This document shows positions 1 through 36,081 of a stretch of 36,081 nucleotides of DNA, piece by piece; the first letter of the stretch is position 1; each line of letters starts with the position of its first letter. Where the stretch lies: positions 1 to 36,081 of IMG/VR virus record IMGVR_UViG_3300017971_000537; one strand, 5' to 3'. This stretch comes from a virus. Position numbers and translations under genes: made by a program. The notes under the pieces were generated by a model that saw only the letters and a program-made list of their open reading frames with translations, had not been told where the DNA came from and did no database searches.

Positions 1-540
1 ATACCCCAGACTAATCCATGTGGTGTCTGCCCATGTACCAACACCGGACACCTTCACCTGGCTTGAATTTTTGGCAATAATAAGGTCGATGTCTGTCGTC
101 CCATCATCAGAAGTAAACCAAACACCGTCGCTTGGTGCAGCATTTCTAAGGTCAGTATTGACAATACACAACCCTATATCGAGTTCCATATCACTAACAT
201 CTGCCCCATATATTCTGGTCTTAAACCATGCTTTCTTTCCGGTAGCGAACAAGAACACTTCCGAATCGTTTGTTCCCCCATCCTTGGAAAGCTGGATAGA
301 GTCAAATTTTCCCTCTGTTGCTGCACCAGGGGTTAAGACCAAAGCACCCCCGACAACCGTATCACTTACCGCAAGTGTTCCGGTACCCGAAGTCGAAGTA
401 ATCCAATCGGCAGTAGAATATTGAAAAAAATCATTGAAATACCCGTGCGTAACCGTAGGGTCAGGCATAGGCATTTCAGACAGGGTTTTCCCCTTCGCAA
501 TGTTTGTCACGCCATCAGCGTATCTTTGTGGTGAGCTCAT
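1..540 (-). CDS. Fibre-like virion protein, 5' part only (runs off the left edge)
   Basis: An open frame starts at ATG 540 (MSSPQRYADGVTNIAKG...) and is still open after 180 codons at position 1, so its C-terminus lies outside the window. AAGGAG lies a few bases upstream of the ATG. From about residue 35 the protein is rich in G, T, S, D and beta-type residues (YFNDFFQYSTADWIT, then alternating hydrophobic and polar stretches), resembling the jelly-roll or LamG-like domains of phage fibre and surface proteins. It is the last visible gene of the leftward late operon, after the sulfotransferase-like gene. No enzyme motif is visible. A receptor-binding or decorating role is inference from context and composition. 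Confidence 0.75.
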   Translation of the reverse strand, partial: MSSPQRYADGVTNIAKGKTLSEMPMPDPTVTHGYFNDFFQYSTADWITSTSGTGTLAVSDTVVGGALVLTPGAATEGKFDSIQLSKDGGTNDSEVFLFATGKKAWFKTRIYGADVSDMELDIGLCIVNTDLRNAAPSDGVWFTSDDGTTDIDLIIAKNSSQVKVSGVGTWADTTWISLGY

Positions 541-568
541 TTATATGTTCTCCTTAAAAAGCGTTCTC

Positions 569-1279
569 TTATAGAGAACGTCTGGTAGACGCTTCTAAGG
601 TTATTCCCGCTTTCATTTTATGTTTATATTTTTTGTCCATATCTTCCGTTGGAACAATAAACAGTTCCATAGAAGATTGCCCTTTGACGTTTGCCTTTAC
701 TTTCTCAACAACTCGCTGGTCTTTTGGTATTCCTACAAAATCCAACAGGTTATCCACTTTATCCAAGTCGCTTAGGCTTTTCACATTTAAACTGAATATC
801 CTGTTGGGATACTTTAACAGCGCAACATGGGTTAGCCTATGGTAAATATCGTATGTATGCGCTATCTGGTCTTTGCTCGGTGGAAACCCGAAGAACGGGT
901 ACATCCCAAACCAGAAGTCAGGGGTTGCCCATTGTGTCGGGGTATTCATTGCTTCCCTTCGGTTTTCACTACTCTTCCAGAACGATTCAACCGTTTCCTC
1001 TTTGTCCCGCCACATATTGACAAACTTCACTCCTGGGAATAGCTTCACCATCTGGCTCAAGTGCTGGATCCACACATAGCTGACATCCCCCGTGAAATCG
1101 TATTTCTCTGCTCTCCTTCGGATTTGCTTTATCACCTTATGATAATCGCTGAATATTCCAAACCAGTGAAGTCCGTCTATCTCATGGGAAAAATAACTGT
1201 TCGGCTGTATGTTCAAAAGGTGGGCAAGCGAGGTTGTCCCACACTTACCCACCCCGAAACCTAAAACTAACTGTCTCAT
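569..1279 (-). CDS. Sulfotransferase-like protein
   Basis: This 236-residue protein begins MRQLVLGFGVGKCGTTSLAHLL, which contains the P-loop-like 5'-phosphosulfate-binding motif (GxxKCGTTSL) of PAPS-dependent sulfotransferases. A later segment, VKFVNMWRDKEETVESFW (about residues 83-100), resembles the 3'-phosphate-binding strand and helix, where an Arg and a Ser follow a hydrophobic strand. Family members move a sulfuryl group from PAPS to a hydroxyl or amine. The acceptor cannot be read from the sequence. The gene overlaps the upstream zinc-protein gene by ATGA, with GGAGAAATT upstream of the start, so it belongs to the late operon. It may modify a virion glycan or a host surface component. 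Family call fairly secure, role unknown. Confidence 0.8.
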   Translation of the reverse strand: MRQLVLGFGVGKCGTTSLAHLLNIQPNSYFSHEIDGLHWFGIFSDYHKVIKQIRRRAEKYDFTGDVSYVWIQHLSQMVKLFPGVKFVNMWRDKEETVESFWKSSENRREAMNTPTQWATPDFWFGMYPFFGFPPSKDQIAHTYDIYHRLTHVALLKYPNRIFSLNVKSLSDLDKVDNLLDFVGIPKDQRVVEKVKANVKGQSSMELFIVPTEDMDKKYKHKMKAGITLEASTRRSL

Positions 1280-1506
1280 TCGCTTAATTTCTCCATAATG
1301 TCGTTACATTTATCGAGAATGTCATCTAACTTATCTTCTATATCGTTTGCTGTCTCTTTTAAACTTAAAAGTTTTTTTATTGTATGAAAGTGAATCCCCA
1401 TAAAAACTGTTGATCCACTTCCAAAACATGAACTGCATAGTTCCCCATCTTGGAAACCAGTACCTTCGCAATCTTCACAGGTGCTTGGAGGCCCATAATC
1501 TGTCAT
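1276..1506 (-). CDS. Small DnaJ-type zinc-motif protein
   Basis: A 76-residue protein with two CxxCxG-type motifs near the N-terminus (CEDCEGTGF and CSSCFGSG), the pattern of the DnaJ cysteine-rich domain, so it probably binds one zinc ion. The C-terminal half (LLSLKETANDIEDKLDDIL...) is a probable coiled coil. AGGAG lies 7 bases before ATG 1506, two bases past the stop of the beta-helix gene, and its own stop overlaps the sulfotransferase start. A similar motif occurs in the protein at 31938-32120. Function unknown; a chaperone-like or scaffolding role would be speculation. Confidence 0.7.
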   Translation of the reverse strand: MTDYGPPSTCEDCEGTGFQDGELCSSCFGSGSTVFMGIHFHTIKKLLSLKETANDIEDKLDDILDKCNDIMEKLSE

Positions 1507-1508
1507 AA

Positions 1509-2516
1509 TTATGCTCCTGCAACACCAGTTTGCTCAATATGCAGACCACCACCTGTGCCAGTAATCGGCATCGTTCCAATAACCATATCCAGGTTATCGT
1601 CCTGCCATTCATCAATACCAAAAGCACTGCAATTATGTAAAAGAATCGAATGCTTTTGACCACTTGCGGTAGTATGAAATGCTTGGTTAATACTTGTCCC
1701 ATCATCGGCAAAGTTGGTAAAAATACAATTATCAAACAAGATATTTCTACCCGTTGAAGTAGCTGCCGGGACTGCAACCATCGCACAAGCCGCTGTTTTA
1801 GAGTGGGATTTAATCTGACAATCTTTAAAGGTTATATTGTTAGGTCTGCTTGTACTCGTAAAACGTATGCACCCCTGGTCAGAACCAGTTCTGATGCTCC
1901 ACACATCTTGACCAATGTGACACCTTTCAAACATCGAAAGGCCGGCATTACCTATATAGAGAGCAGCAGCCGCAGCCGTTGCAACCTGAGTGGTTGCCAT
2001 CAAACCGTTGAAGTAACAATTGTTAAAATAATTTCCGTAACTTGTGACTTCAACAGCACATAGATTTCCCGCATCAGCAGCACGATTCGAAAAAGACATA
2101 TTCCAGCACTGGCAATTATGACCGGCAAAATCCACAACCTCGGCAACCGCAGCAGTCGTGCATTCCATAAGAACATTAGGCGCATAAGAATCGACACCAT
2201 AATATCCGGGCCCACCAAGACCGACTAAATGCGTGTGGTGTTTTGCCCATGAAAGAGCCGAAGTCACGGTATAAGCCCCTGGAAACACATAGACTGTATC
2301 ATTACGCCCTGTGGTAGTAGCAGCATAGGCAGCCGCAACCGATGTAAAAACCTTACCCTTGGGTAAATGCTTTGTTGCCCAATCATTAAAATAACTTGTT
2401 GAACTATTAGCCGAAGGAACAACAAAGAATGCATCACCCGTCAAACCCTGTGTATTTGGCCCAACCGGATGACCGAAACTTGTAATCCCATTTGGAAAAT
2501 TAGTATATCTCGCCAT
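1509..2516 (-). CDS. Probable beta-helix virion protein
   Basis: A 335-residue protein. After MARYTNFPNGITSFG and a short linker comes a region typical of right-handed parallel beta-helix proteins: VFTSVAAAYAAT..., VYVFPGAYTVTSALSW, HTHLVGLGGPGYYG, then repeated strands with N and F ladders (NCQCWNMSFSNR, NYFNNCYFNGL, ITFKDCQIKSH, ILFDNCIFTNF). Phage proteins of this shape are often tailspikes or surface decorations that bind or cleave polysaccharide, but no catalytic residues can be assigned. The position just after the major capsid gene fits a structural protein. The start has AAAAGGT at a usable distance. The first codons may form a virion-attachment segment. Confidence 0.7.
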   Translation of the reverse strand: MARYTNFPNGITSFGHPVGPNTQGLTGDAFFVVPSANSSTSYFNDWATKHLPKGKVFTSVAAAYAATTTGRNDTVYVFPGAYTVTSALSWAKHHTHLVGLGGPGYYGVDSYAPNVLMECTTAAVAEVVDFAGHNCQCWNMSFSNRAADAGNLCAVEVTSYGNYFNNCYFNGLMATTQVATAAAAALYIGNAGLSMFERCHIGQDVWSIRTGSDQGCIRFTSTSRPNNITFKDCQIKSHSKTAACAMVAVPAATSTGRNILFDNCIFTNFADDGTSINQAFHTTASGQKHSILLHNCSAFGIDEWQDDNLDMVIGTMPITGTGGGLHIEQTGVAGA

Positions 2517-2537
2517 TATATTTTACCTTTTTAGGAA

Positions 2538-2561
2538 CAACCTGTATGTCTCAACAGGTTG
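2538..2561 (-). promoter_or_regulatory. Leader hairpin upstream of the beta-helix gene
   Basis: An 8-bp perfect inverted repeat (CAACCTGT / ACAGGTTG) with an 8-base loop lies about 20 bases upstream of ATG 2516. There is no T-run after it on the minus strand, so it does not look like a terminator. It could be an RNA-processing or stability hairpin in the late transcript after the HNH insertion. Role unproven. Confidence 0.4.
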
Positions 2562-2630
2562 CCCGGATGATTTGCACACCCGCTTAACCATCTCAAAAAC
2601 AGCACACTCATCATGATACTGTTTTATCGG

Positions 2631-2659
2631 TTGACATTAGCCTACAAAGCTGATACAAT
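2631..2659 (+). promoter_or_regulatory. Sigma-70-type promoter for the HNH gene
   Basis: TTGACA at 2631-2636, a 17-base spacer, then TACAAT at 2654-2659. This is a consensus -35 and a near-consensus -10 at the ideal spacing, pointing at the plus-strand HNH gene whose ATG lies 33 bases downstream. It allows transcription against the direction of the surrounding late operon. A closely matching promoter precedes the other HNH gene at 10223-10251. Confidence 0.8.
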
Positions 2660-2691
2660 GATTGTATCGTGCAATATAGGAGATTATTAAT

Positions 2692-3216
2692 ATGTCTAAA
2701 TTAAATATGGGTTATGTTCTTGTCAAACATCCAAACCACCCAAATGCCCACCATGATGGTTATGTCCCAGAGCATCGGCTCATTGTTGAAGCCCATCTTG
2801 GTCGTTATCTTACGCCTAAGGAATGTGTCCATCACATTAATGGGGATAGATCTGATAATCGCATCGAAAACCTTGTTGTAATGACATACCAACATCATGC
2901 ACAAATACATAATGGCAATTTTCATATGCTTTCCAATAAAAAATGGCTTGTCTATCAGTACATAACCCTGAATAAAACAATTATAAAAATATCAAAGGAG
3001 CTTGGATGTAGCAATACCTCTGTTTACAAAGCACTTAAAAAACATAAAATTAAAATTAAGGTTCGACATAAAACCAGATTTCCAAAGCTCCTTGACAAAA
3101 AATGGCTTAGAAAAAAAACTGAAACCATGACCCAACATGAAATAGCAAAACTTCTTGGTTGTAGTCATACCTCTGTTTACAGGTTCCAAAAATATTATAA
3201 TATCCATAAGCCATGA
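2692..3216 (+). CDS. HNH homing-type endonuclease with two helix-turn-helix repeats
   Basis: A 174-residue HNH nuclease. The metal-finger core reads EHRL (H28), VHHING (H47-H48), then N56 and N60, the pattern of phage HNH_3-type enzymes that nick or cut DNA. Two similar DNA-binding repeats follow: residues about 97-120 (ISKELGCSNTSVYKALKK) and 147-170 (HEIAKLLGCSHTSVYRF), each preceded by KKWL. A good ribosome site (AGGAG) and its own promoter lie upstream. It sits on the strand opposite to the flanking capsid and beta-helix genes, as expected for a free-standing homing endonuclease inserted between them. It is related to the HNH nuclease at 10284-10856, but there the helix-turn-helix is N-terminal. 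Confidence 0.9.
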   Translation: MSKLNMGYVLVKHPNHPNAHHDGYVPEHRLIVEAHLGRYLTPKECVHHINGDRSDNRIENLVVMTYQHHAQIHNGNFHMLSNKKWLVYQYITLNKTIIKISKELGCSNTSVYKALKKHKIKIKVRHKTRFPKLLDKKWLRKKTETMTQHEIAKLLGCSHTSVYRFQKYYNIHKP

Positions 3217-3243
3217 CAATTTGTTAATTATTTCAAGTACTTA

Positions 3244-4155
3244 TCACGCACCAGGATTCCCATAGATACCCCGTGGGTCGGTCCAACCAAAGCTGTAACG
3301 CTCGTAGCCCAACCATTTGAGGTTCTTGGTATCAAAATCGTTATCCATATCAAACATGATAGGATCACGGTCATAGTGAATCATACCCCTTGGCGCATTT
3401 GTCCGAACAAACCACGCATCCGTATCGGTAAAGTAGTGGTTCATTTTAATGCCCTTCGGCAGGGAATTAGTTACCCTTAGAGCATTAAGGTCATTGTTAG
3501 CAGTTCCCGACTGAAGGGTAGACTTTAGAATCCTGTTGGCCTCATACCAATCGTTTCGATGGATATGAAGGCTTTGAGGCATTAAGTTAATCTTTAACCC
3601 CCTGTCGTTCGTATATCCCATAATCGCAATACAGGCATCCTCTATAGCGTCTTCGCAAAGGTCACACGCCGCAGACGGCTCATTCGCCCAGGTGCCAGAC
3701 TTAGACACATGAGCCTCGGAACATAGTTCCAGACCGTCACCACCCGTATAAGAGCTATTGAACGCACGGTTATACACCTGTGCCGCAACATTTTCCTTGG
3801 TTTGACGGAAGGAAAAAGCGAGAGCTTGCGCCCTTCGCTTGGAGACAACCGCATAAAGGTTATCTCTGTTTTCCTCAAACGTAATCATAAAACCAAGGGC
3901 ATACGCAACATGGGTGTACCGTTTTGTAAAGCCCTGCGATTCGGAGTCGTACCTTGCACCTTCACCTTCCGGCTTCACCTGTGCAAGGTGGAACCCGGTT
4001 ACAAGGACGTCCTCTTCATAATGTTTACTTGATGTATCCTTATCAAACAGATCAGGAAATTCGGGGGTATGCTCGTTATACGCTCTCCCCCACCACGCTT
4101 TAACACCCGGCACTAATGCAGCAGGGTGATTACCAGTTGAAATTACACCAGCCAT
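3244..4155 (-). CDS. Major capsid protein
   Basis: A 303-residue protein with the features of HK97-fold major head subunits of the Mu gpT-like group. These include an N-terminal arm, a long E-loop-like segment around FHLAQVKPEGEGARYDSE, then a helix with FSFRQTKENVAAQVYNRAF (about residues 134-152) followed by GGDGLELCSEAH, which resembles the 'dG..LFs..H' pattern of this family. The C-terminal segment is aromatic-rich (WLGYERYSFGWTDPRG). AAAGGAGGGT lies upstream of ATG 4155. The gene follows scaffold and decoration-like genes, the usual head-gene order. It would form the icosahedral shell. Confidence 0.85.
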   Translation of the reverse strand: MAGVISTGNHPAALVPGVKAWWGRAYNEHTPEFPDLFDKDTSSKHYEEDVLVTGFHLAQVKPEGEGARYDSESQGFTKRYTHVAYALGFMITFEENRDNLYAVVSKRRAQALAFSFRQTKENVAAQVYNRAFNSSYTGGDGLELCSEAHVSKSGTWANEPSAACDLCEDAIEDACIAIMGYTNDRGLKINLMPQSLHIHRNDWYEANRILKSTLQSGTANNDLNALRVTNSLPKGIKMNHYFTDTDAWFVRTNAPRGMIHYDRDPIMFDMDNDFDTKNLKWLGYERYSFGWTDPRGIYGNPGA

Positions 4156-4174
4156 AATCTACACCCTCCTTTCA

Positions 4175-4789
4175 TTAGGTCTTGGAGACACCAGCCACGT
4201 TGCCCGTTGCAGCAGCCCGTAACTGATGAGTATTAATCATAACTTCCCAAACACAATTGTCACCCAATTCGTTGTCGGGCATATTAGCCGCCCTCAGAAT
4301 CAGCAGTGGGTTACTCTGGTCAACAGAAGGAGCAGTGGATGTCCCTTCATCAAGTTTCACACCAGAAAGACCCGTTACGGTACTTGCCGTACCTGTAATC
4401 ATAACTGCATTAAGGAACGGGAACAAACTTGTCGGCGTTCCCCCTCCACAACCCCGTATATGATAAACAACAGTCGGATCAACACACACGTTGGCATATC
4501 TTTCCGTAGAAGCAGGGTTGTAAACTTTAGAACAACCCACACTATCGTCAAACGACACAATCACACCATAGATTATGCCACCATCGGTGACAGTGGCTTT
4601 TTCAATAGTATTATACATAGCCGATGCACAAGCATCGTCTGATTCGTCATCTATCATAACGGGATCTCCAATATACATAGCGGTAGCATAAGAACTTGAA
4701 ATGTAGCACTTTTCAGTAACCCCATTCCAAGGCGCACCGCTGATATGCTTTACCGGGCGTAAACCCCAGTAATTAGTATCATTCGCCAT
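4175..4789 (-). CDS. Probable head decoration or head-associated protein
   Basis: A 204-residue protein beginning MANDTNYWGLRPVKHISG, rich in beta-type residues and small residues, with no transmembrane segment or enzyme motif. Proteins with this start (N-Y-W-G-L-R/P-V) and length lie immediately before the major capsid gene in many phages and are usually annotated as structural or decoration proteins. Spacing to the capsid gene is 19 bases. GGAG lies upstream of ATG 4789. The structural role is an inference from gene order. Confidence 0.65.
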   Translation of the reverse strand: MANDTNYWGLRPVKHISGAPWNGVTEKCYISSSYATAMYIGDPVMIDDESDDACASAMYNTIEKATVTDGGIIYGVIVSFDDSVGCSKVYNPASTERYANVCVDPTVVYHIRGCGGGTPTSLFPFLNAVMITGTASTVTGLSGVKLDEGTSTAPSVDQSNPLLILRAANMPDNELGDNCVWEVMINTHQLRAAATGNVAGVSKT

Positions 4790-4824
4790 ATCGTAAAATC
4801 TCCGTTAAATTTAAATTTAATATT

Positions 4825-5271
4825 TTAAGGCTTATACTGAATGCCTTGTGAACCAATGTATCTCTTATCATCTGGCTGCCGTGCTATCTCACCACCTGCT
4901 ATTGCCTCATCAACCTTATCTAACTCCGCTTGCTTTTCTCGCTGGTCTTTCTCGTACCAATCCTTCCTGATTTTCATTAGATATGCTTTCATTGGGCTTC
5001 CATCAGGATGCGTGCCGACTGTTCTGCAAATAGCCGTTGACATTTTATCACGCCCATCCTGGCCCTCTCCAACTTCAACCTCCATTGAGGGATCTAAGAC
5101 AAAGTTGTATCCCCCCTGCTCGGCTTGTGGGAGTCGCCCCTGCCTATCGCACATCCACCTATAGACAAACCTATCTTTCTCTAATATATGGTCGGGGACA
5201 GTCATCCTTGTTCTAAGTTGGCCTAACGGTACACGCTTGCTTCTCGCATCTATTTTTCTCTGTCTTGCCAT
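4825..5271 (-). CDS. Uncharacterised head-region protein
   Basis: A 148-residue charged protein (MARQRKIDARSKRVPLGQLR...) with a basic N-terminus, a central acidic and beta-type part (FVLDPSMEVEVGEGQDG) and a long C-terminal helix (WYEKDQREKQAELDKVDEAIAGG). I do not recognise a named domain. AAGGAG precedes ATG 5271. It lies between the scaffold and decoration genes, so a head-assembly role is likely but not shown. Confidence 0.65.
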   Translation of the reverse strand: MARQRKIDARSKRVPLGQLRTRMTVPDHILEKDRFVYRWMCDRQGRLPQAEQGGYNFVLDPSMEVEVGEGQDGRDKMSTAICRTVGTHPDGSPMKAYLMKIRKDWYEKDQREKQAELDKVDEAIAGGEIARQPDDKRYIGSQGIQYKP

Positions 5272-5281
5272 CGTAATCTCC

Positions 5282-6043
5282 TTATTGTCCTGCTAAATCC
5301 CAATATTCTTTGATATACTGATCTTTTTCCATAAGCCCCGCTTTTACCAATTCGTCACATGCTTCTTTTGCATCCTGTGGCATATCGGAGTATGTTTTCT
5401 TTTTGGGTTTGACTGGCCCTGTGTTATTATCACCACCACCCTCTACCGCATTGGGTTTTTCCCTGTTTGGGTTTTTGAATTTGTCGGGATATCGTGCCTT
5501 AACCTCTTCGGTCACTTTATCAAAAAAGGCTTTTCCCCCTTTAAGACCTGACGTTCTTTCAACAAATCCCGCAATACTATCGGCATAAACTGACAGTTCC
5601 GCATCATTATCGTACCAGGGGTTTTCAGATTTCCATGCTACAAAGCCCGGGTCCAGGTTTGCGTCATTTGTTGATTGTTCAGGTTTTTCAAGTTGTTCGA
5701 GTTTTCTGTCGATAGCGTCAAACCGCTCAACATCGTTGTCCTCAACTGCCTTGCGCTGCTCGGCTTTTAAATCGGCTAACGCCCTTTTGTACGCCAGTTC
5801 GTCCGTCTTTTTATGGTGTTCCGTCAATGTCGCCAAAAGCGACTCGGTTTTTGCGAGTTTTTGCGTGACTTCATCCATTTTGGTTGCCATCGTTTTTGTG
5901 CGCTCTCGGAGTATGGGTAGAACCTCATACCCGTTTTTCACAAATGTTTCGGCATCCTTCCACATTTCAGGGTTGCCCTTGAACTCGTCCTCCGGCACCC
6001 AACCCATTGCCCTCGCCTGTACTTCTATTGACTCATTCCCCAT
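5282..6043 (-). CDS. Scaffold-like protein
   Basis: A 253-residue protein starting MGNESIEVQARAMGWVPEDEF. The central half is strongly helical and charged (RTKTMATKMDEVTQKLAKTE..., then KRALADLKAEQRKAVEDND), the typical coiled-coil composition of phage scaffolding proteins, which guide procapsid assembly and then leave. A proline- and lysine-rich linker (GPVKPKKKT) precedes a short C-terminal helical part, the usual capsid-binding end. I chose ATG 6043, which has GGAGG nine bases upstream, over a TTG at 6064 that lacks such a site. It overlaps the GroES-like gene by 11 bases. Position between portal and capsid supports the call. Confidence 0.8.
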   Translation of the reverse strand: MGNESIEVQARAMGWVPEDEFKGNPEMWKDAETFVKNGYEVLPILRERTKTMATKMDEVTQKLAKTESLLATLTEHHKKTDELAYKRALADLKAEQRKAVEDNDVERFDAIDRKLEQLEKPEQSTNDANLDPGFVAWKSENPWYDNDAELSVYADSIAGFVERTSGLKGGKAFFDKVTEEVKARYPDKFKNPNREKPNAVEGGGDNNTGPVKPKKKTYSDMPQDAKEACDELVKAGLMEKDQYIKEYWDLAGQ

Positions 6044-6458
6044 TTCTTGTTTCCTCCAATTCAAAGGTTACTTTCTCAGGATTGAACCTGTATCTTTCAT
6101 CTTCAATACTGCCGTCAACATGCTTGACTTTTTTAATAATCAATTCTTCTTTGGTAATAATCGCAGCAACGTCTTTATCATTGCACATGATATAGGTTTT
6201 TCCATCTGCGCCAGGAACTTCATGTACTCCGGCATACTTGGCAAACTGTACTCGATCTCCGATCTTAGGCTTTGGCTCTCCAAAATCCTCAAAGGCTTTA
6301 CCACCATGCGCTATCAGATACCCCCTTACCGCTGCCGCCTGTTCAATGTCCTTCACCCTATCGGGTCTTAAAATACCGCCCAATGTCTGGTCCGAAACCT
6401 CATCGGGTCGGATAACTACCTTGTATTCTATTGGTTGTATTCCTGACTCGTTTTCCAT
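6033..6458 (-). CDS. GroES-like co-chaperonin (Cpn10 family)
   Basis: A 141-residue protein with the GroES barrel pattern: YKVVIRPDEV at residues 12-21, the mobile-loop segment TLGGILRPD (25-33) that carries the GroEL-binding GGIL, then RGYLIAHGGKAFED, KIGDRVQFAKYAG (65-77), and IMCNDKDVAAII near residue 100, matching the family's late 'm.e.dilai' strand. A C-terminal extension of about 40 residues follows. GroES caps GroEL during folding, and phage versions (T4 gp31 type) help fold large capsid proteins. No GroEL gene is visible, so it would work with the host chaperonin. It lies between portal and scaffold genes, and AGGGAG precedes ATG 6458. Confidence 0.88.
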   Translation of the reverse strand: MENESGIQPIEYKVVIRPDEVSDQTLGGILRPDRVKDIEQAAAVRGYLIAHGGKAFEDFGEPKPKIGDRVQFAKYAGVHEVPGADGKTYIMCNDKDVAAIITKEELIIKKVKHVDGSIEDERYRFNPEKVTFELEETRNGE

Positions 6459-6462
6459 ATTT

Positions 6463-6699
6463 CTAATCTCCCTCTAAATTAAAAATAAACTCTAAGCCCT
6501 CTATCTTTCCGCACATTTCAGCGGTTTCCATTGCAGTCTTTTCCATGCTGTCTCTGTCAAATGTCCAACCATGACCTAACTTCTTATGCTGAGATTGAAT
6601 TTTCTGTTCTATCTTAAACCTTACCTTTTTAGTGACAGGATTAAGAAACCATTCAACCAGTTCTTCCTTTGTTAGCACTTCCCTGCTGTCTGTTCGCAT
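6463..6699 (-). CDS. Small uncharacterised protein overlapping the portal gene
   Basis: A 78-residue, mostly helical, charged protein (LTKEELVEWFLNPVTKKV...) without a motif I know. It starts at ATG 6699 inside the 3' end of the portal gene, with AAGGAG about 11 bases upstream, and ends just before the GroES-like gene. The overlap of 47 bases suggests translation coupled to portal. Function unknown. Confidence 0.6.
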   Translation of the reverse strand: MRTDSREVLTKEELVEWFLNPVTKKVRFKIEQKIQSQHKKLGHGWTFDRDSMEKTAMETAEMCGKIEGLEFIFNLEGD

Positions 6700-8566
6700 T
6701 GGCTTTCTGCTCCTTCATTTTCATCATTTCTATTGATTGCTTGGTTAAACTATCCATCTGTGCCTTGTATTGTTCTAACTGTGGCCCCATCTCCTTGGCC
6801 TCGGCATCGGCTAACTTTAAGATAACGTCTGCCTGTATCTTTGCTATCTCAAACTGTTTCATAAATAGTTCGAGCTCATGCTTGTCACGCTCAAGCTCAA
6901 GTTTCTGAATCTCCAACATAATCTTCGGGTCGGGTGGCGGTTCTTTTGGTTCTTTTGGTATCAGAGCATCAAGGTCGGGGACGTTCAACGCTTCAAGGTA
7001 TCGCCTCATAATAACCTCATCGTTCAATCCCTGGCCCCTCACTTCCATAAGGGCTTGCGCTCTTGCAATTTTTTGGGTATCAGTCATCTCGGACGGGTCA
7101 CTAATCGGAATCATGCTCAAATCATCTGCATAATCTTCCGGTGTAATACTGAAAAACTTACCCTCAAACTCGAAGTCCTTGTTTTTATCAAGATACAACT
7201 TATTCAACCGCTGGATTTTTTTGAACTCTTCTTTGAGCGACCTGTATATCCGCTTGTAGACAGACCCGAATACTTTTAACCCCTCGTCTATTAGCTTGTA
7301 GACCGAAGCAGCAGGGGTATTGGCAGGGGGTGCATCACCTGTCAGCAGGTCAGCCGTTGACCCCAACTTTTGTCCCGCCTCAATCATCAGGTTAATCAAG
7401 CCAAAAGTTTCTGACGCAATCCTGATTTCGGGCTTTGGCAGAATCGCCTTTTTGATGTCTTCCCCACGGGCGTTGATGGGTTTCCATTCACCCGTCTTAA
7501 ACTCCATATCACCCGCACCAAGGGCATTAGCCGCTTCCTTGGTAATCCAACCACCGCCCTTGTTGTTGATGGTTGCAGCATCAAGGACTTGGTTTATGGA
7601 TGTATTGATTGTCCGGTTGATGGGTTGCAGGAGTCTCCCAAACCCTGAAGGATAGAACGAACCGTCAATGGACGGCATAAAGGGATAGAGGGTAAAATAA
7701 CCCACAGGCTTAATATATCTTATTCTGCCTGTCTTAGATCCCTCAACGACCTCAACCCCTTCTTTGTCAAAACGGGCGACAATACGGACAACCTTTTTCA
7801 AATCACGGTGAAAGGTAACAATATAGGGTTCCTTGTACCCGTCATTATCCAGGTCAAGAAATGTATGCTGTTCAATAAAAACGTGTTGGGCTTCAGGGTC
7901 ACGGGTATCAACATTTTCCTCTTCTGACGCCTGACCATACTCAAATTCTTTCCAGACATTGCTCCTGAATCGCTCTTCAATCTCATTAGGCATAAACTTC
8001 ATGTAATGAGATGCACGGGGCGCACGGTCAAGGGACTTTGCCCAGTAGTTGACAACGACATCCTTCAGGCTACAATACTCCGACACATTACGGCCCAGGT
8101 TTTTGCTAAAGTATGTTTTCTTGAAAAACCCGCCTGTAACGGGCATGATGGTAAGGGCTTTGTCCATGTCGGACTCCCACTCTTCCATCTCTTCGGTCAA
8201 CTGCCACGACATATGAACCGATTTCCTTTCGGCAGTTTCGGCTTTTGCACCGTTCTCGTCACGCCCGATAATCTTTCCTTTAACAATACGCCTGCCTGGG
8301 ATAATCGCAGAGTACGCCCGTGCAGCAAACTGTACAGACGTTATAGATAACAAGGGATATTTGATATCTGCACCGTCTTTCTTATCCTGTAACACCTGTG
8401 CAGCAAGCTCTATCGCTTCGTCCTGTGTTTCTTCCCACTCTGAACGGCTATCCTTGTCAATTTCATATCCCAGAAAAGCATCCGACCCTATTTTATCAAG
8501 GGTGTCCTCGTCAAGCTCCCCTGCGATATTTGTTGAATCTAATATTTTGTTTATGTCTTCAGGCAT
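6653..8566 (-). CDS. Portal protein
   Basis: A 637-residue protein with the composition and order of podovirus-type (P22-like) portal proteins. It has an N-terminal helical part, a wing region, a stretch FYPSGFGRLLQPINRTINTSINQVLDA (about residues 315-340) typical of the portal stem/crown region, and a long C-terminal coiled coil (IQKLELERDKHELELFMKQFE...). Portals form the dodecameric ring at the packaging vertex and bind the terminase. The start chosen is ATG 8566, with GGGGTGAT upstream; an earlier in-frame TTG at 8596 lies within a terminator-like hairpin. It follows the large terminase, the standard order. Confidence 0.88.
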   Translation of the reverse strand: MPEDINKILDSTNIAGELDEDTLDKIGSDAFLGYEIDKDSRSEWEETQDEAIELAAQVLQDKKDGADIKYPLLSITSVQFAARAYSAIIPGRRIVKGKIIGRDENGAKAETAERKSVHMSWQLTEEMEEWESDMDKALTIMPVTGGFFKKTYFSKNLGRNVSEYCSLKDVVVNYWAKSLDRAPRASHYMKFMPNEIEERFRSNVWKEFEYGQASEEENVDTRDPEAQHVFIEQHTFLDLDNDGYKEPYIVTFHRDLKKVVRIVARFDKEGVEVVEGSKTGRIRYIKPVGYFTLYPFMPSIDGSFYPSGFGRLLQPINRTINTSINQVLDAATINNKGGGWITKEAANALGAGDMEFKTGEWKPINARGEDIKKAILPKPEIRIASETFGLINLMIEAGQKLGSTADLLTGDAPPANTPAASVYKLIDEGLKVFGSVYKRIYRSLKEEFKKIQRLNKLYLDKNKDFEFEGKFFSITPEDYADDLSMIPISDPSEMTDTQKIARAQALMEVRGQGLNDEVIMRRYLEALNVPDLDALIPKEPKEPPPDPKIMLEIQKLELERDKHELELFMKQFEIAKIQADVILKLADAEAKEMGPQLEQYKAQMDSLTKQSIEMMKMKEQKANANRQQGSANKGRTG

Positions 8567-8581
8567 ATCACCCCTAAAACG

Positions 8582-8624
8582 AAAAAAAGGCCGCAAACAA
8601 GTGGGTAAGCACTTACCTGCGACC
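8582..8624 (-). terminator. Rho-independent terminator between terminase and portal
   Basis: On the minus strand GGTCGCA (8624-8618) pairs with TGCGGCC (8595-8589), allowing one G-U pair, and seven T residues follow directly (8588-8582). An inner perfect repeat GGTAAG/CTTACC can add to the stem. The hairpin ends only 16 bases before the portal ATG, so it would partly stop or attenuate late transcription between packaging and head genes. Confidence 0.65.
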
Positions 8625-8634
8625 CTTTTCTCTA

Positions 8635-8656
8635 CCTGTTACCCGTCGGTAACAGG
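8635..8656. repeat. Nine-base-pair hairpin after the small gene 8675-8884
   Basis: A perfect 9-bp inverted repeat, CCTGTTACC / GGTAACAGG, with loop CGTC. It lies between the stop of the small gene at 8675 and the terminator at 8582-8624. On the minus strand no T-run follows; on the plus strand AT-rich DNA follows after a gap. Together with the next hairpin it forms a tandem hairpin pair. Confidence 0.5.
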
Positions 8657-8674
8657 CAAACTTTTATTTAATTT

Positions 8675-8884
8675 TTATTCAGCCGTTGTTAATACAAAAT
8701 GTTTCGATTTTTCGTTACACGCCATCCAACAAGCATCATCAGGAATTGGATGAGATTCTTGCGTTTCTTTCACAAATAATCTCATTTCATCATTAGAATT
8801 AATATCTCTCTGTGATATAAAGACGGTTGTCATAAAATCAGGTTTTTCGCTATCCTTACGTTGCCAATGTAATTGCCAAAGCAT
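8675..8884 (-). CDS. Small uncharacterised protein after the terminase
   Basis: A 69-residue protein (MLWQLHWQRKDSEKPDFMTTVF...) with no recognised motif. It starts at ATG 8884, two bases after the large-terminase stop, with GGGG about 8 bases before it, and is followed by two hairpins. It is likely co-transcribed with the terminase. It could be a small packaging accessory, but nothing in the sequence shows that. Confidence 0.55.
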   Translation of the reverse strand: MLWQLHWQRKDSEKPDFMTTVFISQRDINSNDEMRLFVKETQESHPIPDDACWMACNEKSKHFVLTTAE

Positions 8885-8886
8885 AA

Positions 8887-11373
8887 TTAATACCCCGTAT
8901 ATCTGTCTACTACATTATTTCCCACTACCCTTGGTTCCCCGTAATGGTTGAATGGGGGGCCATAGAGTTTATCAACCGGGATCTCGATAGCAATTTTCAT
9001 GCCAGTAAGGATGAGATATTTCAGGCAGTCCATTAAATGGTCATTCTGTTTGACCACTTTCCCGTTCTCGTCCCTATGGTAAAGCCTAAACTCGTCAAAG
9101 AACGGGCGTAACGACCTAAATATCTTTAGTCTGCCCGACACCAACCGTTGCCAAACAGCAAATATACCAGCCTCAACAGGATTCTCTGCAAGGGATAAAT
9201 CCAAGCCAAGCTCAACATACTCGTTAAATAGGCTTTTACCGTCCTTCTGGCTTGAAGCCCGTGAAGCAGGATCAGCACAACCCGGTATCCATGACCCTCT
9301 GGCGTTTATCGCCTGGACATGGGTAGCTGGTTCTGCTTGCCCTTGCTTGTAGCATGAATAAATATAGACGATATCCGATTCTCTATCCCATGCCCCCCAC
9401 AGAGCAGCGGTAGCATTCCAACCCACATCTAACGCATACGCCCGTGGATACCACAGGGGAATCTCAAAATCGTCACACGCTATATCTTCCTCTAATATCG
9501 GGTATATCGCCCCTGCACCCAACTGAGGAATACCCTTTGCTCTGGCATCCCGTAAATAGGGGGGTGTTCCGTCTAATATCTCCTGCTTCTGCGATTCGGT
9601 TAAATGGGGGGCATCCTCCCATGTAGCGTTGATAATGAACTTTGACCCCTCCTGGTCTTCGGGGATTATGCCATTAGGCATAAAATTCATAACAACTTCA
9701 GATAATCCCAACAACGGTGTAAAGGTCAGGATCACCATACCGTTCGTTGTCATGGTACGAATTAGGCACTCACCGTATATTGCCATTGAACATTCTTCGT
9801 CCAACCATGCAACATCGACTTCATCCCCCTGGAACGCCTTACGTTTCTGGTCAAACGACTTAAACACCCCACGGCTCAACCCCCCAGATGTATGTTTGAC
9901 AAGAACAGATTCAACCGCATCCGGAACACCCCCTGCCTTTGGGTTGACCTTAGCGATAGTGTCCTTCCGGATCATGCCCGTGCCGTATTGTCCCGGGGGC
10001 CCTAACAGTTTTGCCTGTTGAATATCCCTCACGGTCTGGGATGTATCACCCGCCATCCAACACAAAACAGGGTCTTTAAACCTTCTACCCTCCCACCAAT
10101 CAGGATACTGACCTGTTAGGTGTAACGCTACCTCATACGCCCCAATTCCCTCACTATTATGATGTACCAAACCACCTGCAATATAATTATGATATTTTTC
10201 TACTTCAAAATCAAAAACGGTATTGACACCAATAGATTTTATTGATACTATATACTTACTACTTTTAGTAAAGGAGATTTCTGATGCCACCAAAGATTGA
10301 GTTGGATTTAGCAGATTTAAAATATTTAATTGAGTCGAAGGGATTACAGCTCCACATTGTTGCAAAGATGTTAGGGGTGAGTAGATCAACAATTCTAAGG
10401 GCTTGCAAAGAGCATACAATAAAAACTCAAAGAAATGGCCCACGATCTGGTTCAGATCATCCTGGATGGAATGGAGGCAATATTTCAACAAATGGATATA
10501 ATTATATTTACTGCCCCGACCATCCATATTGTACAAAACAGAAAAGAGTTTTTGAACACCGGCTCGTAATGGAAAAGAAACTTGGTCGCTATCTTCACCC
10601 TGAAGAAGTTGTGCACCATAAAGATGGGAACCGTTCCAATAACCACCCAGATAATTTAGAGCTTTTTTCAACAAATAATGTTCATAGATGTTTTGAATTA
10701 ATGGTACGGATAAAATACCTGTCTCAGAAAGAGCGTAGTCGTCTTCAGAGTGCTCTTGACAAAATCCCGAATATATCTCGGAAACGAATTGCCAACCATG
10801 ATCAGTTAGAACGCGATGATTTAGGGCGGTTTCTACCCAAGAACCGTCAGACATAGTTATTCTTACACACGGTTCTTTGTTGGGTTTTTTGAATGGGGCT
10901 TTTGCTTGTGCTATCACCTTTTTTTGACCATCCCACGAAAATACTTTGAATGGTTTCCCTATTTCAAAAAGTTGTCCAATACTTACTTCCCCGTTAGGCG
11001 TTTGTATAAGTGTTTGATATGTCAGACATTTTCCAATACGATTCGCGGCGATTATCGCCCGTTCCCTCTTAACCGCCCCCTGCCTGAAAAATTCAAGGTG
11101 TGGCCTGTATAATTCCCTTCTTAACGGTCCCCTGTCGGGGTAATATATGTCAATCTTGTTGTATAGCTTGCGATTTTCAAGCTCCGTTACCTGCACAAGC
11201 ATACTTTCAAGCTCAGAACGGGGTATGCCGTCCAAATCATCAGGTGTTATCTCTTTTCTGGCCCTTGTTATCTCCTCAAAGGTCTTCCTGACGATCTCGA
11301 CATCACACCCTTTGGCCTTGACTACCTTTTTTTTAGGCTTTTTTGGTTGTTTTTCGGGCTTTTTTATTGGCAT
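8887..11373 (-). CDS. Terminase large subunit, interrupted by an intein
   Basis: Packaging ATPase and nuclease that moves and cuts phage DNA at the portal. Numbering from an in-frame TTG at 11391: the Walker A motif ANRIGK-SEGIG is split after K121 by a 291-residue intein and resumes at S413. Walker B is VAWLDE (527-532), the coupling motif TFTP is at 556-559, and the nuclease acids are D655 (ALDVGW), D707 (CADPAS) and D788 (HLMDCL). Without the intein the protein is about 540 residues, a normal TerL length. I prefer ATG 11373, though neither start has a strong ribosome site; the start lies inside the 3' end of the small gene 11333-11518, so coupling is likely. Active enzyme requires protein splicing. 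Confidence 0.93.
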   Translation of the reverse strand: MPIKKPEKQPKKPKKKVVKAKGCDVEIVRKTFEEITRARKEITPDDLDGIPRSELESMLVQVTELENRKLYNKIDIYYPDRGPLRRELYRPHLEFFRQGAVKRERAIIAANRIGKCLTYQTLIQTPNGEVSIGQLFEIGKPFKVFSWDGQKKVIAQAKAPFKKPNKEPCVRITMSDGSWVETALNHRVLTDHGWQFVSEIYSGFCQEHSEDDYALSETGILSVPLIQNIYEHYLLKKALNYLGGYWNGSHLYGAQLLQGEDSDQVSFPLRAGVQKLFSVLYNMDGRGSKYNYIHLLKYCLHSIQDDLNQIVGHFFEFLLYALCKPLELLIYSPLTSLQQCGAVIPSTQLNILNLLNPTQSLVASEISFTKSSKYIVSIKSIGVNTVFDFEVEKYHNYIAGGLVHHNSEGIGAYEVALHLTGQYPDWWEGRRFKDPVLCWMAGDTSQTVRDIQQAKLLGPPGQYGTGMIRKDTIAKVNPKAGGVPDAVESVLVKHTSGGLSRGVFKSFDQKRKAFQGDEVDVAWLDEECSMAIYGECLIRTMTTNGMVILTFTPLLGLSEVVMNFMPNGIIPEDQEGSKFIINATWEDAPHLTESQKQEILDGTPPYLRDARAKGIPQLGAGAIYPILEEDIACDDFEIPLWYPRAYALDVGWNATAALWGAWDRESDIVYIYSCYKQGQAEPATHVQAINARGSWIPGCADPASRASSQKDGKSLFNEYVELGLDLSLAENPVEAGIFAVWQRLVSGRLKIFRSLRPFFDEFRLYHRDENGKVVKQNDHLMDCLKYLILTGMKIAIEIPVDKLYGPPFNHYGEPRVVGNNVVDRYTGY
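10223..10251 (+). promoter_or_regulatory. Sigma-70-type promoter inside the intein, for the antisense HNH gene
   Basis: TTGACA at 10223-10228, 17 bases, then TACTAT at 10246-10251. It points at the HNH ATG 33 bases further on. On the other strand the same bases encode part of intein block F (GVNTVFDF) and the strand before it (YIVSIK), so promoter and splicing domain share DNA. The -35 box, spacing and promoter-to-start distance match those of the HNH gene at 2692. Confidence 0.8.
10284..10856 (+). CDS. HNH homing endonuclease encoded antisense within the intein
   Basis: A 190-residue HNH nuclease. An N-terminal helix-turn-helix (about residues 22-45, HIVAKMLGVSRSTILRACKEH) is followed by the HNH core: FEHRL (H92), VVHHKDGNRSNN (H111-H112, N120), and DNLELF (N124). 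AAAGGAG lies seven bases before ATG 10284 and a consensus promoter lies upstream. It lies completely inside the intein but on the plus strand; its last 25 or so codons overlap intein block B in antisense. The core resembles the HNH gene at 2692 (both have EHRL, GRYL.P.E and VHH...G.RS.N), but the domain order differs. It would probably cut intein-free terminase genes and so drive intein homing. Confidence 0.92.
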   Translation: MPPKIELDLADLKYLIESKGLQLHIVAKMLGVSRSTILRACKEHTIKTQRNGPRSGSDHPGWNGGNISTNGYNYIYCPDHPYCTKQKRVFEHRLVMEKKLGRYLHPEEVVHHKDGNRSNNHPDNLELFSTNNVHRCFELMVRIKYLSQKERSRLQSALDKIPNISRKRIANHDQLERDDLGRFLPKNRQT

Positions 11374-11518
11374 TCGACAACTTTTTCGCAATTATCCTTA
11401 ACGTACCATCACTTTTGCGCCTTTTTACCCCTAAAAAAACATAACCTTTGGGAAAAAGCCAAACCTGATCCCCTTTAACCTCAATAAAACGGGGTTCTAA
11501 TTCAATTATCTTTGGCAT
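11333..11518 (-). CDS. Small basic protein overlapping the terminase start
   Basis: A 61-residue protein (MPKIIELEPRFIEVKGDQVW...) with a beta-type first half and a very basic tail (KKLSNANKKARKTTKK). AGAAGGA lies five bases before ATG 11518. It overlaps the start of TerL by about 40-60 bases and is itself overlapped by the end of the next small gene upstream. The basic tail suggests nucleic-acid contact. Function unknown. Confidence 0.6.
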   Translation of the reverse strand: MPKIIELEPRFIEVKGDQVWLFPKGYVFLGVKRRKSDGTLRIIAKKLSNANKKARKTTKKA

Positions 11519-11615
11519 TTTTATCCTTCTTAAATATTTTGTCCCAATTTTTCCGATATTTGTCGCTTATCGGTATAATCTTTACCCCACATGAGCCGTT
11601 TTTACAGTTAGACAT
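11502..11615 (-). CDS. Very small cysteine-containing protein
   Basis: A 37-residue frame from ATG 11615 (MSNCKNGSCGVKIIPISDKY...) to TGA 11502. AAGGAGAAATACTT upstream is a strong ribosome site and the stop overlaps the next gene by 17 bases, the close packing seen throughout this operon. A Cys pair in the first ten residues could bind metal. No homologous family is known to me. Confidence 0.55.
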   Translation of the reverse strand: MSNCKNGSCGVKIIPISDKYRKNWDKIFKKDKNAKDN

Positions 11616-11627
11616 AAGTATTTCTCC

Positions 11628-11993
11628 TTATCCAAAACTCGGTATAAGGCTTGAAGGTATGTTTGCGGGCCATATGCCAATCGTTACGTCAACAGCCCCC
11701 CCATAGGCACCACCCCCAACAGCCGTTACAGTCAACCAAATACCATAACGGGCATAACTGTCGTCACCCTCAACACCGTTTAACCCCATAGCAGAAGCGT
11801 CAAACGGGTTTGTCGGTATCAATTCAGTTGTCGTCCCAGGGGTAGGAGTCACAATTGAGTCATAAACCGTTATCTGAGCGTCATTAGCGTTATCCTGCCC
11901 CAGCTTAAAATTCACAAACCAACAGGAACCCTTATATATCAAACCGGAGTAAGATGCCCCGGATACTGTTTTCGTGTAGGGAAAACACTTCAT
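11628..11993 (-). CDS. Uncharacterised, possibly structural protein
   Basis: A 121-residue protein with no signal peptide and a beta-rich, Gly/Ala/Thr-rich sequence (LTVTAVGGGAYGGAVDVTIGIWP) typical of small phage virion proteins. It starts at ATG 11993, overlapping the stop of the preceding gene by ATGA. No domain recognised. The virion role is inferred from composition and operon position only. Confidence 0.6.
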   Translation of the reverse strand: MKCFPYTKTVSGASYSGLIYKGSCWFVNFKLGQDNANDAQITVYDSIVTPTPGTTTELIPTNPFDASAMGLNGVEGDDSYARYGIWLTVTAVGGGAYGGAVDVTIGIWPANIPSSLIPSFG

Positions 11994-12385
11994 CTAAAAA
12001 TACCCCATAAATTATTTACGCTGTCCAGGTACGCCACCCCAAGAAAGATAGCAAGGATAAGCACACACCAGAAACACAGCTTCCATGTATACAATTTACC
12101 GTTCAAATCCTCTATAATAGGCTTGTACTTTCTAAGTATCTCATTATCCCTGGCATATTCGTCATACCGGGCGTTCTTAGCATACTCTATCGGACCCCAA
12201 CCTATCTCAATCTGCCGGGGGTTTATTACACCATCCTTAATGTCCTCGTAATAAGCGACAATCCCAGCACTAACCTGCGCCCTGCTCAAACGAAGACCAT
12301 GATGCCGTTTGGCATCGTAAAAATCACTCACCCGATATCCATTATCCTTGTAAAACTGCACTACCTCAGGGTCTAATCCAGCCAT
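11990..12385 (-). CDS. Uncharacterised protein with a C-terminal membrane anchor
   Basis: A 131-residue protein. The first 95 residues are helical and charged (LDPEVVQFYKDNGYRV..., NARYDEYARDNEILRKY) and the end carries one transmembrane segment (LCFWCVLILAIFLGVAYL, about residues 103-120). The N-terminal part contains a segment like a DNA- or protein-binding helix pair. It starts at TAATG shared with the upstream gene. The function is unknown; a membrane-bound role is inferred from the anchor. Confidence 0.65.
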   Translation of the reverse strand: MAGLDPEVVQFYKDNGYRVSDFYDAKRHHGLRLSRAQVSAGIVAYYEDIKDGVINPRQIEIGWGPIEYAKNARYDEYARDNEILRKYKPIIEDLNGKLYTWKLCFWCVLILAIFLGVAYLDSVNNLWGIFR

Positions 12386-12600
12386 TATTTTAATATCTGC
12401 CTCAATCCGTTAGTGAATGATGAAATCAACCGCTCCAACTGCGTGTCATCAACCGTTTTCGTGGGCTTCGGCATAGCACCCGTTATACTAATGTCCAACA
12501 CCCCACACCCAATACCGTCAAACCACGCACAATCTTCATCACAATATCGGTCATTGCTCCCAAATTTTAAAGGACACTTCTTTTTGTTGCTTTTTGACAT
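12385..12600 (-). CDS. Small cysteine-rich protein
   Basis: A 71-residue protein with four N-terminal cysteines in the order CPLKFG, YCDEDCAWFDGIGCG, a pattern seen in small phage proteins that bind zinc or form disulfides. The C-terminal part is a helix. AAGGAG lies upstream of ATG 12600 and the stop overlaps the next start. No named family recognised. Confidence 0.65.
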   Translation of the reverse strand: MSKSNKKKCPLKFGSNDRYCDEDCAWFDGIGCGVLDISITGAMPKPTKTVDDTQLERLISSFTNGLRQILK

Positions 12601-12624
12601 TTACATACCACTCCTTCGGATTAA

Positions 12625-12759
12625 TCACCCCTCTAACACAACCTCAAGCTCAGAACATAACGTAAGCTCTGTAAATTCGTTATACTCCATGCACGTTAAA
12701 TAAAAATATAACCGGTTGACGGCGTTAAATAACTCGTAATCAATATCGTCTATGTGCAT
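12625..12759 (-). CDS. Very small acidic protein
   Basis: A 44-residue frame from ATG 12759 (MHIDDIDYELFNAVNRLYFY...) to TGA 12625, acidic and probably all helical. AAGGAG is present but about 15 bases before the ATG, which is long. It fills the gap between two better supported genes of the late operon. No function can be suggested. Confidence 0.45.
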   Translation of the reverse strand: MHIDDIDYELFNAVNRLYFYLTCMEYNEFTELTLCSELEVVLEG

Positions 12760-12780
12760 GTTATAATGATAGACTCCTTT

Positions 12781-12948
12781 TTATATAACCAATACAATCG
12801 CTTCCCCAATACCTTGCCATGCTTCTAAAAATTCAATGTCCCCTATGTCTTGAATCCCATATTCAGAATCTTCAATTTTTACATCAGCTTCAACACCATA
12901 ATCCCGTGTCATCTGCTCTAATTTCTTTATCAATTCGGATGCTGTCAT
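12781..12948 (-). CDS. Small phage protein of an alpha/beta type
   Basis: A 55-residue protein starting at ATG 12948 (MTASELIKKLEQMTRDYG), chosen over GTG 12966 because GGGGAG lies seven bases before it. One N-terminal helix ending in a G/D-x-V-x-I strand (VEADVKIED) is the pattern of a common small phage family ('sELi..L.....da.v.i'). The protein at 19491-19649 in the early region has the same pattern. Function unknown. Confidence 0.6.
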   Translation of the reverse strand: MTASELIKKLEQMTRDYGVEADVKIEDSEYGIQDIGDIEFLEAWQGIGEAIVLVI

Positions 12949-12950
12949 CG

Positions 12951-13097
12951 TCACTCCCCAACACACAATATGTAAACCAGAACACTCACAGCGTACATCA
13001 TAACAACCGTGTATCCCACCATTATCAATTTACCAATTTTATCCACAGTAAGGTACCATGTACCACCCCTAAACATCAAAAACTTTTTGAAGGCCAT
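12951..13097 (-). CDS. Small single-pass membrane protein
   Basis: A 48-residue frame from ATG 13097 (MAFKKFLMFRGGTWYL...) with one hydrophobic segment (LIMVGYTVVMMYAVSVLVYI). It ends two bases before the next gene. AAGGGG lies almost against the start codon, a poor spacing, so expression is uncertain. Position right after TerS is unusual for a holin, so I assign no role. Confidence 0.5.
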   Translation of the reverse strand: MAFKKFLMFRGGTWYLTVDKIGKLIMVGYTVVMMYAVSVLVYILCVGE

Positions 13098-13133
13098 ACC
13101 CCTTGAAATCTGAATAAGGAGTCTCTTTTAAAT

Positions 13134-13149
13134 AGTATATTGGTATACT
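13134..13149. repeat. Perfect small palindrome downstream of TerS
   Basis: AGTATA-TTGG-TATACT, a six-base perfect inverted repeat in the 170-base gap between TerS and the next gene. It could be an operator or an RNA hairpin. The rest of the gap contains only a 26-codon frame without a ribosome site. Confidence 0.35.
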
Positions 13150-13266
13150 AACATACTGGAGTTTACATAATAAGATATTATCAGACATTGTCCCGCATCC
13201 CCAAGCATATCAATCACTTATCTATCCTATACATAATGACGTGTATGTAATGTCTTACCACTTGTG

Positions 13267-13740
13267 TTATCCTAAATCTATGGTGTCTGGATTGATGTTA
13301 TCCTCAACTATCTTAGCATCAATAGTGTGTAAATCTTTACCACTATCGTTATCTAACAGTTTAGTCAGCTTGTGTGCTAATCTATCCTTGATCTGTGATT
13401 CTGTGAGTAAATTCAGTTGGTTAAGTGTTATGTTGGTGTCTTTATTTGGTGGTTTAAACTCTTTGGTTTTGCGTTCGAGGTACCATTGAGCAACCTTAAC
13501 ATCGTCTTTAATTTCAGACGTAACTTTTTTTCTTGCGTTAAGTATGGGATATTCTTTTAATTTTTCTTTACGCTCGCTGAAACTGGGATGACGTTTGATA
13601 TAGGCATATAATGTAGCAGTTGAGATACCGGCGAATAGGCAAGCCTCAGTGTCTGTGCAGCCCATTGAATAGGCTATTTCGAGTTGTTCTATAATACGTG
13701 GTTCATCTACTAATTTCTGTCCGGTGTTTACGTCTGCCAT
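13267..13740 (-). CDS. Terminase small subunit
   Basis: A 157-residue protein that would bind the packaging start site and pass DNA to TerL. Residues about 20-50 form a helix-turn-helix (IAYSMGCTDTEACLFAGIS then TATLYAYIKRHPSF), followed by RKEKLKEYPILNARKKV and VKVAQWYLERKTKEF. This order (HTH, 'L...P...A...v...', 'a.WyLErk') is characteristic of a common small-terminase family. It is the first gene of the leftward late operon, three kilobases before TerL. The ribosome site is weak. The C-terminus is acidic and likely contacts TerL. Confidence 0.85.
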   Translation of the reverse strand: MADVNTGQKLVDEPRIIEQLEIAYSMGCTDTEACLFAGISTATLYAYIKRHPSFSERKEKLKEYPILNARKKVTSEIKDDVKVAQWYLERKTKEFKPPNKDTNITLNQLNLLTESQIKDRLAHKLTKLLDNDSGKDLHTIDAKIVEDNINPDTIDLG

Positions 13741-14648
13741 ATTACAGGTTTATTTTAGTGTAGGTGTTTTTATCAATATCAACCTTGTATCTATTTTGAC
13801 ATAAGTTATCTAATATTACAGTTTAGCGGTGTCTTTTGCAGCTATTTGCTGCCCGGTTTATAGCTATCCCTTTGTCAGACTGATTGCCTTTACAGGTCTT
13901 ATTGCTGTTTATGCGTCCATCCAGCCGGTCTCTGGATTAATGCGGCCCGCTCTACTTGGCAATCTATTGCCTAACCCATACGAGGCCGACCCTGTTTATG
14001 ATAGCCTTTGGTATTACTTTGATATTCTCTTCTTATCTTTTTGAGTTGCTTGTCTACTATTATATAATGATATTGGTGTTTGATCTGGTGGGCTGTTGGG
14101 TGGTCTTTTGCATTTAGGTATGTAAATAATTCTGTCAGTCTGCCCATAAGATCGCCTACCTCTTTATTGATTGGTTAATTGTTGCTACAAAACAATGTAA
14201 AGATCTCTTTTGTATAGTTTTTTTTAGGATGTTATCTCCTTATTATTTTGTAGCCCTTTTATTATACCATTTATTAATACCCCATGTCAAGAAAAAAGTG
14301 TGTACAAAGTATCCAGGGTATCCAGGTCATAATGAACTGTGGTGTAAACTTACAGTGAAAACCATATTGTTATATTTAGTTTGGTTGAGTTCAATGTGTA
14401 ATTTTTTGCCACCTGAAAATGGATAAGGTGTTGTAATTATTACAGATGTCAATTTGACCTGGATATTTAGTATCCACCTAAACTTACAGTATCCGGGTAA
14501 AAAGGTTACAGTTTTAGGGTGATAGAGTCGCATGGTGCGACTGTATAAAATATTTATTGTGTTATATTAGGTAGTTATATTTTTATGTGTTATACTGTAT
14601 TAATGGTATAGGATTTGCAGTAGAATCAGGGTAAATACTAACATTTAA
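13741..14648. other. Long intergenic region between late and early operons
   Basis: About 900 bases with no supported gene, very AT-rich towards the right, separating the leftward TerS operon from the rightward early genes. It contains direct repeats such as two adjacent copies of GTATCCAGG near 14308, further GTATCC copies near 14470 and 14490, and two copies of TAAACTTACAGT near 14345 and 14479. A perfect dyad lies at 14526-14542. A 71-codon plus-strand frame at 13829-14044 lacks a ribosome site and typical composition, so I do not call it. The layout suggests promoters, operators or a packaging site, but I cannot place a consensus promoter confidently. Confidence 0.55.
14526..14542. promoter_or_regulatory. 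Perfect dyad, candidate operator before the early genes
   Basis: AGTCGCA-TGG-TGCGACT, a seven-base perfect inverted repeat about 120 bases before the first early gene, inside AT-rich DNA. No T-run follows on either strand, so a terminator is unlikely. It is GC-rich against its surroundings, as a protein-binding site or small hairpin might be. Confidence 0.45.
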
Positions 14649-14663
14649 ATGGGAGGATTTATC

Positions 14664-14861
14664 ATGAAGGCAGTTATTTTTGAAACACAAAACACAAAAG
14701 AACCATTGAATTACGATAAACTTTTTAGCAGGTTTGCAGTTATAAGGTCAGAAACAGACAAAAAACAAATTTTGAAACATTTTAAACAGCCTACAATTAC
14801 AAAAGATAAAGAACTTGTTAGTTATGCTATAAAACTTGATAATCTTTTCAAAACGAAATGA
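14664..14861 (+). CDS. Small early protein
   Basis: A 65-residue, basic, mixed alpha/beta protein (MKAVIFETQNTKEPLNYDK...). I chose ATG 14664 because GGGAGG lies nine bases before it; an earlier in-frame ATG at 14649 contains that ribosome site within its own first codons. It is the first gene of the rightward early group. No family recognised. Confidence 0.65.
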   Translation: MKAVIFETQNTKEPLNYDKLFSRFAVIRSETDKKQILKHFKQPTITKDKELVSYAIKLDNLFKTK

Positions 14862-14903
14862 GCGGATTAATTAACACAAACCCCAAAAGAAAGGAGTAAG
14901 ACA

Positions 14904-15224
14904 ATGGAAATGACAACAACAGATTTCAGTAAATTTGGCTACCGCGAGAGAGAAATGGCAGAGGAACTTTTGAAAGCATCGAGGGAACAGGGTTTTCCTG
15001 AGGACTTTTGGGATAGTAAAACAACTATCATGATGAACATGGGTAGCGGTAATGTGTTTTTTACCAATGAGGATTATCAAGTTGCAATGATGAATGGTGA
15101 CAAACTTGAAAGTTTTTATACCTGCCCTATCTGCGGTCATGAAGGGTTTGCAGAGGACATGAAACATAATGAAGATGACACAGAATGTCAAGAGTATTTA
15201 AGAGATATCGGTATTATTGATTAA
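14904..15224 (+). CDS. Early protein with a single zinc-finger-like motif
   Basis: A 106-residue protein. The first 70 residues are alpha/beta and acidic (REREMAEELLKASREQGFPEDFW) and a CPICGHEG knuckle lies at about residue 74, with a His and a later Cys (C98) that could complete a metal site. AAAGGAG lies upstream of ATG 14904. The function is unknown; it sits directly before the clamp-like gene. Confidence 0.65.
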   Translation: MEMTTTDFSKFGYREREMAEELLKASREQGFPEDFWDSKTTIMMNMGSGNVFFTNEDYQVAMMNGDKLESFYTCPICGHEGFAEDMKHNEDDTECQEYLRDIGIID

Positions 15225-15237
15225 CCCCCAACGGCCC

Positions 15238-15254
15238 GCCGGAGCCTATCCGGC
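15238..15254 (+). promoter_or_regulatory. Hairpin directly before the clamp-like gene's ribosome site
   Basis: GCCGGA-GCCTA-TCCGGC, a six-base perfect stem two bases before AAGGAGGG (15255-15262). In mRNA it would sit against the Shine-Dalgarno sequence without covering it, and may insulate or stabilise translation of the clamp-like gene. Confidence 0.4.
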
Positions 15255-15268
15255 AAGGAGGGATTGAG

Positions 15269-15898
15269 ATGAAAATCACAAGAAAAACACACAAAGAATT
15301 ATTTAATGCGGTTGAGTTTTGCCATAAAGCCAGCTTCACAGATAAAAGTAAAAGTGACCGCCCATATTATTATAACACACTTGAGGTCAAAAACGGCCGA
15401 TTGTGTGCAACTGACGGTGCCCGACTACATTATCAACCAATAACTGATTTACCCAATGGTGTCTATGATTACAGTAAAAAAGGGAGCACTATTACTTTAA
15501 CAAAACATGACAATAATAATTATCCCGATATTGACAAGGTTATCCCGCGTCAATACGCTCACACCGTGGAAGTAAACCGTGACGAATTGTTAAGGATATG
15601 CCGGCAAGCACTTATTATGGTAAATAACCACTGGAGCTGTTTGTATTTGACCTTTAACGGTCATCTGGAAGTAAAAGTAAGTAACCCGGACCTTGGCGAA
15701 TATGCAAGCGAAACAGAAACATCAAAAGTGGTTGATCCTGAAAGCACTGTAGCAATCAACCCTAAGTTTATCCGTGATGTTTTAACCAGCTTTAAAAGTA
15801 AAAATGTAACCATCAAACTACAACCAGAAGCATATAAAATGCCGCTTGTACTTCAATCAGGAGATAAAACCGCCCTTGTTATGCCAATGAGAATATAA
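15269..15898 (+). CDS. Short DNA polymerase sliding-clamp-like protein (DnaN type)
   Basis: A 209-residue protein matching the second half of bacterial beta clamps (about 370 residues). Residues 40-55 read VKNGRLCATDGARLHY, like the 'l.lvATDg.RL' strand. NYPDIDKVIP (84-93) matches the FPDY.RVIP end of clamp domain II. VAINPKFIRDVLTSF (161-175) and the C-terminus ALVMPMRI match domain III. Clamps encircle DNA and tether polymerases through domain III. With only two domain-like parts, a ring would need more than two subunits, or the protein may imitate or bind host clamp partners. AAGGAGGG precedes ATG 15269. Confidence 0.78.
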   Translation: MKITRKTHKELFNAVEFCHKASFTDKSKSDRPYYYNTLEVKNGRLCATDGARLHYQPITDLPNGVYDYSKKGSTITLTKHDNNNYPDIDKVIPRQYAHTVEVNRDELLRICRQALIMVNNHWSCLYLTFNGHLEVKVSNPDLGEYASETETSKVVDPESTVAINPKFIRDVLTSFKSKNVTIKLQPEAYKMPLVLQSGDKTALVMPMRI

Positions 15899-15899
15899 C

Positions 15900-16091
15900 A
15901 TGAAAACCCTAACAATAACACTATCTATTATCCTTGGCTCGTATGGTTTTGTTGTATCTGACCGTGACGAGCTTGAGGATAATATAAGAGCATTAAAGGT
16001 AAGATGGAATTCTGCTATTATAGGCAGCTTGCAGGTTGAACTGAACATTAATCATTGCCCGATCCGCTGGGTGAGGGCAGGGAAGGAGTAA
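15900..16091 (+). CDS. Small early protein, weakly supported
   Basis: A 63-residue frame whose ATG lies one base after the clamp-like stop and whose own stop lies in the ribosome site of the next gene (GGAAGGAG TAA). The N-terminus (TLTITLSIILGSYGFVV) is hydrophobic and could be a short signal or anchor, but the rest looks soluble. No good ribosome site of its own, so it may depend on translational coupling. Confidence 0.45.
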   Translation: MKTLTITLSIILGSYGFVVSDRDELEDNIRALKVRWNSAIIGSLQVELNINHCPIRWVRAGKE

Positions 16092-16095
16092 AAAG

Positions 16096-16530
16096 ATGGA
16101 ACTAAAAAATTATATGCAGGATGGGGCAAACCATCAAGCAAAAGCCGTGTTAGCATACCTACAAGAAAATGACGGCATAGGGGAAAGTTGGAACGATAAA
16201 CTCAATTGTTATGATGCCCGAATTGAAATTAGCAGATGGGAAAATGGCAGAGAACAGGGTTATATAGTTTCGCTTAGAAATTCTTTTCATGAACAACTAA
16301 ATATTGCATTTTTTGAGCACCGCAATAGCGATTCCATTTGTGCTGTTGAATGGGTTCAAAATTCAATGAATTCTATAACGATTGATACAGCAAAGTTTGG
16401 CAATATTTATAAGAATAAATACGACGTCAGTCATGAAGTTGAATATGGTTTTGCTGTTTTGATGGCTGATTGGATTTGGGATAGATTAATAGACCACTGG
16501 ACAAAAACAAACAAAAAGGGAGATAAATAA
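16096..16530 (+). CDS. Uncharacterised early protein
   Basis: A 144-residue protein, acidic and alpha/beta (VLAYLQENDGIGESWND, EYGFAVLMADWIWDRL), with no known catalytic motif. AAGGAG lies 9 bases before ATG 16096. Its stop overlaps the start of the ribbon-helix-helix gene (TAATG). Early-operon location suggests a host-takeover or replication accessory, but this is only context. Confidence 0.65.
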   Translation: MELKNYMQDGANHQAKAVLAYLQENDGIGESWNDKLNCYDARIEISRWENGREQGYIVSLRNSFHEQLNIAFFEHRNSDSICAVEWVQNSMNSITIDTAKFGNIYKNKYDVSHEVEYGFAVLMADWIWDRLIDHWTKTNKKGDK

Positions 16531-16685
16531 TGGAAAAAGATCATCACACACTAATCGTAAAAGGGATCAACCGTGAAGACTACCGGTATTTTAAAATCCG
16601 TTGCGCGTACCTGGGTTTGACTATCAGTGAAGTAATAAGACAATTCGTGAAAGATTTTGGGACCCGCGAAAGCCTTCCAAAATAA
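16530..16685 (+). CDS. Ribbon-helix-helix DNA-binding protein
   Basis: A 51-residue protein with a short beta strand (HTLIVKGI) followed by two helices (NREDYRYFKIRCAYLG and TISEVIRQFVKDFG). The order strand, 'l...a...g.t.seviR..l' is the Arc/CopG/MetJ ribbon-helix-helix fold, whose dimers read DNA through the paired strand. It is the last gene before a strong terminator in the first early group, with its start overlapping the upstream stop. It is likely a phage transcription regulator; the target is unknown. Confidence 0.7.
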   Translation: MEKDHHTLIVKGINREDYRYFKIRCAYLGLTISEVIRQFVKDFGTRESLPK

Positions 16686-16703
16686 TAACACAAACCACTT
16701 GAG

Positions 16704-16733
16704 CCCCGTCGTTATATCAGGCGGGGTTTTTTT
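16704..16733 (+). terminator. Rho-independent terminator ending the first early group
   Basis: CCCCGTC (16704-16710) pairs with GGCGGGG (16720-16726) with one G-U pair and a nine-base loop, followed by seven T residues (16727-16733). It separates the plus-strand early genes from the convergent minus-strand regulator gene that ends at 16732. Confidence 0.9.
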
Positions 16734-16980
16734 ATTCCAGCCAATAATAATGACTCATTCTACCGCCATTCCCAGCGGATCTTTTAACCATTTTCACCCG
16801 TGTTGGCATATATTTTTTCAGAGTGGAAAGGTACAGGTGGACCGTGCTCCTGCAAAACCCGGTTTTGCGGGCAATATCGTGGTAGCATGATGGCTCACAT
16901 GACAGGCAATCCATAATTTTTAGTAGTCTTTTAAGGACATCCCCCACTCGCTTTTTACGTTTCCTGGGTGTTTTTTCCAT
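16732..16980 (-). CDS. Winged-helix transcription regulator
   Basis: An 82-residue basic protein. After RKRKKRVGDVLKRLLKIMD a helix-turn-helix follows (HDIARKTGFCRSTVHLYLSTLKKY, about residues 34-57) and then a probable wing (RVKMVKRSAGNGG...HYYWLE). Small proteins of this design repress or activate phage promoters. The gene is separated from the nuclease operon by a terminator, so it probably has its own promoter, which I could not place. It converges on the early terminator. Confidence 0.75.
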   Translation of the reverse strand: MEKTPRKRKKRVGDVLKRLLKIMDCLSCEPSCYHDIARKTGFCRSTVHLYLSTLKKYMPTRVKMVKRSAGNGGRMSHYYWLE

Positions 16981-17042
16981 ATAAGCCCCTAATCGGTACG
17001 AGAATCAATTTTTATTTTCTAAGTCAAATATATTCATTTATA

Positions 17043-17092
17043 CAAAAAAAATGCAACCTCGTGGCGCTGGTGAGTTCTGGTGGTTGTTTTTT
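17043..17092 (-). terminator. Terminator ending the nuclease and replication operon
   Basis: On the minus strand CAACC (17086-17082 region) pairs with GGTTG (17058-17054) around a 23-base loop that contains two CACCAG copies, and eight T residues follow. A T-run also lies on the plus side, so it may work in both directions. It lies just after the stop of the broken nuclease gene at 17102. Confidence 0.6.
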
Positions 17093-17101
17093 GCATATTT
17101 C

Positions 17102-17488
17102 TTAGCCAACAATTAAAGGTTTCATCACAATATCAAGAAATTTCCGATAGCTTCGTATTTTATGGAACTCATGACCTAAATGTAAAAATATTATCTGCAT
17201 ATGTTTCTGGTCCTCTGTCAAATGCCCTTTTCCACTTTTCAATTCTAAGAAGACTGCCCGGCCCTCAGGAAGCACTAAAGTTCAATCTGGCCATCCAGGA
17301 ACAAGAAAACCTTTTGCCTTCTTAGATTGACGGAAGCATTGGCATGGATAACCGTGATCTTTAGCCCATTTTGCTATCTTTGCTTGCAATTTTGATTCAG
17401 GGCCCGGGTCCGGTGTGTCATCTTTTGGGTTCATATTTAACTGCAATGACATCATGTATTCTTGCAGCTGTTCTTTTGTCCATCTCAT
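17102..17488 (-). pseudogene. VRR-NUC-type nuclease gene interrupted by an in-frame TGA
   Basis: Translation from ATG 17488 gives 68 residues ending ...KGFLVPGWPD and then meets TGA at 17284-17282. The same frame continues for 60 more codons with the missing half of a VRR-NUC domain: TLVLPEGRAVFLELKSGKG, then LTEDQKHMQIIFLHLGHEF and a TAA at 17102. In this PD-(D/E)xK family the active site combines the Asp of PD with ExK of LELK, so the TGA separates them. The intact relative at 18680-18937 has F at the interrupted place (GWPDFLL). TGA ends other genes here, so general recoding is unlikely. A nonsense mutation, readthrough or a sequencing error are possible. Confidence 0.85.
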
Positions 17489-17500
17489 TTTGAGACCTCC

Positions 17501-17785
17501 TTAATCTATCGCAACTAATCCTTCATCCCTGTGAATTTGGCAATGGCTAAACCCATGATCCCCCGGTCCAAAATCCTTACCACACTCGGCGCAATAAACA
17601 TTTTTAACTCGTGAGTTTTCCCATTTGGTAGCCAATTCAATCGCATCGTGTGATGGGTGGTCATTACCCTCTTCTTTCGAGGCATACGCTAACGCTCTAC
17701 ACCAATCAACGCCAGTTTTAGGGGCACCGAACCTGGCATACATACGGTCCGCCCAAGCTATTATCCATTTTGTGTGTGCGTGCAT
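17501..17785 (-). CDS. Uncharacterised zinc-motif protein
   Basis: A 94-residue protein. The N-terminal part is helical (HTKWIIAWADRMYARFG), and near the C-terminus is a CAECGKDFGPGDHGFSHCQIH segment, a plausible zinc site (C-C-H-C/H). AAAGGAG precedes ATG 17785. It overlaps the end of the zinc-ribbon gene by 25 bases, within the leftward replication group. No family is recognised. Confidence 0.65.
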   Translation of the reverse strand: MHAHTKWIIAWADRMYARFGAPKTGVDWCRALAYASKEEGNDHPSHDAIELATKWENSRVKNVYCAECGKDFGPGDHGFSHCQIHRDEGLVAID

Positions 17786-17925
17786 TTTTTAATCTCTCCT
17801 TTAAAAATCTTTAGAATTTTCCTGAGTGTCCCGCCACAAATACATTTATCACCCTCATCATACGGGTAGGTCTCAACACGACCACACTGGTCACATTTCA
17901 CAAAAAATTCAAATGTTTTGTTCAT
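17761..17925 (-). CDS. Small zinc-ribbon protein
   Basis: A 54-residue protein from ATG 17925 to TAA 17761. Two cysteine knuckles, CDQCGR at about residue 11 and CICGGT at about residue 28, form a zinc-ribbon pattern, followed by a basic helix (LRKILKIFKGEIKK). The start overlaps the stop of the replication gene as TGATG and GGGGG lies before it. Too small to assign a role beyond probable metal and nucleic-acid or protein binding. Confidence 0.7.
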   Translation of the reverse strand: MNKTFEFFVKCDQCGRVETYPYDEGDKCICGGTLRKILKIFKGEIKKCTHTQNG

Positions 17926-18680
17926 CAAAACCCCCTCTCTTTCACGACTTCGGTTATGTATTTAGCCCTCGGTATACTATCTCTTTCTATTTCTACCATG
18001 ATTTCGTCTTCCCATCTCGATTGATTTAACCATGTTGACGGGTTTGGAATATACTGCCCGTTATCTTTTTGCCATTGGAGGGATTTCTTTTGTTTTTTAA
18101 TGGCATCTAAAATAACCTGTAATTGTTTTTCGGATTGTGGTATTTTTTGCCATGCTTTAAGGGCCGCACCTTTACCAATTTTTTTAGGATATGCCTTCCA
18201 AAACACATTAAAATAGACAGGGTTTTTTTTATTTACATTATTTACATTATTGTTTAGTGCCGCACCTGTTCCACACCTGTTCCGCACCTGTTCCACACCT
18301 GTTCCACAAGTGTCCGGTAAGTATGTTTTAGGGTTCTGATATTTCCAATAATTTAATACCTTTATGTGTGTTCCGTAGGTGTCCGTTAAAGCCTCAATAT
18401 AATCATTTTCCACTAAATATTTTATCATACGAGCAACCTTTTGCTTACTCCATCTTCTTAATATTTTCCTTTCTAAATATTCGTTATTATCTGCTATTTG
18501 GTTAAGGCTTGTTACTAATTCCCCTTGATTTATAGAAAACCCTGGATATTTTTTTGGTGTATTGCTTCTCCTGGCCGTACCTATAAAATAAAGAAACAGC
18601 TTTAAAACGTGAGGATTATCTGTCCAAATGGCAGAAGTGAAAAGGTTTCTTGTTATAAGAATATAGGTTAATTGAGTCAT
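17925..18680 (-). CDS. Replication initiation protein, lambda-O/DnaD-like architecture
   Basis: A 251-residue protein. The N-terminal half is a winged-helix domain typical of phage replisome organisers (FINQGELV-like segment at about 49-57, then ILRRWSKQKVARMIKYLVENDYI). An Asn-rich linker (NNNVNNVNKKN) leads to a C-terminal module FWKAYPKKIGKGAALKAWQKI ... NGQYIPNPSTWLNQSRWEDE, a sequence pattern common at the C-terminus of phage replication proteins that recruit the helicase. The linker DNA holds four 11-base iterons and an AT-rich block, as in lambda O. It overlaps its neighbours on both sides by a few bases. Confidence 0.85.
   Translation of the reverse strand: MTQLTYILITRNLFTSAIWTDNPHVLKLFLYFIGTARRSNTPKKYPGFSINQGELVTSLNQIADNNEYLERKILRRWSKQKVARMIKYLVENDYIEALTDTYGTHIKVLNYWKYQNPKTYLPDTCGTGVEQVRNRCGTGAALNNNVNNVNKKNPVYFNVFWKAYPKKIGKGAALKAWQKIPQSEKQLQVILDAIKKQKKSLQWQKDNGQYIPNPSTWLNQSRWEDEIMVEIERDSIPRAKYITEVVKERGF
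18223..18315. repeat. Iteron array with AT-rich block: candidate replication origin
   Basis: Four tandem 11-base units (G/A)CACCTGTTCC occupy 18262-18272, 18273-18283, 18284-18294 and 18295-18305, with a degenerate fifth at 18306-18315. Immediately beside them, 18223-18256 is almost pure A/T and contains two copies of ATTTACATT. The array lies within the replication gene, in the part coding for the linker. Iterons one helical turn apart next to a melting region, inside the initiator gene, is the lambda ori plan. Origin function is inferred. Confidence 0.7.
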
Positions 18681-18937
18681 TATTCGATATGAACAACTTT
18701 GACGGTCAAGCCTAAATTTCTTAATATTTTGTGCATTCGCTCTTGTTCTTTTGTCAGTATGCCTCCCATAGGATGATTATGTTTCTTTTCATATTTTGTA
18801 GCCTTTGCTTTAACCTCAATAAAAATAGCCTCATTCTGGTCTTCTTTATACAAAAGAAAATCAGGCCAGCCTTTTGTTAAAACCTCCCATCCATTGTCAA
18901 TACATTTATCATAAACAATTTTTTCTCTCTTTTGCAT
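18680..18937 (-). CDS. VRR-NUC-type PD-(D/E)xK nuclease
   Basis: An 85-residue protein with KGWPDFLLYKED (Asp about residue 26), IFIEVKAKATK (ExK about 41-43) and the typical later helix LTKEQERMHKILRNLGLTVKVVHIE. These are the catalytic residues and order of VRR-NUC enzymes, small nucleases found alone in many phages and fused to helicases or FAN1 elsewhere. GGGGG lies six bases before ATG 18937. It is the first enzyme of the operon behind the structured leader at 18955-19035. Its substrate is unknown; branched or flapped replication DNA is plausible. Confidence 0.85.
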   Translation of the reverse strand: MQKREKIVYDKCIDNGWEVLTKGWPDFLLYKEDQNEAIFIEVKAKATKYEKKHNHPMGGILTKEQERMHKILRNLGLTVKVVHIE

Positions 18938-19059
18938 TATTTACCCCCAAACGCAAAAGTGGCCTTAAGAGCACTTGCAACCGGAGATGTCGGTTGTCTC
19001 GCGGTCGCCCAACGAGAACTCTTAAAGCCACTTTTAAATTTGATAGTTTTAATTTTCAT
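18937..19059 (-). CDS. Possible 40-residue leader peptide
   Basis: A frame from ATG 19059 (MKIKTIKFKSGFKSSRW...) to TAA 18937 overlaps the nuclease start as TAATG and spans the whole dyad structure at 18955-19035. The ribosome site is weak. It may be a translated leader whose ribosome remodels the RNA fold, or simply an open frame inside an RNA element. The basic, Ser/Ala/Thr-rich sequence resembles no protein I know. Confidence 0.35.
   Translation of the reverse strand: MKIKTIKFKSGFKSSRWATARQPTSPVASALKATFAFGGK
18955..19035 (-). ncRNA. Structured 5' leader: three-way junction RNA
   Basis: Bases 18955-18971 pair with 19019-19035 as a 17-bp stem. As minus-strand RNA every position pairs (one G-U); as plus-strand RNA that position is a C-A mismatch. 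Inside, 18978-18983/18991-18996 (CAACCG/CGGTTG) and 18997-19001/19013-19017 (TCTCG/CGAGA) form two adjacent hairpins. The element lies between a consensus promoter (19081-19109) and the VRR-NUC start at 18937, leaving the GGGGG ribosome site just outside the stem. It may be a cis-regulator or a separate small RNA. I cannot assign a known RNA family. Confidence 0.65.
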
Positions 19060-19080
19060 CTCATATTCTCAAGTTCTCTA

Positions 19081-19109
19081 TTAATACCATAACCATCCAG
19101 AACTGTCAA
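19081..19109 (-). promoter_or_regulatory. Sigma-70-type promoter for the nuclease and replication operon
   Basis: Read on the minus strand, TTGACA (19109-19104), 17 bases, then TATTAA (19086-19081). Transcription would begin near 19074, giving a leader of about 140 bases that contains the three-way junction before the VRR-NUC gene. The promoter lies between that gene and the stop of the upstream small gene at 19122. Confidence 0.8.
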
Positions 19110-19121
19110 CCACATTATCCC

Positions 19122-19280
19122 TTACTTAAAATGTATTTTTCGATTATTGTCGTCTCTAACGTCAATATCCAAAAAAGACGTGTCGGAAGTATGTAGTATC
19201 ATTTCATACCCCGATTTCCTTCTGATGACTTTAAACACGATTTTATTCGTGCGTTTGTCTTTGATGGTGACGGATTTCAT
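19122..19280 (-). CDS. Small basic uncharacterised protein
   Basis: A 52-residue frame from ATG 19280 (MKSVTIKDKRTNKIVFKV...) to TAA 19122. The sequence is a run of predicted beta strands (VFKVIRRKSGYEMILHTSD, then DIDVRDDNNRKIHF). The start lies nine bases beyond the Lar-like gene's stop with a weak AGG upstream. No family recognised; small beta-barrel-like proteins of this type occur in phage early regions. Confidence 0.55.
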   Translation of the reverse strand: MKSVTIKDKRTNKIVFKVIRRKSGYEMILHTSDTSFLDIDVRDDNNRKIHFK

Positions 19281-19288
19281 ATTTTGGC

Positions 19289-19462
19289 CTAAGATGCCCG
19301 CGTATTCCAGTATGTTACAGCCTCTTCCTGGGTTTTAAATACTGGTGTTTCGATCCCACAATTTCTACAATATATAAAAAATTCTGCACGGGGCCGGAAA
19401 ATTATCCGCTGTAAAATTCCTTCACCGCCGCAAAACGGGCAGCGTTTTGTTGGTTTTGCCAT
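19289..19462 (-). CDS. Lar-like restriction alleviation protein
   Basis: A 57-residue protein: RCPFCGGEG at residues 7-15, FIYCRNCGIETPVF (about 29-42) and EEAVTYWNTRA at the end. CPFCGG ... C..CG ... EEA...WN.R is the signature of the Lar family (Rac prophage Lar and many phage homologues), where four cysteines bind zinc. Lar reduces cleavage by type I restriction enzymes in E. coli; in phages the exact role is usually untested. AAGGAG lies 8 bases before ATG 19462. Confidence 0.85.
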   Translation of the reverse strand: MAKPTKRCPFCGGEGILQRIIFRPRAEFFIYCRNCGIETPVFKTQEEAVTYWNTRAS

Positions 19463-19490
19463 ATCTCTCTCCTTAATCTGGTAGCCGTTA

Positions 19491-19649
19491 TTAATATTCT
19501 TCTCCTTCTAATATTACCCACGCTGTATCTTCATCAACATCTATAAGTGGCCCTGTGCTAAAACCCTCACCTAAACAGTGCATATGTATTTCAATTTCTG
19601 ATTCCGGATTATATTTTTTTAGGGTTTCTATTAATTCTTTGACTAACAT
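19491..19649 (-). CDS. Small phage protein of an alpha/beta type
   Basis: A 52-residue frame from ATG 19649 (MLVKELIETLKKYNPESEIEI...) to TAA 19491. Helix followed by 'P.seieI' strand is the same design as the protein at 12781-12948. GGGAGG lies ten bases upstream. Its first 41 bases overlap the 3' end of the next gene upstream. Function unknown. Confidence 0.6.
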   Translation of the reverse strand: MLVKELIETLKKYNPESEIEIHMHCLGEGFSTGPLIDVDEDTAWVILEGEEY

Positions 19650-19854
19650 TATTCTCAAACCTCCCCCCCTCCATTAATGCCCGCCGTTCCTTACCCTTGT
19701 AAGCATAACCCCTACCCGCAATTCTGCCACAACCCCCGCAAGGGTGCGTCACGTGGTGTAAACAACCCTTATGGCCGCATGGTTCGCCCGGTTTTAATAA
19801 ATCAAAGTCCAAAGAGATTTTACCGCCCTTTATCATCCAATCTGGTTTTTCCAT
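19609..19854 (-). CDS. Small cysteine/histidine-rich protein
   Basis: An 81-residue protein with CGHKGCLHHVTHPCGGCGR in the middle, a dense Cys/His cluster likely to bind one or two zinc ions. ATG 19854 was chosen because GGGGGAGG lies six bases before it; an earlier start at 19875 would place that site within the coding region. The C-terminus is basic. No family recognised. Confidence 0.65.
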   Translation of the reverse strand: MEKPDWMIKGGKISLDFDLLKPGEPCGHKGCLHHVTHPCGGCGRIAGRGYAYKGKERRALMEGGRFENNVSQRINRNPKKI

Positions 19855-19901
19855 TTTGAACCTCCCCCTCTCCATCAGGGCCCGCGTCCGGGGAAACTCC
19901 T

Positions 19902-20090
19902 TTAAACTTTTTTATCCAATTGACGTAATTGTGCCTTATATCGCCGTATTTTTTCCCTCAATCTTTTTTTTCTCAGGCAATTTTCACAGTAGGCTTTACT
20001 ATTTATGGCAAGTGGAGACTCACCGCAAATAGTACATAACCCCTGCTTTTGTTTGAGGATTTGCCATTTCCTTTGTCTTGATTTTTCCAT
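19902..20090 (-). CDS. Small basic zinc-binding protein
   Basis: A 62-residue protein (MEKSRQRKWQILKQKQG) with CTICGE and YCENC about 15 residues apart, then a very basic helix (RKKRLREKIRRYKAQLR). This zinc knuckle plus basic helix is common in small phage proteins of unknown role. The longer frame from TTG 20126 would begin inside the promoter, so I use ATG 20090. It lies at or next to the predicted transcription start and lacks a clear ribosome site, so a leaderless message is possible. Confidence 0.6.
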   Translation of the reverse strand: MEKSRQRKWQILKQKQGLCTICGESPLAINSKAYCENCLRKKRLREKIRRYKAQLRQLDKKV

Positions 20091-20097
20091 GCTTGGA

Positions 20098-20126
20098 ACT
20101 TTAGCATAGACAAAATATTTTGTCAA
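20098..20126 (-). promoter_or_regulatory. Leftward promoter with overlapping palindrome
   Basis: TTGACA (minus strand, 20126-20121), 17 bases, TAAAGT (20103-20098). A perfect 16-base palindrome GACAAAATATTTTGTC (20109-20124) covers the -35 end and most of the spacer, an ideal place for a repressor. It would drive the zinc-protein gene at 20090 and those after it. Confidence 0.6.
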
Positions 20127-20151
20127 GCCATGTTTTATGCCAAAATAAGAC

Positions 20152-20181
20152 TTGACAAAGCAATTTTGTGTATGTTAGTAT
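20152..20181 (+). promoter_or_regulatory. Rightward promoter of the divergent pair
   Basis: TTGACA (20152-20157), 18 bases, TAGTAT (20176-20181). The sequence CTTGACAAA...TTTTGTGTATGTTA matches the opposing promoter's CTTGACAAA...TTTTGTCTATGCTA, so both may share a regulator. The next plus-strand gene with a good ribosome site is 460 bases away, leaving a long leader or a noncoding RNA between. Confidence 0.6.
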
Positions 20182-20645
20182 CCTAAACCATGAAAAACAA
20201 TCTGCTCCCTACGTCTAACGAGGGCGCGGATAAATTAACCTGGAATCCTAAACTTTGAGAAACCATCACAAAAAAAAAGAGTGGTCAGTAAAGCAAGGGA
20301 TTTCAGGTTGGCAGGGGCGCGTTACTTGTCAACTAACAGCTTGACCTTAGTTCGCCGTGAAGGGGTGGGGCAGATCGCCTGCGGAAAACTTTAGACACCG
20401 GGGGCACTATTATCTGGTACAGGCCAATATTGTTTATTTGCTGATGCAAAAATCGGGTGTGGCCCACGGCAATGTTACAAAAATTAACAGCTTAACCTTT
20501 AACGTATACTTGCGGGGGATTGGTGTTTAGGGGACTACACCACGACAAGAAAAGGTTTCCCAGGACTGGCAGCACGAGCCATGGCCAAGGGTGCCAGCAG
20601 AGTCATGGCAGCCCCCGCAAGTATAAAATAACTGAGGTGAAATTC
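20182..20645 (+). ncRNA. Noncoding region with strong dyads, candidate structured RNA
   Basis: No supported gene lies in these 460 bases; a 22-codon frame from 20190 has no ribosome site. The DNA is unlike the AT-rich intergenic DNA elsewhere, with many G-runs. TATACTTGCGGGGG (20505-20518) is the exact reverse complement of 20612-20625, giving a 14-bp stem that encloses GGTGT/ACACC and CTGGCA/TGCCAG hairpins. GCCGTG near 20353 can pair with CACGGC near 20465. ATCCTAAAC is repeated near 20180 and 20245. It lies downstream of the rightward promoter. A noncoding RNA or a DNA site (origin, packaging, recombination) are both possible. Confidence 0.5.
20492..20503 (+). repeat. Repeat copy TTAACCTTTAAC before the first structured element
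   Basis: TTAACCTTTAAC occurs here and at 20998-21009, each 2-5 bases before a strong stem (20505 and 21015). A diverged copy, ACAGCTTGACCTTAG, is at 20336-20350 and resembles ACAGCTTAACCTTTA here. Such a repeat before each structured block suggests a shared promoter-like or protein-binding element. Confidence 0.5.
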
Positions 20646-20903
20646 ATGGAATTATGTTGTCAAGGTTTTTGTATGGAGCCACTTAACACCCCATTTGGAT
20701 TAGTATCTGTGCCAATAGATAGTGTAAAGGGGGAGGATTATTACAAAGTATTTGCTCTTGGTCATATCCCCCAATATGGCCCCCGCTGTCCTGTTGGTTA
20801 TACACAGTTTCCGACAACAATTGAAAAAACCCATACCCTCATCAAGGCAAATGGTCGGCATACAATATGCCCACGGAATCCTTGGAAATGGGACAGAGTT
20901 TAG
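20646..20903 (+). CDS. Uncharacterised cysteine-containing protein
   Basis: An 85-residue protein from ATG 20646 (MELCCQGFCMEPLNTPFG...), with GAGGTG six bases upstream. Three cysteines cluster in the first nine residues and two more follow (PRCPVGY, TICPRN). An upstream extension of the frame to 20520 would run through the structured stem and lacks a start with a ribosome site. It is surrounded by noncoding structured DNA on both sides. No family is recognised. Confidence 0.6.
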   Translation: MELCCQGFCMEPLNTPFGLVSVPIDSVKGEDYYKVFALGHIPQYGPRCPVGYTQFPTTIEKTHTLIKANGRHTICPRNPWKWDRV

Positions 20904-20997
20904 AATTAGCAAGCCGAGGCGCGGAAGTGGAGGTGATGACACGGTGCCTTTGAGAATAATTCATCGGGTTCATCGTGGTGTAGGCCTGCCATACATT

Positions 20998-21009
20998 TTA
21001 ACCTTTAAC
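20998..21009 (+). repeat. Repeat copy TTAACCTTTAAC before the tRNA-like element
   Basis: This is the second exact copy of the 12-base repeat at 20492-20503, five bases before the tRNA-like acceptor strand. The bases after both copies also align loosely (TAT-CT-GC-G-GG). The 94 bases between the end of the gene at 20903 and this point show no gene; a weak AGGCGC/GTGCCT pairing near 20915-20950 is the only feature seen. Confidence 0.5.
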
Positions 21010-21014
21010 TTATG

Positions 21015-21178
21015 CTGGCAGTGGCGGAATTGGCAAGTCCACGCTGAAGGGTAGTGAAGAGGTTGGCGGGTTCTTCGCTTGCCATTGGTAGACGCACTGT
21101 GGTCGATCAGTCCGTAAGTATGGCTATCGAGGAATCGTAAGCATAGTCCAGGTTCCAGGTTCGAGTCCTGGCTGCCAG
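21015..21178 (+). tRNA. tRNA-like element, oversized, anticodon not assignable
   Basis: The ends are tRNA-like: CTGGCAG (21015-21021) pairs perfectly with CTGCCAG (21172-21178), and CCAGG-TTCGAGT-CCTGG (21155-21171) is an ideal T-arm. The 5' part has a tRNA-Leu-like D-arm, GCGGAATTGG...TAGACGC, but it is split by a 55-base segment flanked by ATTGG copies (21029-21033, 21084-21088); removing it restores GCGGAATTGGTAGACGC. The rest before the T-arm is still longer than any normal anticodon and variable arm, with a CGTAAG repeat, and I find no acceptable anticodon loop. At 164 bases it may be a decayed tRNA, a tRNA-like RNA or an attachment site. A 94-base fold starting at 21085 is weaker. Confidence 0.5.
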
Positions 21179-21197
21179 TACATTTTAGGGGGTTGTC

Positions 21198-21323
21198 ATG
21201 TACTACCAATTTCTACTTAATTTCTACAGCCATATTGACAAGAACAACATACACACAAAAAGAGCGTTAAAACAATTAATTATAAAAGAATACAGGAGGT
21301 TGAGAGATGAAAAATCCGACTGA
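21198..21323 (+). CDS. Very small basic protein
   Basis: A 41-residue frame from ATG 21198 (MYYQFLLNFYSHIDKNN...) with GGGGG seven bases before it. The C-terminal part is a basic helix (RALKQLIIKEYRRLRDEK). It overlaps the start and contains the ribosome site of the next gene. Coding potential is moderate; the ribosome site is the main support. Confidence 0.45.
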   Translation: MYYQFLLNFYSHIDKNNIHTKRALKQLIIKEYRRLRDEKSD

Positions 21324-21456
21324 ATCAGAATTTTACGATAGGTTGAATCAAATCGACGAAGATAAGGGCATAGCCATAGCCGGATTATGCTTGGCTGCTC
21401 TCTCTGGGCTAATTATTGGTATCATGATCGGCTATTTTGCAGGGATATGGTTCTGA
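21307..21456 (+). CDS. Small single-pass membrane protein
   Basis: A 49-residue protein from ATG 21307 with AGGAGG seven bases upstream. After an acidic N-terminus (MKNPTESEFYDRLNQIDEDK) comes one glycine-rich transmembrane helix (IAIAGLCLAALSGLIIGIMI). Its stop lies one base before the exonuclease ATG. Small membrane proteins at this place in early operons often act on host membrane or DNA defence; nothing more can be read here. Confidence 0.65.
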   Translation: MKNPTESEFYDRLNQIDEDKGIAIAGLCLAALSGLIIGIMIGYFAGIWF

Positions 21457-21457
21457 A

Positions 21458-22096
21458 ATGCCTATCATAACCTACAAAAACAAAGACGGAGAAAGGGTAC
21501 CATCAGTAACCACTATTTTAAGCCAGTGGGGCGATGGCGCAAGGGGCCTTCAATACTGGTACTGGAATAAAGGCAAGGAAGGCCTCGACTTTAACGAAAT
21601 GCCCGAAGCCAACATTGGGACTATAGCACATATGATGGTAGATTATGATGTTAAGGGTAAAGACTTAGACCTCAACCAATTTCCTATGGATTATGTGGTC
21701 CAAGCCAAGAAATGCTTTAAAAATTGGCAAGAATGGAAAAGTGCCTATAAGCCTGAAATTTTACAAACTGAAATATCGCTTATATCCGAAAAATATCAGT
21801 TTGGCGGTACCATTGATTGTATTTGTGTCATAAATAACAAACTATGTGTGCTCGATCTCAAGACCGGAAAAGACATCTATCCTTCGCAAGCTGCTCAGAT
21901 TATGGCTTACAAGCAGATGTGGGACGAGAATTTTTTAGACCACCAGATTGACGGGGGGGCACATTTGATTAGAACGGGTAAAGAATTAGCGTCATTTGCC
22001 CATTATTATTATCAGGATTTTCCGCCGGCGTGGGAGGCTTTTCTCCATGCCAGGGAGTTATACAGCTTAGCTAAAGAAGTTAAGAAACTAATTTAA
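21458..22096 (+). CDS. PD-(D/E)xK exonuclease (RecE/Cas4-like phage type)
   Basis: A 212-residue nuclease: VPSVTTILSQWGD near the N-terminus, IGTIAHMMVD, then FGGTIDCICVINNKLCVLDLKTGK with the catalytic Asp of GTID and DxK of LDLKT, and the following QAAQIMAYKQMW helix (the 'motif IV' Gln-rich helix of RecB-like nucleases). It sits 13 bases before RecT, so it likely resects double-strand ends to make the single strands that RecT anneals. The start is ATG 21458; an earlier TTG at 21437 lies inside the small membrane gene. Confidence 0.88.
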   Translation: MPIITYKNKDGERVPSVTTILSQWGDGARGLQYWYWNKGKEGLDFNEMPEANIGTIAHMMVDYDVKGKDLDLNQFPMDYVVQAKKCFKNWQEWKSAYKPEILQTEISLISEKYQFGGTIDCICVINNKLCVLDLKTGKDIYPSQAAQIMAYKQMWDENFLDHQIDGGAHLIRTGKELASFAHYYYQDFPPAWEAFLHARELYSLAKEVKKLI

Positions 22097-22109
22097 GGGA
22101 GGATAGAAC

Positions 22110-23483
22110 ATGGCAGAGCATCAAGTAGCAAAAATGAGTGACGACCCTATTTACAAACTTTTAGCTGGTCAAAAAGCAGCAATCGCCAGTGTACTGCCCA
22201 AGCATTTAACATCAGAGAGAATGTTGAGGGTAGCCTACCAGATGATTCATAAAACCCCAAAACTCAGGAATTGTACCCCTGGAAGCCTTGTGAACGGCCT
22301 TATCGAGATATCAATGTTAGGCTTGGATATTGGCAGAACAGCCCACCTTGTACCATTTCGACAAGAGGCAACCGTTATTGTGGACTACAAGGGGCTTATT
22401 GATTTAGCCCATAGGAGCGGTCAAATCAACAGTTTTCCATTAAAGGCAGTGTATGAAAATGACTTATTTGATTATGAGGAAGGCACTAATCGTTTTATCA
22501 AACACAAGCCGGCCCCCCAAAACAGAGGTAAATTAATCGCCGCTTACGCTATCGTTAATTTCAAGCATGGTGGGTTTGATTTCGAGGTTGTGCATCCGGT
22601 AGACATCGAGGCTGTCAAGAAAGTAGCTCCAGGGGCAAGGTCAGCAGATAGCCCGTGGAACAAACCCGACCAAGAACAATTTATGTGGATGAAAACAGCG
22701 GCCCGAAGGTTAGCCAAGCGGATACCCCAAAGCCCTGAATTGACAAGGGTTACAGAGCTTGAGGATTTGGTAGAAGCAGGGTTAAAACAGCAAATATCTC
22801 ATATCAGTGATGACATTATTGACACAGATTTTAAGGTCGAAGAAAAAAAATCTACCGATAACAAATCACCTGACGATATCAAGAAAAACCTCAATGAACG
22901 GCTAACCCACATGAAAAATAACCAACAGACCGAACCTAAAATAACGCCAGAGGTAAATTTAGGTTCGGACTCAGCGGAAGATCCAAAACTCCAAGAGGCC
23001 CAGGCAGAGCTTAAGAAAAAGCGATTGCAGGCGAAGGCGGACCTTGAAGAGCGGGATAATGGCGACCTTGAAAAGCCAAATATGATAGAATGGCTTTGGA
23101 ATGCAAGACCAAGCACATCATTAAAAAACGCTCAGGAATGGCTGAAAGCGTATAAAGAAAACGAGGATACAATTGACTTACTGCCCAACCGTGACAAACG
23201 GGATAAATATTATGCGAAAAAGGCCAAAGTTGAGCAGTTTATCGCAGAGAACAAGCCACCTGACGAGCCCCCCGTGAGCGTCGGTCAGCATGAACAAGAC
23301 GAGCGAAGGCAGGCGTTTGTAAAATACTGCCAGGAGGCTAACGAGGCAGCAGACATTGACGTTACGCAAGAGGTTTTAACGGCATTTGGATACAAGACCG
23401 CTGACCAAGTTCCGGAGACCGATTTTGGCCCCATCAAAAGAGGTATCAGCAATAAGATCGACGACATGGGGATTGTGATTTAG
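22110..23483 (+). CDS. recT: RecT-family single-strand annealing protein with C-terminal extension
   Basis: The first 230 residues match RecT: LTSERMLRVAYQMIHKTPKLRNCTPGSL, LGLDIGRTAHLVPF, ATVIVDYKGLIDLAHRSG, then PWNKPDQEQFMWMKTAARRLAKRIPQSPEL. RecT coats single-stranded DNA and anneals or invades homologous strands. At 457 residues it is far longer than the usual 260-330: after residue about 250 a long charged, coiled-coil-prone tail follows, with KRLQAKADLEERDNGDLEKP and a final small domain. The tail may be an SSB-like or partner-binding region, or a fused gene. GGGAGGA precedes ATG 22110. Confidence 0.88.
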   Translation: MAEHQVAKMSDDPIYKLLAGQKAAIASVLPKHLTSERMLRVAYQMIHKTPKLRNCTPGSLVNGLIEISMLGLDIGRTAHLVPFRQEATVIVDYKGLIDLAHRSGQINSFPLKAVYENDLFDYEEGTNRFIKHKPAPQNRGKLIAAYAIVNFKHGGFDFEVVHPVDIEAVKKVAPGARSADSPWNKPDQEQFMWMKTAARRLAKRIPQSPELTRVTELEDLVEAGLKQQISHISDDIIDTDFKVEEKKSTDNKSPDDIKKNLNERLTHMKNNQQTEPKITPEVNLGSDSAEDPKLQEAQAELKKKRLQAKADLEERDNGDLEKPNMIEWLWNARPSTSLKNAQEWLKAYKENEDTIDLLPNRDKRDKYYAKKAKVEQFIAENKPPDEPPVSVGQHEQDERRQAFVKYCQEANEAADIDVTQEVLTAFGYKTADQVPETDFGPIKRGISNKIDDMGIVI

Positions 23484-24644
23484 ATGGATCCTTACTACCA
23501 AGATAATTCATGCACCCTATTCCAAGGTCATGTGCTTGATGTGCTCAATAGCATGGAGAGTGAGAGCGTCCAATGTGTTGTAACATCTCCGCCTTATTGG
23601 GGGTTGAGGGATTATGGTCTACCGCCGACAATTTGGGACGGTGAGCCTGATTGTGAGCATGAGTGGGGGGAGGAAAGTATTTTAGAAAAGTGTGGTAAGC
23701 CTACTCAAGCCAAAGGAATATTTGAAGGGCGAAATCTTGAAGGCATTCAATCAGGAAAAACAATCCACCAAGGTTCCTTCTGCACCCACTGTGGCGCATG
23801 GAAAGGCTCCCTCGGCCTTGAACCAACCCCGGAACTTTACATTGACCATATAGTGCAGGTGTTCCGTGAGGTTCAGCGGGTGCTGCGAAAGGATGGCACT
23901 TGCTGGTTGAATTTGGGGGATAGTTATGCGACAAGCCCACTTGGAAACAGAGGGGAACACGCAACAGGTAAAATAGGAGACGGAAACTACAAAAGGCGGT
24001 GGGATAGACAATTAGGACATGGAGAAAATAAAAATAAAATATACCACAAACCATCAGATATTGGCCTCAAACCCAAAGACCTCTGTGGCATTCCCTGGCG
24101 CGTGGCGTTAGCCCTGCAAGCAGATGGCTGGTGGTTACGTTCGGATATAATTTGGGCAAAGCCTAACCCAATGCCTGAGAGCGTAACAGACCGCCCCACT
24201 AAGTCTCACGAGTACGTATTTTTAATGAGCAAATCTGCTAAGTATTTTTGGGATCAGGAGGCGGTGAAGGAAGACGGTCCAACATATATCAGAAAGGCTT
24301 CAGGATATAAGGGTTTTGATAAAACACATACAGGTAATAATCAAAAAGGTGGGTTTGCGGATAAAGACACAATCACAAATGGCCGTAACATCCGCACCGT
24401 CTGGACAATCGCAACCCAACCGTATTCTGAATGTCATTTCGCAACGTTCCCAATAAAATTAGTCGAGCCATGTGTGAAGGCGGGTAGCGCCATAGGTGAT
24501 ACCGTCCTTGACCCATTTTCAGGTTCAGGGACCGTGTTGTATGTGGCAAAAAAGCTCGGCAGGTATGGCACAGGTATTGAGCTCAATACTGAATATTGTG
24601 AACTCACAAAAAGAAGGATTCGCCAAGAGGTTTTTCAGTGGTAA
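23484..24644 (+). CDS. DNA methyltransferase, N4-cytosine or N6-adenine, beta class
   Basis: A 386-residue enzyme. The catalytic motif TSPPYWGLRDYG is at residues 34-45 and the SAM-binding motif VLDPFSGSGTVLYVAKKLG lies near the C-terminus, followed by YGTGIELNTEYCELTKRRI. Catalytic motif before SAM motif is the beta order. TSPPYW is most often seen in N4-cytosine enzymes. A central part contains CEHEWGE and CTHCGAW, a likely zinc site. Start ATG directly follows the RecT stop. It probably protects phage DNA from host restriction. No cognate endonuclease is visible, so it acts as an orphan enzyme. Confidence 0.88.
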   Translation: MDPYYQDNSCTLFQGHVLDVLNSMESESVQCVVTSPPYWGLRDYGLPPTIWDGEPDCEHEWGEESILEKCGKPTQAKGIFEGRNLEGIQSGKTIHQGSFCTHCGAWKGSLGLEPTPELYIDHIVQVFREVQRVLRKDGTCWLNLGDSYATSPLGNRGEHATGKIGDGNYKRRWDRQLGHGENKNKIYHKPSDIGLKPKDLCGIPWRVALALQADGWWLRSDIIWAKPNPMPESVTDRPTKSHEYVFLMSKSAKYFWDQEAVKEDGPTYIRKASGYKGFDKTHTGNNQKGGFADKDTITNGRNIRTVWTIATQPYSECHFATFPIKLVEPCVKAGSAIGDTVLDPFSGSGTVLYVAKKLGRYGTGIELNTEYCELTKRRIRQEVFQW

Positions 24645-24672
24645 ACTCTAACCTCCTTTGTTGAGCGGCCCC

Positions 24673-24709
24673 GCCCCCTGCCCCGCCTTGGCAAAAATGG
24701 GGGCTTTTT
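24673..24709 (+). terminator. Possible terminator after the methyltransferase
   Basis: GCCCCC (24673-24678) can pair with GGGGGC (24699-24704), a 6-bp G-C stem with a 20-base loop, followed by five T residues. The loop is long and C-rich, so alternative pairings exist. It may partly end transcription of the recombination and methylase genes. Confidence 0.5.
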
Positions 24710-24723
24710 AGAAAGGAGGGAAA

Positions 24724-24906
24724 ATGATGGACTTAAAAGAATTTGAGTTGTTTTTGGAAGAATTAAAGAATAAGCCTTCTGAACATGTGCTTCATGCCAA
24801 AATTTATAGTGCCAAGTGGCATGATGACAAAATGAAAATAACCTTCCTTGACGGACCTTTACGGGATGAGTCATTTGAAGTTGGATATGAGGATAGGAGC
24901 TATTAG
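24724..24906 (+). CDS. Small acidic protein
   Basis: A 60-residue protein from ATG 24724 (MMDLKEFELFLEELKNK...). AAAGGAGGG lies directly upstream, so a start at the second ATG (24727) is possible. The pattern is one helix followed by beta strands (HAKIYSAKWHDDKMKITF). No family is recognised. Confidence 0.6.
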   Translation: MMDLKEFELFLEELKNKPSEHVLHAKIYSAKWHDDKMKITFLDGPLRDESFEVGYEDRSY

Positions 24907-24939
24907 ATTGATTTACGTTAAAGAAAGGAGGATTAAAAA

Positions 24940-25164
24940 ATGACACCGAAACAAATAAAGGTCTTTATAATAGCCGAAAAAGCAGTTTTAGCAGAAGAAA
25001 AATTTAATGATGCGATGCTTATTCTGGAAGATATTATACACGAGGCAGACCCACAAAACACCGAGGCTAAGGACACCATCGCCCAAATAAACGATTTTTT
25101 TACGATTTTGGATAGGGCGTATAGTCGTGTTAGCCCATATTTAAATGAATTGCAAGGGGTATGA
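24940..25164 (+). CDS. Small helical protein
   Basis: A 74-residue, largely helical, acidic protein (VFIIAEKAVLAEEKFNDAMLILEDIIHEADPQN...). AAAGGAGG precedes ATG 24940. The helix lengths and the 'A.L..A...L' pattern resemble a TPR-like pair, but a single pair does not prove this. Its stop lies one base before the next gene start. Confidence 0.6.
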   Translation: MTPKQIKVFIIAEKAVLAEEKFNDAMLILEDIIHEADPQNTEAKDTIAQINDFFTILDRAYSRVSPYLNELQGV

Positions 25165-25165
25165 T

Positions 25166-25744
25166 ATGAAAACAGTTAAAGGCTGGTGGTTCACAACCAC
25201 AGAACGTAAGCTGTTGAACAATGATGGCCGTAAAATCAAGTTGGGCATTACCCATAAGGTCGAGGGGGAGATTATCCCGTGCCAATATGGTCTTCATCTA
25301 TCGCCCAGAATCTTAGACGCTCTGCAATATGCCCCTGGCCCTGTTGTATATAAAGTTGAAGGATCAGGGGTTATAATTCCGCATGGGAAACCTGTTGATA
25401 AATACGCCTGCTCTCATCGGACTTATCTTGATGGTGGAATAAATATTTCGGACGTTTTGCGGAAGTTCGCCCGTCTATGTGCATTAGATATCATACATTT
25501 GTGGAATGCACCGGGTGTTGTAGTTAAATATATGAAGACAGGCGATGAAAGTTTGAGGGCGGCTGCAAGTGAGGCTGCATGGGGGGCTGCAAGGGCGGCT
25601 GCAAGTGAGGCTGCAAGGGCGGCTGCAAGTGAGGCTGCATGGGAGGCTGCATGGGAGGCTGCAAGGGGAAAACAAAACTTTCGATTGACGAGAATGGTCA
25701 ACCGTAGACTGAGAAAAGAAGGAGGTGAGAATAAGGAAGGCTAA
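25166..25744 (+). CDS. Phage protein with an alanine-rich repeat tail
   Basis: A 192-residue protein from ATG 25166, chosen over ATG 25145 because AAGGGG lies before it. The first 125 residues resemble a widespread phage domain of unknown function ('GFK..dkg..c.g..y..G.......c..GfH'): here KGWWFTT, LGITHKVEGEIIPCQYGLHLS, VYKVEGSG. After residue 130 come five to seven units of A(A/R/W)-A-ASEAA(W/R) coded by a 12-base DNA repeat, then a basic tail. Similar repeat tails vary in number between related phages. It is the last gene before the strong terminator. Confidence 0.65.
   Translation: MKTVKGWWFTTTERKLLNNDGRKIKLGITHKVEGEIIPCQYGLHLSPRILDALQYAPGPVVYKVEGSGVIIPHGKPVDKYACSHRTYLDGGINISDVLRKFARLCALDIIHLWNAPGVVVKYMKTGDESLRAAASEAAWGAARAAASEAARAAASEAAWEAAWEAARGKQNFRLTRMVNRRLRKEGGENKEG
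25555..25669 (+). repeat. Short tandem repeats coding the alanine-rich tail
   Basis: About nine imperfect 12-base units built on GGCTGCAAGTGA and GGCTGCATGGGA follow each other, preserving frame. Changes in copy number would lengthen or shorten the helix of the encoded protein without frameshift. Slippage or recombination is the likely origin. Confidence 0.75.
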
Positions 25745-25767
25745 CCATAGGTGATTGCATTTCAGGT

Positions 25768-25810
25768 AAGGGGCAGTCGTCAAGAATTCCTTGATAGCTG
25801 CCCCTTTTTC
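25768..25810 (+). terminator. Strong terminator between converging early and late operons
   Basis: AAGGGGCAG (25768-25776) pairs with CTGCCCCTT (25798-25806), with an inner TCAAG/CTTGA stem, and a run of T follows (25805-25809). It lies between the last plus-strand early gene and the last minus-strand late gene (stop at 25811), and may work for both, though the T-run is better on the plus strand. Confidence 0.9.
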
Positions 25811-25984
25811 TTATTTTACAGCCGGCAGCTTAACACGGGTCAATGCCGCACCAATCACCATGAACAAAGCCTTAGTTTTATCCGCAGCCTCCGGTATCAC
25901 ATAAGCCAGGGTTCCCGCAATCCCAAGGAAAATCAGGGGTCCCGCATTTGCCGATATCAGTTTTGATAGCCAGTTTTCTTCCAT
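25811..25984 (-). CDS. Small membrane protein at the end of the lysis region
   Basis: A 57-residue protein from ATG 25984 (MEENWLSKLISANAGPLIF...) with one clear hydrophobic segment (AGPLIFLGIAGTLAYVI) and a second weak one (ALFMVIGAAL). Charged ends and size would fit a class II or III holin, but many small phage membrane proteins look alike. The start overlaps the upstream stop as TAATG. Confidence 0.6.
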   Translation of the reverse strand: MEENWLSKLISANAGPLIFLGIAGTLAYVIPEAADKTKALFMVIGAALTRVKLPAVK

Positions 25985-26181
25985 TATTCGTTTATCCCAT
26001 CAAAATAGGTTTCGGGTTTTTTGACCAGTAACGCCCTGATTTTCTCAGGCGTAATGTCAGTCGGTTCCAGAGCTTTGATAATGCTAACCGCCACGGATGG
26101 CCCGTATTTTATGATAAGTTCGATCAGCATAAGCGATATAGACGCAAATTCCAATGATTTGTTATCCTTTGACTTTCCCAT
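25984..26181 (-). CDS. Small uncharacterised protein of the lysis region
   Basis: A 65-residue protein with an amphipathic or weakly hydrophobic helix (ISLMLIELIIKYGPSVAVSII) and a C-terminal PTDITPEKIRALLVKKPE segment. Proteins of this design and length are frequent near phage lysis genes. Its start and stop overlap its neighbours by one to four bases. Function not known. Confidence 0.6.
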   Translation of the reverse strand: MGKSKDNKSLEFASISLMLIELIIKYGPSVAVSIIKALEPTDITPEKIRALLVKKPETYFDGINE

Positions 26182-26552
26182 TATTCTACCTCCAAATAAG
26201 GACGGATTAACGCTAAGAGCCTTGATAGGGCGTCAGCCGCTATTTCGATCTGAGCTGTTAAAAGCTCTTGTTCCGCTAAATCTTTTGTTTCCTCGTACCG
26301 CGCCAGGGCCTCCACGGCGGCATTATGAGCATGGTAGTAAACTTCACCGATTTCAAGCACCTTAACCTTTTGTGCTTCGGTCAACCTGCCATGGTGATAC
26401 AGATCCGCAGCGGTCTTGAGTGCCGTGTCATAGCTGATTTGGGATGCGCTCAACATTTTATACGTTGATTTGACTAACCCTACGTTGTAGGTACACGCCG
26501 CTATCATCATTAAAACAACACATACCGCCCATACGTTTTTTCTATACTTCAT
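26181..26552 (-). CDS. Lipoprotein with helical domain
   Basis: A 123-residue protein with a lipoprotein signal peptide: MKYRKNVWAVCVVLMMIAAC, with lipobox IAAC and Cys20 as the expected lipidated residue. The mature part is helical and Ala-rich (TALKTAADLYHHGRL, EALARYEETKDLAEQELL). An outer-membrane lipoprotein in a lysis region could be an o-spanin-like partner or a superinfection-exclusion protein. It is longer than most o-spanins, so this is uncertain. GGGAGGT precedes the start. Confidence 0.75.
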   Translation of the reverse strand: MKYRKNVWAVCVVLMMIAACTYNVGLVKSTYKMLSASQISYDTALKTAADLYHHGRLTEAQKVKVLEIGEVYYHAHNAAVEALARYEETKDLAEQELLTAQIEIAADALSRLLALIRPYLEVE

Positions 26553-26553
26553 T

Positions 26554-26781
26554 TTATACCTCCCTGATCCCGCTCATGGCGGCCTTTAGCTTCGATTTAT
26601 ACTTGTTTTTCATCCTTGATTTTGTGCTTGCCCGTTGTCCTTTGATTTTCTGCATCCTGGTATGTCTAAATACCCATAATTTAAGATAATATATCTCGTC
26701 TGTCAACCGATTAATCTCGCTTTCCTTCGACCGGATTGCAAATTGAGCCTCATTTATTAACAGCTTTTGGTTTGCTGGCAT
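26554..26781 (-). CDS. Small basic coiled-coil protein
   Basis: A 75-residue protein with a helix of heptad type (EAQFAIRSKESEINRLTDEIYYLKLWVF) and a strongly basic tail (KIKGQRASTKSRMKNKYKSKLKAAM). It overlaps the 3' end of the preceding gene by 32 bases. The basic tail suggests nucleic-acid or membrane-surface contact. Function unknown. Confidence 0.55.
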   Translation of the reverse strand: MPANQKLLINEAQFAIRSKESEINRLTDEIYYLKLWVFRHTRMQKIKGQRASTKSRMKNKYKSKLKAAMSGIREV

Positions 26782-26992
26782 GCTTTCTCATGTAGTCCTG
26801 GTATTTGGTCTCTAAAAATTCCGGTTCTGCATATCGTAAGAATTGATGGTGCGTGCCGAGGTAATGTGTCCAGTGGTCCGGTCCATAACGGCGGTATATG
26901 TTTTCCTCACGCCTATTATGCGGGGGATAAATGTGCATGATATGGACTTCTTCAAAATCCTTTTTCTCAACACACACGATTTCAATCTTCAT
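26750..26992 (-). CDS. Uncharacterised small protein
   Basis: An 80-residue protein starting at ATG 26992 (MKIEIVCVEKKDFEEVHIMHIYPP), which overlaps the upstream stop as ATGA; a longer frame from 27028 has no ribosome site. It is rich in His, Tyr and Arg (REENIYRRYGPDHWTHYLGTHHQFL). No family is recognised. Confidence 0.6.
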   Translation of the reverse strand: MKIEIVCVEKKDFEEVHIMHIYPPHNRREENIYRRYGPDHWTHYLGTHHQFLRYAEPEFLETKYQDYMRKHASKPKAVNK

Positions 26993-27192
26993 GTCCGATT
27001 TATGTCCTGATTTTTGCAAATACGACATACAAAATACTCACATCCATAGTCCGGATCTTCGGGTAAGTAATGTTTCATACAACATCCCTTGTTTATATAC
27101 TCGCCCAATATCCCTGGATTGAATCGGTAAAAAACACAGAAATCACAAATTTCATAGCATTTTTCTTCTATTTTTAGGATTTGAATTCTCAT
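26989..27192 (-). CDS. Small cysteine-rich protein
   Basis: A 67-residue protein with eight cysteines, including CYEICDFCVFY, GCCMKHYL, and YFVCRICKN. The spacing suggests two metal-binding clusters. It begins one base after the stop of the next upstream gene. No function can be assigned. Confidence 0.6.
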   Translation of the reverse strand: MRIQILKIEEKCYEICDFCVFYRFNPGILGEYINKGCCMKHYLPEDPDYGCEYFVCRICKNQDINRT

Positions 27193-27471
27193 TTACGTTT
27201 TATCCTGGATATTTCGGAATGTTGGTTCGAAATAGTCGGGTTTATTTTTGATCTTAGCCCTCCGAAATCTTTTAGCTCTACATTTATTATCGCATACCTT
27301 ACAAATGTCTTGTATGTGATCATATCTATGGACATTTCTGTAAAACTCTGATATAGGCTTAAACTGCTTGCACTTCCAACACCATCTCGTTTCTTCAGAA
27401 TTAACAGATGGTACTAAAATGACAGCACTTTTGGTCGTTGTTCCTTGACCGTTACAATATCCCAATCCCAA
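27193..27471 (-). CDS. Zinc-motif protein of the endonuclease VII N-terminal type
   Basis: The conserved part is WCWKCKQFKPISEFYRN followed by ICKVCDNKCRAKRFRRAK. 'C..C...kp.sEFy......q..Ck.C' is common in phage proteins and in the N-terminal region of recombination-endonuclease-VII-like proteins, but the catalytic HNH part is missing here. The start is unclear: the frame opens at TTG 27471 within the phosphoesterase gene, and no ATG precedes the motif. A start near 27438 (ATT) or readthrough coupling is possible. Confidence 0.55.
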   Translation of the reverse strand: MGLGYCNGQGTTTKSAVILVPSVNSEETRWCWKCKQFKPISEFYRNVHRYDHIQDICKVCDNKCRAKRFRRAKIKNKPDYFEPTFRNIQDKT

Positions 27472-28199
27472 TCAAAAAGTCCCCCGTGTTTTCCTGGAGT
27501 GTCAAACCACATTATCCCAAAATCGACTCGCCTTGAGGGGATCCTCGCGCCGAACTTTGACCCCAATCCCTGAAGAGCCGGACAAGTCACGGCTAAAAAA
27601 CTATCATTTCCGATATATCCAAAATTATGAACGTGGCCCCGTAGAAACACATCAACCTTTGGTTGTTCCTTTCTGATTTGCCAGATTGTGTTCCATAGCC
27701 ATGTATCCCGCGCTAAACTGGTGCCAAACCCATGTGGAATTTGGGACATAGACGTAAAATGTTTAAGATCAAAACAAATTCCATTAACATCAACCCACTC
27801 TTGACCGCCAATTTTATCAGCCTGCACCATTTCAGCGACTATACTTTCCCAATCTTCCCGCTGGCCTGCGTGATAAGCTGTGCCAAAAACCATTGCAATT
27901 TTGGGCGCATTCCACATGTTAATACAGTCAGCCGCCATCTGGCACTGAATTTGTCTGTCTGTTGTAATTAATTCTGTGCTACCTGACTTTTCACCCCTAC
28001 CGTCAATACAATCACCCAATACAAACAACACATCTACCGGGCTATGCTCTTTGACCATACGGTTATATTCTCGCCACAAGGCCCTTTGTGCCTTACTCCA
28101 TTTGGTTTTATTTCTTGGGGCATAATCAGGTGGTGTTAGTCCAATTCGATGTCCACAATGTAAATCTGATATAACAACAATCCGCTTTGATTTTTTCAC
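27414..28199 (-). CDS. Calcineurin-like metallophosphoesterase
   Basis: A 261-residue protein with the metal-binding motifs of the superfamily: VVISDLHCGH (residues 8-17), FVLGDCIDGRG (59-69), FGTAYHAG in the place of GNHE, DLKHF, and RGHVHNFG (about 191-198). The usual Asn of GNH is not evident, since GTAYH replaces it, so activity may differ from that of typical phosphodiesterases. Substrates in this family include nucleotides and nucleic acids. The start is GTG 28199, with GAGAGG close to it. It lies downstream of the M15-type peptidase gene. Confidence 0.85.
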   Translation of the reverse strand: MKKSKRIVVISDLHCGHRIGLTPPDYAPRNKTKWSKAQRALWREYNRMVKEHSPVDVLFVLGDCIDGRGEKSGSTELITTDRQIQCQMAADCINMWNAPKIAMVFGTAYHAGQREDWESIVAEMVQADKIGGQEWVDVNGICFDLKHFTSMSQIPHGFGTSLARDTWLWNTIWQIRKEQPKVDVFLRGHVHNFGYIGNDSFLAVTCPALQGLGSKFGARIPSRRVDFGIMWFDTPGKHGGLFDWDWDIVTVKEQRPKVLSF

Positions 28200-28317
28200 A
28201 CCTCTCGCTCTTGTAGGTTAACGACACGTTTTGGCGTCATGTTTACGACAGCGACATGTTCATAAATAGTAAACAGGTTGCGTGGCTAAACCACTCAATT
28301 GCGTGGTTTTGTCATTA

Positions 28318-28611
28318 TCACTTAGGATCGTACTCAACATGAAATATATCTCTGTCGTCATCATATTCCACGACGTCACAAAAACTACCCGCAGCTAATT
28401 CAATCTTATATTTAGGCACATCCTGGCGCTTGAAGTCGATAGCATTATGCTCATAATGGCAGCTATTTGAACAATGGTTGCCCTCACAGAGGGATGTTAT
28501 ATAAAAATCTTTTCCCAGACCGAAGTATAAGGCTACCAATCGCCCCTTGACTCTTCTCATATCGGGAGACAAACACCCTAATACACCCTGTTTAATCCAT
28601 ACGTTCGGCAT
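28318..28611 (-). CDS. Small M15/hedgehog-type zinc peptidase, candidate endolysin
   Basis: A 97-residue protein. CHYEHNAIDF matches the HxxGxAxD zinc motif of M15 D,D-peptidases with His instead of Gly, and IFHVEYDP near the end matches the second zinc-ligand strand ('H.Hve'). FYITSLCEGNHCSNSC gives the preceding strand and loop. Such small peptidases cleave peptidoglycan stem peptides. It is shorter than typical L-alanyl-D-glutamate endolysins but has both zinc sites. AAGGAG precedes ATG 28611, and its neighbours are membrane and coiled-coil proteins, a lysis-type setting. No signal peptide. Confidence 0.75.
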   Translation of the reverse strand: MPNVWIKQGVLGCLSPDMRRVKGRLVALYFGLGKDFYITSLCEGNHCSNSCHYEHNAIDFKRQDVPKYKIELAAGSFCDVVEYDDDRDIFHVEYDPK

Positions 28612-28741
28612 CTGATAGTAGCTCCTTCTCGTACTTTTTGCAGGCGCAGGACATACGCTTTAACAACGCTTCTATCGCAAGGCAAGCGTTACGAAGCTCA
28701 TGATTGAGTTCTTCGAGCTCATTTTGGGCTTGATTGGTCAT
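28592..28741 (-). CDS. Small coiled-coil protein
   Basis: A 49-residue frame from ATG 28741 (MTNQAQNELEELNHELRNA...) to TAA 28592. It is one continuous coiled coil with a CAC motif. It overlaps the start of the peptidase gene by 20 bases and carries that gene's ribosome site. Its own start lies two bases from the protease stop, so it is probably translationally coupled. Confidence 0.55.
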   Translation of the reverse strand: MTNQAQNELEELNHELRNACLAIEALLKRMSCACKKYEKELLSDAERMD

Positions 28742-28743
28742 CT

Positions 28744-29736
28744 TCAAAAATAATCTCTCAGGTCATCGTTAAGATTTAGTTCACTCACACCTTCGGGTAA
28801 CTCAACATCTTGCGGTTTTTCCTCTACTTTGGGGGGTTCAATTACTGGGGGGCTATCATACAAGTTCAAAATTTGGCGCAAACCATCTATTCTTGCAGCA
28901 TAAGATAAACCTGGGTGAGTAAAACCCCACGCAAGTCTCCTACCCGCCCGCAAAACCCCAATAACCACAGGAACACCCTCAACAAAACCAAAAACAGCAG
29001 ACCCCGAATCCCCACCGATAACGTCCATATCCATTGTAAAATCTAACGGGCCAAAGCCCTGTAAACTGGATAATTGGACATCCCCCGCAACATGGGTTGA
29101 AATAATCTTTCCGGTTCTGACCTCAAAATCTTCGGTAATTGAATCATCTTCGTTTCTCACCCTAACGATAGAGGCCACGGGCATACCTATAAACAGACCT
29201 TCATAAGGTTGACCATAAAAATTCATTTCATAAGTATAGCCTATTTCATACGGGATAGGTTCAACATCAGATGTGTGACTCAGTTTGAGTATTGCTAAAT
29301 CAAATACTTTGCTTATGTAATAGATTTCTGCGGGTGTGCCACCATCAAACTGATTTTTAACTCCAATGTCGTCATTAACAACAATTGTTCTGCTCAATAC
29401 TTGCAGAGGAGAAGTAGATATTGCCCCTCCACCCTTGCTGACAGCAGTAACGTCATCCGGATCAACAACATGAGCGGCGGTAATCACATAATCCCCGATT
29501 ACAAAACCAGACCCTTGCAGTATAAAACTTGTTTTTTGTTTACAGAAAGATGAAAGGCTTGAGCCTTCACAGTAAACAGACCCGATTGCTGTACCGATGG
29601 TAGTTATTTGGACGTGTTGATCTGCTATGCTCCCCTGGGTAATGTCAATTTCGGTAGGTTCTGCGTCAAAGGAATAGGCGGCGAGCGGGGTAAAAAATAC
29701 CAATATTGCTGATATTATAAATAAAAAACGTTTCAT
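28744..29736 (-). CDS. Secreted trypsin-like serine protease
   Basis: A 330-residue protein from ATG 29736, which has AAAAGGA nine bases before it. The N-terminus MKRFLFIISAILVFFTPLAAYSF is a signal peptide. The catalytic triad is visible: His in YVITAAHVVD, Asp in KVFDLAILKL, Ser in IGGDSGSAVFGF. This is the chymotrypsin/trypsin fold, with a Pro-rich acidic C-terminal tail (PPVIEPPKVEEKPQ). Export suggests it acts in the periplasm or outside the cell on host envelope or virion proteins. It has its own promoter at 29910-29939 and a leader of about 165 bases. Serine proteases with signal peptides are uncommon in phages. Confidence 0.88.
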   Translation of the reverse strand: MKRFLFIISAILVFFTPLAAYSFDAEPTEIDITQGSIADQHVQITTIGTAIGSVYCEGSSLSSFCKQKTSFILQGSGFVIGDYVITAAHVVDPDDVTAVSKGGGAISTSPLQVLSRTIVVNDDIGVKNQFDGGTPAEIYYISKVFDLAILKLSHTSDVEPIPYEIGYTYEMNFYGQPYEGLFIGMPVASIVRVRNEDDSITEDFEVRTGKIISTHVAGDVQLSSLQGFGPLDFTMDMDVIGGDSGSAVFGFVEGVPVVIGVLRAGRRLAWGFTHPGLSYAARIDGLRQILNLYDSPPVIEPPKVEEKPQDVELPEGVSELNLNDDLRDYF

Positions 29737-29909
29737 TTTCTTATTCCTTTTAATAAAATATCGGACCCCGCTCACAGGGCAAAGGATGTCAGTCCATTGG
29801 ATTATACCGATTGATAGATTATGTTGTAAATGGCAAGCACGCCAAACGAGAAGTGATAAGAGGGTATGATATTTGGGGTTTCACCAAATACAAATAGATT
29901 TTGGGCCTT

Positions 29910-29939
29910 ATACTACCATATTATATATCCATTTGTCAA
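29910..29939 (-). promoter_or_regulatory. Sigma-70-type promoter for the protease and lysis genes
   Basis: Read on the minus strand, TTGACA (29939-29934), 18 bases, then TAGTAT (29915-29910). The same -35, spacing and -10 occur at 20152-20181. It lies at the stop of the membrane gene 29936-30262, so the genes from the protease downstream can be expressed apart from the late operon. The 165-base leader has an ATTTGG/CCAAAT hairpin near 29870. Confidence 0.7.
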
Positions 29940-30262
29940 TACTCTTCTTGCCCCGTTGAATCTTTGTTGTATAAGTGGAGTGCTCCATCCAATTTACGGT
30001 TAATTTCCTTGAAGTCGTCTTTCAAATTTGTCTGCAACGTGCTTATAGACAACCGTAACGCAGTCATATCACAGCCATACCTCTCTAATCTCACGTATTT
30101 TTCAGGTAGTTCGGATAGCTTTTCGTTTTGCACTTCGATCCTGCGGTTTTGTTCCGATATTACGGTCAACTGCCATCCTACAACAATAGTCAGTAGAGCC
30201 AGTAAAATACTGAAAATAATAGATAAGATACCGCTTGCCTTCGGGCTGAATGAGTTTGTCAT
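29936..30262 (-). CDS. Membrane protein with coiled-coil tail
   Basis: A 108-residue protein with one N-terminal transmembrane helix (ILSIIFSILLALLTIVVGWQL) and a long coiled coil (EQNRRIEVQNEKLSELPEKYVRLE ... LKDDFKEINRKL). The type of protein (short anchor then periplasmic coiled coil) resembles i-spanins and phage envelope proteins. The start overlaps the glycosyltransferase stop by four bases. Function not proven. Confidence 0.65.
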   Translation of the reverse strand: MTNSFSPKASGILSIIFSILLALLTIVVGWQLTVISEQNRRIEVQNEKLSELPEKYVRLERYGCDMTALRLSISTLQTNLKDDFKEINRKLDGALHLYNKDSTGQEEY

Positions 30263-31941
30263 AGGATCTCCCTGATGAACTGGTTAAACCGTCCTTTTGT
30301 TTTCCCCCAAAACGGCACATTATCCGATTCCTGCCAACCGTCTCTTGAGTGTTTGGAATAATCCTCTTTCTTGAATCGGTTTGGGGTATAGTTAAATTCA
30401 TGCCGTATATCAATACATGGATGTTCTGATTTATAATCTTTAACACCGGCAACTTTAAATTGTTTAATCTTATGAGTGCCAGGAGCAAAACCATGATGCT
30501 TACGTCTATATTTACCATCCTCTACCAGTTTAACCATGTTTGTAAAATGGTCTAACAATAAATCCTTATAGGCGCATACTAACGAGGTACACCGCGTTTT
30601 TCTCGTAAGGGCTTGACCTGTCTTTGCATCCACCTGCCAACGGTTCTGGTTATAATAGAACCTGTCTTTGCGTTTTGGTGTAAATTCAAAATGGCTTGGG
30701 TGGTAAATAACATCATGCTCACACAGAAAAACAATATCAGCATTGATGTTTTCCAACCCCAACAGGATTTGCTTGAATAAAGACTTAATTCCACGCTCCC
30801 AATCAACTACAATATTCTCCCCAAAATTTATTGGGTAATGACTGACTGACACGATCGGATAGCCATTCACAGATTTGGTTATTTGTTGTCTGCATATTTT
30901 GGCAATGCGCTCTTCAAGATGATTATCGGTATAGTAGACAATTCCCTTTGTAGCCTTGCTCTCACTCTTTTTTAATTTAGTCCCCCAGCCAGGTAAGGGT
31001 GCAAAATGCTCTATAATCCATTCAAACTTTCGCTCTGCTTTAGGCCATGTGTTGCCGAGCCATAGGTTCCGGGACCGCTTTCTGGCAGTTTTAATATCCC
31101 CGGATGATATGGAAAATGGAAAGCTAAAGTCTCCCCCCTGGGTTCTAAACATATGGGCAAACCAAGTCTTTTTATTGACCACCTGGCGGCCTCCCGATAG
31201 CCATGCCTTACAAGCTACTTCTACTGCCATCTGGCCCCATGACCCGTGATCTTCATCCATCCCGCCAAGATCCCAATATCGCTCACGGTGCATAAAAAAA
31301 CACGCCCCAACCCCACACATCACATCTGTTATATCTTCCTTTGCCCAATCCCGGCGCCGGTGGTCATACTTCTGCTTTAGAGCGTCAAAGTCGGATCCAT
31401 AATCCTTGAGGTAATTCTTGTCAAAATAAGCAACATGAAGGTTTTTATCGAACCACATATAATCGGTTCTCTTGTCTCTTCGGGGTTTCCAGAGTATCTT
31501 GCGCTCAAACTCTGTGGCGTTATCACACTTTTCACAGGTGGTGGGTGTCGGCCCCTGATAGGTTTCATGTCCACACTTCTTGCACACCCAATTAAAGGCA
31601 TGAAGGTTATACATACGGGGGATAACAGTCCAATCATACTCACAATTTGCCATGAGCTTCACGTCAAACCCTTTATCAACGGCACAATGAGCGTCCAGCT
31701 TCATGATATATTTAGCTTGCGATAACCCAACCCCCTCATTGGTTGACGCCCTTTGCCCGGTGGGTTTTGTATGGTGAACAAGCGTGACCCTTGGATTATC
31801 AGGGATAGGCGGATCAGGCCAACTACCGTCACACATTCCAATGATTTCAGTATCCCCTTCGATGTTTTCCAACACATTGTCTATCGTGTTTTTAAAAAAC
31901 ATCTCGTTTCTGCCGGGGATTATCACCGATAGATCTGTCAT
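30259..31941 (-). CDS. Family-2 glycosyltransferase with second C-terminal domain
   Basis: A 560-residue protein from ATG 31941, which overlaps the upstream stop as ATGA. The N-terminal domain is GT-A family 2: LSVIIPGRNE, then EIIGMCDGSWPD, and KLDAHCAVD with the metal-binding DxH/DxD-like site. A zinc ribbon (CKKCGHET ... CEKCD) is inserted at about residues 120-142, and GACFFMHRERYWDLGGMDE is the acceptor-side motif. After residue about 330 a second domain follows, with IVSVSHYPINFG and ADIVFLCEHDVIYHP, which also looks transferase-like. Likely role: glycosylation of virion or host surface. Confidence 0.85.
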   Translation of the reverse strand: MTDLSVIIPGRNEMFFKNTIDNVLENIEGDTEIIGMCDGSWPDPPIPDNPRVTLVHHTKPTGQRASTNEGVGLSQAKYIMKLDAHCAVDKGFDVKLMANCEYDWTVIPRMYNLHAFNWVCKKCGHETYQGPTPTTCEKCDNATEFERKILWKPRRDKRTDYMWFDKNLHVAYFDKNYLKDYGSDFDALKQKYDHRRRDWAKEDITDVMCGVGACFFMHRERYWDLGGMDEDHGSWGQMAVEVACKAWLSGGRQVVNKKTWFAHMFRTQGGDFSFPFSISSGDIKTARKRSRNLWLGNTWPKAERKFEWIIEHFAPLPGWGTKLKKSESKATKGIVYYTDNHLEERIAKICRQQITKSVNGYPIVSVSHYPINFGENIVVDWERGIKSLFKQILLGLENINADIVFLCEHDVIYHPSHFEFTPKRKDRFYYNQNRWQVDAKTGQALTRKTRCTSLVCAYKDLLLDHFTNMVKLVEDGKYRRKHHGFAPGTHKIKQFKVAGVKDYKSEHPCIDIRHEFNYTPNRFKKEDYSKHSRDGWQESDNVPFWGKTKGRFNQFIREIL

Positions 31942-32120
31942 TCTTTGCCCCAATACCGGGTTATATCAATTACAATATACCCTTTTCCTTCACATAATAC
32001 ACAATCTGTATAATAAGGTACACCATCTGAGGAAAGACTCGGAGTAGGAATATTAAAATCTTTCTTTTCCCCATCACACTTAGGACATACAAAAACCTCA
32101 AAATCTTTTAACTTCGACAT
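31938..32120 (-). CDS. Small DnaJ-type zinc-motif protein
   Basis: A 60-residue protein with CPKCDGEKKD and CVLCEGKGY, two CxxCxG-type knuckles some 27 residues apart. AAAGGAG precedes ATG 32120. It lies between two glycosyltransferase genes and overlaps the start of the second. It has the same design as the protein at 1276-1506. It may bind zinc; role unknown. Confidence 0.65.
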   Translation of the reverse strand: MSKLKDFEVFVCPKCDGEKKDFNIPTPSLSSDGVPYYTDCVLCEGKGYIVIDITRYWGKE

Positions 32121-32132
32121 AATATCTCCTTT

Positions 32133-33602
32133 CTATTGTTTAACCCAAAACCAAGACCGTCTCGCATTCTTCTTTTTGCGTTCCCTTTCTTTTTCCATAT
32201 CCGTAATATACCAAGGATTTATCTTGTGATATCGAGTGTAATCGTCTACCGCACTTTTTACCCCAATTCTTGATTTGTCAGCATTGTAATAATCATGTCC
32301 GCTAATTACGCCCCCCACCCTGACTTTTCTCGACCATAGAAGGATATCGAGCATAACATAGTCATAGGTATGATTAGCATCAATATACACAAAGTCCAGT
32401 GTGCCATCCTTAAAATGAGTGATGGCTTTCTCACTTTTCATTTTAAAGAATTTTACATTATGGCCCTTCATTCTCTTATGTGCTTCATGCTCGGCTTTCT
32501 TGTGTCTGCTATTTCCCCTCGGTTTACGAGCGCCATAGTAGTCTTTGTACTGGTCAATAAGAAATAGTCTGACCCCTGGTATTTCATGTACGATATCCTG
32601 GGCGTTTCTTCCCGCCCATACGCCTATTTCCGCCCCTCGTTTGTATCCGAATCGCTTGAACAGTCTATACATATCCACACGATTGATGCCTCTTAGGTTA
32701 ATAGGTAGGTCTTGTGCATTTCCTAACTTCCATGTTTCTTGTATGTATCGTATAGGTTCCAAGCTCTCTCTCCTATGCCATGTGGGTACGGGCTTAAAAT
32801 GCTCAATTATCCACTCAAACTTTCTTTTCTGCAACGGCCATTTATTTTTTGTAAAACATTCAATGACATAATCTCTTGATTTTTCACGGTCTCCTACCGG
32901 CTTTGGATATGTTGCTCTCCAAGGGTGATGTTTCCCGGCGTTTTTCTTCCAATGTGCATACCATGTCTTCCGATTTAATACATAACGTCCCCCAGAAAGC
33001 CACGCTTTCAAGCATGTTTCCTGTGCTTCCCGGCCCATTGTGCCGTAGTTTATATCATCAAGACCGCCCAAGTCCCAGAACCGTTGCCAGTGCATAAACC
33101 AGCATGACCCCTGGGAAGTCATTAAATCGCATATTTCCTGACCTTTTACCCGTTCTGCGTACTCCGGCCAGTTGGCACCTTTCATGGGATAGCGTTTGTC
33201 TTTCGGATTCGTGATATACTGAAAATCGTATATTTTATCTCCCCTCTCCCAAGTCTTTCTTCTAAGATCATACCGCCTGGGTACGACCGTCCAATCATAT
33301 TCGCAATCTGCTTTAAGTTTTTTGTCAAAGCCCTGGTCAAAGCAACAGTGGGCGTCACACTTCATCAGGTATTTGCCTTGCGCTATTTTGGCACCGGCAT
33401 TGATCGCTTTACGCATCCCCCGTGATTCCGTCCAATGAATGACCTTAACACGCTTATCCTCTTTTAATGGGGGATCAGGCCAATATCCGTCTAAGATTGT
33501 GATAATTTCCAGGTCTTCCTCAGCCTTATCAAAAATATCGTCTATTGTTTTTTGCAAATAAGGCTCGTTTCGTGCTGGTATAACTACACTCAATAGTGTC
33601 AT
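32133..33602 (-). CDS. Glycosyltransferase fused to a methyltransferase
   Basis: A 489-residue protein with two parts. Residues 1-290 are a family-2 glycosyltransferase paralogous to the enzyme at 30259: LSVVIPARNEPYLQKTIDD, ITILDGYWPD, KCDAHCCFD, SQGSCWFMHWQRFWDLGG, and the shared KRKFEWIIEHFKPVP end. Residues about 315-489 are a class I SAM methyltransferase: GYKRGAEIGVWAGRNAQDIV, LFLIDQYKDYYG, and LDFVYIDANHTYDYVMLDILLW, with GGVISGHDY. The combination suggests that a sugar is transferred and then methylated, or that two enzymes are kept together. Start overlaps the fibre gene by ATGA. Confidence 0.88.
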   Translation of the reverse strand: MTLLSVVIPARNEPYLQKTIDDIFDKAEEDLEIITILDGYWPDPPLKEDKRVKVIHWTESRGMRKAINAGAKIAQGKYLMKCDAHCCFDQGFDKKLKADCEYDWTVVPRRYDLRRKTWERGDKIYDFQYITNPKDKRYPMKGANWPEYAERVKGQEICDLMTSQGSCWFMHWQRFWDLGGLDDINYGTMGREAQETCLKAWLSGGRYVLNRKTWYAHWKKNAGKHHPWRATYPKPVGDREKSRDYVIECFTKNKWPLQKRKFEWIIEHFKPVPTWHRRESLEPIRYIQETWKLGNAQDLPINLRGINRVDMYRLFKRFGYKRGAEIGVWAGRNAQDIVHEIPGVRLFLIDQYKDYYGARKPRGNSRHKKAEHEAHKRMKGHNVKFFKMKSEKAITHFKDGTLDFVYIDANHTYDYVMLDILLWSRKVRVGGVISGHDYYNADKSRIGVKSAVDDYTRYHKINPWYITDMEKERERKKKNARRSWFWVKQ

Positions 33603-35044
33603 GCTGGTATCCTCTTCATTCTATAAACACCTAATAATATTTCAGGAACATATATATATCCTGCCGATGGACTGACAGAGGACGAAGGGGAAAGAGAAGC
33701 AGACGGGCTTAAACTTGAACTCGGACTTTGTGAAGCGGATGGTGATATTGATGGAGACTCGGATGCGCTTGGGCTTACACTCGGACTTTCAGAAGCAGAC
33801 GGGCTTATACTCGGTGACTCACTCGCTGATGGGCTAACTGATGGAGATTCCGATGCCGATGGAGAAACCGATGGTGATTCTGAGGCAGATGGTGAAAGAG
33901 AAGCCGATGGACTGATACTCGGTGACTCACTTGCACTTGGAGAAATAGAGGGGCTAATAGAAGCCGATTCTGACCCTGCACTTGGTGAGGGTGACTCGCT
34001 TGACGAAGGTGATATTGATGGTGACTCGCTTGCCGAGGGAGATATACTTGGGCTTTCAGATGCACTCGGACTGACCGATGGCGACACAGAAGCCGAAGGT
34101 GAAAGTGAAGCTGATGGACTTACGCTGGGTGATTCGCTGGCTGATGGTGAAACGCTTGGACTCTCAGAAGCAGATGGAGACACAGACGGTGATTCACTCG
34201 CCGAAGGGCTAATAGATGGCGATTCAGATGCGCTGGGTGAAATGCTTGGTGACACGGAAGCTGAAGCACTTGGTGATTCGCTGGAGCTCGGACTGATTGA
34301 GGGGGATTCTGAAGCTGATGGACTAATACTTGGGGATACAGAAGCCGATGGACTTAACGAAGCCGATGGACTGACCGAGGGTGACTCAGAGGCAGAAGGG
34401 GACACAGAGGGGCTTTCCGATGCGCTGGGACTGACTGATGGTGACTCGCTTGCCGAGGGTGATACAGAGGCAGATTCAGATGCAGAAGGAGAGACAGACG
34501 CACTTGGGCTTGGTGAAATTGAAGCACTGGTTGACCCTGCCGCCTCCCATACAGCATAAAATGCCATTGGGTCGTCAGTAGTTGTATCGGATACCCCCCA
34601 ATCTGGATCAGGCAATTCTGTAGACGGATATAGGCCTTTTCCTGCTCCCCCACTGTACTCTCTGTCTGTAACTGTAGCCGTAGCCGTGTTGTCAACTTGG
34701 ACGGTAATCCAATATTTAGTTGAAGGGCTTATGGTTATATCTAATCCCGTTACCTTTTGCCAGCCGGTTGCATCTGCGGCCTTTGTATGACCAGTGCTTT
34801 TGCCAACTAATGTACCTGGCTCACTATTTGCATCGTCATCTGCATAAATACCAACTTCATAACCTGCTTCTTCGGATGCACCATTACACCACCAACCAAT
34901 TTCTGTGACTTTTGCAGCCGTAGCGGGAGATTCATCTTCTTGGGCTCTTGAATAACCATCTATATTACTTGTGCCACTACCTGTCGGGTCAGCAGATGGA
35001 GAAGCCGCACAAAAACCCCAGTTTGTTCCCTTTACTAATGCCAT
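33599..35044 (-). CDS. Adhesin or fibre-like protein with long Ser-Pro repeats
   Basis: A 481-residue protein. Residues 1-170 form a beta-type domain (IGWWCNGASEEAGYEVGIYAD, YWITVQVDNTATATV) like small carbohydrate-binding or fibre head domains. Residues 170-465 are almost only the repeat S-(A/V/I/P/E)-S-x-S-P, with units such as SASESPSVSP. The last 18 residues (YVPEILLGVYRMKRIPA) are unique. The repeat would make an extended, possibly glycosylated stalk; two glycosyltransferase genes follow directly downstream. This link is inference. GGAGGAGG lies upstream of the ATG. Confidence 0.8.
   Translation of the reverse strand: MALVKGTNWGFCAASPSADPTGSGTSNIDGYSRAQEDESPATAAKVTEIGWWCNGASEEAGYEVGIYADDDANSEPGTLVGKSTGHTKAADATGWQKVTGLDITISPSTKYWITVQVDNTATATVTDREYSGGAGKGLYPSTELPDPDWGVSDTTTDDPMAFYAVWEAAGSTSASISPSPSASVSPSASESASVSPSASESPSVSPSASESPSVSPSASESPSVSPSASLSPSASVSPSISPSASESPSISPSSSESPSASASVSPSISPSASESPSISPSASESPSVSPSASESPSVSPSASESPSVSPSASLSPSASVSPSVSPSASESPSISPSASESPSISPSSSESPSPSAGSESASISPSISPSASESPSISPSASLSPSASESPSVSPSASESPSVSPSASESPSISPSASESPSVSPSASESPSISPSASQSPSSSLSPSASLSPSSSVSPSAGYIYVPEILLGVYRMKRIPA
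33660..34540. repeat. Degenerate DNA repeats coding the Ser-Pro tract
   Basis: Roughly 880 bases of imperfect short repeats based on units like GATGGTGATTCACTCG and GCCGATGGACTG, kept in frame on the minus strand. Codon use varies between units (AGT, TCG, TCA, AGC; CCG, CCA, CCC), so the protein repeat is conserved more than the DNA. Repeat number is likely to vary between relatives. Confidence 0.85.
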
Positions 35045-35109
35045 TTAATTTAACGGCCTCCTCCACGCCCCATGCCACCAAGGGCTATTCACATATCCAA
35101 GGTGAATGT

Positions 35110-35448
35110 TCACTCTAAATATGTTACAATGAAACTCATTTCTATTTTGATTTCGTTCGACCAATCAGACTCCCCGTATTGATTTTCTGCCTTAACTCTC
35201 AAATAAAGCGTTTTTGTATCCACGTTAAACCGTAAATAAAATGGGCTTGCATTAGTCGGAATCCTTGTAACTCTGCCATATGGAGTATCAGGATAAAACC
35301 CCTGTGTTTCTGATACATAAATATTATACCAACTTACTGTCTCAGGCGCATCATGGTCCCATACAATAGGAATGGAAACAATAGAACTCGCCCATATAAT
35401 AGTTGGCAAAAACAAAAGAAAAGCATATAAAAATAACCGCTTAATCAT
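35110..35448 (-). CDS. Secreted or exposed fibronectin-III-like protein
   Basis: A 112-residue protein from ATG 35448. The N-terminus MIKRLFLYAFLLFLPTIIWA is a signal peptide. The mature part reads like one fibronectin type III domain: WDHDAPETVSWYNIYVSETQGF, then LYLRVKAENQYGESDWSNEI, where W, Y, 'A.N..G.S..S' match the fold. Such Ig-like domains stick phage or host-envelope proteins to surfaces; a signal peptide on one is unusual. A longer frame from 35466 lacks a ribosome site. It overlaps the upstream gene by eight bases. Confidence 0.75.
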   Translation of the reverse strand: MIKRLFLYAFLLFLPTIIWASSIVSIPIVWDHDAPETVSWYNIYVSETQGFYPDTPYGRVTRIPTNASPFYLRFNVDTKTLYLRVKAENQYGESDWSNEIKIEMSFIVTYLE

Positions 35449-35716
35449 ATACAATGCGACCTTCATCGTAATAAATCACTGCCGTTACCGTATCCGGTGC
35501 CGTTAAAGTCGCTGTAACAGTTGGATAACATGGTTCATTAAGCCCAATAAAAGACCATTGAAAACCGCCGACAGGCGTTACATCACCAGAAGAATCAACA
35601 ATTTTCAGCTCTACGGTATCGTTATTTTCTCGGTCAATTAAGATAGACCTGATTTTTATAGGCTTATCCTGACTTAATACCACAGGGCCCGCACCGCCGG
35701 TTAAATATGCTCTCAT
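35441..35716 (-). CDS. Small beta-rich virion-type protein
   Basis: A 91-residue protein from ATG 35716, preceded by AAGGAG at ten bases; the frame upstream to 35773 has no such site. The sequence (MRAYLTGGAGPVVLSQDKPIKI...) is a series of beta strands (IDRENNDTVELKIVDSSGDVTPV, ATLTAPDTVTAVIYY). No membrane segment. It is probably structural, given its neighbours. Confidence 0.6.
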   Translation of the reverse strand: MRAYLTGGAGPVVLSQDKPIKIRSILIDRENNDTVELKIVDSSGDVTPVGGFQWSFIGLNEPCYPTVTATLTAPDTVTAVIYYDEGRIVYD

Positions 35717-35730
35717 GTTTTTATATCTCC

Positions 35731-36081
35731 TTACCTTAAACTCATTCCCATTCTTGATTTTCCTTTTGAACATATCGGGTGATATGTTGATGTTCCCCCT
35801 GTATCGGTGAAACCCTCGCTAAATAATACACACCCTATATAGCCATCCCCACCAGTTATTTCACCTGCACCTGTGACATGACTACATCTACCATAACCCC
35901 GCATGACAACGCTATCTGCACTTATCTCCACATCGTCTGAAAATCCACCTGGCATAATCCAAAAGATGTCACTGTCTAAATCGTATGCAGCATCATGAAA
36001 CCCTGTGCTCCCGTCAGACCACAAAGGAAAATTCCCACCTATGCCAACGGTGAACGTTCCGGCGATAGCCACAGTCACATC
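35731..36081 (-). CDS. Beta-helix-like protein, 3' part (runs off the right edge)
   Basis: The frame is open to the end of the window, with a GTG at 36078 the only possible start seen. The sequence TVGIGGNFPLWSDGSTGF..., DIFWIMPGGFSDDVEISADSVVMRGYGRCSH is like the first turns of parallel beta-helix fibre or tailspike proteins and resembles residues 60-110 of the protein at 1509-2516. The last visible residues are basic (CSKGKSRMGMSLR). Without the upstream sequence I cannot say whether this is a whole small protein or the end of a larger one. Confidence 0.65.
   Translation of the reverse strand, partial: DVTVAIAGTFTVGIGGNFPLWSDGSTGFHDAAYDLDSDIFWIMPGGFSDDVEISADSVVMRGYGRCSHVTGAGEITGGDGYIGCVLFSEGFTDTGGTSTYHPICSKGKSRMGMSLR

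Follow-up and report, generated by a model that had tools for sequence, protein, structure and literature searches.

An intein in a phage terminase gene with an HNH homing-endonuclease-like gene, preceded by a predicted promoter, on its opposite strand

Terminase, intein and HNH gene at the locus

The sequence analysed here, referred to as the window, is the 36,081-base virus record IMGVR_UViG_3300017971_000537 (positions 1–36,081). It contains a terminase (TerL) reading frame that is interrupted in frame by an intein, and an HNH gene lies wholly inside that intein on the opposite strand (Table 1). The TerL frame matched the Pfam families Terminase_6N (E-value 3.3e-19) and Terminase_6C (3.5e-7), and the Pfam Intein_splicing profile matched it with an E-value of 9.4e-9 at 35.7 bits, just under its cut-off of 35.8. 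Without the intein, the Walker A motif of TerL reads AANRIGK^S. The intein itself matched TIGR01445 (3.6e-8) and TIGR01443 (2.6e-4), both over cut-off, and possesses splicing regions with a nucleophile, the block B histidine, a terminal His-Asn and a +1 residue. In an alignment of 48 inteins that carry an antisense HNH gene, C1, H71, Y282 and N291 were invariant and H290 nearly so.

A Foldseek search with an AlphaFold (AF2) model of the intein revealed a Hint fold resembling the DnaB and RecA mini-inteins in the PDB (best E-value 9e-8, to DnaB). The ends of the model (residues 1–89 and about 260–291) were confident, with pLDDT values mostly of 94–98, and the middle (residues 90–258) gave 39–61 per ten-residue block, mostly < 60. 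The AlphaFold prediction therefore suggests that the two ends fold as a splicing domain and that the middle, which overlaps the HNH gene, is disordered. The last 30-odd codons of the HNH gene overlap the ordered stretch around the block B histidine, and so both strands encode ordered parts over some of the overlap.

Table 1. Features of the terminase–intein locus and of the second HNH gene in the window
Feature	Positions	Strand	Size	Remarks
TerL reading frame with in-frame intein	8887–11391	−	834 aa	Likely ATG at 11373
Intein	10156–11028	−	291 aa	Inside Walker A motif of TerL, AANRIGK^C...HHN^SEG
Stop-free linker (intein residues 90–258)	10255–10761	−		Low pLDDT; largely the complement of the HNH gene
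Region in which both strands encode ordered parts	10762–10856			Last part of HNH gene plus intein residues 58–89, including block B His71
Promoter-like site	10223–10251	+		TTGACA-17-TACTAT, TG one base before −10; upstream of antisense HNH gene
Shine–Dalgarno-like AAAGGAG	10270–10276	+		7 nt before HNH ATG
Antisense HTH+HNH homing-endonuclease-like gene	10284–10856	+	190 aa	Wholly within intein
Promoter-like site	2631–2659	+		TTGACA-17-TACAAT, TG before −10; upstream of free-standing HNH gene, ATG 2692
Free-standing HNH+HTH gene	2692–3216	+	174 aa	HNH_3, 3.3e-14; flanked by structural genes of opposite direction

The 190-aa product of the antisense gene matched HNH_3 with an E-value of 6.3e-11 and 42.2 bits (cut-off 24.8), and its AF2 model, with a pLDDT of 86.7, comprised a helix-turn-helix and an HNH core; the closest solved structure was that of I-HmuI, as a weak match (E-value 0.15). 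Across 51 aligned HNH proteins, the HNH-motif residues R93, R102, H112, N120, N124, N131 and H134 were among the invariant positions. Both HNH genes of the window point in the opposite direction to the genes for terminase, portal and head.

A family of inteins with an antisense HNH gene

HNH searches were performed in viral contigs, genome contigs and deposited phages, and the resulting loci were screened with profiles of intein ends. Near-identical copies of one phage were collapsed using the central 100 nt of their HNH gene, which left 83 distinct HNH loci. Of these, 57 had an intein block or blocks on the opposite strand (56 had both blocks) and 26 had none; as most of the query proteins were themselves embedded HNH proteins, 57/83 is not a prevalence. 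The family of 57 includes Pseudoalteromonas phage PHS3 as well as phages of Pectobacterium and Dickeya, from which eight records matched the PHS3 nuclease; all four that were examined show the antisense arrangement. The HNH gene was antisense in 57/57 and the sense frame was continuous in 56/57; accordingly, we rejected both a bifunctional intein with an in-frame endonuclease domain and a split intein or fractured gene as descriptions of these loci.

Among the exteins examined, most were terminases of several families, and two of ten tested (L148 and L186) matched no family. One antisense-HNH intein (L182, 1969–4473, minus strand) resides not in a terminase but in an SNF2-type helicase. The insertion point is the P-loop, mostly as Gxx[GR]^[ST]GK[ST], although the junctions assigned in L185, L190 and L153 may be shifted.

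The overlap of the two genes has also led to wrong annotation of terminase and nuclease genes in deposited phages. For PHS3 (L121, KX912252, 1676–3802), the terminase annotation starts from behind the nuclease gene; in the Pectobacterium phages L122, L123 and L127 (1640–3904), the terminase with its intein is a 'hypothetical protein' and the HNH gene is unannotated.

Relatives of the window terminase were also searched. Two further IMG/VR contigs (L001, L015, L022 and L023) are > 99.9 % identical to parts of the window phage, and in one record (L044) the C-terminal part of the terminase is 79 % identical to that of the window, the record beginning behind the intein site. When 80 terminase relatives were searched with intein profiles, the only matches were two copies of the window phage and one mini-intein elsewhere, and a DNA search of phages with the terminase region of the window gave no match. 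A terminase relative in L050 (2196–4262, plus strand) carries a small intein elsewhere, at a C-terminal position (KDNDH^C), with no nuclease gene visible. In L072, L077 and L082, terminase relatives are divided between two frames by an insert of ∼0.5–1.2 kb that follows Walker B; an intron or gene fission may account for this.

Selection on the two frames

A single relative reading phase between the HNH gene and the sense frame was found in 57/57 loci. In this phase, the embedded genes contained one stop in 12,379 codons (in L164), the sense frame being unbroken in the other 56 loci, compared with 268 in 5,729 for the free-standing relatives. The other two phases of the embedded genes had ordinary stop rates [502/12,436 (4.0 %) and 614/12,379 (5.0 %)], as did all three phases of the free-standing relatives (3.4, 4.7 and 4.1 %). 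These counts indicate that the sense frame is kept open by selection, and thus that translation of the intein runs across the region complementary to the nuclease gene. They also rule out the chance overlap of an ORF opposite the terminase, and an inherent phase preference of HNH genes is ruled out because the free-standing relatives have no low-stop phase. Separately, the HNH gene of L143 has an internal stop; this and the stop in the intein sense frame of L164 are possibly stages of decay or sequencing errors.

Substitutions were counted in nine close, non-overlapping pairs (L164, L173 and L143 being left out). The first, second and third positions of HNH codons had 199, 186 and 469 substitutions, respectively, whilst the changed sense codons were synonymous in 84 cases and non-synonymous in 544, such that sense residues evolve freely. 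The third-position bias, together with mostly non-synonymous changes in the sense frame, indicates that selection in the overlap acts to preserve the HNH protein. With 57 loci in one phase and selection that can be read for each frame, this is an unusually clean natural antisense gene overlap.

Promoter-like sites in the window

An earlier note on this DNA had proposed that a consensus promoter within the C-terminal splicing domain of the intein drives the antisense HNH gene, and that the free-standing HNH gene has a promoter of the same design. The coordinates, letters and 17-nt spacer of the first site were confirmed (boxes at 10223–10228 and 10246–10251, HNH ATG at 10284), and shuffling placed it beyond chance. 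The window contains six occurrences of the pattern TTGACA-N16..18-TANNAT, compared with an expectation of 0.44 from dinucleotide shuffles (0/100 shuffles reached six), and two synonymous-codon randomizations of the intein stretch gave P values of 0.008 and 0.011 for the antisense site. For the site at 2631–2659, tested on the near-identical copy L015, the shuffle P value was 0.002. At the level of sequence, therefore, −35 and −10 boxes at a 16–18 nt spacing are present above background, as for a sigma-70 promoter. The equal distance from the −10 box to the start codon at both sites also held, with 32 nt in between and the A of ATG as the 33rd base. The complement of the promoter, on the other hand, is not block F as had been claimed: it encodes intein residues 260–269 (IVSIKSIGVN), within a strand at 259–273 in the AF2 model, just before block F (the TIGR01443 match starts at about residue 271).

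The window site is among the weaker cases in the family, as its −10 box matches consensus at 4/6 positions, which is why the locus is not one of the 13 two-box loci described below. Moreover, a TTGACA-16-TACAAT site lies antisense within the portal gene (8049–8076, plus strand) without an obvious gene following it; a good pattern match alone is therefore weak evidence. The best site reading toward the structural genes (14290–14261, minus strand) is itself a 12/12 consensus match; consequently, the class of promoter does not separate early from late expression, the former having been suggested for these genes in the earlier note. A pair of diverging consensus-like promoters (20126–20098, minus strand, and 20152–20181, plus strand) is located between the leftward and rightward gene blocks.

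Predicted promoters across the family and in free-standing relatives

For the family, the encoded protein was held fixed, synonymous codons were drawn from the same gene and the highest-scoring promoter in the interval from block G to the HNH start was taken. The promoter was better than in the synonymous shuffles in 17/57 loci at P < 0.05 and in 11/57 at P < 0.01, figures that rest on approximate sigma-70 weights and on loci that are not independent. An exact TATAAT 15–52 nt before the HNH ATG was present in 16/57 (2.7 expected), and both boxes matched at ≥ 5/6 positions with a 16–18 nt spacing in 13/57 (1.3 expected). Four loci (L104, L105, L181 and L186) had 12/12 consensus matches, and matches of 11/12 and 12/12 occurred even at loci of 68–70 % GC (L004 and L181, the latter with 12/12 at 68 %). 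In PHS3, a GATAAT box precedes the HNH gene. When mapped onto the HNH tree, the P < 0.05 label required seven changes, at least four of which are forced by well-supported branches. No −10 box of ≥ 5/6 was found in place for 23/57 embedded HNH genes, and a −35 was wanting in several loci, among them the Pectobacterium loci L122, L123 and L127, where it was poor and the P values were 0.21–0.27. Judged by these sequence measures, the predicted promoter is a frequent and repeatedly found feature of antisense-HNH inteins, not a defining one.

For the free-standing relatives, 22 of 26 were testable (two were too near a contig end and two had no start), and the promoter beat the shuffles (P < 0.05) in four, one of which is the second HNH gene of the window. 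We thus rejected the notion that every HNH gene brings its own promoter, and the shared design put forward in the earlier note does not extend to HNH genes in general. Its host-readable sigma-70-type promoter for the antisense gene survives as a predicted promoter backed by enrichment in the family. The comparison of upstream regions that it recommended thus returned a divided answer: the boxes are enriched, but with 23 embedded genes devoid of a good −10, half of what it had named as counter-evidence applies to those lineages.

Probable mobility of the element

Two phages of Pseudoalteromonas marina, PHS3 and AL, differ by the exact presence or absence of the intein at GGAG^SGKS in terminases that are otherwise 98 % identical, and in the empty allele of phage AL the HNH gene is absent along with the intein. 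Identity of their flanks falls from 1.00 to 0.90–0.96 downstream of the site and is uneven upstream, with no clean co-conversion tract. Across 50 of the 57 loci (L128, L143, L163, L164, L173, L185 and L190 were not included in the distance and tree analysis), HNH distances correlated with intein distances at r = 0.91 and with extein distances at 0.79. In the pair L172/L176, identity was 78 % for the HNH protein, 86 % for the intein and 38 % for the extein. Distances and pairs of this type fit a unit moving between terminase genes. Presence or absence, and a similarity greater in intein than in extein, are consistent with homing, though linkage of nuclease and intein is no proof of it.

Proposed mechanism and alternative explanations

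We consider it probable (roughly 70 %) that the window carries a mobile intein with its homing endonuclease encoded separately, by an opposite-strand gene under a sigma-70-type promoter of its own. On the sense strand, TerL would be translated straight through the intein, the ends of which would form the splicing (Hint) domain and excise themselves; the stretch opposite the HNH gene would be tolerated as a peptide linker that is free of stops and mostly disordered. On the antisense strand, the promoter within the codons just before block F would start an mRNA near 10258, from which the HTH+HNH nuclease would be made using its own ribosome-binding site. The nuclease would then cleave the P-loop site of terminase genes that lack the intein and be copied into them along with it, and expression of the nuclease would thereby be uncoupled from late terminase synthesis. 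Splicing, DNA cleavage with homing, and in vivo transcription from the promoter are thus the activities that we infer for this element. We lean slightly towards the broader view that two-sided mobile elements of this kind are widespread in phages, each combining a self-splicing protein with a fixed-phase antisense, independently transcribed homing nuclease, the promoter of which lies in splicing-domain codons. In such elements, mobility would not depend on the invaded gene, and loss of the nuclease gene would break an essential packaging gene.

The antisense arrangement could be real and the promoter nonetheless a by-product of the [VL]-S-I strand before block F, with the HNH protein being made from longer antisense transcripts. 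The codons of this strand often read as TTGACA- or TATACT-like sequence on the complementary DNA strand. In several lineages the −35 box falls on the same V/L-S-I codons, and the 23 genes without a good −10 would be expected. Protein-preserving synonymous shuffles, however, yield too few such sites (1.3 expected vs 13 found), the VSI codons of the window and of the Pectobacterium phages supply the −10 region instead, i.e. the other register, and the 11/12 and 12/12 matches in GC-rich loci are difficult to reconcile with a by-product; we regard this explanation as rather unlikely. It is more doubtful still that the HNH protein is a packaging-associated HNH protein or a regulator lodged opposite the terminase, with no homing nuclease here. 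HNH proteins that work with phage terminases are known (excerpts of PMC11855218) and an HTH domain is present, but the gene is missing together with the intein in phage AL, tracks the intein more than it tracks terminase relatedness and also lies opposite the intein in the SNF2-type helicase. Least probable of all, to the point of being very improbable, is that the antisense transcript itself damps late terminase expression and that nuclease function is secondary: the predicted transcript is fully antisense to TerL, and no plus-strand terminator-like site is listed just behind the HNH gene, yet purifying selection clearly acts on the HNH protein and its motif residues are invariant in the 51 aligned proteins.

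The common view is that an intein needs its nuclease as an in-frame fusion, so that homing depends on the host gene being expressed. If our preferred reading, an intein with an opposite-strand nuclease gene, is true, then a recurrent nuclease of this kind with its own promoter would represent a distinct intein architecture. As PHS3 and AL share one host species and are with and without the element, direct tests of splicing, promoter use and homing are possible.

Comparison with known systems

Bifunctional inteins carry a LAGLIDADG or HNH domain in the same polypeptide and frame as the splicing blocks. The window intein is similar in that its mobility function lies between splicing blocks (A, B, F and G) and in its P-loop insertion; it differs in that the nuclease is a separate protein encoded by the other strand. 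Split-intein 'fractured genes', reportedly described by Dassa in 2009, have a free-standing nuclease gene between intein halves; in the window the intein frame is continuous and splicing would be in cis.

The intron endonucleases I-TevI, I-TevII and I-TevIII of phage T4 likewise reside within splicing elements and have their own promoters, which are middle or late with none early, but they lie on the same strand as the interrupted gene, and in the T4 case the promoter overlaps an operator that is a copy of the homing site (excerpts of PMC2988022). Among ten of our loci, no promoter region resembled the empty homing site, as such an operator would, beyond shuffles (P = 0.10–1.00).

Antisense homing genes are known from nuclear group I introns, in which His-Cys homing endonuclease genes (Didymium Dir.S956-2 and Dsq.L2066) are reversed within a self-splicing element and are thought to use their own promoter (excerpts of PMC9548176). 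That element is an RNA intron in rDNA, where the insert needs no sense translation, and its nuclease family differs; because the element in the window is a protein intron, the complement of its HNH gene must stay open and is carried as peptide. In the sections of the intein review PMC7765530 that were examined, no reversed nuclease is mentioned, and within the literature searched, in part as excerpts, no antisense nuclease gene inside an intein was found; one relevant preprint (10.1101/2025.01.02.630785) may overlap.

The hidden HNH genes of the ShiLan type in mycobacteriophage methylases (Arsenault, 2025; excerpts of PMC11855218) are similarly found in another frame of a stop-free, in-frame insert in a conserved phage gene, and the ShiLan HNH domain is detectably related to ours, having been matched with the L181 protein. 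These genes lie on the same strand without a splicing domain; according to that paper they have no detectable ribosome-binding site, a leaderless start from the host transcript being proposed. The window element, in contrast, has its HNH gene on the opposite strand, an intact intein, and promoter-like and Shine–Dalgarno-like sites. In Mycobacterium phage MKC-IRE-02 (L228, PP711298), an HNH gene at ∼1282–1893 (plus strand) lies antisense within a methyltransferase frame at 977–2530 (minus strand) that is without intein blocks, as an opposite-strand counterpart of the ShiLan insert.

Follow-up and report, generated by a model that had tools for sequence, protein, structure and literature searches.

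Gene context of the folded element

The analysed stretch of DNA, in the following referred to as the window, is a virus record of 36,081 bases from an uncultivated phage (IMG/VR record IMGVR_UViG_3300017971_000537), with a G+C content of 42.5%. Its minus-strand early genes span from about position 20126 down to position 17925, and the RNA fold described here lies near the middle of this run. On the minus strand the genes follow each other in this order:

about 19462-19289, minus strand, Lar-like ORF
19280-19122, minus strand, ORF52
19056-19115, minus strand, ORF19 (MWLTVLDGYGINRELENMR), assigned from its sequence and codon usage
18937-19059, minus strand, ORF40 (MKIKTIKFKSGFKSSRWATARQPTSPVASALKATFAFGGK), 40 codons
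18680-18937, minus strand, VRR-NUC nuclease gene directly downstream of ORF40 (PF08774 with 24.6 bits, above the cut-off; phrog_5702)
17925-18680, minus strand, replication initiation protein gene (phrog_270, E 2.9e-28)

The last four genes are linked by ATGA or TAATG overlaps: the start codon of ORF40 overlaps the stop codon of ORF19 (ATGA), its stop codon overlaps the start codon of the VRR-NUC gene (TAATG), and a TAATG junction also joins the VRR-NUC gene to the replication gene. As a whole, ORF40 has the codon usage of a real gene, since its score is reached by 0.06% of the open wrong-frame segments of that length, and judged by its sequence ORF40 is likely translated. The gene-like signal comes from 12 flanking codons; the inner 27 codons, i.e., those within the stem described below, are neutral with a score of 0.014, which is reached by 13% of the wrong-frame open segments.

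Promoter-like sites

At 20098-20181 a promoter-like divergent pair lies over an inverted repeat, with TTGACA-17-TAAAGT on the minus strand and TTGACA-18-TAGTAT on the plus strand. This region is likely the early control region. A second promoter-like site is found closer to the fold:

19081-19109, minus strand, promoter-like match TTGACA-17-TATTAA with a TG before the -10 element, inside ORF19

It was proposed in the earlier note that the folded stretch is a leader transcribed from this consensus promoter. The pattern is indeed present, about 35 nt upstream of the base of the structure, and 0.06 exact matches to it are expected. However, its -10 element TATTAA is without the final T, the site is absent from the list of the promoter scan, and there are ten sites in the window at which a perfect TTGACA is combined with four or more of the six -10 positions, some of them within other coding genes. 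The TTGACA-17-TAAAGT at 20126 qualifies just as well as promoter of the operon. Moreover, the site lies inside ORF19 and the fold sits inside the probable 40-codon ORF40, which is itself part of a chain of overlapping ORFs, so that an untranslated leader is an improbable reading of the folded stretch. As a warning, promoter-proximal leaders called in dense phage genomes may sit within overlapping small ORFs.

The three-way-junction fold

The fold and its parts are located as follows:

18955-19035, minus strand, three-way-junction element of 81 nt, exactly 27 codons of ORF40, with a 17-bp closing stem (19035-19019 with 18971-18955)
18997-19017, minus strand, hairpin 1, UCUCG(U)/(G)CGAGA with a two-pair tip and a GCGA (GNRA) tetraloop at 19008-19005, pair probability 0.78
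18978-18996, minus strand, hairpin 2, CAACCG/CGGUUG with a loop of 7 nt, pair probability 0.79
18944-19046, minus strand, extended structure with a wobble-rich outer stem CAAAUUU/GCGUUUG and CUAUC (19046-19042) pairing with the GGGGG Shine-Dalgarno sequence of the VRR-NUC gene (18948-18944)

The three-way-junction fold on the minus strand is real as described in the earlier note, a 17-bp stem enclosing two hairpins set side by side. The stem arms AAAAGTGGCTTTAAGAG (19035-19019) and CTCTTAAGGCCACTTTT (18971-18955) form 16 Watson-Crick pairs and one U-G pair (19026-18964) in the minus-strand RNA. As the plus strand has A opposite C at the same position, pairing along the whole closing stem is confined to the minus-strand RNA, as had been stated before. 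In transcripts of up to 600 nt the stem retains a pairing probability of 1.0 and both hairpins of about 0.78. By wobble pairs the stem is predicted to extend to about 24 bp with one U-C mismatch, probably ending in the pairs with the Shine-Dalgarno sequence of the VRR-NUC gene.

The minus-strand element, folded as 83 nt, has an energy of -41.6 kcal/mol compared to -21.3 +/- 3.2 kcal/mol for dinucleotide shuffles (z -6.35; 0 of 200 shuffles as stable), and the plus strand reaches -34.7 kcal/mol (z -5.4). The element is also the top-ranked local inverted repeat in the window. For comparison, 35,960 composition-matched windows of 83 nt were drawn on a coarse grid from 126 records comprising the window and related phage loci. 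Of these, 13 (about 0.04%) are as stable as -40 kcal/mol or more, and none of the 13 is multibranched.

Stability beyond the coding constraint was assessed by keeping the ORF40 peptide. None of 4000 synonymous draws made with the phage's own codon usage is as stable as the natural sequence, two of 2000 synonymous permutations are, and ORF40 ranks first by its fold among the 181 coding tiles of the window. This synonymous null is imperfect, since two other coding tiles reach synonymous z values of -4.1 and -3.8.

Strand of action

The extended helices contain six non-Watson-Crick oppositions, five of which are U-G and one U-C on the minus strand, whereas none of the six is G-U on the plus strand. 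Together with the GNRA loop of hairpin 1, which is formed on the minus strand, this favors a role as RNA in the minus-strand transcript, as the earlier note had suggested. The wobble bias is suggestive only, because the sign test over the five informative sites gives about 0.06 and the helices used for the count were drawn on the minus strand.

Search for relatives

The earlier note could not match the element to a known family, and the covariance search against Rfam likewise returned nothing relevant at the gathering score and up to E 10; the best match was a microRNA model with 21.8 bits compared to a cut-off of 99. Relatives of the element itself were searched for in phage and plasmid records, IMG/VR and related phage loci, and this search for homologues, as proposed in the earlier note, yielded none in collections from which the records nearest to the window may be missing. 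Exact patterns from hairpin 1, hairpin 2 and the two stem arms gave no matches in IMG/VR, and none was confirmed when IMG/VR was queried with the VRR-NUC protein, the replication protein and ORF40. Using relatives of the terminase and of RecT, 131 loci were collected. Searching 50 records of the terminase set for the replication gene gave one partial match of 29% only, and searching 50 for VRR-NUC gave none; in 23 records of the RecT set one VRR-NUC gene was found, in unrelated surroundings. BLAST of the locus, the element, VRR-NUC and ORF40 against phage and plasmid records resulted in just two matches at chance level, both to the same virion gene of a Citrobacter phage.

A covariance model built from the single sequence found above chance only the element itself and its own opposite strand in 1.35 Mb of related loci. 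In about 700 genomes it gave one match, with about 0.7 expected by chance. This match was rejected as a relative, as it falls within a secretin-like gene and has no reading frame in common with ORF40.

The earlier note had compared the compact layout to HEARO/omega RNAs. Common to both is a compact RNA of several stems that is proposed to lie 5' of a nuclease gene, but the comparison is not supported. In HEARO nuclease genes the 5' region mostly matches the Rfam family RF02033 (PMC9755519), whereas Rfam, including HEARO, is silent on the element even at E 10; the nuclease downstream is VRR-NUC and not IscB/TnpB, and no IscB/TnpB-like gene was found among the genes scanned. An HNH gene is present at 2692-3216, on the plus strand amid minus-strand structural genes; it consists of HNH_3 and helix-turn-helix domains and is of the homing-endonuclease type.

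A proposed cis-acting structure at the ORF40/VRR-NUC junction

The element is an orphan, and most likely it serves local control or cutting of the message rather than being a new guide RNA. The reading that we tentatively put first is a structure of the early-operon mRNA that acts in cis where ORF40 and VRR-NUC join, as translational gate or as RNase III-type processing site. It is favored because the stability exceeds that of the shuffles and of all 4000 synonymous draws and ranks first among the 181 tiles, and because of the wobble bias. Also in its favor, ORF40 overlaps both neighbors (ATGA and TAATG) and its overall codon usage is gene-like. In untranslated messenger the structure would keep the Shine-Dalgarno sequence of VRR-NUC partly closed, and a ribosome starting or moving on ORF40 would open it, thereby coupling translation of ORF40 and VRR-NUC. 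The pairs between CUAUC and the Shine-Dalgarno sequence have a mean probability of 0.84-0.91, and of about 0.17 with the ORF40 start masked as by a ribosome. However, the occlusion is equally strong in 40% of the synonymous ORF40 versions, so that gating is a plausible consequence of the structure that is unsupported beyond chance. Moreover, a three-way junction of about -42 kcal/mol exceeds what gating needs. It also counts against this reading that the searches gave no homologue in which covariation could reveal selection on the fold. In known translational coupling hairpins the downstream Shine-Dalgarno sequence likewise pairs with the upstream coding sequence at a TAATG overlap; here this pairing is the mere foot of a far larger structure and stays within the synonymous null.

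Alternatively or in addition, the long duplex might serve as substrate of an RNase III-type nuclease, parting the message of the upstream small genes from that of VRR-NUC and the replication gene. The 24 pairs of the extended stem, with one U-C mismatch, reach the duplex length of about two turns (at least 22 nt) expected of RNase III substrates; for E. coli RNase III targets the minimum duplex is about 22 nt (PMC5371410). Judged by this length, RNase III may cleave the extended duplex. A duplex of about 24 bp between genes of a polycistronic message resembles the sites at which RNase III processes operon messages of phages and of E. coli, but the element is a two-hairpin junction instead of a simple stem, and its cleavage is only predicted. 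Should the fold have a function, the same bases would serve both a very small phage gene and a strong RNA structure where the operon switches to the replication genes.

Alternative explanations

A discrete trans-acting small RNA, made from the internal promoter-like site or cut from the operon message as DicF is from dicBF, is somewhat unlikely. The self-contained, compact three-way junction with its GNRA loop and the TTGACA-17-TATTAA located about 35 nt upstream of its base would suit such an RNA. However, a terminator-like stem with a U tract is absent after the element on the minus strand, the promoter-like site is one of ten in the window, the structure extends inside ORF40 as far as the Shine-Dalgarno sequence of VRR-NUC, and Rfam holds no matching small RNA family. 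With DicF, which comes from the dicBF operon of the Qin prophage in E. coli, the element shares that a structured RNA lies among the small genes of an early phage operon and that RNase III might plausibly release it; it differs in having no family match, in lying within a probable ORF and in abutting a Shine-Dalgarno sequence. Quite improbable is the further proposal of a new phage-specific structured RNA, dual-coded in the 40-residue gene and excised from the early message, which regulates host or phage targets.

The element might also be an in-frame palindromic insertion in a short gene, similar to a small MITE or to the palindromic elements of Rickettsia. Palindromes inserted in frame are known from Rickettsia (PMC10969869), and the element shares with them a stable palindromic stem in the coding frame. 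Its length of exactly 81 nt (27 codons) is in phase, its own codons score as neutral (a level reached by 13% of the wrong-frame open segments) between 12 flanking codons that are gene-like, and without it the ORF40 frame encodes a peptide of 13 residues. This origin is nevertheless unlikely: such elements occur in dispersed copies, whereas this one is single-copy in the window and no similar copy or family was detected in phage and plasmid records, with the core patterns in IMG/VR, in related phage loci or in the about 700 genomes. Furthermore, there is no clear target duplication, and 12 flanking codons carry little statistical weight.

Similarly, it is improbable that ORF40 is an ordinary small gene whose message folds well by chance. 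For chance speak that no homologue showing conservation of the fold was found, that the site was chosen from 36 kb for being striking, that about 0.04% of the matched windows are equally stable and that other coding tiles reach synonymous z values of -4.1 and -3.8. Against chance stands that the natural sequence is matched in energy by none of the 4000 synonymous draws and by two of the 2000 permutations, and that no multibranched fold of this stability occurs among the control windows. A site acting at the DNA level, i.e., a single-strand or cruciform hairpin as replication origin, priming or recombination site, is very improbable, as the wobble pairs favor an RNA of one strand and no iterons are seen by eye at the locus, in spite of the nearly perfect DNA arms and the adjoining VRR-NUC and replication initiation genes.

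Other features of the window

Further structured sequences were observed in the window. At 20505-20625, in a gene-poor stretch of 1 kb, an element has a perfect inverted repeat of 14 bp (TATACTTGCGGGGG/CCCCCGCAAGTATA) and several hairpins in its interior (z about -2.6 for either strand). At 21014-21181 on the plus strand a tRNA-like sequence without Rfam match is found by ARAGORN only with introns allowed, as tRNA-Ser(gct) with a 77-nt insert and non-canonical arms. Among the coding regions, the gene at 15269-15898 encodes a protein that matches the C-terminal (sliding clamp) domain of DNA polymerase III beta, and the terminase large subunit (8887-11391) carries an intein (Intein_splicing, residues 135-412). 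Finally, two strong tandem hairpins lie upstream of the portal gene at 8571-8660 on the minus strand, the second having about 17-23 pairs as well as a T-run, and these hairpins are also present in two related phage loci (L002 and L003).
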